Origin: Flavobacterium antarcticum DSM 19726
Lineage (GTDB): Bacteria > Bacteroidota > Bacteroidia > Flavobacteriales > Flavobacteriaceae
Reading direction: 5' to 3'
Length of the DNA: 64,000 nt
NCBI RefSeq assembly: GCF_000419685.1
Contig: NZ_ATTM01000003.1
Coordinates: 186,846 to 250,845, forward strand
A program made the translations under genes and the position numbers. Positions 1-64,000 of the stretch are shown here, piece by piece (the first letter of the stretch is position 1; each line of letters opens with the position of its first letter). The notes under the pieces were generated by a model. It ran no database searches, had not been told where the DNA came from, and saw nothing but the letters and a program-made list of their open reading frames with translations.

Positions 1-399
1 TCAGTCGTTTACGAAACTGAAAATGTCTTAAATATTAAAATCGACCATTATACCTTTACCGGTGGAGCTCACGGTTACCAAGGAATTCGTTCCTTAATTT
101 TTAATCCTAGTACAGGAAAAATAATTACAAACGCAGAATTATTTAACGATTTAAATGCGTTTACAAAATTTGCAGAACAAAAGTTTCGAACCGCTTATAA
201 AATCCCGGAAAACGCCGCCATAAACTCAACAGGTTTAATGTTTGAAAACGAAAAGTTTGCATTGCCAATGACGCTGATTTTCAACGAAAAAGGACTTTTT
301 TTATACTATAATTCTTACGAAGCAGCATCTTATGCTGATGGCCCAAAGGAAATCCAATTGACCTTTGCTGAACTTGAGCCGTATTTGAAAGTAAAATAA
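1..399 (+). CDS. DUF3298 (RsiV-like) domain protein, C-terminal part
   Basis: The gene is cut by the left window edge; 132 codons and the TAA stop are visible in frame 1. The motif TGGAHGYQG at visible residues 20-28 and the following stretch on recalculating a stored value (FNPSTGKIIT) are typical of DUF3298, which often follows DUF4163 in secreted or membrane-anchored Bacteroidetes proteins and in the anti-sigma factor RsiV. The N-terminus that would carry the signal peptide or lipobox is missing, so location cannot be seen. Function is unknown; RsiV-like ligand binding is only an analogy. The next gene begins 69 bp downstream on the same strand. Confidence 0.75.
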   Translation, partial: SVVYETENVLNIKIDHYTFTGGAHGYQGIRSLIFNPSTGKIITNAELFNDLNAFTKFAEQKFRTAYKIPENAAINSTGLMFENEKFALPMTLIFNEKGLFLYYNSYEAASYADGPKEIQLTFAELEPYLKVK

Positions 400-468
400 T
401 GTCAACTATTTACTAAAAATCTTCTTTTGCTGCAGCAAAAGAATTTTCTTTGCACTTTAATTCAACTC

Positions 469-822
469 ATGGACAAAATATACTACCTCGCTTCTTGCGA
501 CACTTGTCGGAAAATTATCAAAAATCTTCCTAAACCAATTGAAATGGAGTTTCAAGACATTCGTCAAGACCCGATTACGCCAGAACAATTGGAAGAATTA
601 TACCAAATGACCGGAAGTTACGAAGCGCTTTTCAGCAAAAAAGCACAGTTGTACAAATCGATGGATTTGAAAAATAAAAATCTTACCGAGGCGGATTATA
701 AAAAGTACTTACTCGAACATTATACCTTTTTGAGTCGTCCCGTTTTTATCATAAAAGGGAAAGTATATGCGGGAAATAGCCAGCCTAACATTCATGCCGT
801 TACACAAGCACTCAAGCAGTAA
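469..822 (+). CDS. ArsC/Spx-family thioredoxin-fold protein
   Basis: A 117-residue protein with the active-site motif CDTCRK near residues 10-15 (CxxC) and the late SRPV segment (about residues 92-95) that carries the cis-proline and arginine of the ArsC/Spx/YffB family. Family members are glutaredoxin-like arsenate reductases or, in the Spx branch, RNA polymerase-binding regulators; I cannot assign this one to either. The ATG at 469 is preferred over an upstream in-frame TTG at 427 because the family begins directly with the first beta strand (DKIYYLASC). Its TAA overlaps the ATG of the next gene (TAATG at 820-824), so the two are translationally coupled. No arsenic-resistance genes are nearby, which argues against a dedicated arsenate role. 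Confidence 0.8.
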   Translation: MDKIYYLASCDTCRKIIKNLPKPIEMEFQDIRQDPITPEQLEELYQMTGSYEALFSKKAQLYKSMDLKNKNLTEADYKKYLLEHYTFLSRPVFIIKGKVYAGNSQPNIHAVTQALKQ

Positions 823-1703
823 TGTCTAAAAGATATTTAGCTTTAATCGCAGCGACACTCGTTTCGATTATTTACGGAGTGACTTTTACAATTGCCAAAG
901 ACGTCATGCCTCTCTACATTTTACCCTACGGATTCATCGTTTTACGCGTTGGAGGTTCGGTAATTTTATTTTGGTTAATCTGGCTTTTTGTTCCCAAAGA
1001 AAAAATTGACAGAAAAGATTTTCCGCGAATTATTGCCGCCGCATTTTTTGGTGTTGCCTTTAATATGCTTACATTTTTCAAAGGATTGAGTTTGACTTCT
1101 CCTATTTCGGCAGCGGTTTTAATGGTCTCGACACCCATAATCGTGCTCATTCTTTCCGCCATCATTATGAAGGAACGAATGCTCAAACGAAAAGTTTTCG
1201 GAATCGTTTTAGGGTTGGTTGGAACCGCATTTCTTATTCTTTACGGAAAATCTGTTGGCAACGCATCCAACGCAAATCTAGGAAATCTACTCGTGTTTGC
1301 GAACGCAGTTTCCTATGGTTTTTACCTCATTGTAGTCAAGAAATTAATGGATAAATACAGCGCGTTCACTTTCGTGAAATGGATTTATTTATTTGGATTC
1401 CTCATGGTTTTACCCTTTGGTTATACCGAATTACAAGCCGTAGCATTTAGCGCAATTCCATTAGATATCGCTTGGAAAATCGTTTTCATAGTAGTTATTT
1501 CGACCTTCTTGACCTATTTATTGAATTTACTTTCAATGAAAGAATTAAAACCCACAACGGTAGCCGTTTTCATTTACCTGCAACCTGTTTTCGCTACAAT
1601 TTTTGCCATCGGTTTGGGAAAAGACGAACTGAATTTAGTCAAAATTGGCGCTGCAATTCTGATTTTTTCTGGTGTTTTTTTAGTCACACAAACGAAGAAG
1701 TAA
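822..1703 (+). CDS. EamA/DMT-family transporter
   Basis: A 293-residue integral membrane protein with about ten hydrophobic segments arranged as two EamA repeats, roughly residues 8-140 and 150-290. The first repeat ends near KERMLKRKVFGIVLGLVG and the second near LGKDELNLVKIGAAILIFSGV, both typical of the drug/metabolite transporter superfamily. It acts in the inner membrane as a secondary exporter; the substrate cannot be read from sequence. The start codon overlaps the stop of the ArsC-like gene. Length is normal for the family. A convergent gene ends 65 bp downstream. Confidence 0.9.
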   Translation: MSKRYLALIAATLVSIIYGVTFTIAKDVMPLYILPYGFIVLRVGGSVILFWLIWLFVPKEKIDRKDFPRIIAAAFFGVAFNMLTFFKGLSLTSPISAAVLMVSTPIIVLILSAIIMKERMLKRKVFGIVLGLVGTAFLILYGKSVGNASNANLGNLLVFANAVSYGFYLIVVKKLMDKYSAFTFVKWIYLFGFLMVLPFGYTELQAVAFSAIPLDIAWKIVFIVVISTFLTYLLNLLSMKELKPTTVAVFIYLQPVFATIFAIGLGKDELNLVKIGAAILIFSGVFLVTQTKK

Positions 1704-1767
1704 ATCCTCCAAAGTCTAATTGAGGCAAGAATTTTATTTTTATTGTTGTAATTATTTCTGTGAAATT

Positions 1768-2241
1768 TTAAAACAATACGTGTTGTGTGGAAGGATTTTC
1801 GTGTTCTAAAAGCCATTTTTTGCGCCACAATCCTCCTGCGTAACCGGTCAATGAACCATCACTTCCAATAACGCGGTGACACGGAATTACAATCCATAGT
1901 GGGTTTTTTCCGTTTGCTGAAGCAGCGGCACGAATGACTTTAGGATCGCCTAGCTTTTTTGCTAAATCCATATAGGAAATGGTTTTCCCAAAAGGAATAG
2001 CACGAAGTTCTTGCCATACTCTTTTTTGAAATTCAGTTCCTTGCGGTATTAACGGAAACGTAAAATCAGTTCTTGTTGCATTAAAATATTCATTCAGTTC
2101 GCGAACGGGAAGTTGGAGGCATTTTGGAATATTTAGAGAAAACGCTTTTGGAATATTTAAAATTGTAATTGAAAACACACCGTTTACATCGCCGGTAATT
2201 TCGGCTGTTCCGAGAGGCGTTTTGATGTAAACGGTGTGCAT
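1768..2241 (-). CDS. ogt: Methylated-DNA-protein-cysteine S-methyltransferase
   Basis: A 157-residue protein with the suicide-acceptor motif IPCHRVIG; the acceptor cysteine is residue 121. It repairs O6-methylguanine by irreversible transfer of the alkyl group to this cysteine. The helix-turn-helix segment (FGKTISYMDLAKKLGDPKVIRAAASA, split here only for description; residues 84-109) with its arginine finger is intact. The N-terminal domain is short, as in Ogt/MGMT proteins without an Ada domain. It is monocistronic on the minus strand and convergent with the transporter. The C-terminus YAGGLWRKKWLLEHE is conserved in the family. Whether it should be called ogt or mgt is a matter of convention. 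Confidence 0.93.
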   Translation of the reverse strand: MHTVYIKTPLGTAEITGDVNGVFSITILNIPKAFSLNIPKCLQLPVRELNEYFNATRTDFTFPLIPQGTEFQKRVWQELRAIPFGKTISYMDLAKKLGDPKVIRAAASANGKNPLWIVIPCHRVIGSDGSLTGYAGGLWRKKWLLEHENPSTQHVLF

Positions 2242-2301
2242 TTTTTACTATTTGTTTTCTTGATTTTACAATCGGTGGCAAAAGTTAATAAGAATAATTG
2301 C

Positions 2302-2399
2302 ATAGCCCCGGTTGAAGGGAATCCCGACCTTTTTCGGACGGGAAGGAATGAAGACGGGAAAATGGAAACCTGAAATAGCCCAAGCCATTCGCTCCTATT
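2302..2399 (+). repeat. Dispersed flavobacterial hairpin element, copy 1
   Basis: This intergenic element begins AGCCCCGGTTGAAGGGAA, has a central hairpin (TCCCGACC / GGACGGGA, one internal mismatch), and ends with a tail close to GCCCAAGCCATTCGCTCCTA. Four more copies occur at 9866, 18400, 26863 and 33074. The tails of copies 1 and 5 differ at only a few positions. It lies between ogt and hemB. It may belong to a structured RNA class described in flavobacteria (for example the Flavo-1 motif), but I cannot confirm that. Confidence 0.7.
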
Positions 2400-3393
2400 T
2401 ATTATTCTTTAAATAAATGGCTGCTTCTTTTGCAAAATACGTGGAGATTAAACTAGCACCTGCTCTTTTGATGCACATCAATTGTTCCATCATAATCTTG
2501 TCGTGGTCAAGCCAACCTCTTTCGGCAGCGGCTTTAACCATTGCATATTCGCCGGAAACATGGAAAACAGTTACGGGAACATTCACGGCATTTTTTACTT
2601 CTCGAACGATGTCAAGATAGGCAATTCCGGGTTTTACCATAACCATATCTGCACCTTCTTCCACATCCCAAAGTGCTTCTTTTATGGCTTCAAGTCGGTT
2701 TGCATAGTCCATTTGATATGTTTTCTTGTCTTTGGGAATTTCTTGATTGTCAACGGGAGCTGAATCTAAAGCATCACGAAACGGACCGTAAAACGCGGAA
2801 GCATACTTTGCAGAATAGCTCATAATTCCTACGTGTGGAAATCCGGCTTCGTCTAAACCTTGACGCAATCGCAAAATCCGACCGTCCATCATGTCGCTTG
2901 GCGCCACAAAATCAGCTCCAGCTTGAGCATGGGAAACCGCCATTTTTACCAAAGCGTCGTTCGTCTCGTCGTTAGCAATATCGCCGTTTGCAATAATTCC
3001 GTCGTGTCCATAAATGGAATAAGGATCTAAAGCAACGTCTGGCATTACGATCATTTCTGGACATGCTTTTTTGATTTCACGAATCGCTTTTTGCATTAAA
3101 CCGTTCTCGTTCCAAGCTTCTTTTCCGGTGTTGTCTTTTAAATCTTCGCTGACTTTTACGTAAATGTTTACGGCACGAATGCCAAGTTCGAAAAGTTCTT
3201 GTACTTCTGTAACCGTCAAATCTATTGATCGACGAAAAATGCCCGGCATCGAAGGAATCTCTTTTTTATAATTTTCGCCTTCAGCGATGAACATTGGAAA
3301 CATAAAGTCGCTTGGACTCAAACTCGTTTCACGAACTAAACTTCTAATGGATTCGTTAACTCGTAATCTTCTACCGCGGTGTGTTGGGAACAT
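2395..3393 (-). CDS. hemB: Delta-aminolevulinic acid dehydratase (porphobilinogen synthase)
   Basis: A 332-residue cytoplasmic enzyme that joins two 5-aminolevulinate molecules to make porphobilinogen in heme synthesis. Two Schiff-base lysines are visible: K196 in SYSAKYASAFYGPFRDA and K254 in VMVKPG. The metal-site region DVALDPYSIYGHDG (residues 119-132) carries aspartates instead of the zinc-binding cysteines, so this is a magnesium-type rather than zinc-type HemB. Length matches the family. The 3' end abuts repeat copy 1. The later-acting hemF lies 178 bp upstream on the same strand, so the two form a small heme cluster, although the gap suggests separate promoters. Confidence 0.97.
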   Translation of the reverse strand: MFPTHRGRRLRVNESIRSLVRETSLSPSDFMFPMFIAEGENYKKEIPSMPGIFRRSIDLTVTEVQELFELGIRAVNIYVKVSEDLKDNTGKEAWNENGLMQKAIREIKKACPEMIVMPDVALDPYSIYGHDGIIANGDIANDETNDALVKMAVSHAQAGADFVAPSDMMDGRILRLRQGLDEAGFPHVGIMSYSAKYASAFYGPFRDALDSAPVDNQEIPKDKKTYQMDYANRLEAIKEALWDVEEGADMVMVKPGIAYLDIVREVKNAVNVPVTVFHVSGEYAMVKAAAERGWLDHDKIMMEQLMCIKRAGASLISTYFAKEAAIYLKNNK

Positions 3394-3571
3394 AATTTTA
3401 TTTTTTTGAACCTTTAATAAATTAAGAAAAATTAAGAAAGTTACTTTATTAAACTTAACTTTTTAATTATTTATTTTGATTGTAATTGATTTTAACCATT
3501 GTAAAATTAAGTAGTTCGCTTAATGAATCTTAATATCTTAATGGTTTACTATTATTTTTTAATATCTTGAT

Positions 3572-4474
3572 TTAAACCCACTCAATTGGATTTTCTAATA
3601 CTTGAATTAATTTTTCTTCTTTGCTGTTTTTTTCAGGATGATGATCATAAACCCACTGAACATGTGGTGGTAAACTCATCAAAATACTTTCGATTCTACC
3701 ATTGGTTCTGAGTCCAAAAAGGGTTCCTTTATCGTGCACCAAATTAAATTCTACATAACGGCCACGGCGAATTTCTTGCCACGTTTTTTGTTCAGAAGTA
3801 TATTGTAAGTCCTTTCTTTTCGCTACAATTGGAAGATAGGCTTGTAGGAAACTATTTCCAACTTCAGAAACAAAGTTGAACCAAGCTTCCATTTTCATGT
3901 CTTCGGTTTCTTTGCAATAATCAAAGAATAATCCACCAATTCCTCGTGCTTCGTGGCGATGTGCATTCCAGAAATAGGCGTCGCATTGCTTTTTATATTT
4001 GAGATAAAATTCGGGATTGTGTTTATCGCAAGCTGTTTTACAAGTCTGATGAAAATGAGATGCATCTTCTTCGAACAAATAATAAGGCGTTAAATCTTGT
4101 CCGCCACCAAACCACGAATTAATAACGTTTCCATTATCGTCGTACATTTCAAAATAACGCCAGTTCGCATGAACAGTTGGAACCATCGGGCTTTTTGGAT
4201 GAATAACTAAACTCAATCCACAAGCAAAAAAATCAGCTTCGCCAACATTGAATAGTTTTTGCATGGAATCAGGTAATTTTCCATGAACTGCGGAAATATT
4301 TACTCCTCCTTTTTCAAAAACAGATCCGTTTTCAATAACTCGTGTTCTTCCGCCTCCGCCTTCAGGTCGTTCCCAAATGTCTTCGCGAAATTTGGCTTGA
4401 CCGTCCATTTCTTCTAATCCTTGACAAATTTGGTCCTGTAGATTTTGGATGTAAGCGTAAAATTTATTTTTCAT
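3572..4474 (-). CDS. hemF: Oxygen-dependent coproporphyrinogen III oxidase
   Basis: A 300-residue enzyme that oxidatively decarboxylates coproporphyrinogen III to protoporphyrinogen IX using O2. Family signatures are visible: the EDGGGRTRVI-like N-terminal segment (PEGGGGRTRVI), WFGGGQDLTPYY near residues 120-131, HRHEARGIGGLFFDY near residues 172-186, and RRGRYVEFNLVHDKGTLFGL near residues 236-255. The presence of HemF implies aerobic growth. A -7 promoter word lies at 4608-4615. The gene is divergent from the TonB-dependent receptor gene and upstream of hemB on the same strand. Confidence 0.97.
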   Translation of the reverse strand: MKNKFYAYIQNLQDQICQGLEEMDGQAKFREDIWERPEGGGGRTRVIENGSVFEKGGVNISAVHGKLPDSMQKLFNVGEADFFACGLSLVIHPKSPMVPTVHANWRYFEMYDDNGNVINSWFGGGQDLTPYYLFEEDASHFHQTCKTACDKHNPEFYLKYKKQCDAYFWNAHRHEARGIGGLFFDYCKETEDMKMEAWFNFVSEVGNSFLQAYLPIVAKRKDLQYTSEQKTWQEIRRGRYVEFNLVHDKGTLFGLRTNGRIESILMSLPPHVQWVYDHHPEKNSKEEKLIQVLENPIEWV

Positions 4475-4607
4475 TCCGTATAGATAATTTTAAAGTAGCT
4501 TTTAATACGCTAATAGTATGATTTTAAATTCAGTTGAAATTAAAGTGTAATTCTCTTACTACTTTTTTTTCAGTCCGAGAATTTAGTATAGTAAGAAATC
4601 TGAAAAA

Positions 4608-4615
4608 CAAAGGTA
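4608..4615 (-). promoter_or_regulatory. Putative -7 promoter element for hemF
   Basis: On the minus strand this reads TACCTTTG, an exact match to the Bacteroidetes -7 consensus TANNTTTG. I see no clear TTG 19 bp upstream. The implied leader is about 125 nt. The rest of the 4475-4825 gap is AT-rich and, apart from the receptor promoter at 4777-4806, shows nothing else I recognise. Confidence 0.4.
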
Positions 4616-4776
4616 TAAAATCTGAAGGTTTAATCCAGTTGATTTATGGAAGTTTTGCTATTGATAATAGAATCTAAGTCAAGTGCTATTAACGTTTAAA
4701 TTGTCTGTTTCTAAAATTTTATTTTGAAATGAATGCAACTGTATTTCGTAAAATTAAAAAATAAAACAGCAAAAAA

Positions 4777-4806
4777 TTGTTATTCTTAAAATATTTTTTA
4801 GATTTG
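4777..4806 (+). promoter_or_regulatory. Bacteroidetes-type promoter for the TonB-dependent receptor
   Basis: TTG at 4777-4779, exactly 19 bp of spacer, then TAGATTTG at 4799-4806 fits TTTG-N19-TANNTTTG. Transcription would begin near 4813, leaving a leader of only about a dozen bases before the ATG pair at 4826 and 4829. Confidence 0.65.
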
Positions 4807-4825
4807 CCTAAATTTTAATTTAGCA

Positions 4826-7132
4826 ATGATGAAAATATTACTTAATGCTTTTCTATTTCTCTTTTCCATATTTGGTTTTGCCCAAGACAAAATCATTTCC
4901 GGAACTATTACTTCCCAAAACAAAACCGTTGAAGCGGTAATAATCACTTTAAACGACGGTCAGAAAGTGACCACAAGTAGTACAAAAGGATATTATCAAT
5001 TTAGCAATTTGGCAAACGGAAAGTACGAAATTATCGTTTCTGGAGTCGCTTATCATTCGGCAAAGAAGAATATTATAGTTGGCGGCAAACCAACCTACAC
5101 CTTGAATTTTGATTTGACAAATTTTCAAAACGATTTGCAAGAAGTCGTCGTTACAGGCACTAAAACCTTTAAAAGAAAAACGAACAGCTCAGTTATCGTT
5201 AACGTTTTAGACAGTAAGACCTTAGAAAATTTACAAGTTTGCAACTTGTCTGAAGGATTGAAATTCCAACCTGGACTTCGAGTAGAAACGGATTGCCAAA
5301 CGTGTAATTACCAACAATTGCGAATGAATGGTTTGGCTGGAGGTTATTCTCAAATATTAATTAACGGCCGACCAATTTTCAGTCCATTAATGGGGTTGTA
5401 CGGAATGGAACAACTTCCGGTTAATATGATTGACCGAATTGAAGTAGTTCGTGGTGGCGGTTCTTCGCTTTACGGTTCAAGTGCGATTGGAGGAACGGTG
5501 AATGTAATTACAAAAATTCCAACAAGAGATTCATTCGAATTAAATTCTTTTTACCAAAGTTTAGACGGAAAAAGCAGTGATTACATGCTTAATGGGAATG
5601 CTTCTTTCATTTCGAAAAATCGTGATGCAGGCGTTTCGCTTTTCATGACACACAGAGAACGTGATTTTTACGACGCAAATGGAGACAATTTTTCTGAAAT
5701 TCCTTATATCGAAAACAATTCTGTTGGAGCGAATTTATTCTTCAAACCAACTGACAATCAAAAACTAGAAATTAGTTTGAGTAACTTAAACGAATACCGA
5801 TTTGGTGGTGAAATGGTGGATAAACCTGCCTACTTAACGCAACAATCGGAAGAACGCAAACACAAAATTTGGTTGGGAAGTTTGGATTACCAAATCAATT
5901 TCAATGATGATAAATCTTCATTAATTACTTATGCCGCTTGGCAAAATACCGACAGAACCCATTATACAGGAATAATTCCAGACACAGAACCTGAATTGCA
6001 AAATCATCTTGAAAATCCGCCTTATGGTGTTTCCGATACGCAAACGGTACAAGGTGGTTTGCAATTTAACTACAGAGTAGATCATTTCTTAAAGGGAACG
6101 AATGTTTTCACTGTAGGTTCGGAATATATTTCAGATAAAGTTTTTGATGAGATCCGTTCGTATAATTACGAAATTGACCAACACACAAAGGATTGGGGTT
6201 CATTTTTACAAAGTGATTGGGAAATTCTTCCCAGTTTAAATTTGCTTTCAGGAGTAAGAATGGATGTTCATAATTTAGTCGATGAAGTAGTTTTTAGTCC
6301 GAGATTGGCGATGCTTTATAAATTAAAAGAGTCAACTCAATTTAGAGTCAGTTACGGAACGGGTTTCCGTGCACCACAAGCTTTTGACACGGATTTGCAC
6401 ATTGCATTTGCTGGAGGTGGCGTTTCTAGAGTGGTTTATGATCCAAATTTAATCGAAGAACGTTCTAAAAGTTGGAGTGCTTCTGTAAATTATGATAAAG
6501 CAACAGAGAAATTCATCGCAGGATTTACATTAGAAGGATTTTATACGCATTTGAATGACGCATTTATTTTGGAAAATATTGGCGAAGACGAATTTGGCCA
6601 AATTTTCGAAAAGCAAAATGGTGATGGAGCAACTGTCCAAGGAGTTACTTTAGAACTTCGTGCGAATTACAATAAAAAAGTACAATTAGAAACGGGTTTT
6701 ACATTTCAAACAAGTCGTTTTGAAACTGCAGTAAAACATATTGATGGCGTAGCGCCAACAAGTGATTTCTTAAGAACACCTGATGAATATGGCTTTGCTA
6801 ACTTGACGATAAATGCTTCAGAACGATTAAAACTAAACTTGAATTATGTGTTTACAGGTACGATGAAAATAGCGCATTTTGCTGGCGCGATAAACCAAAC
6901 AACAGATGAATTTGTGAATACCAAAACATTTTCAGAAGTGAATAGTAAAATTGTGTACAACATTCCAAGCAAGAAATATGACATGAATTTTGAAATTTAT
7001 GGCGGCTTAAAAAATATGTTGAACCAGTATCAGTCTGATTTTGATATAGGTAAAAATCGCGACAGTAATTATGTTTACGGTCCGTCATTACCACGAACAA
7101 TTTTCTTCGGATTAAAGATCAGTCGCGGTTAG
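4826..7132 (+). CDS. TonB-dependent outer-membrane receptor
   Basis: A 768-residue receptor with a signal peptide ending at FGFAQ (about residue 20), a CarboxypepD_reg-like beta-sandwich (about 23-100), a plug domain beginning EVVVTGT (about 107-240) and a 22-strand type barrel to the C-terminus, which ends in aromatic-rich TIFFGLKISRG. The plug contains DCQTCNYQQLRMNGL, a CxxC-bearing form often found in Bacteroidetes receptors annotated for heme, siderophore or metal-complex uptake. The substrate is not proven; a heme-related role is only hinted at by neighbouring hemF and hemB. No SusD partner follows, so it is not a glycan SusC system. A well-spaced promoter precedes it. ATG 4829 is an equally plausible start. 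Confidence 0.92.
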   Translation: MMKILLNAFLFLFSIFGFAQDKIISGTITSQNKTVEAVIITLNDGQKVTTSSTKGYYQFSNLANGKYEIIVSGVAYHSAKKNIIVGGKPTYTLNFDLTNFQNDLQEVVVTGTKTFKRKTNSSVIVNVLDSKTLENLQVCNLSEGLKFQPGLRVETDCQTCNYQQLRMNGLAGGYSQILINGRPIFSPLMGLYGMEQLPVNMIDRIEVVRGGGSSLYGSSAIGGTVNVITKIPTRDSFELNSFYQSLDGKSSDYMLNGNASFISKNRDAGVSLFMTHRERDFYDANGDNFSEIPYIENNSVGANLFFKPTDNQKLEISLSNLNEYRFGGEMVDKPAYLTQQSEERKHKIWLGSLDYQINFNDDKSSLITYAAWQNTDRTHYTGIIPDTEPELQNHLENPPYGVSDTQTVQGGLQFNYRVDHFLKGTNVFTVGSEYISDKVFDEIRSYNYEIDQHTKDWGSFLQSDWEILPSLNLLSGVRMDVHNLVDEVVFSPRLAMLYKLKESTQFRVSYGTGFRAPQAFDTDLHIAFAGGGVSRVVYDPNLIEERSKSWSASVNYDKATEKFIAGFTLEGFYTHLNDAFILENIGEDEFGQIFEKQNGDGATVQGVTLELRANYNKKVQLETGFTFQTSRFETAVKHIDGVAPTSDFLRTPDEYGFANLTINASERLKLNLNYVFTGTMKIAHFAGAINQTTDEFVNTKTFSEVNSKIVYNIPSKKYDMNFEIYGGLKNMLNQYQSDFDIGKNRDSNYVYGPSLPRTIFFGLKISRG

Positions 7133-7147
7133 TTAAGAGTTGTTTAA

Positions 7148-7178
7148 TTTGATTTTTAGTTCAATAGGTGTACTTTTA
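7148..7178 (+). promoter_or_regulatory. Bacteroidetes-type promoter for lycopene cyclase
   Basis: TTTG at 7148-7151, a 19-bp spacer, and TACTTTTA at 7171-7178 (one mismatch to TANNTTTG). The position 18 bp before the ATG implies a very short leader and shows the cyclase can be transcribed independently of the receptor gene upstream. Confidence 0.55.
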
Positions 7179-7195
7179 CATGGATAAATAATTTC

Positions 7196-8335
7196 ATGGA
7201 GAAGTACACCTTTATTTTTGCTGGAGCGGGATTGTCGTCGTTAATGACGGTTTATGAAATGATTCAATCAGGATTATTTTCCGAACAAAAAATTCTTTTA
7301 ATCGATGCTAATTCAAAAAAAACCAACGACCGAACATGGAGTTTTTGGGAAAAAGAAGGGGGCGAATTTGATTCAATCGTTATCCAAAAATATCAAACTG
7401 CCTTTTTCAAAAGCAATCGCTTTTCTCGAAAATTAGACTTACAACCTTATGTTTACAAGTCCATTCGCGGTGTTGATTTCTACAATAAAATATTTGAATT
7501 ACTAAGTCAACAACCAAATGTAGCATTTATTGAAGCAAGAATTTCGAATTATTCAGAAACCAATGAAGGTATTGCGGTTGAAACAAATCTCGGCACTTAT
7601 TATGGTGAAAAATTATTCAACAGTCTTTATAATCCTAATCCAGTTGCATCGCAAACGAAATATCCTTTAGTTCAACAGCATTTTATAGGTTGGTTTATAA
7701 AAACTAAAAATCCGATTTTCACTCCTGAAACGGCAACTTTCATGGATTTTTCAATAAATCAAAAAGACACGACTCGTTTTATGTATGTTTTGCCAACTTC
7801 AAAAACGGAAGCTTTATTAGAGTATACTTTATTCTCTCCAGATTTGCTGAAGAAAGAAGAATACGAAACCGGAATTGTAGATTATATCAAAAATTTAGGC
7901 ATAACCGAATATGAAATCATCGAAGAAGAACACGGAAATATCCCAATGACGTGTTATCCTTTTTGGAAACACAATACGCAAAACGTCCTAAATATTGGTT
8001 CTGCCGGAGGTTGGACAAAAGCGAGTACAGGTTATACTTTCAAAAACACAACTAAAAAATCAAAGGAAGTCGTTCGTTTTTTACAAAACCATTCCGACTT
8101 CAGAAAATTCCACAAAGACAACAAATTTTGGTTCTATGATTTACTTTTAATTGATATTCTATTTCGTCGAAATGAAATTGGTTCTACCATCTTTTCGTCA
8201 ATGTTTAGAAAAGCAAAAGCATCATTGATTTTTAAGTTTTTGGACGAAGAAACTTCACTTTGGGAAGACTTAAAAGTGATTTGGCAATGTCCAAAAATGC
8301 CGTTTTTAAAAGCGGTGTGGCAAAGAATATTTTAA
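7196..8335 (+). CDS. crtY: Lycopene beta-cyclase (CrtY family)
   Basis: A 379-residue flavoprotein that closes the ends of lycopene to beta-ionone rings, a step toward beta-carotene and zeaxanthin, the yellow pigments of flavobacteria. The N-terminus has a dinucleotide-binding fold (FAGAGLSSLMTVYEM, residues 8-22) followed by the CrtY signature NDRTWSFWEK (about residues 44-53). Later segments such as EEEHGNIPMTC and GSAGGWTKASTGYTF (about 245-285) match the family. No other carotenoid genes are adjacent, so this copy stands outside a crt cluster. It has its own promoter 18 bp upstream. Confidence 0.93.
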   Translation: MEKYTFIFAGAGLSSLMTVYEMIQSGLFSEQKILLIDANSKKTNDRTWSFWEKEGGEFDSIVIQKYQTAFFKSNRFSRKLDLQPYVYKSIRGVDFYNKIFELLSQQPNVAFIEARISNYSETNEGIAVETNLGTYYGEKLFNSLYNPNPVASQTKYPLVQQHFIGWFIKTKNPIFTPETATFMDFSINQKDTTRFMYVLPTSKTEALLEYTLFSPDLLKKEEYETGIVDYIKNLGITEYEIIEEEHGNIPMTCYPFWKHNTQNVLNIGSAGGWTKASTGYTFKNTTKKSKEVVRFLQNHSDFRKFHKDNKFWFYDLLLIDILFRRNEIGSTIFSSMFRKAKASLIFKFLDEETSLWEDLKVIWQCPKMPFLKAVWQRIF

Positions 8336-8440
8336 GTACTGATAAGCTATTCAAATTTTTAAAGCAAAAAATTTTTAACCGTAAAAATTTATTTCATTAT
8401 CATTTTTCTTCATTTTGATAAGTTAAATGACCTGCTTTTT

Positions 8441-8448
8441 TACCTTTA
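8441..8448 (+). promoter_or_regulatory. Putative -7 element for the TPR protein
   Basis: TACCTTTA matches TANNTTTG in seven of eight positions; a TTTG lies at 8414-8417, slightly far at 23 bp. Its position, 15 bp before ATG 8463 and downstream of ATG 8427, favours the start at 8463. Confidence 0.4.
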
Positions 8449-8462
8449 GCAAAATTTCCATT

Positions 8463-9266
8463 ATGAAACAAATCGTTTTAGTACTCGCCTTATTTTCCAC
8501 TAGCCTTTCGTTTGCTCAAGAAGGTAAAAACGCAGAACAAGAAAAAATTATCGAAGAATATCTGACCAATTGTGCTTCAAAATACAATTATAATATTCAA
8601 ATGTCAGAACGTCAAACTTGTTTAGACGAAGGTTTGAAAATCGACAGCACCATCGCTTACTTATGGCAACAAAAAGCAATGCCGTATTTCAAAGTAAGGA
8701 AATATGAAGTAGGAATGGAATTTTTAAACAAAGCCGTTCAATACAATCCTGAAAGATGGCAACCGTACCGTGGATTTATGAAATGTATTTTCTCCAAAGC
8801 TTACAAAGATGCCATCGTAGATTTGGAAGATTGCAAGAAGAAATTCGGAAACGGATATGTAATGGACCACACGTATGATTTCTATATCGCTGTTTCCTAT
8901 CTTCAACTCAATGAATATCAAAAAGCAGAAACCATCTTGCAAAAATACGTGGATGAAATTTATAGAGATCGACAACAATTAGAACACCACACCGCTTATT
9001 TCTATCTTGGTATTGCTAAATATGAGCTCAAAAAATTTGATGAAGCAATTGCTGTTTTCGACAAAGCTTTAAAAATTTATCCCAACTTCTCGGACGTGAA
9101 ATTTTACAAAGGAGTTTGCTTATCACTTTTATCAAAGAAGGAAGAAGCTGCCGAATTATTTAAAGAAGCAAAACAAGATTTCAAATTAGGCTATAAATTA
9201 AACGAGGATAATGTAATTTACGAACTATATCCTTACCAACTTCAAGGCTATTTCGTAGGATTGTAA
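8463..9266 (+). CDS. Secreted tetratricopeptide-repeat protein
   Basis: A 267-residue protein with a clear signal peptide (MKQIVLVLALFSTSLSFAQ) and at least four TPR motifs: near residues 65-98 (AYLWQQKAMPYFKVRKYEVG), 150-175, and 182-250 (AYFYLGIAKYELKKFDEAIAVFDKAL). The start at 8463 is chosen over an upstream ATG at 8427 because the signal peptide begins there and a -7 element lies between. TPR proteins of this kind act as periplasmic protein-binding scaffolds; no partner can be named. It is a single-gene unit, followed about 100 bp later by a bacilliredoxin with its own promoter. Confidence 0.85.
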   Translation: MKQIVLVLALFSTSLSFAQEGKNAEQEKIIEEYLTNCASKYNYNIQMSERQTCLDEGLKIDSTIAYLWQQKAMPYFKVRKYEVGMEFLNKAVQYNPERWQPYRGFMKCIFSKAYKDAIVDLEDCKKKFGNGYVMDHTYDFYIAVSYLQLNEYQKAETILQKYVDEIYRDRQQLEHHTAYFYLGIAKYELKKFDEAIAVFDKALKIYPNFSDVKFYKGVCLSLLSKKEEAAELFKEAKQDFKLGYKLNEDNVIYELYPYQLQGYFVGL

Positions 9267-9329
9267 TCCGTCGATTCCACGATAACAAATCTTTATGAAT
9301 TGCACCTGTTTTCCACCACAAAATCTTCG

Positions 9330-9337
9330 TAACTTTG
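9330..9337 (+). promoter_or_regulatory. Putative -7 element for bacilliredoxin
   Basis: TAACTTTG is an exact match to TANNTTTG, 34 bp before the ATG at 9372. The -33 region (TGTTTT near 9307) is only a partial match. Confidence 0.45.
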
Positions 9338-9371
9338 GCATTCGTAAAAGTCAAATATAAAATATAAAAAT

Positions 9372-9782
9372 ATGTATCCAGAAGAAATGGTAAAACCAAT
9401 GCAAGCTGAACTTACAACTGCAGGTTTTCAAGATTTACACACTGCTGCAGATGTAGATAATGCGTTAAAAGCAGACGGAACAACACTTGTAGTAATCAAT
9501 TCTGTTTGTGGTTGTGCGGCAAGAAATGCACGTCCGGGAGCAAAAATGAGTATCGAAGGAGCTAAAAAACCAGATAATTTAATCACTGTTTTTGCAGGAG
9601 TAGACAAGGAAGCCGTTGATGCAGCGCGTCAGCACATGTTCCCTTTTCCTCCATCTTCGCCTTGTATGGCGTTGTTCAAAAACGGCGAATTGGTTCACAT
9701 GTTAGAGCGTCACCACATCGAAGGTCGCCCAGCTGAACTAATTGCTGAAAACTTGCAAGACGCTTACAACGAGCACTGCTAA
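9372..9782 (+). CDS. BrxA/BrxB-family bacilliredoxin
   Basis: A 136-residue thioredoxin-fold protein beginning [10 protein letters not shown] and carrying the redox motif [12 protein letters not shown]; the cysteines are residues 46 and 48 (CGC). In Bacillus, members (YphP, YqiW) remove bacillithiol from protein disulfides. The [15 protein letters not shown] segment (about residues 90-104) is characteristic. Many Bacteroidetes have members of the family; whether bacillithiol is the thiol used here cannot be seen. It is monocistronic, with a promoter word upstream and a strong hairpin terminator downstream. Confidence 0.93.
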
Positions 9783-9807
9783 AATTTCAGAAATCACAAT
9801 TACAACT

Positions 9808-9846
9808 AATCCTCGAAGAGTTTCAAACACTTCGAGGGTTTTTTAT
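9808..9846 (+). terminator. Rho-independent terminator after bacilliredoxin
   Basis: CCTCGAAG (9811-9818) pairs with CTTCGAGG (9830-9837), followed directly by a T-rich run. It ends the bacilliredoxin transcript and separates it from mqo. Confidence 0.85.
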
Positions 9847-9865
9847 TTAAAGCTTATTTAAAGGT

Positions 9866-9988
9866 TTAGGAGCAAATCGCTTGGGCATTTTTTAATCCAT
9901 TTTCCTGCTTTCCGCTACAATCTTTTTTAATTGCCTCGGGTTAAAACCCGAGGCAATTAAAAAAGATTTCCACTTCAATTAGGGCTAT
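9866..9988 (-). repeat. Dispersed flavobacterial hairpin element, copy 2
   Basis: Read on the minus strand it runs from TAGCCCTAATTGAAGTGGAA to GCGATTTGCTCCTA, matching copies 1 and 5. Its core at 9921-9966 is a perfect inverted repeat with 22-bp arms and a 2-base loop, containing CCTCGGGTT/AACCCGAGG. The core sequence is unrelated to that of the other copies although flanks are shared. It fills most of the 389-bp gap before mqo. Confidence 0.75.
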
Positions 9989-10036
9989 TTTAAAGTCTTT
10001 CGGCTTCTTTTAATCTTTCGCCAAAATTACACGTAC

Positions 10037-10069
10037 AACTCTGACGGAGTTCCAAACTCCGTCAGAGTT
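10037..10069. repeat. Perfect 15-bp inverted repeat upstream of mqo
   Basis: AACTCTGACGGAGTT (10037-10051) and AACTCCGTCAGAGTT (10055-10069) are exact reverse complements around a 3-base loop. No T-run follows on the plus strand. It resembles REP-type palindromes rather than a terminator. It lies about 100 bp before the mqo start. Confidence 0.7.
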
Positions 10070-10171
10070 AATCAAAAAAATTTTATAAAAATTATAAGAA
10101 ATAAAATAAGTACCAACTTCTCCGTAATTTCTACCTTGTAAACTTGTAAATATTTGCATTTCAAATTCAAT

Positions 10172-11668
10172 ATGAAAAAAGAAACAACCCAGGAAGTCGA
10201 CGTAGTTTTAATTGGTGGCGGAATAATGAGTGCCACACTCGGAACCCTAATCAATAAATTACGACCCGATTTAACCGTTGAAATTTTCGAGAAATTAGAT
10301 AAAGTAGCTACCGAAAGTTCACATCCGTGGAACAACGCAGGAACAGGACATTCCGGTTTTTGTGAATTAAATTATTACCCCGAAAACCCAGACGGAACCG
10401 TTGACATCAAAAAAGGAGTAACAATTGCGGAACATTTTGAAGTTTCAAAACAGTTTTGGTCGCATCTTGTAGAACAAAATATCTTACCAAACCCAAAAGA
10501 TTTTATCCAACCCGTTCCTCATATCAGTTTTGTTTGGGGCGAAAAAAATGTGCAGTATTTAGAGCAACGCTATTTGGCAATGCAAAAATCGCCTTTGTTT
10601 AAAGGAATTCAATTCAGCACCGATTTTGACGAAATTTCAAAATGGATGCCGCTCGTCATGAACGGTCGTGACCGAACTCAAAAAGTGGCCGCCACAAAAA
10701 TTGATTACGGAACCGATGTAAATTTTGGCCAACTAACTTCAAACTTATTTGAATATTTAGAAGATAAACAGCAAATTAATTTAAGATTAAATCACGATGT
10801 TTCAGATTTAAAAAGAAACAACGACGGAACTTGGAATATTTCCGTAACTGATGAAAAAAATAAAATTGACAAAAATATCAAATGCAAATTTGTGTTTATT
10901 GGAGCAGGAGGTGGAGCGTTGCTTTTGCTAGAGAAATCGGACATCGCAGAAGCGGAAGGAATTGGCGGATTTCCCGTAAGCGGACAATGGTTAAAATGCA
11001 CAAACCCCGAAATCATAAAGCAACACGGAGCCAAAGTTTACGGAAAAGCGAGCGTTGGAGCGCCACCAATGTCGGTTCCGCATATAGATTCACGCGTAAT
11101 TGATGGAAAAAGAGAATTGCTATTTGGACCTTACGCAGGATTTTCAACAAAATTTTTAAAGCAAGGTTCTTATTGGGATTTACTAAAATCAGTTACTTTT
11201 TCCAACTTAATTCCGTCTATTTCAGCAGGAATTCAGAATTTGTCTTTAGTCAAATATTTGTTCGGACAAGTAGTGCAATCGGACGACAAAAGAATGGAAG
11301 CGTTGAAAGAATATTACCCTTTGGCAAACAAAAAAGATTGGGAATTAATAACGGCCGGACAACGCGTTCAAGTCATTGGCAGAAAAGAAAATGGAATGGG
11401 CGAACTGCAGTTTGGAACTGAAATAGTCTATTCAAAAGATGGTTCAATTGCAGCACTTTTAGGCGCCTCACCAGGAGCTTCTTCTTCCGTTTCAATTATG
11501 TTGGATTTAATTTCTAAATGTTTTCCAAAACGTTTTGAAGATTTAGACGTTCAAGAAAAGATTAGAAAAATGATTCCATCTTTTGGAAAAGAGTTGAATG
11601 AGAATCCTGAATTGTGTGCTCAAGTAAGAATTGACACTATTGAGAGTTTAAAATTGAACGAAAAATAA
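10172..11668 (+). CDS. mqo: Malate:quinone oxidoreductase
   Basis: A 498-residue membrane-associated flavoprotein that oxidises malate to oxaloacetate and passes electrons to quinone, joining the TCA cycle to respiration. The FAD-binding motif VVLIGGGIMSATLG is near residues 12-25, followed by the Mqo signature SSHPWNNAGTGHSGFCELNY (about 49-68). Later family segments include GPPMSVPHLD-like APPMSVPHIDSR and LLGASPGASSSVSIML near residues 430-445. ATG 10172 is used; an in-frame TTG 18 bp upstream falls in AT-rich leader. It is monocistronic after a terminator and two palindromic elements. Confidence 0.96.
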   Translation: MKKETTQEVDVVLIGGGIMSATLGTLINKLRPDLTVEIFEKLDKVATESSHPWNNAGTGHSGFCELNYYPENPDGTVDIKKGVTIAEHFEVSKQFWSHLVEQNILPNPKDFIQPVPHISFVWGEKNVQYLEQRYLAMQKSPLFKGIQFSTDFDEISKWMPLVMNGRDRTQKVAATKIDYGTDVNFGQLTSNLFEYLEDKQQINLRLNHDVSDLKRNNDGTWNISVTDEKNKIDKNIKCKFVFIGAGGGALLLLEKSDIAEAEGIGGFPVSGQWLKCTNPEIIKQHGAKVYGKASVGAPPMSVPHIDSRVIDGKRELLFGPYAGFSTKFLKQGSYWDLLKSVTFSNLIPSISAGIQNLSLVKYLFGQVVQSDDKRMEALKEYYPLANKKDWELITAGQRVQVIGRKENGMGELQFGTEIVYSKDGSIAALLGASPGASSSVSIMLDLISKCFPKRFEDLDVQEKIRKMIPSFGKELNENPELCAQVRIDTIESLKLNEK

Positions 11669-11731
11669 TTTCAAATTAGATTCAATAATTGCACATGACA
11701 TTTGTCATTTTCAAACCCGTAAAATAATCCG

Positions 11732-11739
11732 TATTTTTG
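11732..11739 (+). promoter_or_regulatory. Putative -7 element for trhO
   Basis: TATTTTTG matches TANNTTTG exactly, 37 bp before the ATG at 11777. No convincing -33 TTG at the right distance was seen. Confidence 0.45.
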
Positions 11740-11776
11740 CACCGAAAATAATTTCTCGACTTAAAAAGTTTATAGC

Positions 11777-13132
11777 ATGCAACTGTACAACACCTTAAGC
11801 GCCGATGAAAGAGCCGAACTTATTGATGAAGCCGGTAAACAACGACTCACGTTGTCTTTCTATGCGTACGCCAAAATTGAAGACCCAAAAGAATTTCGCG
11901 ACAACCTATTTATAGCCTGGAATGCACTCGATGCACTTGGCCGAATTTACGTTGCCCATGAAGGAATCAACGCTCAAATGAGTATTCCTGCCGAAAATAT
12001 GGATGCTTTTCGTGAAACATTAGAAAAGTACGATTTCATGAAAGATATTAGGCTGAATGTTGCCGTTGACCAAGACGACCATTCGTTTTTGAAACTTACA
12101 ATAAAAGTACGCCACAAGATTGTTGCCGACGGTTTGAACGACGAAACCTTTGACGTTACTAAAAAAGGAATTCACTTAAAAGCAAAGGAATTCAATGCAA
12201 TTCTTGACGACCCAAATACGATTGTAGTTGATTTTAGAAATCATTATGAAAGCGAAGTTGGACATTTTAAAAATGCAATTACTCCCGATGTGGAAACGTT
12301 TAGAGAAAGTTTGCCAATTATCAACGAACAACTAAAGGATTTCAAGGAAACCAAAAACTTGGTAATGTATTGTACCGGCGGAATTCGTTGCGAAAAAGCT
12401 TCGGCTTACTACAAACACCAAGGTTTCAAAAATGTTTACCAACTTGAAGGCGGAATTATAAATTATGCCAAACAAATCCAAGAAGAAGGATTAGAAAGTA
12501 AATTTATCGGAAAGAATTTCGTTTTTGATAATCGTCTTGGCGAAAGAATTACCGACGACGTAGTTTCTCAATGCCACCAATGCGGAAAACCGTGCGACAA
12601 TCATACGAATTGTGCCAATGACGGTTGCCATTTATTATTCATTCAATGTGATGAATGTAAAGCCGCAATGGAAAATTGTTGCTCAACCGAATGTCACGAA
12701 ATAATTCATTTACCTTTAGCAGAACAAGTAAAACTTCGCACTGGAAAAGAAGTTGGCAATAAAGTTTTTAGAAAGGGAAAATCAGAGAACTTGAAATTCA
12801 AGCTTTCAGGCGAACTTTCGGACAAACCATTAGCAACAGCTCCAAAAACGGATATCCGTCAAAAGGTAAAAATAAAGAAAGTACTTTTGGCGAAAGCCGA
12901 ACATTATTATGTAAAAGCAAAAATCGCTCTTTTCATAATTGAAAATCAAGAACTAAAAGTTGGCGATAAAATCATGATTTCAGGACCAACTACTGGTAAT
13001 CAAGAACTGATTTTAGAAAAAATGTTTGTTGAAGGAAAAGAAACTGCATTAGCAAAAGTGGGAGACAAAGTAACGTTTGAAGTGCCATTTAGAGTTCGAT
13101 TGTCTGATAAATTGTTTAAGGTTTTAGGTTAA
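11777..13132 (+). CDS. trhO: TrhO-type tRNA uridine(34) hydroxylase with C-terminal U32-like barrel
   Basis: A 451-residue protein. Residues 1-100 form the acylphosphatase-like N-domain of the YceA/TrhO family, residues about 120-235 a rhodanese domain with catalytic Cys199 in MYCTGGIRCEKASAYY, and residues about 262-312 a cysteine-rich zinc ribbon (QCHQCGKPCDNHTNC, CDECKAAMENCC). TrhO uses O2 to form 5-hydroxyuridine at tRNA position 34. About 80 extra C-terminal residues (365-451: VGDKIMISGPTTGNQELILE, LAKVGDKVTFEVPFRVRL) look like the beta-barrel that ends peptidase U32 proteins. That is notable because the U32 protein TrhP makes the same modification by an O2-independent route. Standard TrhO is about 350 residues. 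Core assignment is firm; the barrel is my reading. Confidence 0.9.
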   Translation: MQLYNTLSADERAELIDEAGKQRLTLSFYAYAKIEDPKEFRDNLFIAWNALDALGRIYVAHEGINAQMSIPAENMDAFRETLEKYDFMKDIRLNVAVDQDDHSFLKLTIKVRHKIVADGLNDETFDVTKKGIHLKAKEFNAILDDPNTIVVDFRNHYESEVGHFKNAITPDVETFRESLPIINEQLKDFKETKNLVMYCTGGIRCEKASAYYKHQGFKNVYQLEGGIINYAKQIQEEGLESKFIGKNFVFDNRLGERITDDVVSQCHQCGKPCDNHTNCANDGCHLLFIQCDECKAAMENCCSTECHEIIHLPLAEQVKLRTGKEVGNKVFRKGKSENLKFKLSGELSDKPLATAPKTDIRQKVKIKKVLLAKAEHYYVKAKIALFIIENQELKVGDKIMISGPTTGNQELILEKMFVEGKETALAKVGDKVTFEVPFRVRLSDKLFKVLG

Positions 13133-13158
13133 TTCATAATGAAATGATATCAATATAG

Positions 13159-13178
13159 CCCACGGTTTTAACCGTGGG
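13159..13178. repeat. REP palindrome 1
   Basis: CCCACGGTT and AACCGTGGG flank a TT loop. It is the first of nine related palindromes in the window and lies between trhO and the RAYT gene. Confidence 0.8.
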
Positions 13179-13216
13179 TTTTTGAGTTAATTAATAAAAA
13201 AATTATATTGATCTAG

Positions 13217-13235
13217 CTCACCTTTTAACCGTGGG
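13217..13235. repeat. REP palindrome 2, degenerate left arm
   Basis: The right arm AACCGTGGG is intact. The left arm reads CTCACC and appears to have lost the central CGG bases, so the hairpin is broken. Confidence 0.6.
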
Positions 13236-13257
13236 TTTATTATATAATATAGATACA

Positions 13258-13275
13258 CCACGGTTAAAACCGTGG
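13258..13275. repeat. REP palindrome 3
   Basis: CCACGGTT-AA-AACCGTGG, 8-bp arms, followed by CCAATGTTCTGAT, a tail shared in part with palindrome 4. It lies 130 bp before the RAYT start. Confidence 0.8.
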
Positions 13276-13405
13276 CCAATGTTCTGATACTATTTAAATT
13301 ATCGAACACAATAAGCTTTGCTTTTCAGTTGTAGGTTTGCTCTTCCATTAAAATATCATGGAAATTAATTATATTTGAATTTATAATCTCCTTAAATTTA
13401 AGTAC

Positions 13406-13840
13406 ATGCCAAACTCTTACTGTAAAATATGGATTCACGCTATTTGGGCAACAAAGTTACGAGCTGAACTAATTGACTTCTCAATTGAGAAAAAAGTCTA
13501 TGATTATATTTATGAAGAACTAATTGATTTAGGTTGTCCGGTAAGAATTATCAACGGAATGCCAGACCATGTTCACGCTTTGTTTCTATTAAATCCAAAC
13601 AAATCCATTGCTGATGTAATCAAGCAGATAAAAGGAAGTTCATCTCATTCAATAAATGGACATGATTTAATTCTTGATAAATTTGCTTGGCAATCAGGAT
13701 ACGCGGCTTATTCTGTTAGTGAGTCCCAAGTAGAAAAAGTTTTTCAATACATAAAGAATCAAAAAGCACATCATCTGAAGCAAACTTTTCAGGAAGAATT
13801 TGATGAATATGTTCGGATATATGGATTATCAGAAGAATAA
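13406..13840 (+). CDS. REP-associated tyrosine transposase (Y1/HUH, RAYT)
   Basis: A 144-residue Y1_Tnp domain protein related to IS200/IS605 TnpA. The HUH pair is His55-Val-His57 in MPDHVHALFLL, and the likely nucleophile is Tyr115 in VFQYIKNQKAHH. These enzymes cut and join single-stranded DNA at REP hairpins. The domain appears complete. It is flanked by REP-like CCACGGTT palindromes: three within 250 bp upstream and two within 155 bp downstream. That arrangement marks it as a RAYT rather than a free insertion sequence. There is no tnpB, and no obvious IS end or target duplication was seen. Confidence 0.9.
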   Translation: MPNSYCKIWIHAIWATKLRAELIDFSIEKKVYDYIYEELIDLGCPVRIINGMPDHVHALFLLNPNKSIADVIKQIKGSSSHSINGHDLILDKFAWQSGYAAYSVSESQVEKVFQYIKNQKAHHLKQTFQEEFDEYVRIYGLSEE

Positions 13841-13849
13841 CTATTTCTA

Positions 13850-13867
13850 CCACGGTTAAAACCGTGG
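13850..13867. repeat. REP palindrome 4
   Basis: CCACGGTT-AA-AACCGTGG begins 10 bases after the RAYT stop codon. It is followed by CCCATATTCTGATA, similar to the tail of palindrome 3. The 348-bp gap to ricT otherwise holds only palindrome 5 and the ricT promoter region. Confidence 0.8.
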
Positions 13868-13971
13868 CCCATATTCTGATAATAAGTAGCGGAAAATTTC
13901 AAATAATACTTTTCTGAACAAGCATTAAATCCTCGATTATTAATCATATTTATCATTGTCTTCAAATATTG

Positions 13972-13991
13972 CCCACGGTTTCAACCGTGGG
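13972..13991. repeat. REP palindrome 5
   Basis: CCCACGGTT-TC-AACCGTGGG, preceded by TTCAAATATTG. It closes the palindrome cluster around the RAYT gene. Confidence 0.8.
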
Positions 13992-14124
13992 TTTATTATG
14001 AAAACAAATTCAAAAACAAACCTTTTCAACTCCGACTAAACCCAACTCGCATCCGCAAAACAGCTTTAACTTTTTTTGGCAATATCATTGCAAATTCCCG
14101 TAAAAACAACAAAATTAATTTTCC

Positions 14125-14132
14125 TATCTTTA
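14125..14132 (+). promoter_or_regulatory. Putative -7 element for the ricT-gldH-pbp1A operon
   Basis: TATCTTTA matches TANNTTTG in seven of eight positions. Between it and the ATG at 14189 lies a 6-bp-arm palindrome, GTTATC-CTA-GATAAC (14159-14173), which could be a leader hairpin or operator. Confidence 0.35.
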
Positions 14133-14188
14133 CGACCAAATATATTTACGAATTTTAAGTTATCCTAGATAACATTCTATATAAAATT

Positions 14189-15592
14189 ATGGCTTGTACA
14201 AGTTGTTCAACGTCTGATGGTGGTGCACCAGCAGGCTGCGGAAATAAAGGGAATTGCGGCACAGATAGTTGCAACAAATTGACGGTTTTTGATTGGCTTT
14301 CGAACATGAGTTTACCTAACGGCGAAAAGCCGTTTGACTGTGCTGAAATCCGATTTAAAAACGGTCGAAAAGAGTTTTACAGAAACACCGAGAATCTTAC
14401 TTTAAGTATGGGCGACATCGTTGCTACAGAGGCTTCACCAGGACACGACATCGGAATTATTACCTTAACAGGCGAATTAGTTCGGATTCAGATGAAGAAA
14501 AAAGGAGTGAATCCGGAAAGTAATGAAATCGCTAAAATCTACCGAAAAGCTTCACAAAAAGATATCGATATTTGGTCTGTAGCTCGTGATAGAGAAGAGC
14601 CTATGAAAGTTCGCGCTCGTGAACTAGCAATTGCTCAAAAGTTGGAAATGAAAATTTCTGACATCGAATTTCAAGGTGACGGTTCAAAAGCAACTTTTTA
14701 TTACACGGCAAACGATAGAATTGATTTCCGTGCATTAATCAAGGATTTTGCTAAAGAATTCAGTACTCGAATTGAAATGAAACAAGTAGGTTTCCGTCAG
14801 GAAGCAGCTCGTTTGGGAGGAATCGGTTCCTGTGGTCGCGAGTTATGTTGTTCTACTTGGTTAACAGATTTTAGAAGTGTAAATACTTCGGCTGCTCGTT
14901 ACCAACAATTATCTTTAAACCCACAAAAACTTGCCGGACAATGCGGTAAATTGAAGTGTTGTTTGAACTATGAGTTGGACACTTACATGGACGCTTTAAA
15001 AGATTTTCCTGAATTTGAAACGCGTTTGGTTACTGAAAAAGGAGATGCAATCTGTCAAAAACAAGACATTTTTAAAGGTTTAATGTGGTTCGCTTACACC
15101 AATAATTTTTCAAATTGGCACGTATTAAAAATCGAGCAAGTACAAGAAATTATTGCTGAAAACAAGTTGAAAAACAAAGTTTCATCGTTAGAAGACTATT
15201 CGATTGATGACACTCCTGTGGTTGAAAAAGACTTTAACAACGCAATGGGTCAGGAAAGTTTGACTCGTTTTGACCAACCAAAAAAGAAAAAACGTCCTAC
15301 TAAAAAGAAAAAACCAACTGAAAATGCAATTGTAGCAAATAAACCAGCGGGTTCAAATCTTATTAAACCTAATAAACCAGGAAATGTTGCTATAAAGCCA
15401 GCTGAAGGTCAACCAAAAATCATCAAAGCAACAGCAGAAAATCCGGAACAACCTGCATCAGATAAAAAGCCAAATAATCGTCCGAAAAATAAAAAGCCTT
15501 CAGGAAATAAAAAACCAATCGAAGCGAAACCAAACGAACCAAAGCCAGATAACCGTATAATTCCGAATAAGAAAAATGAATCTAAAGAGTAG
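14189..15592 (+). CDS. ricT: PSP1-domain iron-sulfur protein RicT (YaaT-like)
   Basis: A 467-residue protein. The N-terminus is cysteine-rich (CTSCSTSDGGAPAGCGNKGNC), the PSP1 domain spans about residues 50-270, and FRQEAARLGGIGSCGREL plus QCGKLKCCLNYE (about 205-265) are diagnostic of the RicT/YaaT family. In Bacillus RicT forms an Fe-S complex with RicA and RicF that promotes RNase Y-dependent RNA maturation. The last 100 residues are a low-complexity Lys/Pro/Asn tail (PKKKKRPTKKKKP and similar), probably disordered. The stop overlaps the start of gldH by 17 bp, so the genes are coupled. The partner genes are not in view. Confidence 0.88.
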   Translation: MACTSCSTSDGGAPAGCGNKGNCGTDSCNKLTVFDWLSNMSLPNGEKPFDCAEIRFKNGRKEFYRNTENLTLSMGDIVATEASPGHDIGIITLTGELVRIQMKKKGVNPESNEIAKIYRKASQKDIDIWSVARDREEPMKVRARELAIAQKLEMKISDIEFQGDGSKATFYYTANDRIDFRALIKDFAKEFSTRIEMKQVGFRQEAARLGGIGSCGRELCCSTWLTDFRSVNTSAARYQQLSLNPQKLAGQCGKLKCCLNYELDTYMDALKDFPEFETRLVTEKGDAICQKQDIFKGLMWFAYTNNFSNWHVLKIEQVQEIIAENKLKNKVSSLEDYSIDDTPVVEKDFNNAMGQESLTRFDQPKKKKRPTKKKKPTENAIVANKPAGSNLIKPNKPGNVAIKPAEGQPKIIKATAENPEQPASDKKPNNRPKNKKPSGNKKPIEAKPNEPKPDNRIIPNKKNESKE

Positions 15593-16061
15593 TTTACTAT
15601 TTTTAGTTATCCTGATTACTATCGTTTCATGCGATAAAAATCGGGTTTTTGACGAATACAAATCGGTCGGGAATGCTTGGGTAAAAGACAGCATAGTTGA
15701 ATTTGATTTCAAGCACGAGGACACTGTAAAATTGTATAATTTATTTGTCAATTTGCGTGCGAATCAAGCATATCAGTTTAATAATTTATACCTTATCGTT
15801 TCCATGGAACGCCCAGGTGGATTGACAAAAGTAGATACTTTGCAATACCAAATGACCAATCCAGACGGTTCACTTTTAGGAGAAGGTTTTTCTGATATTA
15901 AGGAAAGTAAATTGTTTTATAAAGAGAATTTAAGGTTCGATACCATTGGAGATTACAAAGTAAGAATCCAACAAGCGGTTCGCCAAACAGGAAAAATTGA
16001 AGGAATTCAAGCATTAGAAGGAATCACAGAAGTAGGTTTTAGAATCGAAACAATAGAATAA
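15576..16061 (+). CDS. gldH: Gliding motility lipoprotein GldH
   Basis: A 161-residue lipoprotein with signal sequence MNLKSSLLFLVILITIVSC; the lipid-modified cysteine is residue 19. The sequence NRVFDEYKSVGNAWVKDS just after it, and the downstream FNNLYLIVSMERPGG, match GldH. The protein is required for gliding in Flavobacterium johnsoniae and is associated with the type IX secretion/gliding apparatus. It overlaps ricT by 17 bp and ends one base before the pbp1A start, so the three are one transcription unit. Confidence 0.92.
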   Translation: MNLKSSLLFLVILITIVSCDKNRVFDEYKSVGNAWVKDSIVEFDFKHEDTVKLYNLFVNLRANQAYQFNNLYLIVSMERPGGLTKVDTLQYQMTNPDGSLLGEGFSDIKESKLFYKENLRFDTIGDYKVRIQQAVRQTGKIEGIQALEGITEVGFRIETIE

Positions 16062-16062
16062 T

Positions 16063-18366
16063 ATGGCAGTCAAAAAAAAGAATAAGTCCGCCGAAGCAGA
16101 TTTTCCATTTTACATCAAACGTTTTTGGCAGATTTTCGGAATTGGAGTTGGTATCGTAGTTTTAATCTTCCTTTTAGCTTCTTGGGGCGTTTTGGGACAC
16201 ATGCCTTCATTCAACGATTTAGAGAATCCCGAATCTAATTTGGCCACCGAAATTATCTCTTCAGATGGAGAAACGATTGGTAAATTTTACAACGAAAACC
16301 GCAGTTCAATAACGTATGAGGAACTACCAAAACATTTAGTTGACGCATTAGTTGCCACCGAAGATGAACGTTTTTACGAACACTCCGGTATCGATGGAAG
16401 AGGAACTTTACGGGCTGCAACCAGTTTTGGAGCAAGTGGTGGAGCAAGTACTCTTTCACAGCAACTAGCTAAACAATTATTTCACGGTGAAGGTTCAAAA
16501 AACATCGTGATGCGTTTGTTTCAAAAAGTAAAAGAATGGATTATTGCGATTCGTTTGGAACGACAATATACTAAAAATGAAATCATTGCGATGTATTTCA
16601 ACGTGTATGATTTTAATAATTATGCTGTAGGAATTCGTTCTGCCGCAAAAACATATTTCAATAAATCACCAAAAGAACTAACTATTGACGAATCAGCGAT
16701 GTTGGTGGGAATGTTTAAAAATTCTTCCTTATACAACCCAATTCGGAATGCTCAAGGTGTAAAAAACCGTCGAAATGTCGTGCTTCAACAAATGGAGAAA
16801 TCCGATATTATTACAGAAGTGCAACGCGAAAAATTAAGTGCACTTCCTATCACGTTAGATTTCAAATTGCAAACGCATAAAGAAGGAATTGCGACTTATT
16901 TCAGAGAATATTTACGTGAATTCATGAAAGGTTGGGTTCGTGAGAATAAAAAACCGGACGGAAGCGATTACGATATTTACAGAGATGGTTTAAAAATTTA
17001 TACCACAATTGATTCTCGAATGCAACAATATGCGGAAGAAGCAGTGTATGCCCATTTAGCAAATTTGCAAGAAGAATTTTTTGACCAAGCGAAAACCAAT
17101 AAAAACGCTCCTTTCATTAAAATTTCAGAAACAGAAACAGAAAGCTTAATGAACCGTGCTCGAAAAAATTCGGAAAGATACAGAATCATGAAAGCCGAAG
17201 GAAAAGACGATGCCGCTATCATGAAATCGTTTACAGTAAAAAGTAAAATGCGTGTTTTTTCTTGGAAAGGCGAACGCGACACCATCATGACTCCTAACGA
17301 TTCCATCCGATATTACAAACATTTCTTACAAAGTGGTGTGATGTCAATGGACCCAGAAACGGGTTATGTAAAAGCGTGGGTGGGCGGAATTAATTACAAA
17401 CATTTTCAGTACGACCACGTGAATCAAGGTGCTCGACAAGTGGGTTCAACATTCAAACCATTTGTTTACGCTACTGCAATCGAGCAACAAGGATATTCGC
17501 CTTGCGACTCCATAATTGATTCGCCATTTACAATTCCAAAAGGCCGTCATCACGTCACGGAATCTTGGACGCCTAGAAATTCAAACAGCGAATACCGCGG
17601 AATGGTTACTTTGAAAAAAGCATTAGCGCTTTCTATAAATACCGTTTCGGCAAAATTAATTGACCGCGTTGGACCAGAAGCAGTAATCGAATTGACTAAA
17701 AAATTAGGAGTGAAATCTGAAATTCCTGCCCAACCGTCCATCGCTTTAGGAGCTGTAGAAATTACCGTTCACGATATGGTTGCCGCTTATGCGACTTTTG
17801 CAAATCAGGGAATTTACATTAAACCGGAAGTGATTACTAAAATCGAAGATAAAAACGGAAATATTTTATACCAAACCATGCCAGAATCCCACGATGTTTT
17901 GAACAAAGACATCGCTTACGCCGTTGTAAAATTGCTTGAAGGAGTGACGGAAACGGGTTCAGGGCTTCGTTTGAGAACGCAAGGTGGTGGTTACGGCTAC
18001 AATCGCGTAACCGGTTATCCATACGCTTTAACGAATCCAATTGCGGGAAAAACAGGGACAACTCAAAACCAGTCTGACGGTTGGTTTATGGGAATGGTGC
18101 CAAATTTGGTAACTGGAGTTTGGGTCGGAAATGAAGACCGTTCTGCCCATTTCAAAAGCATCACATTCGGTCAAGGAGCCACGATGGCATTGCCAATTTG
18201 GGGCATGTATATGAAAAAATGTTATGCTGATAAAACCTTAACCGTTTCGAAAGAAGACTTTAAACGTCCTGCTAATTTGGCTATTAAAGTCGACTGTTGG
18301 GTACCAAAAGTAAAAGATTCAACCACGGTAGATTCTGAACAAAACACAGACGAATTCGATTTATAA
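16063..18366 (+). CDS. Class A penicillin-binding protein 1A
   Basis: A 767-residue bifunctional peptidoglycan synthase with one N-terminal membrane helix (about residues 25-45). The glycosyltransferase domain has VATEDERFYEHSGID (about 97-111) and GASTLSQQLAKQLF (about 126-140). The transpeptidase domain has the catalytic serine in GSTFKPF (about residue 463), SINTVSAK (about 526) and KTGTT (about 663). It polymerises and cross-links cell wall on the periplasmic side of the inner membrane. It follows gldH by a single base, an order common in flavobacteria. The gene would be named ponA or mrcA by homology. Confidence 0.95.
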   Translation: MAVKKKNKSAEADFPFYIKRFWQIFGIGVGIVVLIFLLASWGVLGHMPSFNDLENPESNLATEIISSDGETIGKFYNENRSSITYEELPKHLVDALVATEDERFYEHSGIDGRGTLRAATSFGASGGASTLSQQLAKQLFHGEGSKNIVMRLFQKVKEWIIAIRLERQYTKNEIIAMYFNVYDFNNYAVGIRSAAKTYFNKSPKELTIDESAMLVGMFKNSSLYNPIRNAQGVKNRRNVVLQQMEKSDIITEVQREKLSALPITLDFKLQTHKEGIATYFREYLREFMKGWVRENKKPDGSDYDIYRDGLKIYTTIDSRMQQYAEEAVYAHLANLQEEFFDQAKTNKNAPFIKISETETESLMNRARKNSERYRIMKAEGKDDAAIMKSFTVKSKMRVFSWKGERDTIMTPNDSIRYYKHFLQSGVMSMDPETGYVKAWVGGINYKHFQYDHVNQGARQVGSTFKPFVYATAIEQQGYSPCDSIIDSPFTIPKGRHHVTESWTPRNSNSEYRGMVTLKKALALSINTVSAKLIDRVGPEAVIELTKKLGVKSEIPAQPSIALGAVEITVHDMVAAYATFANQGIYIKPEVITKIEDKNGNILYQTMPESHDVLNKDIAYAVVKLLEGVTETGSGLRLRTQGGGYGYNRVTGYPYALTNPIAGKTGTTQNQSDGWFMGMVPNLVTGVWVGNEDRSAHFKSITFGQGATMALPIWGMYMKKCYADKTLTVSKEDFKRPANLAIKVDCWVPKVKDSTTVDSEQNTDEFDL

Positions 18367-18399
18367 CGCTGAAATTATTTTAGAGTTTCAATATTTTTT

Positions 18400-18480
18400 G
18401 GAGCTATTTCCAGCTATACGTTGCAATCTTTATGTCCCGAACCCCGGTTCATAAAGGATTTTCACTTCTATCTGGGCTAA
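18400..18480 (-). repeat. Dispersed flavobacterial hairpin element, copy 3
   Basis: Read on the minus strand it begins TAGCCCAGATAGAAGTGAAA and ends GGAAATAGCTCC. The core pairs GGTTCATAAAGGATT with a left arm differing by a small bulge. It is the shortest copy and lies between pbp1A and the CoA-transferase genes. Confidence 0.65.
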
Positions 18481-18527
18481 AAATTTAGGAAACAACATCA
18501 TTTATTTTTTAAATAATAATACCAATT

Positions 18528-19226
18528 ATGATTAATAAAAAAGTAAACAACGTTCACGAAGCACTTCAAGGAATTGAAGACGGAATGACGATAATGCTTG
18601 GAGGTTTTGGACTTTCAGGAATTCCAGAAAACTCAATTGCTGAACTGGTAAATAAAAATGTACACGACTTAACTTGCATTTCAAACAATGCAGGAGTCGA
18701 TGATTTTGGATTGGGATTGCTTTTACAGAAAAAGCAAATCAAAAAAATGATTTCTTCTTACGTAGGAGAAAACGCTGAATTTGAGCGCCAAATGCTTTCA
18801 GGTGAATTAGACGTAGAACTTACTCCTCAAGGAACATTAGCCGAAAAATGCCGTGCAGCTCAAGCCGGAATTCCAGCATTTTATACTCCTGCAGGTTACG
18901 GAACGGAAGTAGCCGAAGGAAAAGAGTCAAGAGAATACAACGGAAAAATGCACATTCTGGAAGAAGCCTTCAAAGCTGATTTCTCAATCATAAAAGCTTG
19001 GAAAGGTGACGAAGCTGGAAACTTAATTTTCAAAGGAACAGCTAGAAACTTCAACGCGCCAATGGCAGGTGCTGCAACAATCACAATTGCTGAAGTTGAA
19101 GAGTTAGTTGCTCCAGGAATGTTAGACCCAAATCAAATTCACATTCCAGGAATTATGGTACAACGCATCTTTCAAGGAGAAAAATTTGAAAAAAGAATCG
19201 AACAACGTACGGTTAGAAAAAAGTAA
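18528..19226 (+). CDS. scoA: 3-oxoacid CoA-transferase subunit A
   Basis: A 232-residue alpha subunit of a family I CoA-transferase. The CoA-binding motif [11 protein letters not shown] lies at about residues 22-32, and [21 protein letters not shown]-type sequence (described from about 123) is characteristic of succinyl-CoA:3-ketoacid transferase. It activates acetoacetate and related 3-oxoacids with CoA from succinyl-CoA, together with the subunit encoded 40 bp downstream. The short gap contains CAGTTTTCAGTTTTTAG, a small word repeat also found elsewhere in flavobacterial intergenic DNA. The pair could also be named atoDA or pcaIJ if the physiological substrate differs. Confidence 0.93.
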
Positions 19227-19266
19227 TCAGTTTTCAGTTTTTAGTATTCAGTAAAAAATAAAAATC

Positions 19267-19926
19267 ATGGCTTTAGATAAAAACCAAATTGCAAAACGTA
19301 TTGCGAAAGAAGTACAAAATAATTATTACGTAAACCTCGGAATTGGAATTCCAACATTAGTTGCAAATTACGTTCGTGAAGATATCTCGGTTGAATTTCA
19401 AAGCGAAAACGGAGTTCTTGGAATGGGACCTTTCCCATTTGAAGGAGAAGAAGACGCTGACATTATCAATGCCGGAAAACAAACGATTACTACTTTGCCA
19501 GGTGCTTCATTCTTTGATTCTGCTTTTAGCTTCGGAATGATTCGTTCTCAAAAAGTTGATTTAACTATTCTTGGAGCAATGGAAGTTGCCGAAAACGGTG
19601 ACATTGCCAATTGGAAAATCCCAGGAAAAATGGTCAAAGGAATGGGTGGTGCAATGGATTTAGTGGCTTCTGCCGAAAATATTATCGTTGCCATGATGCA
19701 CGTAAATAAAGCAGGCGAATCTAAAATTTTAAAACGTTGTACTTTGCCTTTAACGGGAGTTGGTTGCGTGAAAAAAGTAGTTACTGAATTGGCCGTTTTA
19801 GAAGTTACTCCAAAGGGTTTCAGATTATTGGAACGTGCTCCAGGCGTTTCGGTAGAACATATAATTGCATCAACAGAAGCTGAATTAATTATTGATGGAG
19901 AAATTCCTGAAATGGTAATTGATTAA
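19267..19926 (+). CDS. scoB: 3-oxoacid CoA-transferase subunit B
   Basis: A 219-residue beta subunit with the catalytic glutamate in SENGVLGMGPFP (about residues 46-57) and the motif GIGIPTLVANYV near residues 26-37. It carries the glutamyl-CoA intermediate of the ping-pong reaction. The C-terminal segment KRCTLPLTGVGCVKKVVTEL is typical of the family. It works with the A subunit immediately upstream and is followed by a strong terminator. Confidence 0.94.
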   Translation: MALDKNQIAKRIAKEVQNNYYVNLGIGIPTLVANYVREDISVEFQSENGVLGMGPFPFEGEEDADIINAGKQTITTLPGASFFDSAFSFGMIRSQKVDLTILGAMEVAENGDIANWKIPGKMVKGMGGAMDLVASAENIIVAMMHVNKAGESKILKRCTLPLTGVGCVKKVVTELAVLEVTPKGFRLLERAPGVSVEHIIASTEAELIIDGEIPEMVID

Positions 19927-19948
19927 TTTAGATTCTAAAAAATATATG

Positions 19949-19976
19949 AAAGCCTTGAGAAATCAGGGCTTTTTTT
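19949..19976 (+). terminator. Rho-independent terminator after scoB
   Basis: AAAGCCTTGA pairs with TCAGGGCTTT (one U-G wobble) around a GAAA loop, followed by further T residues. It ends the CoA-transferase operon. Confidence 0.85.
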
Positions 19977-20021
19977 GTGAAGTCCACCTTCAGTTATATT
20001 ATGTAATCTATAGTTTAATTA

Positions 20022-20756
20022 TTATTTCCACCAATCTTTTATTGGTTTTACCCACCAACCATTTTTTCTGTATTTTTCAGAAACGCCTAATTCCGCAGCT
20101 CCAATATCGAAATCACATTTAACACTTGGAACTCTGTAATCAGCCCAATTGCATACTTTTTCAATAATTGAATTGTACATTTTCCAAGTTCCAACAAATG
20201 CGTTGTTAAAATAGCCATCAGTGAATGAATCAATATCATTATAGATTATTTCGTTATTTTTATCCAAATACCACTTCGATTGCAAAATTCCCTTAAATAG
20301 TCCTGAATGATTTTGTTCGTTATTTTCATAAAACTCGTATTTGGCGGTTAGAACTCCTTGCTTTTTTATACCCGAATCTTTAAATTCAGCGTCAACCCCG
20401 AAATTTTCAACATTTAATTCTTGAATTTTAAAAATTGTAATGGTTCCTAAAAAATCACATATATTTGATTTGACATTTGATTTTCCATATACGAAGTATT
20501 CATATGGAATATTTAAATTTCTTTCTACAAAAATTAACTTTATTAATATTCGCTGATATTCATTTCCTATTATTCCATAAATAAGTTCGTTTTCAGTTTT
20601 TGTCCATAAGTTTGAAAAATCATATTTCGTATATTTTTCAATTTCATTTTTTTCGATAATTGGATTTTCATCTATAATTTTTTCTCTGCACAAGTCATTT
20701 TGTCCAAAGAATGTAAAGGAGTAAAATACAAATATGATTAAAATTTTTATTTTCAT
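20022..20756 (-). CDS. Secreted protein of unknown function
   Basis: A 244-residue protein with an N-terminal signal peptide ending at FTFFGQ (about residue 19). I do not recognise a domain. The mature part is rich in Asn, Glu, Ile and Tyr, has three cysteines (residues 23, about 98 and 200) plus one near 211, and contains late conserved-looking segments FVGTWKMYNS and FDIGAAELGVSEKY. The codon use is more AT-rich than its neighbours, which suggests an accessory gene. It is alone on the minus strand between the scoB terminator and the ABC ATPase. No toxin, immunity or enzyme motif was seen. Confidence 0.75.
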   Translation of the reverse strand: MKIKILIIFVFYSFTFFGQNDLCREKIIDENPIIEKNEIEKYTKYDFSNLWTKTENELIYGIIGNEYQRILIKLIFVERNLNIPYEYFVYGKSNVKSNICDFLGTITIFKIQELNVENFGVDAEFKDSGIKKQGVLTAKYEFYENNEQNHSGLFKGILQSKWYLDKNNEIIYNDIDSFTDGYFNNAFVGTWKMYNSIIEKVCNWADYRVPSVKCDFDIGAAELGVSEKYRKNGWWVKPIKDWWK

Positions 20757-20846
20757 TTTGAAAGATTTTTAAGAATTCTAATTAATTTATTATTTAATTT
20801 AAAAATAAACTACTTCACAAACCTTTGCACCTTTTCGAGATAAATT

Positions 20847-22535
20847 CTACCCTTTCACCGGTATCGCTGCAATCAACTTCTTCGTATATTCCGTTTTTGG
20901 ATTAGAATAAATTTCATCGGCATCGTCAATTTCTTCAATCTTGCCTTTGTTCATCACTAAAACTTGGTCACTCATATATTTCACAACTGCCAAATCGTGC
21001 GAAATAAATATATAAGTAAATCCGAAATTTTCGTTTAATTCATTTAACAAATTCAAAACTTGTGCTTGAACAGAAATATCCAATGCCGAAACCGATTCGT
21101 CACAAACGATTAATTTAGGTTGTAAAGCAATTGTTCTTGCAATACCAATTCGTTGTCTCTGACCGCCTGAAAACTCGTGAGGATAACGATTGAAATGTTC
21201 TTCTCCAAGTCCGACGCGTTCTAGGATTTCAATAGTTTTCGCTTTGCATTCTTTATCGGAAGCGTATAATTTATGAACTTGCATTGGTTCCATAATCGCT
21301 TGTCCAACAGGAATTCTCGGATTTAAAGAAGAATAAGGATCTTGGAAAATAATCTGAATTTCAAGACGCAATTTTCGTAATTCACTTCCTTCTAATTTGG
21401 TGATATCTTGACCGCGATACAAAATTGTTCCCGCCGTTGCTTTGTCCAATTGCAATATAGCGTTTCCTAATGTCGATTTTCCGCAACCGGATTCGCCAAC
21501 TAATCCTAAAGTTTCGCCTTCGTATAATTTGAAACTCACATCATTTACCGCTTTGAAACTGCTTTTCTTCCCAAATATTCCAGCAGATGAAAGATATTCT
21601 TTCTCTACATTTTTCACTTCCAAAAGTGGTGCTTTCGCATATAGTTGTTTATGAAAAGCTTCTCTTTCAGCAGAAGTAACAATTTCTGTCGAAACATTTT
21701 CTTGCAGGAAATCTTGAATTGTGGGTAATCGCACAAGTCTTGTATCTAACGACGGACGCGAATTGATTAACGCTTTCGTATAAATATGTTTTGGATTATT
21801 GAAAATCGTTTCCACAGTTCCTTGCTCGACAATTTCACCTTTATACATCACCAAAACCCGATTGGCAATTTCAGAAACCAAAGCCAAATCATGTGAAATA
21901 AAAATAATACTCATCTGATTTTCTTGCTGAATTTCTTTCAACAATAGAATAATTTCCTTCTGAACCGTAACATCTAAAGCAGTTGTTGGTTCATCTGCAA
22001 TTAATATTTGTGGTTTACAAGCAATCGCCATTGCAATCATCACTCGTTGTTTTTGACCGCCCGAAATTTCGTGAGGATACTTATTGAAAATAATTTGTGG
22101 GTCAGGCAATTTTACTTTTTCAAACAAGGAAAGTACTTCAGCCGTAACTTCTTTCTTCGATAATTTAGTATGTTGTTCCAACATTTCAGCAACTTGAGGT
22201 CCACATTTCATTGATGGATTTAGCGAACTCATAGGCTCTTGAAAAATCATCGCAATCTGCTTTCCACGAATTTTTCGAAACGATTTGGTATCAAAATGCG
22301 TAATGTTTTCACCTTCTAAAAAAATAGAACCATTTGAGATTTTAGAAATATTTTTAGGAAGCAAACCCATAATCGCCAATGAAGAAACTGACTTTCCAGA
22401 ACCCGATTCGCCTACGATTCCCAAGATTTCATTGGGAAATAAATCGTAGCTGATTTTATGAATTACGGGTGCAAAAACTTTATCTTTCTGAAAGGAAATT
22501 TCTAGCTTTTCTATTTTCAATAACGGTTGGCTCAT
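20847..22535 (-). CDS. Tandem ABC ATPase of oligopeptide/nickel type
   Basis: A 562-residue protein made of two fused nucleotide-binding domains, like YejF or a DppD-DppF fusion. Domain 1 has Walker A GESGSGKS (about 43-50), signature SGGQKQR and Walker B ILIADEP. Domain 2 has GESGCGKS (about 352-359), signature SGGQRQR and LIVCDESVSALD. After each domain the oligopeptide-type C-terminal extension is visible (for example YTKALINSRPSL). It would power import of peptides, or possibly nickel or microcin, but the permease and binding protein genes are not in the window, so the substrate is unknown. The exonuclease gene ends 18 bp upstream, so both could share a transcript. Confidence 0.93.
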   Translation of the reverse strand: MSQPLLKIEKLEISFQKDKVFAPVIHKISYDLFPNEILGIVGESGSGKSVSSLAIMGLLPKNISKISNGSIFLEGENITHFDTKSFRKIRGKQIAMIFQEPMSSLNPSMKCGPQVAEMLEQHTKLSKKEVTAEVLSLFEKVKLPDPQIIFNKYPHEISGGQKQRVMIAMAIACKPQILIADEPTTALDVTVQKEIILLLKEIQQENQMSIIFISHDLALVSEIANRVLVMYKGEIVEQGTVETIFNNPKHIYTKALINSRPSLDTRLVRLPTIQDFLQENVSTEIVTSAEREAFHKQLYAKAPLLEVKNVEKEYLSSAGIFGKKSSFKAVNDVSFKLYEGETLGLVGESGCGKSTLGNAILQLDKATAGTILYRGQDITKLEGSELRKLRLEIQIIFQDPYSSLNPRIPVGQAIMEPMQVHKLYASDKECKAKTIEILERVGLGEEHFNRYPHEFSGGQRQRIGIARTIALQPKLIVCDESVSALDISVQAQVLNLLNELNENFGFTYIFISHDLAVVKYMSDQVLVMNKGKIEEIDDADEIYSNPKTEYTKKLIAAIPVKG

Positions 22536-22553
22536 TGCGTAAAAATAGGAATT

Positions 22554-23267
22554 TTAAATATGTATTATTTCATCATCAATCAATAATTCTTCTCGTCTAA
22601 AACGAAGAAATATTTGTGCAACTGCAATGGTATCTTTTTCGCAATAGGTTACAATTCGGTCGATGTCTTTTTCAACATAAAAAACGTGGCCAACTTGACT
22701 TCCATCTATATCATCTTTTGGAGAGGGAATTCCCAAGATTTTCGTTAGTAATTTCAAAGATGTGAAATGTTTGTAATCGCCAAATTTCCACAATTCCAAC
22801 GTATCTAAATGCGGCACTTCCCAAGGTTTTTTGCCAAATAAATTAAGTTTTTCAGGAAGTTTGATTTGGTTGATAATCATCCGTCTTGCGATGAAAGGTA
22901 AATCAAATTCCTTTGAATTATGTCCGCATAAAATATGTTGCGGAAGATTGAAATGATTGTTGATTAGATTGCTGAAATCCGTCAATATTTTAGATTCTTC
23001 GCCAAAAAAAGAAGTCACTCTAAAATGCCGAATATCACTTTTAAAAGTGAAATAACCCACAGAAATACAGACGATTTTGCCAAATTCGGCCCAAATTCCG
23101 GCTCGATCGTAAAAGTCTTCTCCGGTTACGTCTTCTTTTCTTTGGTATTGCGTTTTGTGTTCCCACAATGTTTGAAGCTCGTTGTCAAGCAAACGGTAAT
23201 CATCCGTTTCAGGAACGGTTTCGATGTCTAAAAAGAGAATGTTAGCGAGGTTGATTTTTTCTATCAT
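22554..23267 (-). CDS. Predicted 3'-5' exonuclease related to PolB exonuclease domain
   Basis: A 237-residue DEDDy-type nuclease. ExoI is LFLDIETVPE (about residues 10-19), ExoII is HNSKEFDLPFIARR (about 122-135) and ExoIII is YCEKDTIAVAQIFLRF near residue 215, where Y-x3-D places it in the DEDDy group. Family members degrade single-stranded nucleic acid from the 3' end; the biological target here is unknown. ATG 23267 is used instead of an upstream ATG at 23330 because the family starts just before the ExoI strand. It precedes the tandem ABC ATPase on the same strand, which seems a chance association. Confidence 0.88.
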   Translation of the reverse strand: MIEKINLANILFLDIETVPETDDYRLLDNELQTLWEHKTQYQRKEDVTGEDFYDRAGIWAEFGKIVCISVGYFTFKSDIRHFRVTSFFGEESKILTDFSNLINNHFNLPQHILCGHNSKEFDLPFIARRMIINQIKLPEKLNLFGKKPWEVPHLDTLELWKFGDYKHFTSLKLLTKILGIPSPKDDIDGSQVGHVFYVEKDIDRIVTYCEKDTIAVAQIFLRFRREELLIDDEIIHI

Positions 23268-23351
23268 AACGAATATTTTAAGTGGATTATATCTTTTTGG
23301 TTTGTTAAAGATAATTAATTTCACATTCAAATAAACGCACCGCTAAAAAAT

Positions 23352-25568
23352 TTATCGCTTCATCGAAAAATGATTTTTGTATTCTTGGTACATTCCATTT
23401 TGAGTATAACGTATTGTAAACCAATAATCATCAGCTTTAAGTGGTTGTCCGTTGAACGACCCATCCCAACTTTGGTTTTTCGCATTTAATTCAATAATAA
23501 ATTTACCGTACCGATCAAAAATTTGAATAGTAGCTTTGTCATCTAAATTGGGAACAGTCCAACTATCGTTGTAACCGTCGCCGTTTGGAGTGAAATATTT
23601 TGGAAAATTAATAATTGTAACTATTGATTTTAAATTGGAACAATTACGTTGGTCAGTCACTTCAATTTCGTACACTCCGGGACTTAAATTGGTAAATGTA
23701 TTTGAAGTCTGAAAACCCAAATTATTTATTTGATATAAAAATGGAGGTTGACCACCCACTACGTCTATCGTAATAAAAGTGTTGTCGCTAAAATCTTGAG
23801 ATTGAATAACCGATATACTTTGTACTTTTGGAATTTCGCTTACCGTTGCAGTTACTAAATCAGAAACACAACCAGAAATAATATCTGTTGCAATCACTCC
23901 ATATTCCCCGATTTGTTTAGCTGAAAAAGTTGGATTTGACGCATTTGCAATTGGATTTCCATTGAAAAACCATTCAAAGCTGTAATCACTATTGTTCAGT
24001 TCAGTATCTAAAATATAGGGTGGAATTCCGAAAATCCCAGAACCTAAAACACAAATTTGTCCATCTTGAATAAGTGGAATTGGAGTTGGAGCAACATTCA
24101 CAACAATTGTAATTGGATTTCCATCACAACTATTAAAGGAAGGTGTCACCACATAAGTTACACTTCCAGAAACTCCGTTTGTGGTTAGATTTTGCATAAT
24201 TGAATTTCCTGTTCCATCAACAGCTCCATCAACATTATTAGAAATTGTCGTCCAATTAAAAGTAGTTCCCGAAACGTCTGAAAATAAATTAATATCCGTA
24301 ATCTGACCTGAACAATAATTTAAATTTCCTGTAAAAGTAGCTGTCGGACTTTGAGAAATAGTCAGTGTTACCGACGTTCTTGAAGTGCCGTAACAGTTAC
24401 TTGACGCGTTGTAAACTTCCGCATAATACGTTCCCGCATTCGTAGGCGTATAACTGCTGGAATTGGCAAGTAATAGATTTCCACCTGAAGCTTGGTCAAA
24501 CCAATTGACAATATTTTCAGCATTTGTACTCACTGAAATCGCAGGAATCGGTTCATTGTTACAACTATTTACATTTCCATTACTTGTGGCGGGAGTCAAT
24601 CCATTTGACATCGTAAGGGTAAAAACATTCGAAACTGTAGAACAAAACGCGGAATTAATATTGGCAATATCTTGAGCAATTTTTACTCTAAAATAAGTTG
24701 TTGCAGAAATTGTTGGACTTGTGAATGTTGAATTATTTTCTCCAATGAAGTTCGTCCAATTTATATTGTCTAAACTAGATTGCCATTGGTAAAAGTAAGT
24801 TGAAGCTCCATTTGTAGTCGCATTTAGAGTTATGGAAGCTGTAGAATTACAAGTTGTATAATTATTATTGGGATAACTTGGATTGGAAACGGTAGTCAAA
24901 TCGCCACAGGATTTAAACGAAATATCATCAATTGCTAAATCGTTTCCGCAACCGCCAACACCATTATTTTTCATAATTAACACAACCGATGTTTGATTTG
25001 ATGTGGTAAAAACCAAAGCAAATTGTTGCCACAAAGGCGAAGTAGTTCCAAAAATATCTCCTGTATCTCCCGAACCTAAAAGTGTAGTTTGCGTATCGTC
25101 CCATATTTCAAATTTCACGTTAATAGGAATCTCACCTTGTCCACAAGCTCCTGAACTTGAATTAAAAACATTCAGTAACCAAGCCGAAAACTCAAAAGTG
25201 GTATTGACGCACAATCCTGTTACGGTTCTTTTATAGAAGGATCCGGAAACGTTATTATTAGCATTTACAATCAGGCATTTTCCATTTGGGCCATCGGTCG
25301 CATCTGGTGTATGGTCAGGAGAGTTATGCCAAGATTGAAGTAAATTTGTTCGATGATATAAAGTGTAAAAGCTGTCTTGAGGTGCACCGCTAATAAAAGA
25401 ATACGTGGTAATTCCAGGCGATAATGCAGGTCCATAATCAGTACCGTTGCCAAAACTTTCTGTAAAAATAGCATCGCCTGTACTTCCGCCACAAAATCCC
25501 AATTGTCCGTAACTTAACGAGACGAAAAATAAAAAGAACGTTACAACTGAAAGTTTAAAGTACGGCAT
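23352..25568 (-). CDS. Type IX secretion substrate, type B sorting domain
   Basis: A 738-residue exported protein with a signal peptide ending at SLSYGQ. The first 230 residues look like a jelly-roll/MAM-like domain (GNGTDYGPALSPG, VVLIMKNNGVGGCGNDLAIDDI). Several Ig-like/PKD-like repeats follow, rich in Ser, Thr and Asn. The last 85 residues (FTPNGDGYNDSWTVPNL, IQIFDRYGKFI, LKADDYWFTIRY) are the gliding-motility-associated C-terminal (CHU_C) domain that directs type B secretion. It is probably a surface adhesin or matrix protein; no catalytic domain was seen. ATG 25568 is preferred because a -7 element at 25587-25594 covers the alternative ATG at 25589. Confidence 0.92.
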   Translation of the reverse strand: MPYFKLSVVTFFLFFVSLSYGQLGFCGGSTGDAIFTESFGNGTDYGPALSPGITTYSFISGAPQDSFYTLYHRTNLLQSWHNSPDHTPDATDGPNGKCLIVNANNNVSGSFYKRTVTGLCVNTTFEFSAWLLNVFNSSSGACGQGEIPINVKFEIWDDTQTTLLGSGDTGDIFGTTSPLWQQFALVFTTSNQTSVVLIMKNNGVGGCGNDLAIDDISFKSCGDLTTVSNPSYPNNNYTTCNSTASITLNATTNGASTYFYQWQSSLDNINWTNFIGENNSTFTSPTISATTYFRVKIAQDIANINSAFCSTVSNVFTLTMSNGLTPATSNGNVNSCNNEPIPAISVSTNAENIVNWFDQASGGNLLLANSSSYTPTNAGTYYAEVYNASSNCYGTSRTSVTLTISQSPTATFTGNLNYCSGQITDINLFSDVSGTTFNWTTISNNVDGAVDGTGNSIMQNLTTNGVSGSVTYVVTPSFNSCDGNPITIVVNVAPTPIPLIQDGQICVLGSGIFGIPPYILDTELNNSDYSFEWFFNGNPIANASNPTFSAKQIGEYGVIATDIISGCVSDLVTATVSEIPKVQSISVIQSQDFSDNTFITIDVVGGQPPFLYQINNLGFQTSNTFTNLSPGVYEIEVTDQRNCSNLKSIVTIINFPKYFTPNGDGYNDSWTVPNLDDKATIQIFDRYGKFIIELNAKNQSWDGSFNGQPLKADDYWFTIRYTQNGMYQEYKNHFSMKR

Positions 25569-25586
25569 TTTGATGAAAAGTTTTGT

Positions 25587-25594
25587 CAAAAATA
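25587..25594 (-). promoter_or_regulatory. Putative -7 element for the T9SS substrate gene
   Basis: On the minus strand this is TATTTTTG, an exact TANNTTTG match, 19 bp before the preferred ATG. The nearest TTG upstream is at 15 bp, shorter than ideal. Confidence 0.4.
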
Positions 25595-25637
25595 CTACAT
25601 AATTTTAGACAATAGTACATTTAAATTAGAGTTCCAG

Positions 25638-26792
25638 TTACTGTTTCAGCATCTTATAAGCCTCATCAATATACACATAAAAATCATCGCTATGTGGACT
25701 GCCGTTAGTAGTTGGAGCATTTGTATGACCAAGTCGAACGATAATCAAATCATCTTCGGGAATCACAATTACGTATTGACCCAAATGACCACGCATGTAG
25801 AAAATCTTTTTGTTTTTATAGTCACTTAACCACCAACCGTAACCATATTCAGGCGAATTTGCGAAACGCGGTTGTGTTGATTTTGCAACAAAAGCGCTGT
25901 CTAAAATTTGCGTTCCATTCCAAATTCCATTTTGTTTATATAACTTTCCAAAACGGGCAAAATCTCTAGCATTACTTGCCACACAACAGTACGCTTTTAC
26001 AATTCCACCTTCATGATCTGTTTGCCAAAGCGCTTCGTTTTCAGCACCCATTGGTTTCCAAAAAGATTCAGATACATACTCTGCCAAGCTCCTATTTGTA
26101 GCTTTTTCAATACACATTGCTAACAATTGGGTGTCACCACTTAAATATTTATAAGCGGTTCCCGGCTTTGTCACACCTTTCAAACCTAGAATCACCGAAT
26201 TTAAATCTTCGTCAAAATAAGCTCTCGTAGTTACTGAAAATGGACTGTAATAACTCTCGTCCCAATTTAATCCTGATGACATAGAAGATAAATCTCCAAC
26301 AGTCATTTGAGAAGAATAGTTGTCGTCGAATTCCGGAAAAAAGTCGGAAACCTTTTGGTTTAAACTTTTAATTTTGCCTTCCATAATCGCTTTTCCTAAA
26401 GAAGCAGAAACGATACTTTTTGCCATAGAAAAAGAATTCGATTTAGAATCTTTCGTATAATTATCATAATAACTTTCGTTCCAAATACTGTCATTTTTGA
26501 TAATCAAGAAAGCAACAGTTCCAATTCTCTTGTGCATTTTCTCAAGTGAATCCGTAGGTTTTACTACATTATATTGCTTGGAAATAGCCCAAGGTTGACC
26601 AACATCGTTTTTGATTTCTCTGTTGTCAAAATACTGATAGTCTTCTAAAAAAGCAGTTGTATGTCCGTTTAGATAAATCGTTCGGACGGCTTTTAGCAAA
26701 TAATCTACATTGAAAACGTACATTAAAACAACAAGTAAAACTAAAATACCTGCAAACCAGACTAGAAATTTTTTAAGAAAACGCATTTTCAA
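25638..26792 (-). CDS. Serine hydrolase, class C beta-lactamase fold
   Basis: A 384-residue protein with an N-terminal membrane anchor (about residues 8-28: FLVWFAGILVLLVVLMYVF). The SxxK catalytic motif is SMAK at about residues 121-124, the second motif region is around YKYLSGD (about 215), and the third-motif position corresponds to the RGHLGQ segment (about 345). It belongs to the beta-lactamase/esterase EstB/AmpC superfamily, whose members include peptidases, esterases and D-amino acid hydrolases; there is no reason to call it a resistance enzyme. It would act on the periplasmic face of the inner membrane. It appears monocistronic. Confidence 0.88.
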   Translation of the reverse strand: MKMRFLKKFLVWFAGILVLLVVLMYVFNVDYLLKAVRTIYLNGHTTAFLEDYQYFDNREIKNDVGQPWAISKQYNVVKPTDSLEKMHKRIGTVAFLIIKNDSIWNESYYDNYTKDSKSNSFSMAKSIVSASLGKAIMEGKIKSLNQKVSDFFPEFDDNYSSQMTVGDLSSMSSGLNWDESYYSPFSVTTRAYFDEDLNSVILGLKGVTKPGTAYKYLSGDTQLLAMCIEKATNRSLAEYVSESFWKPMGAENEALWQTDHEGGIVKAYCCVASNARDFARFGKLYKQNGIWNGTQILDSAFVAKSTQPRFANSPEYGYGWWLSDYKNKKIFYMRGHLGQYVIVIPEDDLIIVRLGHTNAPTTNGSPHSDDFYVYIDEAYKMLKQ

Positions 26793-26862
26793 TTATTTAG
26801 TGATGGATACGAATGTACATAAAATTCAATTTAAAAATTAAACTGTATTTTTTTTAGTTGTT

Positions 26863-26970
26863 TGCAGCAAACCGGTTGGGCTTTTACAGGGTTCCATGTT
26901 CCCGCTTTTCGCAATATCTTTCTGTTTTTAAAGAAAAAACAGAAAGGATATCTGCTACAATCGGGGCTAA
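26863..26970 (-). repeat. Dispersed flavobacterial hairpin element, copy 4
   Basis: Read on the minus strand it begins TTAGCCCCGATTGTAGCAGA. The core pairs ATATCTTTCTGTTTTT with AAAACAGAAAGGATAT with a one-base bulge around an A/G loop. The distal end (GGTTTGCTGC) is the most diverged of the five copies. It occupies the gap before the plus-strand membrane protein gene. Confidence 0.65.
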
Positions 26971-26988
26971 AAAAATTTTCATAAATAA

Positions 26989-27021
26989 TTTGCAAACTTG
27001 ACAAAATGTAAACTATATTTG
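26989..27021 (+). promoter_or_regulatory. Putative promoter for the membrane protein/XRE pair
   Basis: TTTG at 26989-26992 and TATATTTG at 27014-27021, separated by 21 bp. The -7 match is exact and the spacing slightly long. It lies 32 bp before ATG 27053. Confidence 0.5.
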
Positions 27022-27052
27022 TCATTATGATTAACTAACTTTACAAAAAACC

Positions 27053-27472
27053 ATGAGTACACCAAAATCCATCAGCAACACCCCTCGCTTATTTCCTAAC
27101 TCATTTAAGAAGATAGGACTTGCAATTATTATTTTAGCCGTAATTTCTGCTGTGGCAGTAAAATTTCTTTTGGATGAACCCAATTTAGAAACGAAAGCAC
27201 TTCTTAAAACATTTCATTTTAGTTTTTTAAACATCGGACTATTTATCTTTAGTATGTCTAAAGATAAATTGGAAGATGAACGCTCTATGCTGAGGCGAAT
27301 GCAAGCGATGCTGTTTACTATCGGATTTGCGGTATTGTATCTATTATTTAGTCCATTAGTAGACTTAGCTTTTGGAAATCTAATCACAGAGATGAGTGCC
27401 AATCATTTGATGTTACTGCTACTTTTAGAATATATTATTTTCTACAGAATTCAGATGAGAACGCAATCCTAA
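27053..27472 (+). CDS. Small four-helix membrane protein
   Basis: A 139-residue hydrophobic protein with about four membrane segments, near residues 20-40, 52-68, 84-110 and 117-133. I do not recognise the family. A short charged loop (SKDKLEDERSMLRRMQAM, about residues 68-86) lies between helices 2 and 3. The gene is followed 50 bp later by a mini XRE regulator, a pairing seen widely in bacteria in which the membrane protein and the YozG-like regulator are co-encoded; the function of such pairs is not established. Confidence 0.7.
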   Translation: MSTPKSISNTPRLFPNSFKKIGLAIIILAVISAVAVKFLLDEPNLETKALLKTFHFSFLNIGLFIFSMSKDKLEDERSMLRRMQAMLFTIGFAVLYLLFSPLVDLAFGNLITEMSANHLMLLLLLEYIIFYRIQMRTQS

Positions 27473-27522
27473 AAGACCTTGCAAATTTATACATTGAAAT
27501 TAATTTTTCAAAATGACGTAAA

Positions 27523-27729
27523 ATGAGAAATACAATTAAAGTGGAACGCGCCAAGAAAGACATGACCCAACAAGATTTGGCAGAAGCCGTGGCCGTTTCT
27601 AGGCAAACTATTAATTCCATCGAAAGTCAAAAATATACACCTTCCACAGTACTTTCGCTTAAAATCGCACGTATTTTCGAAACAACTGTTGATGCTATTT
27701 TTGAGTTGGAGGAAGATGATTTTTTATAG
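27523..27729 (+). CDS. XRE-family mini transcriptional regulator (YozG-like)
   Basis: A 68-residue protein that is almost only a helix-turn-helix: MTQQDLAEAVAVSRQTINSI (residues 13-32) is the recognition unit, followed by KIARIFETTVDAIFELEED. Such stand-alone domains bind DNA as dimers and usually repress their own operon. It lies downstream of the four-helix membrane protein gene and is probably co-transcribed with it. No operator could be identified by eye. Confidence 0.88.
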   Translation: MRNTIKVERAKKDMTQQDLAEAVAVSRQTINSIESQKYTPSTVLSLKIARIFETTVDAIFELEEDDFL

Positions 27730-27773
27730 AAATTCATTTGGCGCAAAGCCCGTAACCACTAAATTCTTTTCCT

Positions 27774-27781
27774 TATATTTG
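27774..27781 (+). promoter_or_regulatory. Putative -7 element for yicC-gmk-nadD
   Basis: TATATTTG matches TANNTTTG exactly, 19 bp before the yicC ATG. No -33 TTG is visible at the expected distance. Confidence 0.45.
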
Positions 27782-27800
27782 TGCTCTTTTTAAAATACTT

Positions 27801-28661
27801 ATGATACAATCGATGACTGGTTTTGGAAAAGCAACCATGCAACTTCCAAACAAAAAAATTACCGTAGAAGTAAAATCATTAAACAGCAAAGGTTTGGATT
27901 TAAACGTCCGAATTCCGTCTGTTTATCGTGAAATGGAATTGGGTTTACGTAACCAACTTTCAACCGTTTTAGAACGTGGAAAAGTAGATTTTTCTATTTT
28001 CATGGAAAATACCGCTGAACAAACTTCTGCTAAAGTCAACGTGCCTATCGTAAAAGCATATATCGCTCAATTGAAAGAAGTTTATGCAGATGCTGATGTT
28101 ACGGAATTGATGAAAATGGCAGTAAGAATGCCGGATGCCATGAAAACGGAACGTGAAGAAATTGACGAAAACGATTGGAATCTAATTCAAAAAGTCATTG
28201 ACGAAGCATTAGAAAACATGCAGTCGTTTCGTGTTTCTGAAGGAAGTGCATTAGAAAAAGAGTTCTTGCAACGCATAGCAAACATTATGACTTTAATGAA
28301 TGCAACTGTTGCTTTAGACGGTGAAAGAATTGAAACCGTAAAAACAAGACTTCGCACAGCAATTGATGAACTAAAAGTTAATATCGACGACAATCGTTTT
28401 GAACAAGAATTAATTTTCTACCTTGAAAAATACGACATTACCGAAGAAAAAGTACGTTTAGAAAATCACCTACATTATTTCATTGAAACGATGGCAGGCA
28501 AAGAAGCTAATGGTCGGAAATTAGGTTTTATCACACAAGAAATTGGTCGTGAAATCAATACAATGGGTTCAAAATCAAATCATGCTCAAATGCAAAAATT
28601 AGTCGTTCAAATGAAAGACGAATTGGAGAAAATTAAGGAGCAGGTTTTGAATGTACTTTAG
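27801..28661 (+). CDS. YicC/YloC-family endoribonuclease
   Basis: A 286-residue protein beginning MIQSMTGFGKA, the invariant N-terminus of the YicC family, and ending with the DUF1732 domain (GREINTMGSKSNHAQMQKLVVQMKDELEKI region, about residues 248-280). Members are metal-dependent endoribonucleases implicated in RNA turnover. The gene precedes gmk, as it does in many bacteria. The gap to gmk holds a short-word repeat (GCTTTAGGC in inverted arms). Confidence 0.93.
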   Translation: MIQSMTGFGKATMQLPNKKITVEVKSLNSKGLDLNVRIPSVYREMELGLRNQLSTVLERGKVDFSIFMENTAEQTSAKVNVPIVKAYIAQLKEVYADADVTELMKMAVRMPDAMKTEREEIDENDWNLIQKVIDEALENMQSFRVSEGSALEKEFLQRIANIMTLMNATVALDGERIETVKTRLRTAIDELKVNIDDNRFEQELIFYLEKYDITEEKVRLENHLHYFIETMAGKEANGRKLGFITQEIGREINTMGSKSNHAQMQKLVVQMKDELEKIKEQVLNVL

Positions 28662-28664
28662 AAA

Positions 28665-28750
28665 AGCTGTAAGCCAAAAGCTATAGGCTTTAGGCTCTCA
28701 ATATAAACACATTTGGATTACGGCTTATTGCCTAAAGCTTAAAGCATAAA
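28665..28750. repeat. Short-word inverted repeat between yicC and gmk
   Basis: The gap contains GCTATAGGCTTTAGGCT and, inverted, GCCTAAAGCTTAAAGC, built from reiterations of an AAGC/GCTT word. It resembles the similarly built repeats at 19227 and 46567. It has no coding potential. Confidence 0.45.
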
Positions 28751-28752
28751 AA

Positions 28753-29331
28753 ATGAATACAGGAAAATTAATTGTTTTTTCAGCACCTTCGGGTTCAGGT
28801 AAAACAACGATTGTAAAATACCTTCTTGAACAAAAAGAATTGCACTTAGACTTTTCTATTTCAGCAACTTCGCGCGAAAAAAGAGGCGATGAAGTTGATG
28901 GTCAAGATTATTACTTTTTGTCATCGGAAGAATTTCAGGCTAAAGTTGCTGCAAATGAATTCGTAGAACATGAAGAAGTTTACAAAGATAATTACTACGG
29001 AACTTTAAAAACCGAATTAGAACGAATTTGGGCTTTGGGCAAACACGTGATTTTCGATATTGATGTGATTGGTGGTTTGAACATCAAGAAACAATTTCCA
29101 AAGAAAACATTAGCCGTTTTTGTGAGTCCGCCTTCTGTGGAAGAATTAGAAAGACGTTTGCGTTTCCGACAAACCGAAACCGACGAGAAAATCCAAATGC
29201 GTTTGGCGAAAGCCGAAAGAGAAATCGCCGAATCTGATAAATTTGATATCATATTAAAGAATTACGATTTAGAAATCGCCAAAAATGATGCATACGCATT
29301 GGTAAGTGATTACTTAAAAATGGTAGAATAA
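28753..29331 (+). CDS. gmk: Guanylate kinase
   Basis: A 192-residue cytoplasmic kinase that phosphorylates GMP to GDP. The P-loop is APSGSGKTT (residues 11-19), and the GMP-binding segment includes SATSREKRGDEVDGQDYYFL (about residues 37-56). YGTLKTELERI and DIDVIGGLNIKK follow in the expected order. Length is normal. It is between yicC and nadD on one strand. Confidence 0.96.
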   Translation: MNTGKLIVFSAPSGSGKTTIVKYLLEQKELHLDFSISATSREKRGDEVDGQDYYFLSSEEFQAKVAANEFVEHEEVYKDNYYGTLKTELERIWALGKHVIFDIDVIGGLNIKKQFPKKTLAVFVSPPSVEELERRLRFRQTETDEKIQMRLAKAEREIAESDKFDIILKNYDLEIAKNDAYALVSDYLKMVE

Positions 29332-29412
29332 AACCCACACCCATTTCATAAATTAGTACGAATTAAATCTGTGAAAATTTGTGAAATCTGTGTTGAAAAA
29401 TAATCGCAACGA

Positions 29413-29450
29413 AAATCATAAATCTAAAATCGCAAATCATAAATCTAAAA
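29413..29450 (+). repeat. 17-bp direct repeat at the nadD leader
   Basis: AAATCATAAATCTAAAA occurs twice (29413-29429 and 29434-29450), period 21, ending two bases before the nadD ATG. The preceding AAATCTGTGAAAATTTGTGAAATCTGTG (29370-29397) is likewise built from short repeated words. Confidence 0.7.
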
Positions 29451-29452
29451 AA

Positions 29453-30043
29453 ATGAAAGTAGGATTGTATTTCGGAACCTTTAATCCCATTCACATTGGT
29501 CATTTAATTATTGCCAATCATTTTGCCGAATTCACGGATTTAGAGCAAATTTGGATGGTGGTTACGCCGCACAATCCGCTGAAAAAGAAAAACACTTTGC
29601 TTGATGATTATCATCGTTTAGAAATGGTACATCTTGCAACTGCGAATTATCCCAAGATTAAACCTTCTGATATTGAGTTTAAACTTTCGCAACCTAATTA
29701 TACTGTCAATACATTGGCTCACTTGCAGGAAAAGTTTCCTAATTATGAGTTTGCCTTAATTATGGGCGAAGACAATTTGAACTCATTAAACAAGTGGAAA
29801 AACTACGAGGTGATTTTGCAAAATCATGAAATTTACGTCTATCCTCGAGTTTCTGCCGAACCAAAACCGGAACTTTCTTTTCTAGAAAATTTCAAAGCTA
29901 AAATTCATAGTATTGAAGCTCCTATAGTAGAAATCTCTTCGACTTTTATTCGGAATTCAATAAAAGACAAGAAAAATATTAGTCCAATGCTTCCTGAAAA
30001 AGTAGCGGAATACATTGAGCATAATTTGTTTTACACGAAATAA
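29453..30043 (+). CDS. nadD: Nicotinate-nucleotide adenylyltransferase
   Basis: A 196-residue enzyme that adenylates nicotinate mononucleotide in NAD synthesis. The nucleotidyltransferase motif GTFNPIHIGH (about residues 8-17) and the late SSTFIRNSI motif (about 162-170, the ISSTxxR signature) are intact. ATG 29453 is chosen because the family begins directly with the strand MKVGLYFGTF; longer in-frame readings run through a 17-bp direct repeat. It is co-directional with yicC and gmk. Confidence 0.94.
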   Translation: MKVGLYFGTFNPIHIGHLIIANHFAEFTDLEQIWMVVTPHNPLKKKNTLLDDYHRLEMVHLATANYPKIKPSDIEFKLSQPNYTVNTLAHLQEKFPNYEFALIMGEDNLNSLNKWKNYEVILQNHEIYVYPRVSAEPKPELSFLENFKAKIHSIEAPIVEISSTFIRNSIKDKKNISPMLPEKVAEYIEHNLFYTK

Positions 30044-30082
30044 GTTAACACGCTTTTATCATTCAACTCGTCCATGTTTTCG

Positions 30083-30090
30083 TAAATTTG
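30083..30090 (+). promoter_or_regulatory. Putative -7 element for the iron alcohol dehydrogenase
   Basis: TAAATTTG matches TANNTTTG exactly, 22 bp before ATG 30112. It overlaps an upstream in-frame TTG at 30088, which argues against that codon as the start. Confidence 0.45.
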
Positions 30091-30111
30091 ATACACTTAA
30101 AAAATCAAATT

Positions 30112-31269
30112 ATGAATAATTTCGAACTATACAATCCTACCAATTATATATTTGGCAAAGACCAAATGGAAAAATTAAGCACTTTAATTCCAAAAGGAGC
30201 TAAAGTTTTAGTGGCCTACGGAGGCGGAAGCATTAAGAAAAACGGTATTTACGATTCAGTACTGAAAAATCTAAAAGATTTCGAAGTGACTGAGTTTAGT
30301 GGAATCGAACCCAATCCACATTTTGAAACTTTAGAAAAAGCAATCGCAATAGTCAAAGAAAAAAAGATTGATTTTCTGTTGGCTGTTGGTGGTGGAAGCG
30401 TAATTGACGGAGTGAAATTTATTTCAGCTGCTGTAAATTATGATGGAAATCCACTTGAAATTTTACAGAAAAGAATTTTGATCAAAGAAAACGCAATGCC
30501 TTTTGGAACTGTTTTGACTTTACCTGCAACGGGAAGTGAAATGAATTCGGGAGCTGTTGTTACAATTGAATCCACTCAAGAAAAACTTTCGTTTGGTGGT
30601 TCGGCATTATTTCCACAATTTTCAATTTGCGATCCAACTGTTATTGCATCTTTGCCAAAGAGACAAATTCAAAACGGAATTGTAGATGGATTTACACATG
30701 TAATGGAACAATATTTGACTTACAAACACGACGCTTATTTACAAGATCGAATTGCTGAGGGAATTCTAACAACTTTACTTGAAATAGGTCCAAAAGTGGT
30801 AGAGCATCCAACGGATTACCACCTAGCTTCCAACTATATGTGGTGTTGCACGATGGCACTGAACGGATTACTAAATAAAGGAGTTCCAACAGACTGGACA
30901 ACTCACATGATCGGTCACGAGTTAACAGCGATGCACGGAATTGACCACGCACGAACTTTGGCGATTATAGGACCACATTTATATACCGTCCTTTTTGAAA
31001 CTAAAAAAGAGAAATTGGCACAATACGGAAAACGTATTTTTCATTTAGCAGGTAGTGATGACGAAATTGCAAAAGAAGCGATTAACAAAACTGTTGAGTT
31101 TTACCATTTGATGGGAATGGATACGAAGTTGTCCCAATACACTGATGATTACGAGAAAACAGCTGATTTCATTGCAAAACGTTTTGAAGAAAGAGGCTGG
31201 AAAGCCATGGGAGAAAAACAAAATCTGACTATTGAAAAAGTAAAACAGATTGTAGAAATGAGCTACTAG
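30112..31269 (+). CDS. Iron-containing alcohol dehydrogenase (YqhD/BDH type)
   Basis: A 385-residue group III alcohol dehydrogenase. The NAD(P)-binding segment GGGSVIDGVKFISAA is near residues 93-107, and the metal-ligand region GHELTAMHGIDHARTL near residues 265-280 holds two of the iron-binding histidines. The beginning (NNFELYNPTNYIFGKD) matches YqhD and butanol dehydrogenases, which reduce short aldehydes with NADPH; the substrate here is not known. It is monocistronic with its own -7 element and a perfect hairpin terminator. Confidence 0.93.
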   Translation: MNNFELYNPTNYIFGKDQMEKLSTLIPKGAKVLVAYGGGSIKKNGIYDSVLKNLKDFEVTEFSGIEPNPHFETLEKAIAIVKEKKIDFLLAVGGGSVIDGVKFISAAVNYDGNPLEILQKRILIKENAMPFGTVLTLPATGSEMNSGAVVTIESTQEKLSFGGSALFPQFSICDPTVIASLPKRQIQNGIVDGFTHVMEQYLTYKHDAYLQDRIAEGILTTLLEIGPKVVEHPTDYHLASNYMWCCTMALNGLLNKGVPTDWTTHMIGHELTAMHGIDHARTLAIIGPHLYTVLFETKKEKLAQYGKRIFHLAGSDDEIAKEAINKTVEFYHLMGMDTKLSQYTDDYEKTADFIAKRFEERGWKAMGEKQNLTIEKVKQIVEMSY

Positions 31270-31288
31270 TTAGAATTCTAAATAAATC

Positions 31289-31326
31289 AAAAGGCACTGC
31301 TGAAAATTTTTCAGCAGTGCCTTTTT
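31289..31326 (+). terminator. Rho-independent terminator after alcohol dehydrogenase
   Basis: AAAAGGCACTGCTGAAAA pairs with TTTTCAGCAGTGCCTTTTT with almost no loop; the A-run on the 5' side means it can also work on the other strand. No minus-strand gene ends here. The following 240 bases to gpsA are AT-rich with only a -7 element recognisable. Confidence 0.9.
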
Positions 31327-31529
31327 CAAAACACCAAAAACAAAATCTTAACTAACTCCTAAACTAAAACAAATGGGTATTTAGCCCTATCGTTATAAGA
31401 TAACGCAAGTTTTAAATTTATAGTATGTTGAAAGTCAAAATTTTAACTTTTATTTCTATTTAAAAACTAAATTCTTCTGAAACACGCGTGTTCATTGGAA
31501 AAATTTATGGTTATTAATTTTAAAATAAG

Positions 31530-31537
31530 TATTTTTG
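31530..31537 (+). promoter_or_regulatory. Putative -7 element for gpsA
   Basis: TATTTTTG is an exact TANNTTTG match, 30 bp before ATG 31567. It lies downstream of the longest in-frame start at 31495, supporting the shorter protein. Confidence 0.45.
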
Positions 31538-31566
31538 ACAACAATATTTCAGCTTTAAAAAAGAAA

Positions 31567-32565
31567 ATGATGACAGAGCAACCAAAATTTGCAGTAATTG
31601 GAGGAGGAAGTTGGGCAACTGCGATTGCCAAAATGTTGTGTGTGAATTTGCCTGAAATTGCTTGGTACATGCGAAATGAAGATGCAATTAGTCACATCAA
31701 AGAATTTCACCACAATCCAAACTATTTAAGTTCGGTCGAATTTCACACTGAACAACTGCGATTGACGAGCGATATTAATGAAGCAATCGAATATGCTGAT
31801 TATATTGTTTTTGCAATTCCATCCGCATTTTTAGATGGTGAATTAAAGAAATTAACTGCAAGTCTAAAAGATAAAGTAATCTTTTCAGCAATTAAAGGAA
31901 TCGTTCCTGAAACGAGTTTAATTGTTGGCGAGCATTTCCATAAGATGTACGATATTAGTTATGATAATATTGGCGTAATTACTGGTCCGTGTCACGCTGA
32001 AGAAGTAGCTTTAGAACGTTTGTCCTACTTGACAATTGCTTGTGGTGATGCGGAGAAAGCGAAAGTTGTAGCTAAATGTCTAGCTGGAAATTACATTAAG
32101 ACTAAAATTTCTGACGACATCGTTGGAACAGAATACGCCGCAATGTTGAAAAACATTTACGCAATTGCAGCCGGAATTGCACATGGTTTAGGCTACGGAG
32201 ATAACTTCCAAGCCGTATTAATGAGTAACGGAATTCGTGAGATGAAACGTTTTATTCGGGAAGTACACAAAATGAAGCGTAATATCAATAATTCGGCTTA
32301 TTTAGGTGATTTATTGGTTACAGGATATTCTTTGTTTTCTAGAAACAGAACTTTCGGAAATATGATTGGAAAAGGTTATACCGTAAAAAGTGCAATGATG
32401 GAAATGACGATGGTTTCAGAAGGATATTATGCTACAAAAAGTGCTTATCACTTAAACCAAAAGTACGGCGCTAAAACACCGATTATCGATGCAGTTTACA
32501 GCATTCTTTATGAAGGAAAAGAAGCAAAGAAAGTCTTTAAGAAATTAACAGACAGATTGGATTAA
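31567..32565 (+). CDS. gpsA: NAD(P)H-dependent glycerol-3-phosphate dehydrogenase
   Basis: A 332-residue enzyme that reduces dihydroxyacetone phosphate to sn-glycerol-3-phosphate for phospholipid synthesis. The Rossmann motif VIGGGSWATAIAKML is at about residues 9-23, and GPCHAEEVALER (about 140-151) and the lysine-bearing KISDDIVGTEYAAMLKNIYAI segment (from about 178) are typical. ATG 31567 or 31570 gives the normal family N-terminus; an upstream extension would precede the promoter. It shares a bidirectional terminator with the convergent gene. Confidence 0.95.
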   Translation: MMTEQPKFAVIGGGSWATAIAKMLCVNLPEIAWYMRNEDAISHIKEFHHNPNYLSSVEFHTEQLRLTSDINEAIEYADYIVFAIPSAFLDGELKKLTASLKDKVIFSAIKGIVPETSLIVGEHFHKMYDISYDNIGVITGPCHAEEVALERLSYLTIACGDAEKAKVVAKCLAGNYIKTKISDDIVGTEYAAMLKNIYAIAAGIAHGLGYGDNFQAVLMSNGIREMKRFIREVHKMKRNINNSAYLGDLLVTGYSLFSRNRTFGNMIGKGYTVKSAMMEMTMVSEGYYATKSAYHLNQKYGAKTPIIDAVYSILYEGKEAKKVFKKLTDRLD

Positions 32566-32568
32566 ATA

Positions 32569-32594
32569 AAAAAGGGAGCATTTGCTCCCTTTTT
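32569..32594. terminator. Bidirectional terminator between gpsA and a convergent gene
   Basis: AAAAAGGGAGCA and TGCTCCCTTTTT form a 12-bp stem with a 2-base loop. A- and T-runs on both sides let it act on both strands, for gpsA and for the gene ending at 32608. Confidence 0.9.
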
Positions 32595-32607
32595 AGTTTT
32601 TTATATA

Positions 32608-33015
32608 TTATCGTTCAATAACGCCTTCTACAAATAAAATCGGAACTTCTTCCGTAGCGTTTTCATTGATGGAATTGCTTTTGAAAATAAATACTTTATC
32701 GTACAATTTATTGTCAATAAAATACGTCAACATAAACTCATTGTTTAAAACTAAAATACTTTTATCAAGTAATTCAACCTTCACGACAGAAACTGCTGGA
32801 ACAGCAGGAAATGCGTGACGTAACAAAGAAGTTTTCTTCATTTCGCCGTCTAAAGTTCCAAATGCTGATGAAACAATCATCACGCTTTCTAAATCAAAGT
32901 CACTGTCGTTTACTAAATAAACGTACCACACTTTTTCATTAAACTCAACGCTAAATTCTTGTACTGCAGCAAGAAATACATTTTCTACAGTTGGTATTTG
33001 AATGTCTTTTTTCAT
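32608..33015 (-). CDS. Conserved hypothetical protein
   Basis: A 135-residue acidic, beta-rich soluble protein with no signal peptide or membrane segment. I recall no domain with confidence. Segments that look structured are EKVWYVYLVNDSDFDLESVMIVSSAFG (described from about residue 27) and SVVKVELLDKSILVLNNEFMLTYF. Homologues sit beside pheS in flavobacteria and are sometimes labelled as a PheRS subunit, but nothing in the sequence resembles an aminoacyl-tRNA synthetase, so that name should not be used. It lies between gpsA and pheS. Confidence 0.75.
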   Translation of the reverse strand: MKKDIQIPTVENVFLAAVQEFSVEFNEKVWYVYLVNDSDFDLESVMIVSSAFGTLDGEMKKTSLLRHAFPAVPAVSVVKVELLDKSILVLNNEFMLTYFIDNKLYDKVFIFKSNSINENATEEVPILFVEGVIER

Positions 33016-33073
33016 GTTGTTTTACTAGAATTCTGAAAATTGAATTGTTTGTTATACGAATATTGAAACCTAA

Positions 33074-33177
33074 TTAACCCCGATTGGAGGGAAAATCCTC
33101 CCGATTTTTTATCGGGAGATTTGGAAGGAAAGCGGGAAAATGGAAAGCTGAAAAAGCCCGAGCGATTCGTTCCTAAT
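33074..33177 (+). repeat. Dispersed flavobacterial hairpin element, copy 5
   Basis: It begins TAACCCCGATTGGAGGGAAA, has a core hairpin of CTCCCGAT / ATCGGGAG, and ends AAAAAGCCCGAGCGATTCGTTCCTA. The 3' tail nearly matches copy 1. It sits just past the pheS stop codon. Confidence 0.7.
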
Positions 33178-33181
33178 AAAT

Positions 33182-34201
33182 CTAAATACTCGACTTAAAT
33201 TGCTCCAAAAAGCGAACGTCATTTTCATAAAACATACGGATATCGCCAATTTGGTGCAGCAACATCGCGATACGCTCCACTCCCATTCCGAAGGCAAAAC
33301 CGGTATATTCTTCTGAGTCGATACCGCAGTTTTTTAGGACATTTGGGTCGACCATTCCACAACCACCAATTTCTAACCAGCCGGTTCCTTTTGTGATTCG
33401 GTAATCGGTTTCGGTTTTTAGACCCCAATAAATATCGATTTCCGCACTTGGTTCTGTGAACGGGAAATACGACGGACGTAAACGGATTTTTGATTTTCCG
33501 AACATCTCTTTGGTGAAATATAAAAGCGTCTGTTTCAAATCAGCAAAGGAAACATCTTTGTCGATATACAATCCTTCGATTTGGTGAAATATACAGTGAG
33601 AACGTGCCGAAACAGCTTCATTTCTGAAAACTCTTCCCGGAGAAATCGTTCGAATAGGCGGTTTATTTTCTTCCATATAACGCACTTGAACGGATGAAGT
33701 GTGCGTTCGCAACAACACGTCAGGATTGGTTTGGATGAAAAAAGTGTCTTGCATATCGCGAGCCGGATGGTATTCTGGCAAGTTTAATGCAGTGAAATTA
33801 TGCCAATCATCCTCAATTTCTGGACCTTCAGAAACATTGAATCCGATAGTCGAAAAGATGTCGATGATTTGGTTTTTTACTAATGAAATCGGGTGACGAG
33901 AACCTATTTTGAACGGTTCGCCTGGACGAGTCAAATCGCCGTAAATTCCTTTGATTTCTTCTTTGCTTTCCAACGCTTCTTGAAGTTGTTTTACTTTCTC
34001 TTCGGCAGTTGTTTTTAACGCATTGATTACTTGTCCAAATTCTTTTTTCTGTTCGTTTGGAACATTTTTGAATTCGGCAAAAAGGGTTTTCAATAAACCT
34101 TTGGTTCCAAGATATTGAATTCTAAACGCTTCTAATTCACTCGTGTTATCGGTTGAAAAAGATTGAGCTTCGGCAATATATGCTTTGATTTTGTCTATCA
34201 T
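33182..34201 (-). CDS. pheS: Phenylalanine-tRNA ligase alpha subunit
   Basis: A 339-residue class II aminoacyl-tRNA synthetase subunit. An N-terminal coiled-coil (about residues 1-90) binds tRNA. Motif 2 is within [21 protein letters not shown]-type sequence (about 190-210), and motif 3 is [18 protein letters not shown] (about 306-323). [10 protein letters not shown] and [10 protein letters not shown] (about 250-258) are typical. It pairs with PheT, which is not in the window, to charge tRNA-Phe. A -7 word lies just upstream at 34219-34226. Confidence 0.97.
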
Positions 34202-34218
34202 CGTTTGTAGTAAAGGTG

Positions 34219-34226
34219 CAAATTTA
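34219..34226 (-). promoter_or_regulatory. Putative -7 element for pheS
   Basis: TAAATTTG on the minus strand, an exact TANNTTTG match, 17 bp before the ATG. No clear -33 element. Confidence 0.4.
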
Positions 34227-34284
34227 AGGTTTTTCGCTGAAAGTTTTGGTGTAAAAAAGCTTGTTTTGTCTTTTTAGTTTCCTG

Positions 34285-34396
34285 CCACGAATTACACGAA
34301 TTGGCACTAATTTATTGACTTATATTAATTAGCACCAATAGTAGTGAATCATAATTTTTACAAATTAGTATTCGTGTATATTAGTGAGATTCGTGG
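34285..34396. repeat. CCACGAATT-type inverted repeat, long copy
   Basis: It begins CCACGAATTACACGAATT and ends with ATTCGTG...GATTCGTGG in inverted orientation; inner parts (GGCACTAATT and AATTAGTATTCGTG) also pair loosely. Shorter relatives are at 48787 and 49743. It lies between pheS and the gene ending at 34408. Confidence 0.7.
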
Positions 34397-34407
34397 TTGA
34401 CTTTTAA

Positions 34408-34764
34408 TTAATCTATGTATTCTTTCTCTAAAAAATAACTGACAATTGCTTCTTTCATTAAAACGGTCTGTTCGCCTGCTTTTAATGTTGGCAATTCTTC
34501 TTTTACACTATAATGTGGCCAACCTTCTTGGTCCACGTGGTCAAAAGTGTAAAATCCGTAAGGTTCTAACAATCGACAAATGGCGATGTGCATCAAATTT
34601 AACTTCTCGTCTTTCTTGAATTTATCGTGTACTTTTCCTAATTCTTGAACACCGATTAAATAAATGATGGCGTCCAAATCTAAATCTTCGCCTTTTGAAA
34701 ATTGGTCTGAAAGTTTAGCGACTAAACCTTCCCAACGCTCTTTAAGTTGTATATCTCTTGACAT
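34408..34764 (-). CDS. Conserved hypothetical protein
   Basis: A 118-residue soluble protein, helical at the start (RDIQLKERWEGLVAKLSDQF) and acidic overall. I do not recognise a named domain. The central segment LDAIIYLIGVQELGKV and the aromatic segment PYGFYTFDHVDQEGWPHYS look conserved and well folded. There is no signal peptide. It is divergent from the CvpA gene, with back-to-back promoters in the 116-bp gap. Confidence 0.75.
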   Translation of the reverse strand: MSRDIQLKERWEGLVAKLSDQFSKGEDLDLDAIIYLIGVQELGKVHDKFKKDEKLNLMHIAICRLLEPYGFYTFDHVDQEGWPHYSVKEELPTLKAGEQTVLMKEAIVSYFLEKEYID

Positions 34765-34815
34765 TGTCTTTTTATATTGAAAAGAAGCGGTTTTGCTTCT
34801 GTGAAATTGTAGCTA

Positions 34816-34850
34816 CAAAGATACGTCGTTGCTTTTGGTTTTTCTACAAA
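34816..34850 (-). promoter_or_regulatory. Putative promoter for the 118-residue protein
   Basis: On the minus strand TATCTTTG (34816-34823) is an exact -7 match, with TTTG 23 bp upstream (34847-34850). It overlaps the divergent cvpA promoter, so the two may compete. Confidence 0.5.
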
Positions 34851-34864
34851 AGTAACTACCTTGG
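34834..34864 (+). promoter_or_regulatory. Bacteroidetes-type promoter for the CvpA-family gene
   Basis: TTTG at 34834-34837, exactly 19 bp, then TACCTTGG at 34857-34864 (seven of eight). It supports ATG 34881 as the start. Confidence 0.55.
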
Positions 34865-34880
34865 CCAAACATTTTTTATT

Positions 34881-35396
34881 ATGCAAGTTATTGACATTAT
34901 TCTAGGTTGTTTGCTTTTATACGGATTGGTTCGTGGGTTTTGGAACGGATTTTTTATTGAAATTGCTTCTTTGTTTTCACTCCTTTTGGGAATTTTTATT
35001 GCGATTAAGTTTTCTTCTTTTGCGCAATCCCTTTTAAGTTCACATGTTTCTTGGTCGCCGAAAACGATTCAGATTACGGCATTCGCATTGACATTTATTG
35101 CAGTAGTCATCGGCTTATCCGTTCTTGCTAAATTTTTAACTACAATCTCAAAATTCGCTGGTTTGGGAATTTTTAATAAAATTGCAGGTGCTTTTTTCGG
35201 TTTGTTGAAAACAATTCTTTTAATGAGTGTTGCACTTCACTTTTTTCAAAAGATGAACTCAAAAGCAAGTTTTGTTTCGAAGGAACAATTGGTAAAATCG
35301 ATTTTGTATTATCCTACTTTAGAAGTTTCTGGGAAAATTTATCCTACTTTGGAAAGTTGGTTTGAGGAATTTTATCCTAGTAAAGAAGAGCGATAG
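34881..35396 (+). CDS. CvpA-family membrane protein
   Basis: A 171-residue inner-membrane protein with four hydrophobic segments near residues 3-20, 27-46, 63-88 and 98-118. The beginning VIDIILGCLLLYGLVRGFWNGF matches the CvpA/colicin V production family, where members contribute to envelope integrity and stress tolerance. ATG 34881 is preferred over a longer reading that would start inside the divergent gene and precede the promoter. It ends 20 bp before a REP palindrome. Confidence 0.88.
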   Translation: MQVIDIILGCLLLYGLVRGFWNGFFIEIASLFSLLLGIFIAIKFSSFAQSLLSSHVSWSPKTIQITAFALTFIAVVIGLSVLAKFLTTISKFAGLGIFNKIAGAFFGLLKTILLMSVALHFFQKMNSKASFVSKEQLVKSILYYPTLEVSGKIYPTLESWFEEFYPSKEER

Positions 35397-35416
35397 AATA
35401 TTTCTATCTACAAGAT

Positions 35417-35519
35417 CCCGCGGTTGAAACCGTGGGCGATATTTTAGCATGATAATAAATTGTATTCAAGCTAAATTCGTATTCCGACTTTCAAAAATTG
35501 GCCACGGTTTTAACCGTGG
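35417..35519. repeat. Paired REP element (BIME), copy A
   Basis: Two palindromes face each other: CCCGCGGTTGAAACCGTGGG at 35417-35436 and CCACGGTTTTAACCGTGG at 35502-35519. The first is followed by GATATTTTAGCATGATAATAA and the second preceded by AAAATTGG. Copy B at 38037 has the same arrangement. It lies between convergent genes. Confidence 0.8.
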
Positions 35520-35531
35520 TGCGAAATGAAT

Positions 35532-37040
35532 TTAATTTGCATTAATTAATTCCAATACAAATTTCATCTGTGTGTCTTCCTGCTTTAAATAATCCTCGTA
35601 AGTTTGCCTCACATTAAAATCCGGAATAATTCCTCGACCAAATATTTGATTTTCCTTTTTCAAAACATCTTGATCTAAATTAACAACAGAAAATTGAGTT
35701 ACAATTTTAGAATCTGGTAATTTATATTCCATTGGCGTGTGACCATTATGACCATAATATCCTCCCATAGTTTCTTCGCCAACCGTGGTTGTATTTGTAT
35801 TTCCCGCTAACATTGACGCAAATAAACTTCCGGCGGAAGCAATTGCTGGACTGGTTAGCAAATATATTTTACCCTTAAATGCATTCGTGTTTGGCGTTCT
35901 AACTTTGTGGTCGTCACTATTTTCGTCTTGATAAAGTTTATCATCAATTTCTTTTGTGAATATTTCTTGAAATTCCTTGTTGAATTTTCCAATGAAGAGC
36001 GGTCGCAAAAATCTTTGGATTTTACTGTCGTAATATTTAAGTAGCGGGATTTTCTTAAAACTAATCCAAGCTTGCTTATTTTCTTGGAAATTTCGTTGAG
36101 TCAAATAAGAATAAGTCACAAGATCGTTTGGGTCCGTTCCTCCACCATTTTGCCGAACATCAACAATCAGATTCTTTACTTCCTCTTTTTTAATTGTAGT
36201 AAAAATACTGTCTAAAAAAGCAACGTAAGTATGATGTTCTTTAGAATTTTCATTACCCATTACAAAAGTATAGATGGTTAAAACACCTATTGAATCATTT
36301 ATCTTTTTATAGTTATATTTTTTATCTTCGGGCAAATCAGCGTAATAAATATTGTCAAAGTTAGCAGAATATCTTTTGATAAAGTTAGCGTAATAGCCAG
36401 AATAACTAACACTTTCTATAACTTTAGTTTCAAGCGAATTCGGTTTTCGCCCTTTATAATTAACCGTGAATTGGTTTTTCAGTCCATAATGTAAACGATA
36501 ATATTTTGCAAAATTAGTTCGAATCCCTATCCTTTTTCCCGTTAGATTGTCGCCATCAGTGGTGTAATATTTATTGAAATTGGAAATAATTTCTTCAATT
36601 GAAACATTGTCAATCGAAATAAGCTCGGAACCTAGAGGAATTGCTCCATTTTCGAAGTTTATCAGCCATTTTCCGTCAATCCATTTTACAGGAAAAGGAA
36701 AATAGCCTGAAGTTTCTTTACGCAATTTTTGTATTATTTTTTTCGGTAAAAAAGTTTCATTATGAACACTTCCTTCGAAATTAGTCAATTGACAAATAAT
36801 ATTATAAAATTCTCGGTAACTTGAAGATGTAGTTATTTCTTTATCAGCCCAATTATAAATACTATCAATTTGCGCTTTCGTTCGATATTTATAAAGACCC
36901 GAATTTGCTTTAACTCGGATTTCTTTGAAAATTGCTAAATCTTCACGCATGTTTTTCTGTGAAAAAACATCGTCAATAGATTGCGAAAATGCAAAGTTTG
37001 AAAGCAGGATAAAAATTAGTAGAGAAGTAGCGTTTTTCAT
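35532..37040 (-). CDS. S41-family (C-terminal processing) peptidase
   Basis: A 502-residue secreted peptidase with a signal peptide (MKNATSLLIFILLSNFAFSQ). The catalytic serine is in SPAIASAGSLFASML (about residue 405), preceded by the substrate-loop segment VRQNGGGTDPNDLVTY (about 318-333), both features of tail-specific proteases. The first 200 residues are a cap domain; a PDZ-like region is around GSELISIDNVSIEEII. It would act in the periplasm or outside; the substrate is unknown. ATG 37040 is preferred to an upstream ATG at 37154 because the signal peptide starts there, a -7 element lies between, and the longer form would overlap the AraC gene. Confidence 0.87.
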   Translation of the reverse strand: MKNATSLLIFILLSNFAFSQSIDDVFSQKNMREDLAIFKEIRVKANSGLYKYRTKAQIDSIYNWADKEITTSSSYREFYNIICQLTNFEGSVHNETFLPKKIIQKLRKETSGYFPFPVKWIDGKWLINFENGAIPLGSELISIDNVSIEEIISNFNKYYTTDGDNLTGKRIGIRTNFAKYYRLHYGLKNQFTVNYKGRKPNSLETKVIESVSYSGYYANFIKRYSANFDNIYYADLPEDKKYNYKKINDSIGVLTIYTFVMGNENSKEHHTYVAFLDSIFTTIKKEEVKNLIVDVRQNGGGTDPNDLVTYSYLTQRNFQENKQAWISFKKIPLLKYYDSKIQRFLRPLFIGKFNKEFQEIFTKEIDDKLYQDENSDDHKVRTPNTNAFKGKIYLLTSPAIASAGSLFASMLAGNTNTTTVGEETMGGYYGHNGHTPMEYKLPDSKIVTQFSVVNLDQDVLKKENQIFGRGIIPDFNVRQTYEDYLKQEDTQMKFVLELINAN

Positions 37041-37058
37041 TTGAGTCGAAATAGTTGT

Positions 37059-37066
37059 CAAATGTA
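37059..37066 (-). promoter_or_regulatory. Putative -7 element for the S41 peptidase
   Basis: TACATTTG on the minus strand, an exact TANNTTTG match, 18 bp before the ATG. It suggests the peptidase can be transcribed separately from the araC-type gene upstream. Confidence 0.45.
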
Positions 37067-37104
37067 ATCGTATAAGAAATAGAGTACTTGTATAATATTG
37101 GCTA

Positions 37105-37878
37105 TTATATTTTCGCAGAAAGGCTTTCTTGATATTTCTTTGGCGAAACACCAATAAATCGCTTGAAGGTTTTAGAAAAATGAGCTAAATCTGTAAAATT
37201 ATATTGATAAGCAATATCGGTAAGTTCTGAATTTGAATCAATTAATTTTTTACTTGAGAAAATTTTCTTCATCAAAATATAATTAATTGGTGTCATTCCT
37301 GTCGAAGCTTTGAATTTCTTTGCAAATCCAAACTTGTTGATATTTGCCATTTCAGCCAATTCATTCAAGCAGAATTTACTACAAATATGCTTTTCGATGT
37401 AGGTATTAATTTCCTTAAAACTGTCGAAATTCAAGGCTGAATATTCATTTTCATTTTCTTCTGAATACGATTTCAAAAATTCTAAAAACCTTTTCAAAGC
37501 AATTTCAATAAGGGAATCATTTCTCGAATCAATTGCTTCTTTAACTTTTAAAAATAACAGGTTTGCTCTCTTACTGTTTATTTTTCTATTCAGAAAGATG
37601 ATGTTTTTTCCATCCAAAGCCGATTTCATTAAATCGTTTGAGATGTAAATCGTATCGAATTTTAAAGGAAAATTGATGTCAATTATAGGATTCGAATGAA
37701 TTTCAAAGGGATTCGTTATCGAGATACTTCCGGCTTCACTAAACAAACTTTGATGCTCAAAATCGATTTGTTCCGTTCCTTGATGAATCAGCGAAATGCA
37801 AAACGTTTCATGAAAATGCTTTGGAAAATCAGTAGTTTGATTGTCTATCGAAATGTATTCTAAATCGTCAAAGTTCAT
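37105..37878 (-). CDS. AraC-family transcriptional regulator
   Basis: A 257-residue regulator with an N-terminal cupin-like ligand domain (HFHETFCISLIHQGTEQIDF near residues 21-40) and a C-terminal double helix-turn-helix (about 155-252), with LNELAEMANINKFGFAKKFK as the first and LTDIAYQYNFTDLAHFSKTF plus the PKKYQ end as the second. The ligand is unknown. It is 64 bp upstream of the S41 peptidase on the same strand, so it is the likeliest regulator of that gene, though this is only positional inference. Confidence 0.92.
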   Translation of the reverse strand: MNFDDLEYISIDNQTTDFPKHFHETFCISLIHQGTEQIDFEHQSLFSEAGSISITNPFEIHSNPIIDINFPLKFDTIYISNDLMKSALDGKNIIFLNRKINSKRANLLFLKVKEAIDSRNDSLIEIALKRFLEFLKSYSEENENEYSALNFDSFKEINTYIEKHICSKFCLNELAEMANINKFGFAKKFKASTGMTPINYILMKKIFSSKKLIDSNSELTDIAYQYNFTDLAHFSKTFKRFIGVSPKKYQESLSAKI

Positions 37879-37931
37879 TTGCTGGAATTGAAGTTGGCGT
37901 AAAGTTAGTTTAATTATCTTAAATTGCTTAT

Positions 37932-38015
37932 GCTAGCGCGAGCGTCCCGCTGGAGACAACAACAAATAAGATTTGGTTTTACGTTTATGGGTACGAGCGA
38001 GACGCTCGCACTAGC
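37932..38015. repeat. GCGAGCGTC inverted repeat
   Basis: Arms GCTAGCGCGAGCGTCCCGCT (37932-37951) and AGCGAGACGCTCGCACTAGC (37996-38015) are complementary with two mismatches, around a 44-base spacer. It is GC-rich against an AT-rich background and abuts REP copy B. Confidence 0.75.
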
Positions 38016-38036
38016 TTGAGTTTTCTATTTATAAAA

Positions 38037-38141
38037 CCCGACGGTTGAAACCGTGGGCAATATTTTAGCGCGATAATAAATAATTATTGGAGTTAAAATT
38101 GACCTCCAATATTCAAACATTGGCCACGGTTTTAACCGTGG
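38037..38141. repeat. Paired REP element (BIME), copy B
   Basis: CCCGACGGTTGAAACCGTGGG at 38037-38057 (one extra G) and CCACGGTTTTAACCGTGG at 38124-38141. The tail CAATATTTTAGCGCGATAATAA after the first and ACATTGG before the second match copy A closely, while the middle differs. It lies just beyond the batE stop codon. Confidence 0.8.
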
Positions 38142-38156
38142 TATAGTAAATAAAAT

Positions 38157-38900
38157 TTACTTCAATTCCTTTATACTACTCGCCTTAATCCAACCATCCG
38201 TTCCATCAGGAAGCGATATCCTTCTCCAATTGTCAAGATTTTCTTTCACCTCAACCTTTGTTCCTTCGTGTAAAGTAAAAGCGTCAGAACTTTCAGTTTT
38301 AGGTTCAGCTTTTACAGCAACCATTTCGTCGAAAACAATCGCAGGACGGTATAATTCATCATTACTTTTCTCTGAAATCGACGCGAATATTGCTAACACC
38401 AAAACAATTCCCGACAGAAACATTCCGCCAAAAAATATACGTTTTAATAGCGTTCGGTGTGAAAAATAATATCCAATGAAGAATAGCAAAATAAAAAACG
38501 AACCAAAAACTGCAACCCAAGCCCAAGAATTATAATGTCTCGACGAAGTCAAATTGGTCAACACTTTTTCAAAGCCAACTTCAGGCAATTCTTTTACCTC
38601 ATCAATTTGGAGCTTTTGAGCAAAAGCAAGGTTGTTTAAAATCTGTTTATCGTTAGGTTTTATCAACAATGCTTTTTCAAAATTGTAAATTGCAGGCGCA
38701 ACTTTGTTCAATTTGTAGTATGAATTCCCCAAATTAAAATACAATTCCGCTGATTGCTTATTGGTTTTTAAAACCGATTCGTATGCTTGAACTGCATCTT
38801 GAAATTGATTTTTTCGGTACAATTCATTTCCTTTTTCAAAACCGTTTTGGGCAAGAAAAATTTGCGGAAGCAATAATAATATATAAAGTAGATTTTTCAT
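38157..38900 (-). CDS. batE: BatE: TPR and SH3 domain protein
   Basis: A 247-residue protein with a signal peptide (ending IFLAQ), two to three TPR motifs (about residues 20-95), two membrane segments (about 128-148 and 155-175) and a C-terminal SH3-like domain (AVKAEPKTESSDAFTLHEG to the end, including WRRISLPDGTDGWI). This matches BatE of the Bacteroides aerotolerance operon, whose products form an envelope complex needed for oxidative stress tolerance. It is the last gene of the operon and is separated from batD by a GxxExxY gene. Confidence 0.85.
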   Translation of the reverse strand: MKNLLYILLLLPQIFLAQNGFEKGNELYRKNQFQDAVQAYESVLKTNKQSAELYFNLGNSYYKLNKVAPAIYNFEKALLIKPNDKQILNNLAFAQKLQIDEVKELPEVGFEKVLTNLTSSRHYNSWAWVAVFGSFFILLFFIGYYFSHRTLLKRIFFGGMFLSGIVLVLAIFASISEKSNDELYRPAIVFDEMVAVKAEPKTESSDAFTLHEGTKVEVKENLDNWRRISLPDGTDGWIKASSIKELK

Positions 38901-38917
38901 TTTTAAAATATTTTAAA

Positions 38918-38953
38918 CACGAGGTTCACAAAGTTGGCACAAGGTTCACAATG
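38918..38953. repeat. Left boundary repeat of the GxxExxY unit
   Basis: CACGAGGTTCACAAAG and CACAAGGTTCACAATG lie in tandem with a 20-base period. The second contains the 14-base word CACAAGGTTCACAA (38938-38951), found exactly inverted at 39390-39403 on the other side of the GxxExxY gene. Confidence 0.75.
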
Positions 38954-38971
38954 TTAAAATGCTTTTTTCGA

Positions 38972-39352
38972 TTATAGTGTTCCGTTTATTACTCTTTTTA
39001 CTCCGTCTTTTAATAAAACAACATTAAAATTAATTAACAATCCTAATTTGCAATTAGACAATCTTAAATAGGTTAAAATTTGTGCAAGATGTATGTCATT
39101 CAATTTTTCAACCGATTTTATTTCGACAATAAATTTATCTTCTATAATTAAATCTAAACGATATCCAACATCTAATCGAACTTCATCATAAATTAAAGGC
39201 AAAGCTTTTTGTTTCTCAACTTTTAGATTTGCTTTCTTCAATTCATAAAACATACATTCTTCATAAGCACTTTCTAACAATCCCGGACCTAATCTTTTAT
39301 GAACTTTTAAGGCTGATTCAAAAACTACACTTGCAATTTCGTTTTCTGTCAT
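38972..39352 (-). CDS. GxxExxY protein
   Basis: A 126-residue member of the GxxExxY family, named for the motif seen here as GLLESAY within KRLGPGLLESAYEEC (about residues 16-30). The segment GYRLDLIIEDKFIVEIKSVE (about 67-86) has the D...ExK pattern of PD-(D/E)XK nucleases. The biological role of the family is unknown. It interrupts the bat operon between batD and batE, on the same strand, and is bounded by a perfect 14-bp inverted repeat, so it looks like a recently acquired unit. Confidence 0.9.
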   Translation of the reverse strand: MTENEIASVVFESALKVHKRLGPGLLESAYEECMFYELKKANLKVEKQKALPLIYDEVRLDVGYRLDLIIEDKFIVEIKSVEKLNDIHLAQILTYLRLSNCKLGLLINFNVVLLKDGVKRVINGTL

Positions 39353-39389
39353 TTGTTTGGCTTTTATTAATTAAGGGTGTGAAATAATT

Positions 39390-39403
39390 TTGTGAACCTT
39401 GTG
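39390..39403. repeat. Right boundary repeat of the GxxExxY unit
   Basis: TTGTGAACCTTGTG is the exact reverse complement of the word at 38938-38951. The flanking GGTGCCCTTTGTGTTAAA (to 39427) also loosely mirrors TTTAAACACGAGGTTCAC on the left. Confidence 0.75.
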
Positions 39404-39423
39404 ATTCCTTGGTGCCCTTTGTG

Positions 39424-41193
39424 TTAAAGAATTTGTTTTTCTAATTCAGAAATCAATCCCACTGCTTTGTCAAAATCCGACTGAATTGCCACACTTGATG
39501 ACGGAGCATATCGAGCGAATTCGCAGTTATCCACTAATTTAATAAATTCAGAAACTGTGTTTTCATCCGCTTTTCGTTCTAACAAAACAGCGTGAATCGT
39601 AGCTTTACTCATCTCCGAAGTTTCGATATGCAACTTTGCTTTCAAGAAATTATGCAATGCTTTTTCTAAAGCGATGTAAAATAATTCTTTATTTTGAAGT
39701 TGGTTTTTAGCTTCTGATAAATATTTTTTAACCAATTTATTCGAACGACGAATGCGGTTTCCTGTAACGTCACCATCTCTCGCTTCTTTTTTACTTCTGA
39801 AAATCATTAAGATTGGAATACACAAAAACGGAAAAATCACCAACCCATAAAACAATGAACTTCCAAAAAAGTCCTCTTGTTTGATTGGTTTCAAATCTGT
39901 TTTCAACTTGATGAACTCAAATTTAGAATTCGCAGTAATCGTTCTTTTATTCGATGGCTCATCAGGACTTTGAGCAGCAACTGCAGCTGTACTTTCTGGA
40001 CCGTCTAAAACTTTGACCATTATTTCAGGTGAAGAAATGGTTTTGTAACGCTGCGATTTCAAATCAAAGTACGAAAAAGTCATCGGTTTGATTGGATATT
40101 CGCCTTTGTATTGAGGAATAACCTTGTAAGTATCGGAGATGGAACCCGTCATTCCGCTCAATGGAGAATTGACATTTTCTTTATGAACAGGGTCGTACAT
40201 TTCTAAAGCTGTTGGCACGACCGGTTTTGGTAAGGTAAATAATTTTAAATTTCCTGTTCCTGAAACTACAACTTTCAACTCTAAACTTTCGCCGTGTTTC
40301 AAAGTTGTTTTTGATGGTTTTGCTTCGAAATTAAAGTTTCCAACCGCTCCTGTAAAATCTGCTGGCTTACCATTTTCAGGCAACGCTTTTACGTTTATAG
40401 TTTTGGCTCCAGCCGAAACTCTCTTGTTTGATTGTGTTGTTTGTACTTGGCCAAAGAAATTTCTACGGTTTGTAGGAAGTTCTAAATCAATATCCATTGA
40501 CAAAGGTTCGATAGATAACTTACCTGATTTTTGAGGATACAAAACTGTTTTTCGCAACGTAACTACGCGTGCTCTTTCGCCATTATAATTTCCTTCTTCA
40601 ACAACTAATTGCTTGATATCAATGTTTTGACTCCAAAAATCGTTGTATTTCGGTTTGTCTAATTCACGCCAATTTGTAATTCCGATGTTGTAACTGAAAT
40701 ACAATTTGTAAACCACAGTAATCGGTTCGTTGATATATGGATTCACTTTTGAAACTTCAGCAACAAGATGAATCGCATCATTTGCCGAAATTTGTGGCGC
40801 GTCTTGTGGGTTTTTAGGAACATCAATTGCAGCGCCTACATTTATTTTTACCGGCGACGTTTTATACGTTTGACCGTTGATTTCAATACTGGCTTGATTG
40901 ATAGTTACGTTTCCTTTTCGCGTAGGCAATAAAAAATACGAATAACTTTTATTAAACGACGAACGTCCATTTACCCACGATTGACTCACTTGTTGCATCG
41001 GACCATTCACCACTCGAAAACCATCAAAATCAGGTGGTGTAAAATTATCACCATCTGCATTCATTGAGAAATCAACACGAAGTCGCTCGTTCAATCCAAG
41101 CGAAGTTTTGCTGACTTTAGCTTCAAATTCAACTTGTTGCGCAAAAGTGGCTACACTAAAAAAGAATACATATAATAGAAGTAACTTTTTCAT
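39424..41193 (-). CDS. batD: BatD family protein
   Basis: A 589-residue membrane protein with a signal peptide (ending ATFAQ), several beta-sandwich domains, and a membrane helix at about residues 445-465 (SLFYGLVIFPFLCIPILMIF) followed by a cytoplasmic helical tail. Characteristic BatD segments include SKTSLGLNERLRVDFSMN near the start and FEAKPSKTTLKHGESLELKV (about 292-311). It is an envelope component of the Bat/MoxR system. It follows batC by 33 bp. Confidence 0.92.
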   Translation of the reverse strand: MKKLLLLYVFFFSVATFAQQVEFEAKVSKTSLGLNERLRVDFSMNADGDNFTPPDFDGFRVVNGPMQQVSQSWVNGRSSFNKSYSYFLLPTRKGNVTINQASIEINGQTYKTSPVKINVGAAIDVPKNPQDAPQISANDAIHLVAEVSKVNPYINEPITVVYKLYFSYNIGITNWRELDKPKYNDFWSQNIDIKQLVVEEGNYNGERARVVTLRKTVLYPQKSGKLSIEPLSMDIDLELPTNRRNFFGQVQTTQSNKRVSAGAKTINVKALPENGKPADFTGAVGNFNFEAKPSKTTLKHGESLELKVVVSGTGNLKLFTLPKPVVPTALEMYDPVHKENVNSPLSGMTGSISDTYKVIPQYKGEYPIKPMTFSYFDLKSQRYKTISSPEIMVKVLDGPESTAAVAAQSPDEPSNKRTITANSKFEFIKLKTDLKPIKQEDFFGSSLFYGLVIFPFLCIPILMIFRSKKEARDGDVTGNRIRRSNKLVKKYLSEAKNQLQNKELFYIALEKALHNFLKAKLHIETSEMSKATIHAVLLERKADENTVSEFIKLVDNCEFARYAPSSSVAIQSDFDKAVGLISELEKQIL

Positions 41194-41226
41194 TTTCTAA
41201 CTTACATTTTTGTAATTACAATTGGT

Positions 41227-41979
41227 TTACCAATCTTTATCGGTTTCCACGGGTTTTCCTTTTACCTTTTGTGCATTGACTTTTTCCTGCACTCTTTTCT
41301 CATCATTATTTACCGCGTCAAGCAAATTCTGGATGCGTTGTTGCGAAATCTGACCTTCTTTTGGCTTCTTTCCGTCGCCTTTGTCGTCTTTCTCATTTTT
41401 ACCTTCATCCTTTTTGTCCTTGTCTTTATCGCCTTTATTGTCCTTTTTATCCTTGTCGCCGTCTTTCTTATCTTCCTTCTCCTTCTTATCCTGCTCTTTT
41501 TTCTCGTCCTTTTCTTTGTCGTTTTTCTTCTCGTCTTTCGGCGGATTTTCTTTCAACATTTTCTTTGCCAAAGCATAATTATAACGCGTTTCATCGTCAG
41601 ACGGGTTGTTAATTAAAGCCTGTCTGTAAATATTAACCGCTCCTTCGTAATTTTTTTCTTTCATCAAAACATTTCCAAGATTATGAAAAGCCTTATGTTT
41701 TTCAGCTCTTGTCGTGGCGTTTTTAATCGCATTTTGATAAGCAAACTTCGCTTCTGCGGGTTGATTTATGGTGTAAATTGTATTTCCTAAATTGTAATAC
41801 GAATCCGCTTTCTTTGGAAATTTAGACGCAGAAATTCGGTAATTCGTTTCCGCATCTGCATAATTTTTTTCGTTGAAAGCTTCATTCCCTTCCGGCAAAT
41901 TCTTGTCTTTTTCCTGTCCTTTGACTACCAAAGAAAAAAGAATCGCCAAGACTACAACTATATTTTTATAAGTCATCAC
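41227..41979 (-). CDS. batC: BatC: TPR protein with a Lys/Asp/Glu-rich linker
   Basis: A 250-residue protein with signal peptide (ending LVVKGQ) and three TPR units (about residues 28-145: GNEAFNEKNYADAETNYRIS, YYNLGNTIYTINQPAEAKFA, FHNLGNVLMKEKNYEGAVNI). Residues about 150-215 are almost only K, D, E and G, a charged, probably disordered linker, before a short conserved tail (QRIQNLLDAVNNDEKRVQEK). It is a Bat complex scaffold. It begins 2 bp after the batB stop. Confidence 0.9.
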   Translation of the reverse strand: MMTYKNIVVVLAILFSLVVKGQEKDKNLPEGNEAFNEKNYADAETNYRISASKFPKKADSYYNLGNTIYTINQPAEAKFAYQNAIKNATTRAEKHKAFHNLGNVLMKEKNYEGAVNIYRQALINNPSDDETRYNYALAKKMLKENPPKDEKKNDKEKDEKKEQDKKEKEDKKDGDKDKKDNKGDKDKDKKDEGKNEKDDKGDGKKPKEGQISQQRIQNLLDAVNNDEKRVQEKVNAQKVKGKPVETDKDW

Positions 41980-41980
41980 G

Positions 41981-43024
41981 CTAGTTTTTAATTTTTTCTT
42001 CGTTAAACAAATTCATCTTTTTCACCCATCCTGTTTTTTTCTCCAACAGAAATATATCTACAAAAACCAACAACATTCCGAACCCTAAAAACCATTGAAA
42101 CTGTGAATTAAAGTCGGTGAATTGTGTCGATTCAAATTCGGTTTTTTCTATGTTTTCCAATGCTTTTTTGACAAAATCAACCACTTCTTTGGTATTGCTT
42201 CCGTTGATGTATTTCCCTTTTGTCGCTTTGGCAATTTCTTGCAAACTACTTTCATTCAATTTTGTAATTACCACTTCGTTTTGGCGGTCACGCTGAAAAC
42301 TTTCTACGACGCCGTTTCTCTTCAACGGAATTGGACCTCCTTTTGCAGTTCCAACACCGATTGTCAAGATTTTTAAACCTGCTTTATTTGCTTCTTCCGC
42401 GGTTGCTTTTGCTCCTTCAGAATGGTCTTCACCGTCCGAAATCAAAATCACCAATTTGCTGGTTTTACTTTTTTCGTCGAAATAACTTTCCGACATCTTA
42501 ATCGCTTCTTCCAATGAAGTTCCTTGCGAAGAAACCATTCCTGGATTCATGCTTTGCACAAACATTTTGGCCACGCCGTAATCCGTAGTCAACGGTAAAA
42601 CTGGAAAAGCACTTCCGGCATAAGCTACAACGCCAATTCGGTCATTTCCTAATTCATTGATAACTTGCGAAATAATCTGCTTGGTTTTGTCCAACCGATT
42701 CGGTGCGATATCTTCGGCAAGCATACTTTTAGAAACGTCTACAGCAAACACAATGTCAATTCCTTCTCGTTTCACGGTTTCGGTTTTGGTTCCGATTTTT
42801 GGGTTAACCAAAGCAATTATGAAGCAAGCAAATGCCAAAAGCAAAATCACAAATTTCAAAACGGATTTAAAAACTGATTTTTCAGGTGTCAATCTTTTTA
42901 CCAATTCTACATCGCCAAATTCGCGTTGCTTTTTTCTTTTCCAATATAAATTATACAGGAAAATCACCACCAAAATTGGCAGAATAAATAAAAGATATAA
43001 ATATTTTTTTTCGTCTAATTCCAT
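41981..43024 (-). CDS. batB: BatB: von Willebrand A-domain protein
   Basis: A 347-residue inner-membrane protein with membrane segments near residues 8-26, 53-73 and 310-332 enclosing a VWA domain. The MIDAS metal motif is DVSKS (Asp96), with GTSLEEAI and LISDGEDHS completing it. BatA and BatB are paralogues in the aerotolerance operon and are thought to interact through their VWA domains with the MoxR ATPase system. It starts 20 bp after batA ends. Confidence 0.93.
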   Translation of the reverse strand: MELDEKKYLYLLFILPILVVIFLYNLYWKRKKQREFGDVELVKRLTPEKSVFKSVLKFVILLLAFACFIIALVNPKIGTKTETVKREGIDIVFAVDVSKSMLAEDIAPNRLDKTKQIISQVINELGNDRIGVVAYAGSAFPVLPLTTDYGVAKMFVQSMNPGMVSSQGTSLEEAIKMSESYFDEKSKTSKLVILISDGEDHSEGAKATAEEANKAGLKILTIGVGTAKGGPIPLKRNGVVESFQRDRQNEVVITKLNESSLQEIAKATKGKYINGSNTKEVVDFVKKALENIEKTEFESTQFTDFNSQFQWFLGFGMLLVFVDIFLLEKKTGWVKKMNLFNEEKIKN

Positions 43025-43044
43025 TTTTTCAACTAATCGAAATT

Positions 43045-44049
43045 TTAAATAAAACTTCTGTAAACCGTATTTCGTAATCCTACTTCAAGCAACAATAATA
43101 TTCCTGCGAAAATCAAAAACGGTCGGTATTTTTCATCGTAATCGTAGAATTTTAGTTCTTCGATTTCTGTGGTTTCCAACTTATTAATTTCATCGTAAAT
43201 CGTTTCTAACTTCGCGTTTGAATTGGCTCTGTAATATCTTCCGCCTGTGTTTTTTGCAATATTTTTCAGTAATTGTTCGTCGATTTCTACTTTCATCATT
43301 CTGAAAATAAAATCGCCGTTTGGTGCAACAGAATACGGATACATTGCCATTCCGTTACTTCCTAAACCAATTGTGTAGACTTTAATTCCGTATTCTTTTG
43401 CAATATCAGAAGCGGTTTCCGGTTCAATTGTTCCTGAATTATTGACTCCATCTGTTAGCAAAATAATCACTTTACTTTTCGCTTTACTGTCTTTTACACG
43501 GTTTATGGCTGTTGCCAATCCTGTTCCAATTGCTGTTCCGTCTTGCAACACATTGTCGAATTTTATACTATTCAACGCGTCAACAACAACGGCTTTATCA
43601 CTCGTCACTGGCACTTTTGTATAACCTTCTCCCGCATATAAAACTAATCCGATTCGGTCATTTGGTCTAGATTCGATAAATTCAGAAGCTACTTTTTTCA
43701 AAGCTTCCATTCGGTTTGGCTTTAAATCTTTGGCCAACATACTACTCGAAACGTCAATCGCTAAAACAATATCGATTCCTTTTGTGGTTTTGGTTTGACT
43801 ACTAATATCCACCGTTCGTGGTCGAGCCATTGCAATTATTAAAGCCGATAAAGCTAAAATTCGCAGAACAAACAACACAGGTTTTAATTTACCCAAAACT
43901 GATTTCGACGTAGAAAAACCTTTTAGCGAACTCATTTTCAAAGTTGCCGATTGATTATTTCGCGTCCAAATATACCAAGCAATCGCAATGGGAATCAACA
44001 AAAAGAACCAAAAGAAACCGGGATTTAAAAAAGTTACATTCGTCATCAT
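43045..44049 (-). CDS. batA: BatA: von Willebrand A-domain protein
   Basis: A 334-residue paralogue of BatB, with N-terminal membrane segments (about residues 10-28 and 57-75), a VWA domain with MIDAS motif DVSSS (Asp99), GTAIGTGL and LLTDGVNNSG, and a C-terminal membrane helix (about 310-328). Its ATG overlaps the stop of the preceding gene by 4 bp, showing tight translational coupling. Confidence 0.93.
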   Translation of the reverse strand: MMTNVTFLNPGFFWFFLLIPIAIAWYIWTRNNQSATLKMSSLKGFSTSKSVLGKLKPVLFVLRILALSALIIAMARPRTVDISSQTKTTKGIDIVLAIDVSSSMLAKDLKPNRMEALKKVASEFIESRPNDRIGLVLYAGEGYTKVPVTSDKAVVVDALNSIKFDNVLQDGTAIGTGLATAINRVKDSKAKSKVIILLTDGVNNSGTIEPETASDIAKEYGIKVYTIGLGSNGMAMYPYSVAPNGDFIFRMMKVEIDEQLLKNIAKNTGGRYYRANSNAKLETIYDEINKLETTEIEELKFYDYDEKYRPFLIFAGILLLLEVGLRNTVYRSFI

Positions 44050-45668
44050 TTGTCGTCTCTTTTAAGTTCTACCGATTGTAAAACGCGTTCTGCAATTTCT
44101 TTTGCGTATTTATCACCTTGTTTTTGAACGATATTAATTTGTTGTAATCCGCCGTCTTGCGCGAAAATAATCGTTTCATAATACATTTCGTAGCTTTTCT
44201 TGTCAAGAGGATTTAGAATCGTAAACGTTCCGTAACCTTTCATTCCGCTAATTCCTTCGCGTGTTGTAAACTCGCCTTGGTCGCCAATAATGTTTTTTGC
44301 TCCTTGCGATTCGAAAATTTGCATTGTCGCTTCAACCGCAGTTTTCAAATCAACTTTCGTCTCTTTCTTGTATTGCAACGTTGAAATCGACACGGAAAAA
44401 TTACTCATAATACTTCCGTAACTGAACGTTTGCATATCTTTAATTACTGCAAAAGCTTCTTTTGGCAACGTCTTTTTAACGTCAATTCTCGTCAGTACTT
44501 TTGGGGTTTCGATGTGAATTCCTGAATCGCCATATTCACTCGTTACCCATTCGCCTTCCACTAATTCTTTCGACGGATGTCCAAGAAGATTGTCTTGCAA
44601 ATAATCAAATCCTTTCGTTGCAATGAAGAAAATCGCTGTTCCAAAAAGCACTACAAAAACAACAAGAATTGAAACTACAATTCGAGTAATTTTTTTCTTG
44701 CGTAATTTTTGTTTGATTAATTTCTGACGTTGGGCTTCGTTTAAAATATCACCTTCATCTTCTACAGCTTCTGGAATCGCGTTGTCAAGCGTAAGAATCG
44801 TTTTCTCAATTTTCTTTTTGTCTTCAGCAATTTCGAAATCTAGTGGTTTTGATTTGGCAAACTTCACTAAATCGGCTTGCATCAAAACGCGTTCTAAATT
44901 CTCCAAAGTCTCTGGCGAAACTTTCATTTTCTTTTTCAAAGATGCTTTTCGCAAACCGGCAATTAATTCAGAAGTTGTGCTTTCCATCGCTGGAATTTCA
45001 ATCGCTTCTTCAATGTAATTTCGAGCGATATTAGTCAATTCACTGTAATATTCTTTAATCGCACCTTTTTGCCAAAGTTCTCTTTTTTCCAAATTATTCA
45101 GCAAATTCGTCGCTTTTTCAATTGGCGATTTGTAAATAACAGCTTCGATTTTCTTCTTTTGAAATTTTCGCATTAGAAAATAAACCAAAGCTCCAATTCC
45201 GATGATAAGCAAAATTCCAAGAATCCATTTCCAAATCCAAGACGAAGAACTTTCTGCTTTTGCAATTGGTTTTATTTCGTACATCTTCTGTTTCAAAGTA
45301 TCAACCGCAACATTTTGAACGGTAACTGATAAAGAATCAGAAAACAAAACGTTTTTGCCAAACAACACTTTTAAAGACGGAATTGTATATTTCCCTGAAT
45401 CAAATTGCGTCAATCCGTATTTCTTAATCAATTCATAGCGACCGCCGTTTTTAATTGTGTCTACTTTATACGAACGAATTACTTCCAAAACACCGAAATT
45501 TTTCCCTGACGGAAAAGTCACTTGTGTCGCAGTATCCGCTTCGGCTTTTAAAGTCAAATTGAACTGGGCTCCAATTTTGTTTTTTGTTGTATCAATGGAA
45601 GTCGTCACTTTTTGAGCAAAAAGCGCGTTGGTACAAAGCAATAATAAAATATATATTTTAATTTTCAT
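44046..45668 (-). CDS. Bat operon membrane protein of unknown function
   Basis: A 540-residue protein with a signal peptide (ending ALFAQ), a BatD-like beta domain (about residues 20-125), a membrane helix at about 148-166, a cytoplasmic helical section to about 330, a second helix at about 336-358 and a C-terminal periplasmic domain of about 180 residues. The first half resembles the DUF4381/BatD type of protein found between DUF58 and VWA genes; I do not recognise the C-terminal domain (it contains SVSISTLQYKKETKVDL). Position between the DUF58 gene and batA makes it part of the complex. Confidence 0.8.
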   Translation of the reverse strand: MKIKIYILLLLCTNALFAQKVTTSIDTTKNKIGAQFNLTLKAEADTATQVTFPSGKNFGVLEVIRSYKVDTIKNGGRYELIKKYGLTQFDSGKYTIPSLKVLFGKNVLFSDSLSVTVQNVAVDTLKQKMYEIKPIAKAESSSSWIWKWILGILLIIGIGALVYFLMRKFQKKKIEAVIYKSPIEKATNLLNNLEKRELWQKGAIKEYYSELTNIARNYIEEAIEIPAMESTTSELIAGLRKASLKKKMKVSPETLENLERVLMQADLVKFAKSKPLDFEIAEDKKKIEKTILTLDNAIPEAVEDEGDILNEAQRQKLIKQKLRKKKITRIVVSILVVFVVLFGTAIFFIATKGFDYLQDNLLGHPSKELVEGEWVTSEYGDSGIHIETPKVLTRIDVKKTLPKEAFAVIKDMQTFSYGSIMSNFSVSISTLQYKKETKVDLKTAVEATMQIFESQGAKNIIGDQGEFTTREGISGMKGYGTFTILNPLDKKSYEMYYETIIFAQDGGLQQINIVQKQGDKYAKEIAERVLQSVELKRDDK

Positions 45669-45693
45669 TTTTTAAAAATAGTAATACGTTGGA

Positions 45694-46557
45694 TTAGCGC
45701 GATTTAAAATAACCCAATAATTTAGTCACATAACTTTCGTCGACTCTTGTATTTACTACACCTGAACCGCATTTGCTAAACGTTTCTTTGAAATATTTTA
45801 CTTTTTCGTGGTAGTATTTTTCATATTCCATGCGGACTTGTTTTGAACCGGTATTTATTAATTCAACATTTCCCGATTCTGCGTCAAGCATTGGAACAAC
45901 ACCTAAATTTGGCATTTTCTCTTCCCGAATATCATACACTCGAATTCCGGTAATATCGTGTTTTTTAGAAGCAATTTTCAACGTATGCTCATAATCAGCC
46001 GACATAAAATCAGAAATCAGAAATACAATTGCTTTCTTTTTTTGAGTGCTTGACAAAAACTTCAACGCTTGAGCAACATCAGTTTTATTACTTTTGGGTT
46101 GAAATTCAATCAACTCACGAATAATTCGCAATACGTGCGATTTCCCTTTTTTCGGTGGAATATAAAGTTCGATTTGGTCGGAAAATAAAATCAATCCAAT
46201 CTTATCATTATTTTGAGTCGCCGAAAAAGCCATCGTTGCCGAAATCTCCGTAATAATATCTTCTTTAAAAGCATTTTTAGTTCCAAAACCTGATGAACCA
46301 CTGATATCAACCATCAACATCATCGTCAACTCGCGTTCTTCCTCGAAAACTTTGACGTGAGCTTCATTGTATCGAGCCGTAACATTCCAATCGATTGCTC
46401 GAATGTCATCGCCGTATTGGTATTGTCGCACTTCCGAAAAAGTCATTCCGCGTCCTTTAAACGACGTATGGTATTCCCCCGAAAAGATGTGATTGCTCAA
46501 TCTTCGGGTTTTGATTTCGATTTTTCGTACTTTTTTTAATAGCTCTTTTGTATCCAT
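45694..46557 (-). CDS. DUF58 domain protein
   Basis: A 287-residue protein with the DUF58 signature GRGMTFSEVRQYQYGDDIRAIDWNVTARYNEAHVK-type block (described from about residue 36; the key core is GDDIRAIDWNVTAR). The central part is a VWA-like fold with VDISGSSGFG (about 93-102). DUF58 proteins are always encoded with MoxR ATPases and are presumed partners. It lies 84 bp downstream of moxR; that gap holds a short-word repeat. Confidence 0.93.
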   Translation of the reverse strand: MDTKELLKKVRKIEIKTRRLSNHIFSGEYHTSFKGRGMTFSEVRQYQYGDDIRAIDWNVTARYNEAHVKVFEEERELTMMLMVDISGSSGFGTKNAFKEDIITEISATMAFSATQNNDKIGLILFSDQIELYIPPKKGKSHVLRIIRELIEFQPKSNKTDVAQALKFLSSTQKKKAIVFLISDFMSADYEHTLKIASKKHDITGIRVYDIREEKMPNLGVVPMLDAESGNVELINTGSKQVRMEYEKYYHEKVKYFKETFSKCGSGVVNTRVDESYVTKLLGYFKSR

Positions 46558-46566
46558 CTTTCTTTA

Positions 46567-46636
46567 GTTGTCGGTTGTCGGTTGTGCGTTGTCAGTTTCT
46601 CGAGTAACTGGAAACTGATAACTGATAACTGTAAAC
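46567..46636. repeat. Short-word inverted repeat between moxR and DUF58 gene
   Basis: The left half reiterates GTTGTCGGTTGTC, the right half AACTGATAACTG; the centre CAGTTTCTCGAGTAACTG is nearly palindromic around CTCGAG. It is inside the bat operon and could form a hairpin in the mRNA. Confidence 0.65.
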
Positions 46637-46641
46637 TAAAT

Positions 46642-47646
46642 TTAAGGCACCTCGATTTCGTTGATTATCTTATTAATGATGTCAACTGAAGTGATGTTTT
46701 CTGCTTCGGCTTCGTAAGTAATTCCGATTCTGTGACGCAAGACATCGTGCACAACAGCACGAACATCTTCTGGAATCACGTAACCTCTGCGTTTGATGAA
46801 TGCATAACATTTTGCGGCTGTAGCCAAATTGATACTTCCACGTGGAGAAGCTCCGAAACTGATTAACGGTTTCAAGCTTTCTAATTTATATTGTTCTGGA
46901 TAACGAGTAGCAAAAATGATATCAAGAATATATTTCTCGATTTTTTCGTCCATATAAACCTCACGAACTGCTGCTTGAGCACGAACGATTTGTTCAACAG
47001 AAATAACAGCATTTACTTTTTCAAAAGCACCTTTTAAATTCTGACGAACGACCATTCTTTCGTCTTCCATTTTTGGATAGTCGATAACGGTTTTCAACAT
47101 AAAACGGTCGACTTGTGCTTCTGGTAAAGGATACGTTCCTTCTTGCTCAATTGGATTTTGCGTAGCCAAAACTAAAAACGGACGGTCTAACTTAAACGTC
47201 GTATCGCCAATAGTTACTTGCTTTTCCTGCATCGCTTCTAACAAAGCGGATTGTACTTTTGCTGGAGCACGGTTAATCTCATCTGCCAAAACGAAGTTTG
47301 CGAAAATCGGACCTTTCTTAATCGAAAATTCGTTCGCTTTAATGTTGTATATCATTGTTCCAACAACGTCTGCCGGAAGTAAATCGGGTGTAAATTGAAT
47401 TCGACTGAACGAGGCCTCAATTGCTTGCGACAAGGTATTAATCGCTAAAGTCTTTGCCAATCCTGGAACTCCTTCAAGTAAAATATGTCCTTGGCCTAAA
47501 AGTCCAATCAGCAATCGTTCAATCATGTGTTTTTGACCTACAATTACTTTGTTCATTTCCATGTTCAGCAGGTCGATAAATGCACTTTCGCGTTCTATCT
47601 TTTCATTAATCGCTCTAATGTCTAAAGTAGCCGAATTTTCTTCCAT
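46642..47646 (-). CDS. MoxR-family AAA+ ATPase
   Basis: A 334-residue ATPase with Walker A GVPGLAKT (residues 59-66), Walker B VLADEINRAP (about 117-126) and sensor region LATQNPIEQEGTYPLPEAQ (about 157-175). MoxR proteins act as chaperone-like motors for VWA-domain partners, here probably BatA, BatB and the DUF58 protein. It is the first gene of the operon. No promoter word was found in the 262-bp gap upstream, which is AT-rich and contains only a 17-codon open frame at 47817. Confidence 0.95.
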   Translation of the reverse strand: MEENSATLDIRAINEKIERESAFIDLLNMEMNKVIVGQKHMIERLLIGLLGQGHILLEGVPGLAKTLAINTLSQAIEASFSRIQFTPDLLPADVVGTMIYNIKANEFSIKKGPIFANFVLADEINRAPAKVQSALLEAMQEKQVTIGDTTFKLDRPFLVLATQNPIEQEGTYPLPEAQVDRFMLKTVIDYPKMEDERMVVRQNLKGAFEKVNAVISVEQIVRAQAAVREVYMDEKIEKYILDIIFATRYPEQYKLESLKPLISFGASPRGSINLATAAKCYAFIKRRGYVIPEDVRAVVHDVLRHRIGITYEAEAENITSVDIINKIINEIEVP

Positions 47647-47908
47647 TTTGTCTCTAATATTAAGGTAACTTTCAGTGTAAAATTATAACGATGCAAATTG
47701 AATTTTTTTTTAGAAGTTTGATGTTAAGAATTGGTTAAAACTTGTAAGAAACCTTTGGTTTTAAGGACGAATTGTGATTTTGTTTTTATAAATTTAAGAA
47801 CTTAAAATAAGACTCATGAAAATTGCTAACATTAACGATTTCAAGGAATTAATTAGAGTCGGAACTTAAGAGAAATTCAACATTTACAAAAACAATAAAT
47901 CAATACTT

Positions 47909-48775
47909 ATGAACTCAAGATTTTCACGCATTATTGCAGGTACAATGAACTGGGGAAGTTGGGACAAAAAATTTTCAACTTCTGAAATGTCCAACATTAT
48001 AAACGTTTGTGTAGAAAACAAAATCACGACGTTTGACCATGCTGCAATTTATGGCGATTATACGACGGAAGCCGACTTTGGAAAAGCTTTCAAAGCAAGT
48101 AAAATAGACCGCGAAAAGGTACAATTCATTTCAAAATGCGGGATTTTATATGCTCCAAAAGACACGACAGGAATAAAACAATATGAATCTTCGAAAGAAA
48201 GCATGATTAAATCGGTTGATGCTTCGTTGAATAATTTGCAAACTGACTATTTAGATGCTTTGCTTATCCACAGACCAAATCCATTGATGCATCCTGAAGA
48301 AATTGCAGAAGCAGTTTCGCAATTGAAAAAAGACGGGAAAATATTAGATTTCGGTGTGTCAAATTTCACTGCTTCTCAAACCGAGCTTTTGCGCTCAAAA
48401 GTGGATGTGAATTATAACCAAATTCAGTTTTCAGCAACTCACTTTGAAGCGATGACAGATGGAAGTTTAGATTACATGCAAATTCATGGAATCCAACCGA
48501 TGGCGTGGAATCCGCTTGGGACTGTTTTTAGAGAAGACACGAGACAAACACGTGATTTAAAAAAGTTAATGGCTCGATTGGTTGAGAAATACGAAATTGG
48601 AAGTGATATGATTTTATTGGCTTGGATTTTAAAACATCCGGCGAATATTATTCCACTTGCTGGAACTGTGAATACGGCTCGTTTGCAGAATATTCACAAA
48701 GCAACTGAAATGTATTTGGAGCAAGAAGATTGGTTTGCGATTTGGAGTGAAAGTATGGGACATCGAATTGATTAA
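47909..48775 (+). CDS. Aldo/keto reductase
   Basis: A 288-residue TIM-barrel oxidoreductase. The catalytic tetrad is visible: Asp in FDHAAIYGDYT (about residues 39-49, with the tyrosine), Lys in QFISKCGI (about 75), and the HRPNP position for His (about 118). The C-terminal NADP-binding segment includes IIPLAGTVNTARL (about 248-260). The arrangement resembles the YdhF-type subfamily. Substrate unknown. It is followed by a CCACGAATT repeat and an SDR gene. Confidence 0.92.
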   Translation: MNSRFSRIIAGTMNWGSWDKKFSTSEMSNIINVCVENKITTFDHAAIYGDYTTEADFGKAFKASKIDREKVQFISKCGILYAPKDTTGIKQYESSKESMIKSVDASLNNLQTDYLDALLIHRPNPLMHPEEIAEAVSQLKKDGKILDFGVSNFTASQTELLRSKVDVNYNQIQFSATHFEAMTDGSLDYMQIHGIQPMAWNPLGTVFREDTRQTRDLKKLMARLVEKYEIGSDMILLAWILKHPANIIPLAGTVNTARLQNIHKATEMYLEQEDWFAIWSESMGHRID

Positions 48776-48786
48776 ATAAAAAGCAG

Positions 48787-48842
48787 CCACGAATTGCACG
48801 AATTCCCACTAATTAATTTGTGAAAATTCGTGTAATTCGTGG
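48787..48842. repeat. CCACGAATT-type inverted repeat, compact copy
   Basis: CCACGAATTGCACGAATT (48787-48804) and AATTCGTGTAATTCGTGG (48825-48842) are reverse complements except for one base. It lies between the two oxidoreductase genes. Confidence 0.8.
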
Positions 48843-48875
48843 CAAAAATAAGTGGTTAAAATACAAATATATTAA

Positions 48876-49628
48876 ATGAAAACAGTTTTAATTACAGGTG
48901 CGACAAGCGGAATTGGTCGCGCTACGGCTCGACTTTTAGCACAAAACAATTTTAGAATTATTCTCTGTGGAAGACGGAACGACCGTTTGCAGGAACTAGA
49001 AACAGAGTTGAGTGCATTTACGGAAGTTCATTCGTTGCAGTTTGACGTTCGGAATCAGAATATGCTTTTGGAAAGTATGAAAACACTCCCTGAAAACTTT
49101 TCACAAATTGATATTTTAATCAACAATGCGGGAAATGCACATGGAATGGATACGATTCAAGACGGTTCGACGGAAGATTGGGATGCGATGATTGACATTA
49201 ATATTAAGGGTTTGCTTTATGTTTCCAAAGCGGTAATTCCACAGATGTTGGAGCGTCAAAGTGGTCATATCATTAATATTGGATCGACGGCTGCGAAAGA
49301 AGTGTATCCAAAAGGAAATGTGTATTGTGCGACAAAACACGCTGTTGACGCGATAAATCAAGGAATGCGAATGGATTTGAACGGAACTGGAATTCGTGTG
49401 GGTGCGATTCATCCGGGAATGGTGGAAACGGAATTTTCAGAAGTGCGTTTTAAAGGAGATTCGGAACGAGCAGGACAAGTGTACAAAGGTTTTAAACCAT
49501 TGCAACCGGAAGATATTGCAGATATAATTCACTTTGTGATTTCACGGCCTTATCATGTAAATATTGCAGATTTGGTTGTGATGAGTGTGGATCAAGCTTC
49601 TTCTACTATTGTGAATAAGAATTTGTAA
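48876..49628 (+). CDS. Short-chain dehydrogenase/reductase
   Basis: A 250-residue SDR with coenzyme motif [12 protein letters not shown] (residues 7-18), NNAGNAHG (about 86-93) and the active-site serine plus YCATK (tyrosine about 151, lysine about 155). [13 protein letters not shown] is the typical post-active-site loop. It is similar to the YdfG/serine 3-dehydrogenase branch, which acts on 3-hydroxy acids and related small molecules; the true substrate cannot be read. It is probably monocistronic. Confidence 0.93.
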
Positions 49629-49742
49629 AATAGGTTTTCACACAGATTTCACGAATTTGCACAGATTAGTAATTATTGAAAACCTTAATCGTGCAAGATC
49701 TTTTTTTTGACCTTGCAGGAAACAAAGAAGAATAAAATTTAG

Positions 49743-49800
49743 CCACGAATTTCACAAATTGGCACGAGTTAATTCGTGAAAATTCGTGCAATCCGTGTAA
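49743..49800. repeat. CCACGAATT-type inverted repeat, third copy
   Basis: It begins CCACGAATTTCACAAATT and ends AATTCGTGCAATCCGTGT, with more mismatches than the copy at 48787. A lone half (CACACAGATTTCACGAATTT) lies about 100 bp upstream near 49636. It ends 18 bp before the AlbA_2 gene. Confidence 0.65.
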
Positions 49801-49817
49801 AACTATCTCCAAAAAAA

Positions 49818-50963
49818 ATGATTAACAAACGTCTTTTGATTAAAAATCTTCTCGCTCATAATGATGAGAATAGTTTTTATGACAAAAAACGACAGTTGAA
49901 TTTGCATACAAGAGAGGGAAAAGCAAAATTTTTGAAACACATTTGTGCTTTGTCTAACTCGAACCCGACCAACAATTCCTATATTGTGGTTGGTGTGGAA
50001 GACCACGATAATGAGATTGTTGGTGATGATTTTTTTGACGATAGTCGGATTCAGAATTTGGTAAATGCATTTTTAGAAAATCCACCGAAGATTAGATATG
50101 AGAACATTCAGTTTCCTAATTTGTCGAAAGACAAAGTAATTGGATTGGTGACGATTCAACCAAATGCTTCTGTTTCTTTTTTCAAAAAAGGAATTCATAC
50201 GATTCCTGCTCAATCTGTTTTTGTTCGAATTGGCAGTAATACAAAACCAACCGAATTAGGTTTTGAGAAAAATAGCCAGAATGAAGCGACGGTTTTAAGT
50301 ATTGAAAATAATTCAAGAAATAGCATTGGCGATACTTTGGATGGTGTGATGGATTTCATGAACAATCGGCATAAAAACATGCAACCGAAGTACAAAGTGT
50401 TCAAAGAATTATTTGTGCTTTGTTGGGCTGGAATTCCAAAGAAAATTAAAGGTCAGACTTTTTATTCTCGTGTCGATATTGAATTAATTAACGAACAGAT
50501 TAAGTTGTTTTATTCGGTTCTAGACGATGTTCAAATTGAATATGACGATGACAACTTTACAATTACCGAATATGTTTCATTAGGATTGAATGATAAAACA
50601 AGCTTTTATCCTTTAGAACGCGTTTCGATTCATTTTGAGGAAAATGGGTATTATAAGATTGACCGAGAAATGCTTTTTGCACCACCGGAATTCAACAAGA
50701 AAATGTTGTACCACATTTACAATTCTAATTTGGCTTTGATTTCAAAAATGAATAAAGGTTTTGCATTATCGCATCGCGAAATAAAGGATTTAGAGAATGT
50801 TCCTGCGACGTTAATGATTTGCTACCTCAACGGATTTGAAGATGCAAAAGAACAATTGATTGTAGCCAAACCTTTATTGAAAGCTGCCGAAAATAAAATA
50901 GTTTACGTTGCTTTTAAGGAAGTAATGCGGATTTTAAGGAAAATGAAATATGATGTTAATTGA
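49818..50963 (+). CDS. AlbA_2 (Schlafen-like) putative DNA-binding protein
   Basis: A 381-residue protein. The N-terminal 130 residues have the AlbA_2/ATP-binding-4 pattern: EGKAKFLKHICALSNSN, then YIVVGVEDHDNEIVGD (about residues 55-70) and a second strand VIGLVTIQPN (about 105-114), followed by VFVRIGSNTKPT. Such domains occur in putative transcriptional regulators and Schlafen-like RNA-processing proteins. The remaining 240 residues are of unknown function. ATG 49818 is chosen because an upstream start would read through the CCACGAATT repeat. The end overlaps the phosphoesterase gene by 14 bp, so the two are coupled. Confidence 0.82.
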   Translation: MINKRLLIKNLLAHNDENSFYDKKRQLNLHTREGKAKFLKHICALSNSNPTNNSYIVVGVEDHDNEIVGDDFFDDSRIQNLVNAFLENPPKIRYENIQFPNLSKDKVIGLVTIQPNASVSFFKKGIHTIPAQSVFVRIGSNTKPTELGFEKNSQNEATVLSIENNSRNSIGDTLDGVMDFMNNRHKNMQPKYKVFKELFVLCWAGIPKKIKGQTFYSRVDIELINEQIKLFYSVLDDVQIEYDDDNFTITEYVSLGLNDKTSFYPLERVSIHFEENGYYKIDREMLFAPPEFNKKMLYHIYNSNLALISKMNKGFALSHREIKDLENVPATLMICYLNGFEDAKEQLIVAKPLLKAAENKIVYVAFKEVMRILRKMKYDVN

Positions 50964-51702
50964 TAGTATAAAAACAAAACGAACCCTCGTCATCGGCGAC
51001 ATTCACGGCGGATTAAAAGCACTAAAACAAGTTTTAAAACGAGCGGAAGTAACTAATAATGATACTTTAGTTTTTCTTGGAGATTATGTAGATGGTTGGA
51101 GTGAATCGCCACAAGTGTTAGATTTTTTAATTGAGCTTCGTGGAAAGCAAAACTGTATTATTCTACGAGGAAATCACGATGAACTACTTCAAAAATATCT
51201 GGAGACCGATACGTATAATGAAATGTGGAAAAAGCATGGCGGAGAATCTACCATCAAAGCGTATGAAAGTATCAGCGAACAGAAAAAGCGTTTTCACATT
51301 CAGTTTTTGAAATCTTTAGAAAACTACCATCTAGACGACAAAAACAGAATTTTTGTGCATGCTGGTTTTACAAATTTAAGAGGCGTGACGAGTGAATATT
51401 TTCCGAAATTACTTTATTGGGACAGAACCTTATGGGAAATGGCGCTGGCTTTTGATTCGCGTATTCCCAAAGACTCACACTTTTATCCGCCCAGGTTTTT
51501 ATTATATGAAGAGGTTTTTATTGGACATACTCCGGTAACTCGCATTGGCGAAAAGACTCCTGTTCAGAAAGCTAATATTTGGAATGTCGATACTGGTGCT
51601 GCTTTTAAAGGATCGATTACAATTATGGATGTAGATTCAAAAAAGTTTTGGCAGAGTGATTGCGTTTGTGACTTATATCCCAACGAAATTGGTCGGAATT
51701 AG
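50950..51702 (+). CDS. Metallophosphoesterase (PPP/ApaH-like)
   Basis: A 250-residue phosphoesterase with the motif order VIGDIHGG (residues 15-22), FLGDYVDGW (about 44-52), LRGNHDE (about 75-81) and IFVHAGF plus FIGHTPV (about 136 and 195). This is the calcineurin-like metal site used by serine/threonine phosphatases and by Ap4A hydrolases; sequence alone cannot decide between them. Its start lies inside the end of the AlbA_2 gene, implying a joint function. No terminator is obvious before the LytTR gene 100 bp downstream. Confidence 0.92.
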   Translation: MMLIDSIKTKRTLVIGDIHGGLKALKQVLKRAEVTNNDTLVFLGDYVDGWSESPQVLDFLIELRGKQNCIILRGNHDELLQKYLETDTYNEMWKKHGGESTIKAYESISEQKKRFHIQFLKSLENYHLDDKNRIFVHAGFTNLRGVTSEYFPKLLYWDRTLWEMALAFDSRIPKDSHFYPPRFLLYEEVFIGHTPVTRIGEKTPVQKANIWNVDTGAAFKGSITIMDVDSKKFWQSDCVCDLYPNEIGRN

Positions 51703-51804
51703 ATACACTGATTGTATTTTTTTCAATGAAAATCGATTTTATAACTTTAAAATATATATTTTTACCTGTTCTAACATGCAATCTGTTAGATTTTTAGATC
51801 TGAA

Positions 51805-52536
51805 ATGAAGTATCCATACATAATTATTGACGACAATCCGCAAGACGTTTTGGAAACGCAGTCCGCATTTGACAGCTTTTCAAACTATTTCTTGTTGGGT
51901 AAAGCTGATAATTATGACGATGCTGTAAATTTAGTTCTAGAACACAATCCAAAATTGATTGTTTTAGAAATTGATCCTGAAAATAAAGAAAGTCGGTTGT
52001 CTTTGGCGCTAATTAACGAATTGCATCGGTTTGTTAAAACAATGCCGCGAATTGTAGTTTTGACTAAAGGAAAAGAGTTGGCTTACGAAGCTTTAAAAAA
52101 TGAAGTTTTCGATTATTTGCTAAAACCACTAAACATTCATGAGTTGCGTAAAACCATCATGAAGTTTGAACGGAATGTGGAAGATACGCCAACTACCATT
52201 TGCATTAAATCCTATGGCGACTACCGATTTGTAGATACTGAAGATATTGTTTATTTGCAAGCGGACAATAATTCGACGGATTTATACATTAATAACGGTG
52301 ACACAATTACTGCTTTCAAAACCTTGAAACATTTTGAAAATACGTTGCCGCCACAATTTGTGAGAATTCACAACAGTTATATCATTAATATGAATTATGT
52401 TTCCCGAATTCATTTGGGAAATAATGTTTGCTACATTAAAAACAGTAAAGTCCAACTCCCATTTTCTAAATCTTACAAGAAAAATGTGGATTTAATTATA
52501 AGTTTGATTTCTAATAATGACTTCAAGGAATTGTAA
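51805..52536 (+). CDS. LytTR-type response regulator with degenerate receiver
   Basis: A 243-residue regulator with a receiver domain (about residues 1-122) and a LytTR DNA-binding domain (about 138-235: YGDYRFVDTEDIVYLQADNN, FVRIHNSYIINMNYV). The acidic pair D9-D10 and the lysine K107 (YLLKPL) are kept, but the phospho-acceptor position in LIVLEID is Glu55 instead of Asp. It therefore probably does not accept phosphate in the usual way, or is held active. No LytS-type kinase adjoins it. A terminator follows the stop codon. Confidence 0.9.
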   Translation: MKYPYIIIDDNPQDVLETQSAFDSFSNYFLLGKADNYDDAVNLVLEHNPKLIVLEIDPENKESRLSLALINELHRFVKTMPRIVVLTKGKELAYEALKNEVFDYLLKPLNIHELRKTIMKFERNVEDTPTTICIKSYGDYRFVDTEDIVYLQADNNSTDLYINNGDTITAFKTLKHFENTLPPQFVRIHNSYIINMNYVSRIHLGNNVCYIKNSKVQLPFSKSYKKNVDLIISLISNNDFKEL

Positions 52537-52556
52537 TAATTTTCTGATTAAAATAT

Positions 52557-52592
52557 AAAATGCTCTACTTAATACGTGGAGCATTTTTTTTT
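52557..52592 (+). terminator. Rho-independent terminator after the LytTR regulator
   Basis: AAAATGCTCTAC pairs with GTGGAGCATTTT (one wobble), followed by a run of T. It separates the regulator from the small peptide gene downstream. Confidence 0.88.
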
Positions 52593-52708
52593 ATAACTGT
52601 TTAACTAAATACAATAATTAATTAAACGCTTTTCAAAATTTCAACTACCCCTCAAAACCATCCATTCACTCACGAACGAGATGCATCTACACAATACCAC
52701 TTTAAATG

Positions 52709-52740
52709 TTTGACTATCAAGTTCTACTGATGTAGTTTTA
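52709..52740 (+). promoter_or_regulatory. Putative promoter for the small secreted peptide
   Basis: TTTG at 52709-52712, a 20-bp spacer and TAGTTTTA at 52733-52740 (seven of eight). It implies a leader of about 60 nt before ATG 52809 and independent expression. Confidence 0.5.
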
Positions 52741-52808
52741 CACTATCAAAATGAAACAAATCATTTTAAACAAGTAAAAAAAATATTAAAATATAAAATC
52801 CTACTATC

Positions 52809-52982
52809 ATGAAAAAAGTAATCGCAATCGTATTTGTAATCGCAATCGCAATTTTAGGTTTGTCATCTTACAACACAAATCAAATTAAGAAATCAAGCAA
52901 ATCAGATAATTTGATTGCTGAATTGAAAACTGGTGGTAATGGCGGAGTAGTTATCGGACAAAATAAAAAACTAGATGATTAA
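52809..52982 (+). CDS. Small secreted peptide (57 residues)
   Basis: Begins MKKVIAIVFVIAIAILGLSS, a signal-peptide-like start with a strongly hydrophobic core, followed by a short polar region and the glycine-rich tail LKTGGNGGVVIGQNKKLDD. I do not recognise the family. It has its own promoter-like sequence and a terminator directly after the stop, so it is a complete small gene rather than a chance frame. It sits between a LytTR regulator and a TPR sensor kinase. A signalling peptide or small envelope protein are both possible. Confidence 0.65.
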   Translation: MKKVIAIVFVIAIAILGLSSYNTNQIKKSSKSDNLIAELKTGGNGGVVIGQNKKLDD

Positions 52983-53002
52983 TTCATCGTCAATATAATT
53001 TG

Positions 53003-53031
53003 AAGGACTATCGAAAGATGGTCCTTTTTTT
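53003..53031 (+). terminator. Rho-independent terminator after the small peptide gene
   Basis: AAGGACTATC pairs with GATGGTCCTT (one wobble) around a GAAA tetraloop, followed by seven or more T. It would isolate the peptide mRNA from the kinase mRNA. Confidence 0.9.
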
Positions 53032-53046
53032 ATTGAGATTGTTTCG

Positions 53047-53054
53047 TACTTTTG
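53047..53054 (+). promoter_or_regulatory. Putative -7 element for the sensor kinase
   Basis: TACTTTTG is an exact TANNTTTG match directly after the peptide-gene terminator. It covers the TTG at 53052, so that codon cannot be the start; the TTG at 53076 is left. Confidence 0.5.
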
Positions 53055-53075
53055 ACTGGATTAAATCAATTTTCA

Positions 53076-55106
53076 TTGAAAACTTTCTACTGTCTTTTTA
53101 TAATTATTTCACTATCACTCGCTGCATGTAAAGACGACACGGCAATATCATTAGAAAATGTAAACAATGATAGTTTAAATTTTTACTTTGAAAAAGCAAA
53201 TCAAGAATCTTTAGATTTTAAAAGCAGACATAACGCGGCTGATAGTATAAAGAAAATTATAAGTTCACTTCCGAACGATTCATTAAATCGAAAAAATTAT
53301 TTTAAGCTTGCCAATCGCTACTTTAATATGAATGCGATGGATAATTACAGAGAAACTACTGAATTAATAATTTCTCACGCAACTGCAGCAAAAGACTCAA
53401 CGAGCTTAGCAAAAGCATATAGCTATTTAGGAGATTATTTTGGTAGCAAGTTCGAATCAGAGAAAGCTTATCAAAATTATTTTTTCGCCGAAAAAATTTA
53501 TTCTAAACTACACGATGATTCAAAAGTTGCTAAAACACTTTTAAACAAATCTGTAATTCAATTTAACGAGAAAGATTTTATTGGTAGTGAAAGATCAGCG
53601 ATTAATGCGTTAGAAATTTTAAAAAAAACAAGCAGTGATGAGTTAACATACGAGGCCAATAATGTTCTAGGAGTTATTTATTTCGAGTTGAGTGAATTTG
53701 ATAAAGCTATTGAATATCATAATAAGGCACTACTAATTTTAAAAAAACAAAATGTTCCTTTCGAATTCCAATCAAAAGCTACTTCACTAAATAATTTAGG
53801 AGCCGTTTACCAAAAAAGGAAAAACTATAAAAAGGCATTAGCGTATTATAATGAAAGTTTAAAGTCAAAAAACATTTTCGAAAATAAGGTTTCCTTATAT
53901 GCCACAGTAATTGACAACATTGCCTATTCTAAATTTAAATTAAATGATTTAAATTCTCTACCAGGTTTGTTTTACGAATCTTTAAAAATCAGAGATAGTA
54001 TAAAATATTTTCCCGGTATTGTAGGAAGTAAACTTAATCTTTCAGAGTTCTATGCTTTCAAACAAAACATCCCGCTATCCCAAAAATTTGCAAAAGAAGC
54101 TTATTCATTAGCAAAAGAAAAAAAATTAAGTAACGAAGAATTACTTTCACTTAAGCAACTTTCAAAAGTAGATCCAAAAAACTCTTCCTTCTATTCCTCA
54201 AATTATATTCGAATTAACGACAGCTTACAACTTTCAGAGCGTCAAATTAGAAATAAGCTAGCTCGAATTGAGTTTGAAACAGATGAGCTTATTGAACAAA
54301 AAGACAAGTTAGTGGAACAAAGACAATCCCTGATCTACCTGGGTTTTTCACTGTTGGTGATTGGAATTTTTGTTTATGTGATTCGGATTCAAGCTTCTAA
54401 AAATCGCGAATTATTATTGGTTCAAGAGCAACAAGCGGCTAATGAAGAAATCTATCAACTGATGTTAACCCAACAAGAAAAGGTGGAAGAAGTACGCCAA
54501 CTCGAGAAAATAAAAATTGGCCAGGAATTACACGACAGTATTCTAGGTAAATTATTTGGAACACGGATGGATTTAGGCCGACTCAATTCAAGTACTGATG
54601 CAGAAGATATTGAAAAAAGAACTACTTTTATTGATCAATTACAAACCCTTGAAGGGGAAATCCGCGAAATTTCACACGATTTAAATACAGAGAAAACAGC
54701 CGTTTTCAATAACTTTGTATTAATGGTTTCCAATTTTATTGAAAATCAAAGAACTGCATACGGAACTCTTATTAATGTTGAAAAAGACGAAAAAATTGAT
54801 TGGAATGAACTTGACAACATCACTAAAATCAATTTGTATCGCGTATTGCAAGAGTCATTTCAGAACATAAATAAGTATGCAAATGCATCAAAAATAGAGC
54901 TGAGTTTTAAACTAAAAAACGATGTTTTAGAATTAAAAATTAAAGACAACGGACAAGGTTTTGACGTAAAAAAGAAAAAGAAAGGCATCGGATTAAAGAA
55001 CATGACGAGCCGAATGAAAACCTTAAATGGAACAATGCATATTGATTCGAAAATAGGTAGTGGCACTACCTTATTGTTTAAAGTACCCAAAAACAACCCC
55101 AAATAA
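53076..55106 (+). CDS. TPR-containing sensor histidine kinase
   Basis: A 676-residue kinase. The N-terminus (KTFYCLFIIISLSLAAC) is a lipoprotein-type signal with cysteine near residue 18. Six or so TPR motifs fill about residues 90-330 (for example YEANNVLGVIYFELSEFDKA). A coiled-coil precedes a membrane helix at about 419-438, and a cytoplasmic HisKA_3 domain with His486 in QELHDSILGKLFG leads to the ATPase domain (DNGQGFDVKKKKKGIGLKNM). The TPR part should face the periplasm. No ATG is available for the first 88 codons; TTG 53076 is the best start. The receiver gene follows 6 bp after the stop. Confidence 0.88.
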   Translation: MKTFYCLFIIISLSLAACKDDTAISLENVNNDSLNFYFEKANQESLDFKSRHNAADSIKKIISSLPNDSLNRKNYFKLANRYFNMNAMDNYRETTELIISHATAAKDSTSLAKAYSYLGDYFGSKFESEKAYQNYFFAEKIYSKLHDDSKVAKTLLNKSVIQFNEKDFIGSERSAINALEILKKTSSDELTYEANNVLGVIYFELSEFDKAIEYHNKALLILKKQNVPFEFQSKATSLNNLGAVYQKRKNYKKALAYYNESLKSKNIFENKVSLYATVIDNIAYSKFKLNDLNSLPGLFYESLKIRDSIKYFPGIVGSKLNLSEFYAFKQNIPLSQKFAKEAYSLAKEKKLSNEELLSLKQLSKVDPKNSSFYSSNYIRINDSLQLSERQIRNKLARIEFETDELIEQKDKLVEQRQSLIYLGFSLLVIGIFVYVIRIQASKNRELLLVQEQQAANEEIYQLMLTQQEKVEEVRQLEKIKIGQELHDSILGKLFGTRMDLGRLNSSTDAEDIEKRTTFIDQLQTLEGEIREISHDLNTEKTAVFNNFVLMVSNFIENQRTAYGTLINVEKDEKIDWNELDNITKINLYRVLQESFQNINKYANASKIELSFKLKNDVLELKIKDNGQGFDVKKKKKGIGLKNMTSRMKTLNGTMHIDSKIGSGTTLLFKVPKNNPK

Positions 55107-55112
55107 ATCAAA

Positions 55113-55574
55113 ATGAAGAAAAAAATTCAATTATTAATGGTCGACGACCATCCCTTTATTCTTCAAGCCTACAAAAATACTTTGAATGGTTTTAAGAAAG
55201 ACGAGTACGAGATAATTTGTACTGAAGCGATTTCAGGAAAATCAGGTTATGAAATTATTGAAAATAGCCCTGTCCATTTTGACGTTGCTTTTTTTGACAT
55301 CAGCATTCCCACTTATCCTGAAAAAAATATTGAATCAGGTGTCGATTTAGCAGTACTTCTGCGAAAAAGAATGCCCGAATGCAAAATATTTTTGCTTACA
55401 ATGCACAGTGAAAAATTAAAATTCAAATACTTTTTTGATACCGTGAAACCACAAGGATTAGTCGTCAAAAATGATTTGACTTTTGAAGAATTAATTTATG
55501 CTTTTGAAAAAGTATTAAACGGTGGTACGTATTTAAGCGAAACCGTTCTACAAATGATGGTGGACGATCATTAA
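55113..55574 (+). CDS. Receiver-only response regulator
   Basis: A 153-residue protein containing a NarL-type receiver domain: acidic pair Asp11-Asp12, phospho-acceptor Asp62 in VAFFDISIP, Thr in LLTMHS and Lys in GLVVKND. Partner regulators of HisKA_3 kinases normally continue with a LuxR helix-turn-helix to about 210 residues; here the protein stops after LSETVLQMMVDDH and no HTH coding remains downstream, where the convergent thiL begins. It may relay phosphate to another protein. It is co-transcribed with the TPR kinase. Confidence 0.9.
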   Translation: MKKKIQLLMVDDHPFILQAYKNTLNGFKKDEYEIICTEAISGKSGYEIIENSPVHFDVAFFDISIPTYPEKNIESGVDLAVLLRKRMPECKIFLLTMHSEKLKFKYFFDTVKPQGLVVKNDLTFEELIYAFEKVLNGGTYLSETVLQMMVDDH

Positions 55575-55612
55575 AAAAATCTGCATTGGAAGATTAATTT
55601 TCTTCCAATGCA
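55573..55612 (-). terminator. Terminator for thiL
   Basis: TGCATTGGAAGA (55582-55593) and TCTTCCAATGCA (55601-55612) are perfect 12-bp arms. On the minus strand the stem is followed by a run of T. One arm overlaps the last codons of thiL. Confidence 0.8.
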
Positions 55613-56643
55613 TTCCAACCTCTCGCACGTAATTCAATTTTAGTATTGGCACGTGTGATTAAATGTACGCCTTCACTTTCTTGCGTCATGTGACCAATAA
55701 TAGTAAAGTGTGGATTCGCTTTAATTTTTTCAAAATCTTCCATTTTGATGGTAAAAAGCAACTCATAATCTTCGCCACCATTAATTGCCACTGTTGTAGA
55801 ATCAATGTTGAATTCCTCGCAAACGTTAATTAATTGAGGATCAATCGGTAATTTGTCTTCGTATAAATTACAGCCTACTTTCGAACTTTTACACAAGTGA
55901 ATAATTTCTGAAGAAAGTCCGTCAGAAATATCAATCATTGAAGTCGGTTTTAATTCTAAAGCATGAAATAAAGTTCGGACATCCGTCCTCGCTTCAGGTT
56001 TCAATTGACGTTCTACTAAATAAGCGTACAAATCTAAATCAGGTTGTGAATTTGGATTGACCAAAAAGACTTGTTTTTCCCGTTCTAAAACCTGCAATCC
56101 CATGTATGCTGAACCCACATCACCTGTAACCACTAATAAATCAGATTCTCCTGCTCCATCTCGGTACACAAGATCTTCTGCATTCGCCTCTCCAATTGCA
56201 GTAATACTAATAATCAATCCCTTCTGAGAAGAAGTTGTATCTCCACCAATTACATCCACTTTATAATGATTTGCAGCCAAATTGATTCCCTCAAAAAGTT
56301 CATCAAGTGCTTCTAATGGAAAACGATTTGAAACGGCTATAGAAACTGTAATCTGTGTTGGTTTCGCATTCATCGCACAAATATCCGATAAGTTAACAAC
56401 CACCGCTTTGTAACCCAAATGTTTCAATGGCATGTAAGCCAAATCAAAATGAACGCCTTCGATTAACAAATCAGTTGAAATCACCGCTTTTTTACCGCCA
56501 AAATCTAAAACTGCAGCGTCGTCACCAATGCCTTTCAAAGTGGAAGGTTGAACAACTTTAAAATTTTGCGTTAAATGGTCAATTAAACCAAATTCACCTA
56601 ATTGTCCAAGACTCGTACGTTGCTGATTTTTATCTTCAATCAT
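55594..56643 (-). CDS. thiL: Thiamine-monophosphate kinase
   Basis: A 349-residue enzyme that phosphorylates thiamine monophosphate to the active diphosphate. Family motifs are GIGDDAAVLDF (about residues 39-49), STDLLIEGVHFD (about 56-67), NLSDICAMNAKPTQITVS (about 84-101) and GGDTTSSQKG plus DISDGLSSEI (about 133 and 238). Length is normal. The gene is convergent with the kinase/receiver pair and has a -7 word at 56670. Confidence 0.96.
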   Translation of the reverse strand: MIEDKNQQRTSLGQLGEFGLIDHLTQNFKVVQPSTLKGIGDDAAVLDFGGKKAVISTDLLIEGVHFDLAYMPLKHLGYKAVVVNLSDICAMNAKPTQITVSIAVSNRFPLEALDELFEGINLAANHYKVDVIGGDTTSSQKGLIISITAIGEANAEDLVYRDGAGESDLLVVTGDVGSAYMGLQVLEREKQVFLVNPNSQPDLDLYAYLVERQLKPEARTDVRTLFHALELKPTSMIDISDGLSSEIIHLCKSSKVGCNLYEDKLPIDPQLINVCEEFNIDSTTVAINGGEDYELLFTIKMEDFEKIKANPHFTIIGHMTQESEGVHLITRANTKIELRARGWNALEEN

Positions 56644-56669
56644 TATAAAAAGTAATTTTTTTAGAGTCG

Positions 56670-56677
56670 CAAAGGTA
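56670..56677 (-). promoter_or_regulatory. Putative -7 element for thiL
   Basis: TACCTTTG on the minus strand, an exact TANNTTTG match, 26 bp before the ATG. I see no TPP riboswitch in the 208-bp gap upstream. Confidence 0.45.
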
Positions 56678-56851
56678 CGAACAATCAGGGTTTATAAATT
56701 ACTTTTATAATTTATGTAACAAAGTCGGCTCATTCGCCACTAATTAGTTAAACAACTTATAAAGATTTAGATACTTAATGCCAATTCTTTACAATAAGAC
56801 AATCTAATTTATCAGTAAAAAGAAATTTTAAAACCTAAAAAAATCAATTAT

Positions 56852-57727
56852 ATGAAACTTAAAATTACAAATTTAAGTAAGACCTATAAAAACGGCGTTA
56901 AAGCATTAGACCACTTAAATTTAGAAATTGGAGCAGGAATGTTTGGTCTTTTGGGACCAAATGGCGCTGGAAAATCATCGCTAATGCGAACCATCGCTAC
57001 TTTGCAAAAACCCGATTCTGGAAGTATTGAATTTGACGGAATCAATATACTGGAAAATGAAATGGAACTTCGAAAAGTGCTGGGTTATTTGCCACAAGAA
57101 TTTGGCGTTTATCCCAATATGTCGGCTAAAAATCTTTTAGATTATTTTGCAAGATTAAAAGGAATTTCTTCTGCTAAAGAAAGAGATGCGATTGTTAAAA
57201 AAGTTTTAGAAGTAACCAATTTATACGACCAAAGAAATAAACATGTCAGCGGTTATTCTGGTGGTATGAAACAACGTTTTGGAATTGCACAATTATTACT
57301 GAACAATCCAAAATTGATTATTGTGGATGAACCAACTGCTGGTTTAGATCCTGCAGAACGCCACCGATTTTTAAATGTTTTACGTGAAATTGGAACCAAT
57401 CATACCGTTATATTTTCAACACACATTGTGGACGACGTGAAAGAATTGTGTCACAATATGGCAATTTTAAACGGTGGAAAAATTTTGGCACACGGAACTC
57501 CAAAAGAAGCAGAAGACCGTTTGAGAGGACACATTTGGACAAAAATTATTATACGCGAAGATTTAGAAGAATACAAAGCGAATTTTAATGTTATTTCCGA
57601 AAAGTATAACCAAGACAACACCTTAAACATCAAAGTTTACAGTGAAACAGCTCCGAACGACACGTTCATAAATGCTGAACCCCAACTGGAAGATGTTTAT
57701 TTTGTTGCACTTAAATCCGACCAATAA
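56852..57727 (+). CDS. ABC transporter ATP-binding protein
   Basis: A 291-residue ABC ATPase with Walker A GPNGAGKS (about residues 37-44), signature YSGGMKQR (about 135-142) and Walker B LIIVDEPTAGLD (about 155-166), followed by the H-loop STHIVDD. The C-terminal 60 residues match the DUF4162-like tail of CcmA/NatA-type exporters. It ends one base before the permease/peptidase gene starts and must provide its ATPase. Confidence 0.95.
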   Translation: MKLKITNLSKTYKNGVKALDHLNLEIGAGMFGLLGPNGAGKSSLMRTIATLQKPDSGSIEFDGINILENEMELRKVLGYLPQEFGVYPNMSAKNLLDYFARLKGISSAKERDAIVKKVLEVTNLYDQRNKHVSGYSGGMKQRFGIAQLLLNNPKLIIVDEPTAGLDPAERHRFLNVLREIGTNHTVIFSTHIVDDVKELCHNMAILNGGKILAHGTPKEAEDRLRGHIWTKIIIREDLEEYKANFNVISEKYNQDNTLNIKVYSETAPNDTFINAEPQLEDVYFVALKSDQ

Positions 57728-57728
57728 T

Positions 57729-60700
57729 ATGTTTTCAACTATATTCAACTTTGAGTTTAAAAGATGGTTGAAAAACCCGTCTTTTTATATTTTTATATTC
57801 CTGTTTTTTATCATGTCTGCTTTTATTGCTGCAACAAGTTTTGGTGTTTTTGACAGCATTACCGCATCACGAGGAAGCAATTCTATGGCAAATTCACCGT
57901 TAGCGTTAAGCGAATTTATCAACGGGATGAATTACTTAATCTATTTCCTACTTCCCATCATTATTGGTTCGTCGGTATACCGGGATTTCAGGTACAACAT
58001 GCACACGATTTTGTTTAGTTATCCTTTTACAAAATGGGATTATATTGGCGGAAAATTTTTAAGTTCCTTACTGGTTGTCATCATTATTACGTTGTCAATA
58101 ATGGCGGGAATTACAGTGGCTTCTGTCCTTCCTTGGGCTAATCAGGATTTATTGCTTCCGTTTAATATGTTGGCGTATGTTCAAATTTATCTTGTTTACG
58201 TCATCCCTAATTTATTCTTTTTTGGGGTAATTATTTTTGCTTTAGTGACGATTACCAGAAATATTTCTGTGGGTTTCATAGGAGTAATTGTGCTGATTTT
58301 AATTACCATAATCTTAAGCAGTTTTACACGAGATATTGATAATCGTTACATGGTGGCACTTTTTGAACCCTTTGGCGAGGAAGCGCTAGGCTATTACACC
58401 AAATATTGGACTGTTGCTGAACAAAACAATAATTTACTTCCTTTTAAAGAAGTCATTATTTACAATCGCTTGATTTGGTTAGGTATTTCGTCCTTAGTTT
58501 TGGGATTACTTTATTATTTCTTTTCCTTTACACAAACGGCTTTAACTTTTGGAAGAAGCAAAAAGAACGATCGTGTAACTAAAAATAATTTTGGGGGAAT
58601 TACAGCGATCAAACTTCCAACAGTAAAATATGATTACAGCGGTTGGCAGAACTTCAAAACAATGTGGAGCTTATCTCATTTTGATTTCAAATTCATCATT
58701 AAAAATTTTGCCTTCTTAATTATTGCATTTGTAGGCTTACTCGTTTTACTTTTGATGTCAATGACTGCAGGTCAAGTTTTTGGAACAAGTACTTATCCCG
58801 TTACGTGGCAAATGTTGATGCTTCCTGGAACCTTTTTCAGCTTTTTTATCAATATCTTGACTTTCTTATTTGCGGGAATGCTGATCCATCGTGGCGATAC
58901 TTCACGAATGGGCAACTTAATTGACGTTACTCCTATTCCAAACTGGGCTTTATTAGGTTCAAAATTCATTGCATTAATCAAGATGCAAATTGTTCTACTT
59001 TTAATCATCGTTATCGCTGGAGTTTCTATTCAAGCGTATCATGGCTATTATAATTTTGAACTCGGACATTATTTCTTTGAATTGTATGCGTTGAAATTAA
59101 TCAACTTTGTAATCTGGGCTTTTCTAGCGGTATTTATACAAACCATTTTTAAAAATTACCTTCTTGGATTCTTTGTTTTATTGATCTTATCTATTGGAAT
59201 TCAGTTTTTACCTTTATTAGGAATTGAGCAAGCAATCTTTAATTTCAACTCAGGTGCAAACTACAATTATTCGGACATGAACGGGTATGGAAATAGCATC
59301 GAATTATATTATGTCTATAAAATATATTGGTCGCTTTTTGGAATTTCATTGTTCTGTTTGGCTTTATTATTTTGGAAAAGAGGGATTCCAATGTCTGCGA
59401 AAGAAACTTTTTCAAATGCTAAAAAACGATTCAACGTTTCTTTTGGAGCGGTATTAGCGATCAGTTTAATTAGCTTTTTCGCACTTGGAAGTTACATTTA
59501 TTATGTAAACAACATTGAAAACCCACGCTACTCAGATAAAGAAAGTGAACAACAAGCAGTGGATTGGGAGAAAAACTATAAAAAATTCGAGCATTATGCC
59601 CAACCTAGAATTACCGATATTAAAGTCAACATGGATATTTTTCCAAACACAAGAGACTTTAAAGCAGCAGGTTCTTATTGGTTAAAGAATAAAACTAAAA
59701 AAACGATTGACTCTTTGTTTGTTAACTTTAACGATTATCCAACTGTTTTTAAATTTGATGCTGAAACAACATTAGTTTTGAAAGATTCATTGTTTAATTT
59801 CAATATTTATAAATTAAAGACAGCTTTACAACCTGGAGATTCGATTCGAATGAATTGGGAAATCACGAATAAACCCAATACAATTTTACGTGACAACTCC
59901 CCAGTTTTAGCCAATGGAACTTTTATTAGTAACGGTTATTTCCCGAGCATTGGATATTCAAGTAATGGCGAATTAGAAGACGATAAAACGCGCGAAAAAT
60001 ATGGCTTGAAGCCAAAAGAACGCATGGCAAAAGCTACGGATTCTATCGCTCGAATGAATAATTACATTTCTAACGATGCGGATTGGGTTTCGTTTGAAAC
60101 TACGGTAAGCACGTCTGACGACCAAATTGCGATCGCACCTGGTTATCTTGAAAAAGAATGGAGTGAAAACGGTAGAAAATATTTCCACTACAAAATGGAT
60201 CGACCAATGTTGAATTTCTATGCCTATCAATCGGCTCGATATGAAGTTCGAAAAGACAAATGGAAAGATGTCGCTATCGAAATTTATTACCATAAAGGAC
60301 ACGAATACAACTTGGACCGAATGGTAAAAGCGGTTAAATTATCTCTTGATTACTATACTGAAAATTTCAGTCCATACCAACACCGTCAAGCTCGAATTAT
60401 TGAGTTTCCAAGAACCGGTGGTGGATTTGCACAATCATTTGCCAATACAATTCCGTTTTCAGAAGGAATTGGTTTCATTGCAAATGTTGACGACGAAGAT
60501 AAAGATGCTGTTGATTACCCGTTTTCAGTAACTTCACATGAAATGGCACATCAATGGTGGGCTCATCAAGTAATTGGTGCGAATGTACAAGGTGCAACAC
60601 TAATGTCTGAAAGTTTATCAGAATACAGTTCACTTAAAGTATTAGAAAAAGAATACGGAAAATCGCAAATGCGCATGTTCTTAAAAGACGCTTTAGATAA

Positions 60701-61382
60701 TTATTTACTAGGTCGAACTTTTGAAAGTAAAAGAGAACAACCGCTGATGTTTAATGAAAACCAACAGTACATTCATTACAACAAAGGTTCACTCGTTTTA
60801 TATGCTTTGAGCGATTACATTGGCGAGAAAAACATGAACAATGCGCTTCAAAGTTACATTAAGAAAGTAGCGTATCAAGAACCGCCTTATACCAACTCAA
60901 TTGAGTTTGTATCGTATTTAGATCAAGCTACTCCGGATTCCTTGAAGTATTTGATCAATGACATGTTCAAAACAATTACTTTGTATGATAATGGCGTCAA
61001 AAAAGTAACTTCTAAAAAACTAGAAAATGGCAAATACGAAGTAACGATTGAAGCGAATATCAGCAAGTACCATTCAGACGAAAAAGGAAAACGTATTTAT
61101 GCAGACAAATATGGAAAAGCGCTTCGTTACAAAGACCGAGATCAAAAAGAGCCAATAGAATCATTGCCGTTGCAGGACTATATTGAAATTGGAATTTTCT
61201 CTGATAAAGTTGACGCGAAGTCGAAATCAAAAGAAAAAGTTTTATATCTAGAAAAACGCAAGGTCACAAAAATCAATAACAAGTTTGTAATTATTGTAGA
61301 CGAAAAACCTACTGAAGTGGGTGTAGATCCATACAACAAGTTGATCGATACAAATTCAAACGACAATAGAAAGAAATTGTAA
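57729..61382 (+). CDS. ABC permease fused to an M1-family aminopeptidase
   Basis: A 1217-residue fusion. Residues about 1-600 form two ABC-2-type permease halves with about twelve membrane helices. After a last helix (about 575-595) comes a periplasmic gluzincin domain whose zinc motif HEMAHQWW is at residues 937-944 with the third ligand in SESLSEY (about 961). The spacing between the second His and this Glu is one residue longer than usual. The canonical GAMEN exopeptidase loop is replaced by a GGGFAQ-containing segment. ATG 57729 avoids overlapping the ATPase gene. Substrate unknown; peptide or protein handling is inferred. Confidence 0.9.
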   Translation: MFSTIFNFEFKRWLKNPSFYIFIFLFFIMSAFIAATSFGVFDSITASRGSNSMANSPLALSEFINGMNYLIYFLLPIIIGSSVYRDFRYNMHTILFSYPFTKWDYIGGKFLSSLLVVIIITLSIMAGITVASVLPWANQDLLLPFNMLAYVQIYLVYVIPNLFFFGVIIFALVTITRNISVGFIGVIVLILITIILSSFTRDIDNRYMVALFEPFGEEALGYYTKYWTVAEQNNNLLPFKEVIIYNRLIWLGISSLVLGLLYYFFSFTQTALTFGRSKKNDRVTKNNFGGITAIKLPTVKYDYSGWQNFKTMWSLSHFDFKFIIKNFAFLIIAFVGLLVLLLMSMTAGQVFGTSTYPVTWQMLMLPGTFFSFFINILTFLFAGMLIHRGDTSRMGNLIDVTPIPNWALLGSKFIALIKMQIVLLLIIVIAGVSIQAYHGYYNFELGHYFFELYALKLINFVIWAFLAVFIQTIFKNYLLGFFVLLILSIGIQFLPLLGIEQAIFNFNSGANYNYSDMNGYGNSIELYYVYKIYWSLFGISLFCLALLFWKRGIPMSAKETFSNAKKRFNVSFGAVLAISLISFFALGSYIYYVNNIENPRYSDKESEQQAVDWEKNYKKFEHYAQPRITDIKVNMDIFPNTRDFKAAGSYWLKNKTKKTIDSLFVNFNDYPTVFKFDAETTLVLKDSLFNFNIYKLKTALQPGDSIRMNWEITNKPNTILRDNSPVLANGTFISNGYFPSIGYSSNGELEDDKTREKYGLKPKERMAKATDSIARMNNYISNDADWVSFETTVSTSDDQIAIAPGYLEKEWSENGRKYFHYKMDRPMLNFYAYQSARYEVRKDKWKDVAIEIYYHKGHEYNLDRMVKAVKLSLDYYTENFSPYQHRQARIIEFPRTGGGFAQSFANTIPFSEGIGFIANVDDEDKDAVDYPFSVTSHEMAHQWWAHQVIGANVQGATLMSESLSEYSSLKVLEKEYGKSQMRMFLKDALDNYLLGRTFESKREQPLMFNENQQYIHYNKGSLVLYALSDYIGEKNMNNALQSYIKKVAYQEPPYTNSIEFVSYLDQATPDSLKYLINDMFKTITLYDNGVKKVTSKKLENGKYEVTIEANISKYHSDEKGKRIYADKYGKALRYKDRDQKEPIESLPLQDYIEIGIFSDKVDAKSKSKEKVLYLEKRKVTKINNKFVIIVDEKPTEVGVDPYNKLIDTNSNDNRKKL

Positions 61383-61400
61383 TTCGAAATTCTTTTAAAA

Positions 61401-61445
61401 AAAGCAAACCCTACAGATGTAAAATTTGAAGGGTTTCTTTTTATA
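61401..61445 (+). terminator. Terminator after the permease/peptidase gene
   Basis: AAACCCT (61406-61412) pairs with AGGGTTT (61430-61436) and is followed by a T-rich run. The loop is long, so this is weaker than the hairpin that follows. Confidence 0.6.
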
Positions 61446-61446
61446 A

Positions 61447-61479
61447 AAAAACCGTCTTGAAAAGTTCAAGACGGTTTTT
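61447..61479. terminator. Bidirectional terminator
   Basis: AAAAACCGTCTTGAA and TTCAAGACGGTTTTT form a perfect 15-bp stem with a 3-base loop. It can end the outer-membrane protein transcript on the minus strand and back up the preceding terminator on the plus strand. Confidence 0.9.
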
Positions 61480-61502
61480 ATAATATAACTAACTAAAAAA
61501 AT

Positions 61503-62132
61503 TTACCACTTGTATAAAAGTCCAAATTGTGGTTGAGCAAAAATGTTTTCAAACAAGTTAACATTCAATTCAAATTTGTTCACTGAATCTCCATTTTCTG
61601 GAGAAACGCTGTTGTAAGACAACACATTTGCTAAAGTAAACGTTGCAGCAAAGTTCTTTGTAAAGAAATAGTTCAAACCTAAATTAATATCAGCAGTTAC
61701 ACTGTTGTTATTATCTGAAAATGTAGGTCCTTCCGTTTTGTTTTTTCCAAATCCTAAACCAGCTTCTCCATAGGCTTTTAATCTTTTGCTGTCTAATTCT
61801 AAGAAGTAGTAACGAGCAAAAGCACCAATTCCGAATACGTCTGTTTTAACATTTGTTACGTCGTTATCAATACTCCCAAAAGAAGCTTGACCTCCAACTG
61901 CTACTCTAGGACTAAGAAAGTAACCCACTTTAGCATTTACGGCGTAAGCATCTTCCTCTCCTCCAGTTGTAATTTTTAGGCCACCTTCAACGAACATGTT
62001 TCCACGATCAAAAGTCATCCCTTTAGAAGAATTCATTTCTTCTTCCACGTCGCTGTTCATCGTGTTTACTTGTGCATTAGAGTAAAAAAACGTGCAAATT
62101 AATGCAGCTGCTGTTAAAAATTTTGTCTTCAT
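61503..62132 (-). CDS. Outer-membrane beta-barrel protein
   Basis: A 209-residue protein with a signal peptide ending at FFYSNAQ (about residue 21). The rest alternates hydrophobic and polar residues in strands separated by glycine-rich turns (VEGGLKITTGGEEDAYAVNA, VGYFLSPRVAVGGQASFG), and the last residues are LLYKW with a terminal aromatic, the usual outer-membrane sorting signal. It fits the 8-stranded OmpA/OmpX-like porin family. Function unknown. It appears monocistronic, ending at a strong bidirectional terminator. Confidence 0.88.
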   Translation of the reverse strand: MKTKFLTAAALICTFFYSNAQVNTMNSDVEEEMNSSKGMTFDRGNMFVEGGLKITTGGEEDAYAVNAKVGYFLSPRVAVGGQASFGSIDNDVTNVKTDVFGIGAFARYYFLELDSKRLKAYGEAGLGFGKNKTEGPTFSDNNNSVTADINLGLNYFFTKNFAATFTLANVLSYNSVSPENGDSVNKFELNVNLFENIFAQPQFGLLYKW

Positions 62133-62325
62133 AATGTTTGTTTTTAAAGTTTAAATTTTAATAGATATGTTTTGTTCATAAATACTAAGTAAAACTATGA
62201 CAAAAATTGAAGTAAATTCTTACAACATTTTCTTTATATGTTATTTCTATTAATAAGAGATATAATCGAAAAAATCCAGCTCAATCACCTTAAGTTGAAC
62301 ACGAACAGCTTTTTTGAAAATTCTT

Positions 62326-62358
62326 TAAAAAAAACCTCGATAACTTTTGCTATCGAGG
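62326..62358 (-). terminator. Terminator after lepA
   Basis: On the minus strand CCTCGATA pairs with TATCGAGG around an 8-base loop and is followed by nine T. It begins 27 bases after the lepA stop. The rest of the gap to the barrel gene is AT-rich without recognisable features. Confidence 0.88.
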
Positions 62359-62384
62359 CCTATTCTTTATAATCTAAAGGAATT

Positions 62385-64000
62385 TTAGTCATTTAACTTC
62401 AAAACCGCCATAAACGCTTCTTGAGGAATTTCTACATTACCAACCTGTCGCATACGTTTTTTACCTTTCTTTTGTTTCTCCAAAAGTTTACGCTTACGCG
62501 AAATATCACCACCATAACATTTGGCCGTTACATCTTTACGAAGTGCTTTAATGGTTTCACGAGCGATCACTTTAGCACCAATTGCAGCTTGAATAGGTAT
62601 ATCAAATTGCTGTCTAGGAATCAATTCTTTCAACTTCTCGCACATTTTTTTACCAATGTGAAAGGCATTGTCTTCGTGAATCAAAGCCGAAAGTGCATCT
62701 ACAGATGTTGCATTCAATAAAACATCTAATCGAACTAACTTTGAAGTTCGCATTCCAATAGGTGAATAATCAAACGATGCATATCCTTTTGAAACCGTTT
62801 TTAAGCGGTCGTAAAAGTCAAAAACGATTTCCGCTAATGGCATATCAAAAGTCAATTCTACACGTTCCGTAGTCAAATAAGTTTGGTTCGTAATCAATCC
62901 GCGTTTTTCAATACACAAACTCATAACATTACCTACGTAATCTGACTTCGTAATGATCGTTGCTTTAATATACGGCTCTTCCACTCGATCCAATTTAGAT
63001 GGCTCCGGTAAATCGGTTGGATTATTAACTATAAATGCTGTTTCAGGATCTTTCTTCGTGTACGCAAAATACGAAACGTTGGGAACCGTTGTAATCACGG
63101 TCATGTCAAATTCACGTTCTAAACGTTCTTGAATAATTTCCATGTGCAACATTCCCAAGAAGCCACAACGGAAACCAAAACCTAAAGCCGCTGAACTCTC
63201 CGGTAAAAACACAAGCGAAGCATCGTTCAATTGCAATTTCTCCATCGAAGAACGCAAATCTTCGTAATCTTCCGTATCTACAGGATAAATTCCTGCAAAA
63301 ACCATTGGTTTCACATCTTCGAAACCCTTGATCATATTTGTAGTTGGCGTTTTAGCATCAGTCACGGTATCGCCCACTTTTACTTCTTTCGCCTCTTTAA
63401 TTCCTGAAATCAAATAACCAACATCTCCTGTAGAAATGATGTTCTTCGGAACTTGATTTAGTTTCAAAGTACCAATTTCATCCGCATAATATTCATTTCC
63501 AGTTGCCATGAATTTAATCTTCTGACCCTTCTTGATTTCACCATTTTTCACACGAAAAATAACTTCAATACCACGGAACGGATTGTAATGTGAATCAAAA
63601 ATCAAGGCTTGCAAAGGTTCTTCTTTGTTCCCTTTTGGTGGTGGAATTTTTTCAATAATCGCTGCTAAAATATTTTCTACACCAAGACCAGTTTTACCTG
63701 AAGCGTGAATAATATCCTCCAGCTTGCAACCCAATAAATCAATAATATCGTCGCTTACCTCTTCTGGATTCGCACTAGGCAAATCCACTTTATTAAGAAC
63801 CGGAATAATTTCCAAATCATTTTCTAAAGCCAAATACAAGTTAGAAATGGTTTGAGCTTGAATACTTTGAGCGGCATCGACAATCAAAAGCGCTCCTTCA
63901 CAAGCGGCGATGGATCGCGAAACTTCATAAGAAAAATCTACGTGTCCAGGAGTGTCAATCAAGTTCAAGATGTATTCTTCTCCTTTATACGTATATTCCA
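62385..64000 (-). CDS. lepA: Elongation factor 4 (LepA), N-terminus beyond window
   Basis: 537 residues of this translational GTPase are visible; the first 60 or so lie beyond the window edge. The reading frame continues in from the edge (...[19 protein letters not shown]), so an apparent start inside this stretch is only an internal TTG. The G3 motif DTPGH and G4 motif NKVD are present, and the C-terminal LepA-specific domain ends with [20 protein letters not shown] and a conserved [11 protein letters not shown] tail. LepA back-translocates or remodels stalled ribosomes. Confidence 0.97.

Follow-up and report, generated by a model that had tools for sequence, protein, structure and literature searches.

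The window analysed here is a 64,000-nucleotide stretch of the Flavobacterium antarcticum DSM 19726 genome. The locus under study has the following features.

51805..52536, plus strand: LytTR-type response regulator that has lost its phospho-acceptor (Pfam LytTR 2.1e-18, Response_reg 9.4e-9)
52642..52690, plus strand: three direct repeats, CAACTAC / CATTCAC / CATCTAC, with an exact 21-bp period, LytTR-box-like
52710..52740, plus strand: promoter-like element of the peptide gene, TTG-N20-TAGTTTTA, assigned by sequence form
52809..52982, plus strand: secreted peptide precursor of 57 aa, export predicted (ORF, profile search and relatives)
53002..53027, plus strand: intrinsic terminator with a GAAA loop in the gap between the peptide and kinase genes (hairpin and T-run)
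53076..55106, plus strand: HisKA_3/HATPase histidine kinase with a TM segment and a TPR sensor predicted to be periplasmic and lipoprotein-anchored (TTG start, alternative TTG at 53052)
55113..55574, plus strand: NarL-type receiver without an HTH, phosphorylation residues intact (Pfam)

The initial annotation had described a 57-residue gene with a signal-like N-terminus and a glycine-rich tail just before a kinase with a lipoprotein-type TPR sensor, followed by a receiver lacking an output domain. All of these parts were recovered. The peptide (ORF 52809-52982, plus strand) consists of a signal sequence (MKKVIAIVFVIAIAILGLSSY), a LIAEL box and a Gly-rich tail (LKTGGNGGVVIGQNKKLDD) with the end NKKLDD. 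Of the TTG codons in the kinase ORF, the first lies at 53052 and the one judged by eye to be the best start at 53076; translation from the latter yields MKTFYCLFIIISLSLAAC, which includes a lipobox. The distance from the peptide stop, previously given as 90 bp, is 93 nt to 53076 and 69 nt to 53052. Non-ATG starts recur among the relatives, with 129 of 213 kinase ORFs having no ATG ahead of the N-terminal hydrophobic stretch. The kinase is ordered as a lipoprotein-type signal, a TPR array, a hydrophobic segment and a fused kinase domain, an order from which anchoring and a periplasmic sensor are predicted. Pfam matches were TPR_12 (2.2e-22), HATPase_c (4.3e-10) and HisKA_3 at 23.1 of 24 bits, just below the curated cut-off. 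The receiver starts 6 nt past the kinase stop. It is 153 aa long, shows the D, D, D, T and K residues expected of a receiver and has no second Pfam domain.

The upstream LytTR response regulator and the three 21-bp-spaced direct repeats were absent from the initial annotation. In the receiver of this regulator E replaces D in LIVLEID. No Pfam family was found for the window peptide, seven other precursors or one 133-aa partner. NCBIfam gave only sub-threshold matches. No relative was found in the virus contigs searched.

Linkage of peptide and kinase genes

A short signal-bearing ORF was present just upstream of 173 of 213 related kinases compared to 20 of 334 other genes at the same loci (Fisher P 4e-78). 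The 20 include two peptide-kinase pairs seen again (L067 and L080). The link between peptide and kinase, earlier drawn from proximity in one genome, is therefore on firmer ground. No such ORF was found at 40 of the 213 kinases, which was counted against an autoinducer reading. The kinases were the best-scoring loci of several profile searches (39 loci of one search, the top loci of three others, 60 further regions among the matches listed by one of these, and 20 regions from another search), and the counts apply to kinases above these scores. Of 223 distinct kinases, four with less than 600 nt upstream and six without a match to the TPR part were dropped. From the 173 pairs, removal of five loci with doubtful ORFs left 168 for the box counts. 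Longer partners without repeats were removed as well for the lipobox and terminator counts (163 loci), and duplicates in addition for the correlation tests (162 loci).

Seven kinases of the same genome were matched with the window kinase. Each of the three with a lipobox has a peptide ORF at most 100 nt upstream, and none of the four with plain signal peptides does (0/4). Lipoprotein anchoring of the kinase was dropped as a requirement, since the peptide ORF is also present at many relatives from other genera whose kinase has a plain signal peptide. Among distant FimS-like kinases, 24 of 30 loci were usable (four skipped, two without an ORF). The upstream ORF was present at 1/24, or 1/20 where the match takes in the sensor part, and this single case is doubtful. 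One of the four FimS-like loci without a sensor-part match, L323, belongs to the genus of the window.

Peptides away from kinases were searched for with two classes, the repeat-bearing 'TSF' class and the window's class. In 61 genomes all 35 strong matches to the TSF class (E <= 6.4e-10) lay just upstream of a kinase; 13 of these came from the query's own rows and 22 did not. The other four genes matched by the TSF profile were weak (E 1.2e-4 to 7.4e-4), with open frames of 162-738 aa. For the window's class six matches outside its own genome were followed up and all six were kinase-linked, five at E <= 1.5e-4 (G001, G077, G131 and two in G072) and a sixth (0.04) in the same G072 array. Ten more matches had E 0.004 to 0.033. 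The strong matches to both classes thus lie beside such kinases. The window peptide is a member of a large, fast-diversifying set encoded beside such kinases in flavobacteria.

It is scarcely credible that the kinase link is ancestral synteny without function and that the co-divergence described below is a by-product of block recombination. The same neighbour gene does recur behind the system in several loci, as synteny would have it. Against this, three loci of the window's own genome carry the pairing, and elsewhere it has different neighbours.

Precursors and regulatory elements

Of the 173 precursors, 29 carry tandem units of 11-20 residues, compared to 0.85 in shuffles. Between neighbouring units, 266 of the single differences are synonymous and 36 are non-synonymous (pN/pS 0.04), so the units are kept at the protein level; the units were pre-chosen at >=70% amino-acid identity and only codons with one difference were counted. 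This per-unit purifying constraint also argues against synteny without function. The window's own peptide has no repeats and is single-unit, which was counted against the autoinducer reading.

RcsF and NlpE of enterobacteria are small proteins that report envelope state or lipoprotein export. A comparable role here, with the peptide as a tethered or periplasmic partner, often lipidated, that keeps the kinase active or inactive and reports such states, is unlikely. In its favour, a simple rule assigns a lipobox to 89 of 163 peptides, of which 66 carry D or E at +4, and the tails are disordered in AlphaFold. The D/E at +4 resembles the surface-export signal of Bacteroidetes set out in PMC5080379. 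The lipobox Cys is absent from the other 74/163, the window's peptide included. A single tethered partner would hardly call for tandem units that are each under constraint, and the tails of close kinases diversify with the sensor, as in self-recognition.

LytTR binding sites are imperfect direct repeats about 21-22 bp apart. A pair of matches to a box PWM with a 21-bp period was found at 48 of 79 loci where a LytTR gene was seen and at 12 of 89 where it was not (shuffled 0.8 in each set); the PWM was trained on sites of these same loci. Other periods from 18 to 24 occurred at 0-6 of the 79. Within the stretch available, 89 of 168 loci showed no upstream LytTR gene, and a scan of the window's own genome for the box pattern gave 30 matches compared to 34 for the reversed control. 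Both results were counted against the autoinducer reading, and from the scan no regulon was found. A second triple repeat (G000:C3:287225-287294) was rejected, since it appears to fall within a repetitive ORF of 65 aa. In an alignment of 81 related LytTR proteins the acceptor site was D in only 4 and E in 55. The acceptor Asp of the NarL-type regulator was kept in 182 of 183. The receiver is 153-156 aa in the six loci with the window's peptide class and longer in nearly all others. Elsewhere it is usually full length with an HTH, which is missing in the window's clade.

The initial annotation gave the peptide gene its own promoter-like site and a tetraloop terminator. The form TTG-N20-TAnnTTT, which we take to be the flavobacterial promoter form, fits 52710-52740. 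It was present upstream at 19 of 163 loci compared to 6.9 in shuffles, so this part of the claim holds weakly on its own. Of 8 upstream regions examined for the window's peptide class, 6 contain TAGTTTTAC. The terminator was found at 53002-53027 as GGACTATC-GAAA-GATGGTCC followed by a T-run. Of 163 related loci, 109 have a terminator-like hairpin and T-run past the peptide gene, compared to 2.2 in shuffles.

Regulator-type boxes and a promoter-like site at the peptide gene would also be expected if the peptide were an output under kinase control, e.g., an antimicrobial or surface peptide, and the kinase sensed something else. Small, diversifying, repeat-bearing secreted peptides are typical of antimicrobials as well. 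This is nevertheless quite improbable. No immunity, modification or transporter gene was seen by eye in seven loci or in the first ORF past the response regulator in 30 loci. The tail divergence of close kinases follows the TPR sensor and not the kinase domain, which an unrelated product would not do. A RiPP or bacteriocin cluster was rejected, as modification and transport genes were not recognised by eye.

Divergence of the tail and the TPR sensor

Over all pairs of the 162 loci the partial correlation of tail and TPR was weak (Mantel, 0.113, and 0.076 for tail and kinase), which was counted against the autoinducer reading. The signal peptide gave a higher value (0.182), so that the effect is not tail-specific. 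Among close kinases (227 pairs), a restriction chosen post hoc after an earlier correlation result, tail and TPR given the kinase correlated at r = 0.452, a value reached in 0 of 2000 permutations (permuted mean 0.206). In the same 227 pairs the signal peptide and TPR gave -0.025, and tail and kinase given TPR gave 0.015. In the pair L101/L096 identity is 94% for LytTR, 100% for the signal peptide, 48% for the mature peptide, 64% for the TPR, 97% for the kinase and 99% for the response regulator. Contrary pairs are L061/L056 (TPR 60%, mature peptide 81%), L125/L046 (35% and 66%) and L110/L099 (84% and 48%). Candidate ligand and sensor thus diversify together, between flanks that are conserved, among close kinases, and only weakly so over all pairs.

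Conservation of the tail at the locus had been proposed as a check. K-[KR]-x-[DE] was seen by eye at or just before the end of 7 of 9 window-class peptides, and in close kinases the tail is retained or altered along with the TPR sensor. The concave-groove positions of the TPR vary less (0.236) than positions elsewhere (0.343), with helices A and B set by the author from the Pfam TPR position. Groove hypervariability was therefore not seen, and this was counted against the autoinducer reading. Tail, terminator and TPR adjoin one another on the DNA, so that block recombination could alter tail and TPR together. Breakpoints that recur within the peptide gene and where the TPR meets the kinase would still need a reason.

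The TPR part was modelled by AlphaFold with pLDDT mostly above 90. Foldseek showed similarity of the TPR array to the Rap/NprR superhelix, with matches to 6t46 (7.1e-7), 4gyo (1.2e-6) and 5dbk (3.0e-6). The nearest fold was the peptide-binding LGN, and Rap and NprR were among the 50 best chains, with some other TPR proteins ranking higher. The array thus resembles, from these models, TPR superhelices of the peptide-binding type suggested earlier. In two read-through models, with stops read through so that peptide and TPR formed one chain, the tail was disordered (pLDDT < 50) and undocked. Read-through docking was set aside as support for binding, the TPR being confident and the peptide not placed.

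A candidate peptide signalling system and its relation to known systems

The locus probably encodes a peptide autoinducer (pheromone-like) two-component system of Flavobacteriaceae. The LytTR regulator encoded just upstream would bind the 21-bp-spaced boxes before the peptide gene, boxes that are recognised by their sequence. The peptide gene would be transcribed from its own promoter, with transcripts mostly ended at its own terminator. Given this terminator and the non-ATG receptor starts, ligand is expected to exceed receptor. The precursor, lipidated or not, would be exported by Sec. The mature signal may be the C-terminal part, in some relatives the tandem 11-20-residue units. The periplasmic TPR superhelix of the adjacent kinase would then sense the signal. 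That the exported peptide is the ligand, as first proposed, is supported by the linkage across related loci and by the co-divergence of tail and TPR in close kinases, from which binding is inferred. The kinase would phosphorylate the NarL-type receiver, which retains its acceptor Asp at almost every locus. In the window's clade the receiver has no HTH and so probably acts through another protein. Most simply, this partner would be the neighbouring LytTR regulator, because the losses are complementary: the LytTR protein has a DNA-binding part and no phospho-acceptor, and the receiver has no HTH.

The evidence also leans towards a wider claim, a family-wide, pherotype-rich peptide language in Flavobacteriaceae. 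Linear peptides exported by Sec, which some lineages encode as tandem multi-unit precursors, would be sensed outside the inner membrane by TPR-array kinases. Tail and TPR would change together as a specificity cassette, and the output would be shared by a phosphorylatable receiver and an acceptor-less LytTR factor.

Textbooks describe peptide quorum sensing in Gram-positive bacteria, and to our knowledge Bacteroidota have no peptide autoinducer family. The literature searched held no description of such a system and no peptide autoinducer family in Bacteroidota. The present system appears to be a form of peptide communication in Gram-negative bacteria that had gone unrecognised. If true, Bacteroidota would have a peptide pheromone system, and FimS-like kinases a precedent for their ligands. 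For >150 kinases a candidate ligand is available directly from the genome sequence, and pairs that share a near-identical kinase domain but differ in tail and TPR provide ready-made tests of specificity.

RRNPP receptors work in the cytoplasm, depend on re-import of the peptide and lack a kinase. The system resembles them (Rap, NprR, PlcR, PrgX, Rgg) in the TPR superhelix read as a peptide receptor. It differs in that the TPR is predicted outside the inner membrane, carries a lipoprotein-type signal and is fused to a HisKA_3 kinase. The earlier RRNPP comparison therefore stands for the way of working and not for membership.

FimS of Porphyromonas gingivalis (NF053520) is likewise a kinase with a periplasmic TPR sensor. 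PMC11053733 proposes a small polypeptide as its ligand and describes the signal as unknown. The window kinase scores 58.8 bits against the NF053520 curated cut-off of 600, placing it outside that family. The upstream ORF is a further difference, being rare in the 24 distant FimS-like kinases. Precursors of the yeast alpha-factor type likewise carry tandem near-identical signal units in one secreted precursor. Here the host is bacterial, the sensor is a two-component kinase and the window precursor has one unit.

No ComQ, AgrB or peptidase-ABC transporter was seen by eye in the window neighbourhood, the seven loci or the first ORF past the response regulator in 30 loci. The system resembles ComQXPA, AgrBDCA and ComCDE in the small precursor gene, with predicted export, adjoining its kinase, and in the hypervariable ligand-plus-sensor cassette between conserved flanks (pherotypes). 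LytTR regulators take part, as with AgrA and ComE, and the ligand promoter has repeat-spaced boxes. In those systems the sensor is a polytopic membrane protein, whereas here it is a predicted periplasmic TPR, often lipoprotein-anchored. The tandem-unit precursors, the acceptor-less LytTR receiver and the Gram-negative host further set the present system apart.

Pairing of the peptide gene with the kinase

The initial annotation placed a small exported peptide gene beside a TPR kinase and a receiver, and its coordinates and description were confirmed in the window. The features are as follows.

51805-52536, LytTR response regulator, upstream of the peptide gene
52642, 52663 and 52684, three 21-bp repeats
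52710-52740, promoter-like element, its TTG 19 nt past the end of the last repeat
52809-52982, + strand, peptide ORF of 57 residues with a signal-like start and Gly-rich tail
53076, TTG start of the 676-residue kinase, 93 nt past the peptide stop; lipobox N-terminus, TPR array (predicted periplasmic sensor), hydrophobic segment, HisKA_3 and HATPase_c
6 nt after the kinase, receiver of 153 residues with nothing C-terminal of the receiver domain

The peptide gene ahead of the kinase, the lipoprotein-type sensor and the receiver lacking an output domain were all found as described, as were the peptide gene's own promoter-like site and the terminator between peptide and kinase.

Kinase relatives were collected from 39 named relatives first, then from same-genus genomes and then from other genera of the family. 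A match was found in 59 of 61 same-genus genomes and, at E <= 1e-45, in 82 of 119 other genera sampled. Across a phylum sample 21 of 198 genomes matched at 1e-30 (19 from the same family, 2 from other families of the class). Upstream ORFs were scored with a scripted rule that required an ATG start, a length of 40-140 aa, a basic N-terminus, a hydrophobic stretch and an end between -330 and +90 nt of the estimated kinase start. Ten of 223 kinases were removed beforehand, leaving 213. A signal-bearing ORF preceded 173 of these compared to 20 of 334 other genes in the same loci. The same rule gave 1/24 for distant kinases resembling FimS, the periplasmic TPR sensor kinase of Porphyromonas gingivalis. 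The pairing is conserved and specific.

The window kinase as query retrieved seven kinases from its own genome. Three of them (window, L083, L085) carry a lipobox, and each is preceded by a peptide ORF no more than 100 nt away. The four with a plain signal peptide (two in L084, L086, L087) had no peptide ORF upstream.

In locus L079 (G072:C1:709000-724000) a single LytTR gene is followed by three consecutive peptide-kinase modules, each with its own tail, and then by a single HTH-less receiver. In L228 (G250:C1:3334500-3350500) five family TPR kinases follow one another directly, and no small ATG ORF was listed ahead of them; L049 and L173 held three TPR kinases each. The arrays in L228, L049 and L173 would be receptor arrays without a nearby ligand.

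Peptide classes, repeat units and export

Three recurring peptide classes were sorted by eye. Members of the window's class (window, two in L032, L034, three in L079, L081, L082) share a LIAxL-like box and frequently a Gly-rich stretch; all but L081 and one L079 peptide end in K-[KR]-x-[DE] (7/9). The "TSF" class begins MKK..LTIGLFSLVMVLTSF and continues in repeated units, such as IIGGNATGGNMKLD (six copies in L115), LVGGASAGGNKKVD (L095) and EIGGRSQVPSF (L124). Peptides of the lipoprotein class carry SC[ST]xD, and their C-terminus is often rich in Pro, e.g. DPPTVIPPKK. Pfam had no family for the window peptide, nor for any of the seven other peptides searched.

A TSF-class profile found 35 strong genes (E <= 6.4e-10) in 61 genomes, 13 of which had supplied profile rows and 22 had not. 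Compared by eye with the kinase positions, every one of the 35 lies immediately 5' of a kinase, so this class is not one found mostly away from such kinases; four weak matches lay elsewhere.

Tandem units were present in 29/173 precursors (0.85 in residue shuffles under the same rule). Codon comparison of neighbouring units gave 266 synonymous vs 36 non-synonymous single differences over 848 and 2607 sites, respectively (pN/pS 0.04). Many units are thus of old origin, and the protein sequence of each is conserved, as expected if every unit were released as a signal. Repeat-coded, constrained peptides are present in some lineages.

Five loci (L035, L036, L037, L038, L042; ~2900-3950) had 2-4 tandem lipoprotein peptide genes (..DPIIIPKKD or ..DPVIIPKKD) and, between these and a single kinase, one Cys-less peptide gene (..YNPILIIKND or similar). 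The L035 peptide also had a run of N. The tandem copies would represent gene-level amplification of the ligand. In L050 (1742-2143), L060 (460-862) and L066 a conserved secreted protein of ~133 aa (QSDLxxVIKGGELLLGGLSIFKV) replaces the short peptide, upstream of kinases of another subclade. The L066 copy is split over two frames and the L050 protein had no Pfam match. This ~133-aa protein may serve a sister receptor as a folded ligand. At L063, L067 and L125 the first kinase has another type of partner, ~116-126 aa long; it bears a signal sequence, and its gene lies immediately ahead of the kinase start or overlaps it.

A lipobox was present in 89/163 peptides, with an acid at +4 in 66 of those 89. 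This pattern resembles a surface-export signal known from Bacteroidetes (PMC5080379). Kinase N-termini had Lys in the +4 region more often than peptides. Surface display is possible for some peptides; others, e.g. the window's, may simply be secreted.

Co-variation of the tail and the TPR sensor

For all pairs among 162 loci, the partial correlation between tail and TPR distances, controlling for kinase distance, was small (0.113), and that for the signal peptide was higher (0.182). A close set was defined by kinase domains >75% identical, a limit picked after inspecting the data (227 pairs in 8 groups). Here the tail-TPR value given kinase was 0.452, which 0/2000 within-group permutations reached (permuted mean 0.206, sd 0.072). 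The values for signal peptide and TPR given kinase and for tail and kinase given TPR were -0.025 and 0.015, respectively. Tails change with the TPR sensor among close relatives. Tail and TPR are encoded on neighbouring DNA, which calls for caution, since a recombination exchange alters both.

Pairwise identities are from 11 chosen pairs. L101/L096, called typical, shared 94% in LytTR, 100% in signal peptide, 48% in mature peptide, 64% in TPR, 97% in kinase and 99% in RR (the NarL-type receiver protein after the kinase). TPR and mature peptide identities were 91 and 84% for L100/L091, and in the misfit pairs 60 and 81% (L061/L056), 35 and 66% (L125/L046) and 84 and 48% (L110/L099), respectively. 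Variable TPR positions were not concentrated in the concave groove, which varied less (0.236 vs 0.343 elsewhere). The pherotypes of comQXPA and agr look like a variable cassette between conserved flanks, and a variable ligand and sensor cassette between conserved flanks is the likeness here.

AlphaFold gave a high-confidence TPR superhelix, nearest to LGN-peptide complexes. Among the 50 best-matching structural chains were the quorum receptors Rap, first at rank 32, and NprR, at rank 43. The tail was disordered when the window peptide was joined in frame to the kinase by stop read-through, and the L206 repeat units likewise. The models with disordered tails are compatible with the presence or the absence of binding.

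Expression, output and comparison with known systems

The motif C[AG]NYYAC recurs as a direct repeat upstream of peptide genes, at intervals of exactly 21 bp. The strict repeat occurred in 23/79 loci with LytTR seen upstream and 9/89 without (Markov shuffles ~0; six other spacings 0-1). With a weight matrix built from these sites the counts rose to 48/79 and 12/89, with 0.8 in each shuffled set. The layout is that of LytTR binding sites and would tie the peptide gene to LytTR. The box pattern was not enriched in the window's own genome (30 matches vs 34 for the reversed-pattern control). A second site there, L262 (G000:C3:287225-287294), had a series of box-like repeats, again 21 bp apart, which apparently falls within a repetitive ORF of 65 aa (HPxxLxDHPxxL). 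A terminator-like hairpin lay 3' of the peptide gene in 109/163 loci (shuffled 2.2). Promoter boxes and a terminator are present at these loci. The hairpin, together with the lack of an available ATG start in 129/213 kinase ORFs, makes it probable that less receptor than ligand is produced.

The common gene order was LytTR, peptide, kinase, RR. Another group had a divergent RR beside LytTR, and many loci had no LytTR seen. The acceptor Asp was present in 182/183 RRs, the remaining one being a gap; the aligned LytTR position was D in 4/81, E in 55, N in 13 and others. RRs were 153-156 aa in the window's clade (window, L032, L034, L079, L081, L082) and at least 203 aa in others except L067 (157, locus edge) and L153 (175). 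The receiver without HTH is a lineage-specific loss. Pfam found a GerE HTH in the L083 RR (5.7e-6), only a receiver in the second L079 RR, and no confident match in the L085 RR. In the window's clade a receiver that can be phosphorylated but lacks DNA binding sits beside a DNA-binding LytTR protein that lacks a phospho-acceptor, and we infer that the two may act together. A signal-bearing protein followed the RR at L083:6853-7413, L079:14407-14883 and also L058, and is a possible output gene.

A peptide autoinducer two-component system is the best account of these loci, with export, processing, binding, signalling and heteromeric output inferred. No description of the peptide-kinase system was found in the published (non-preprint) literature searched. 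The system fails or falls short of the tests for belonging to the Gram-positive peptide quorum-sensing families, and its likeness to them lies in the way of working.
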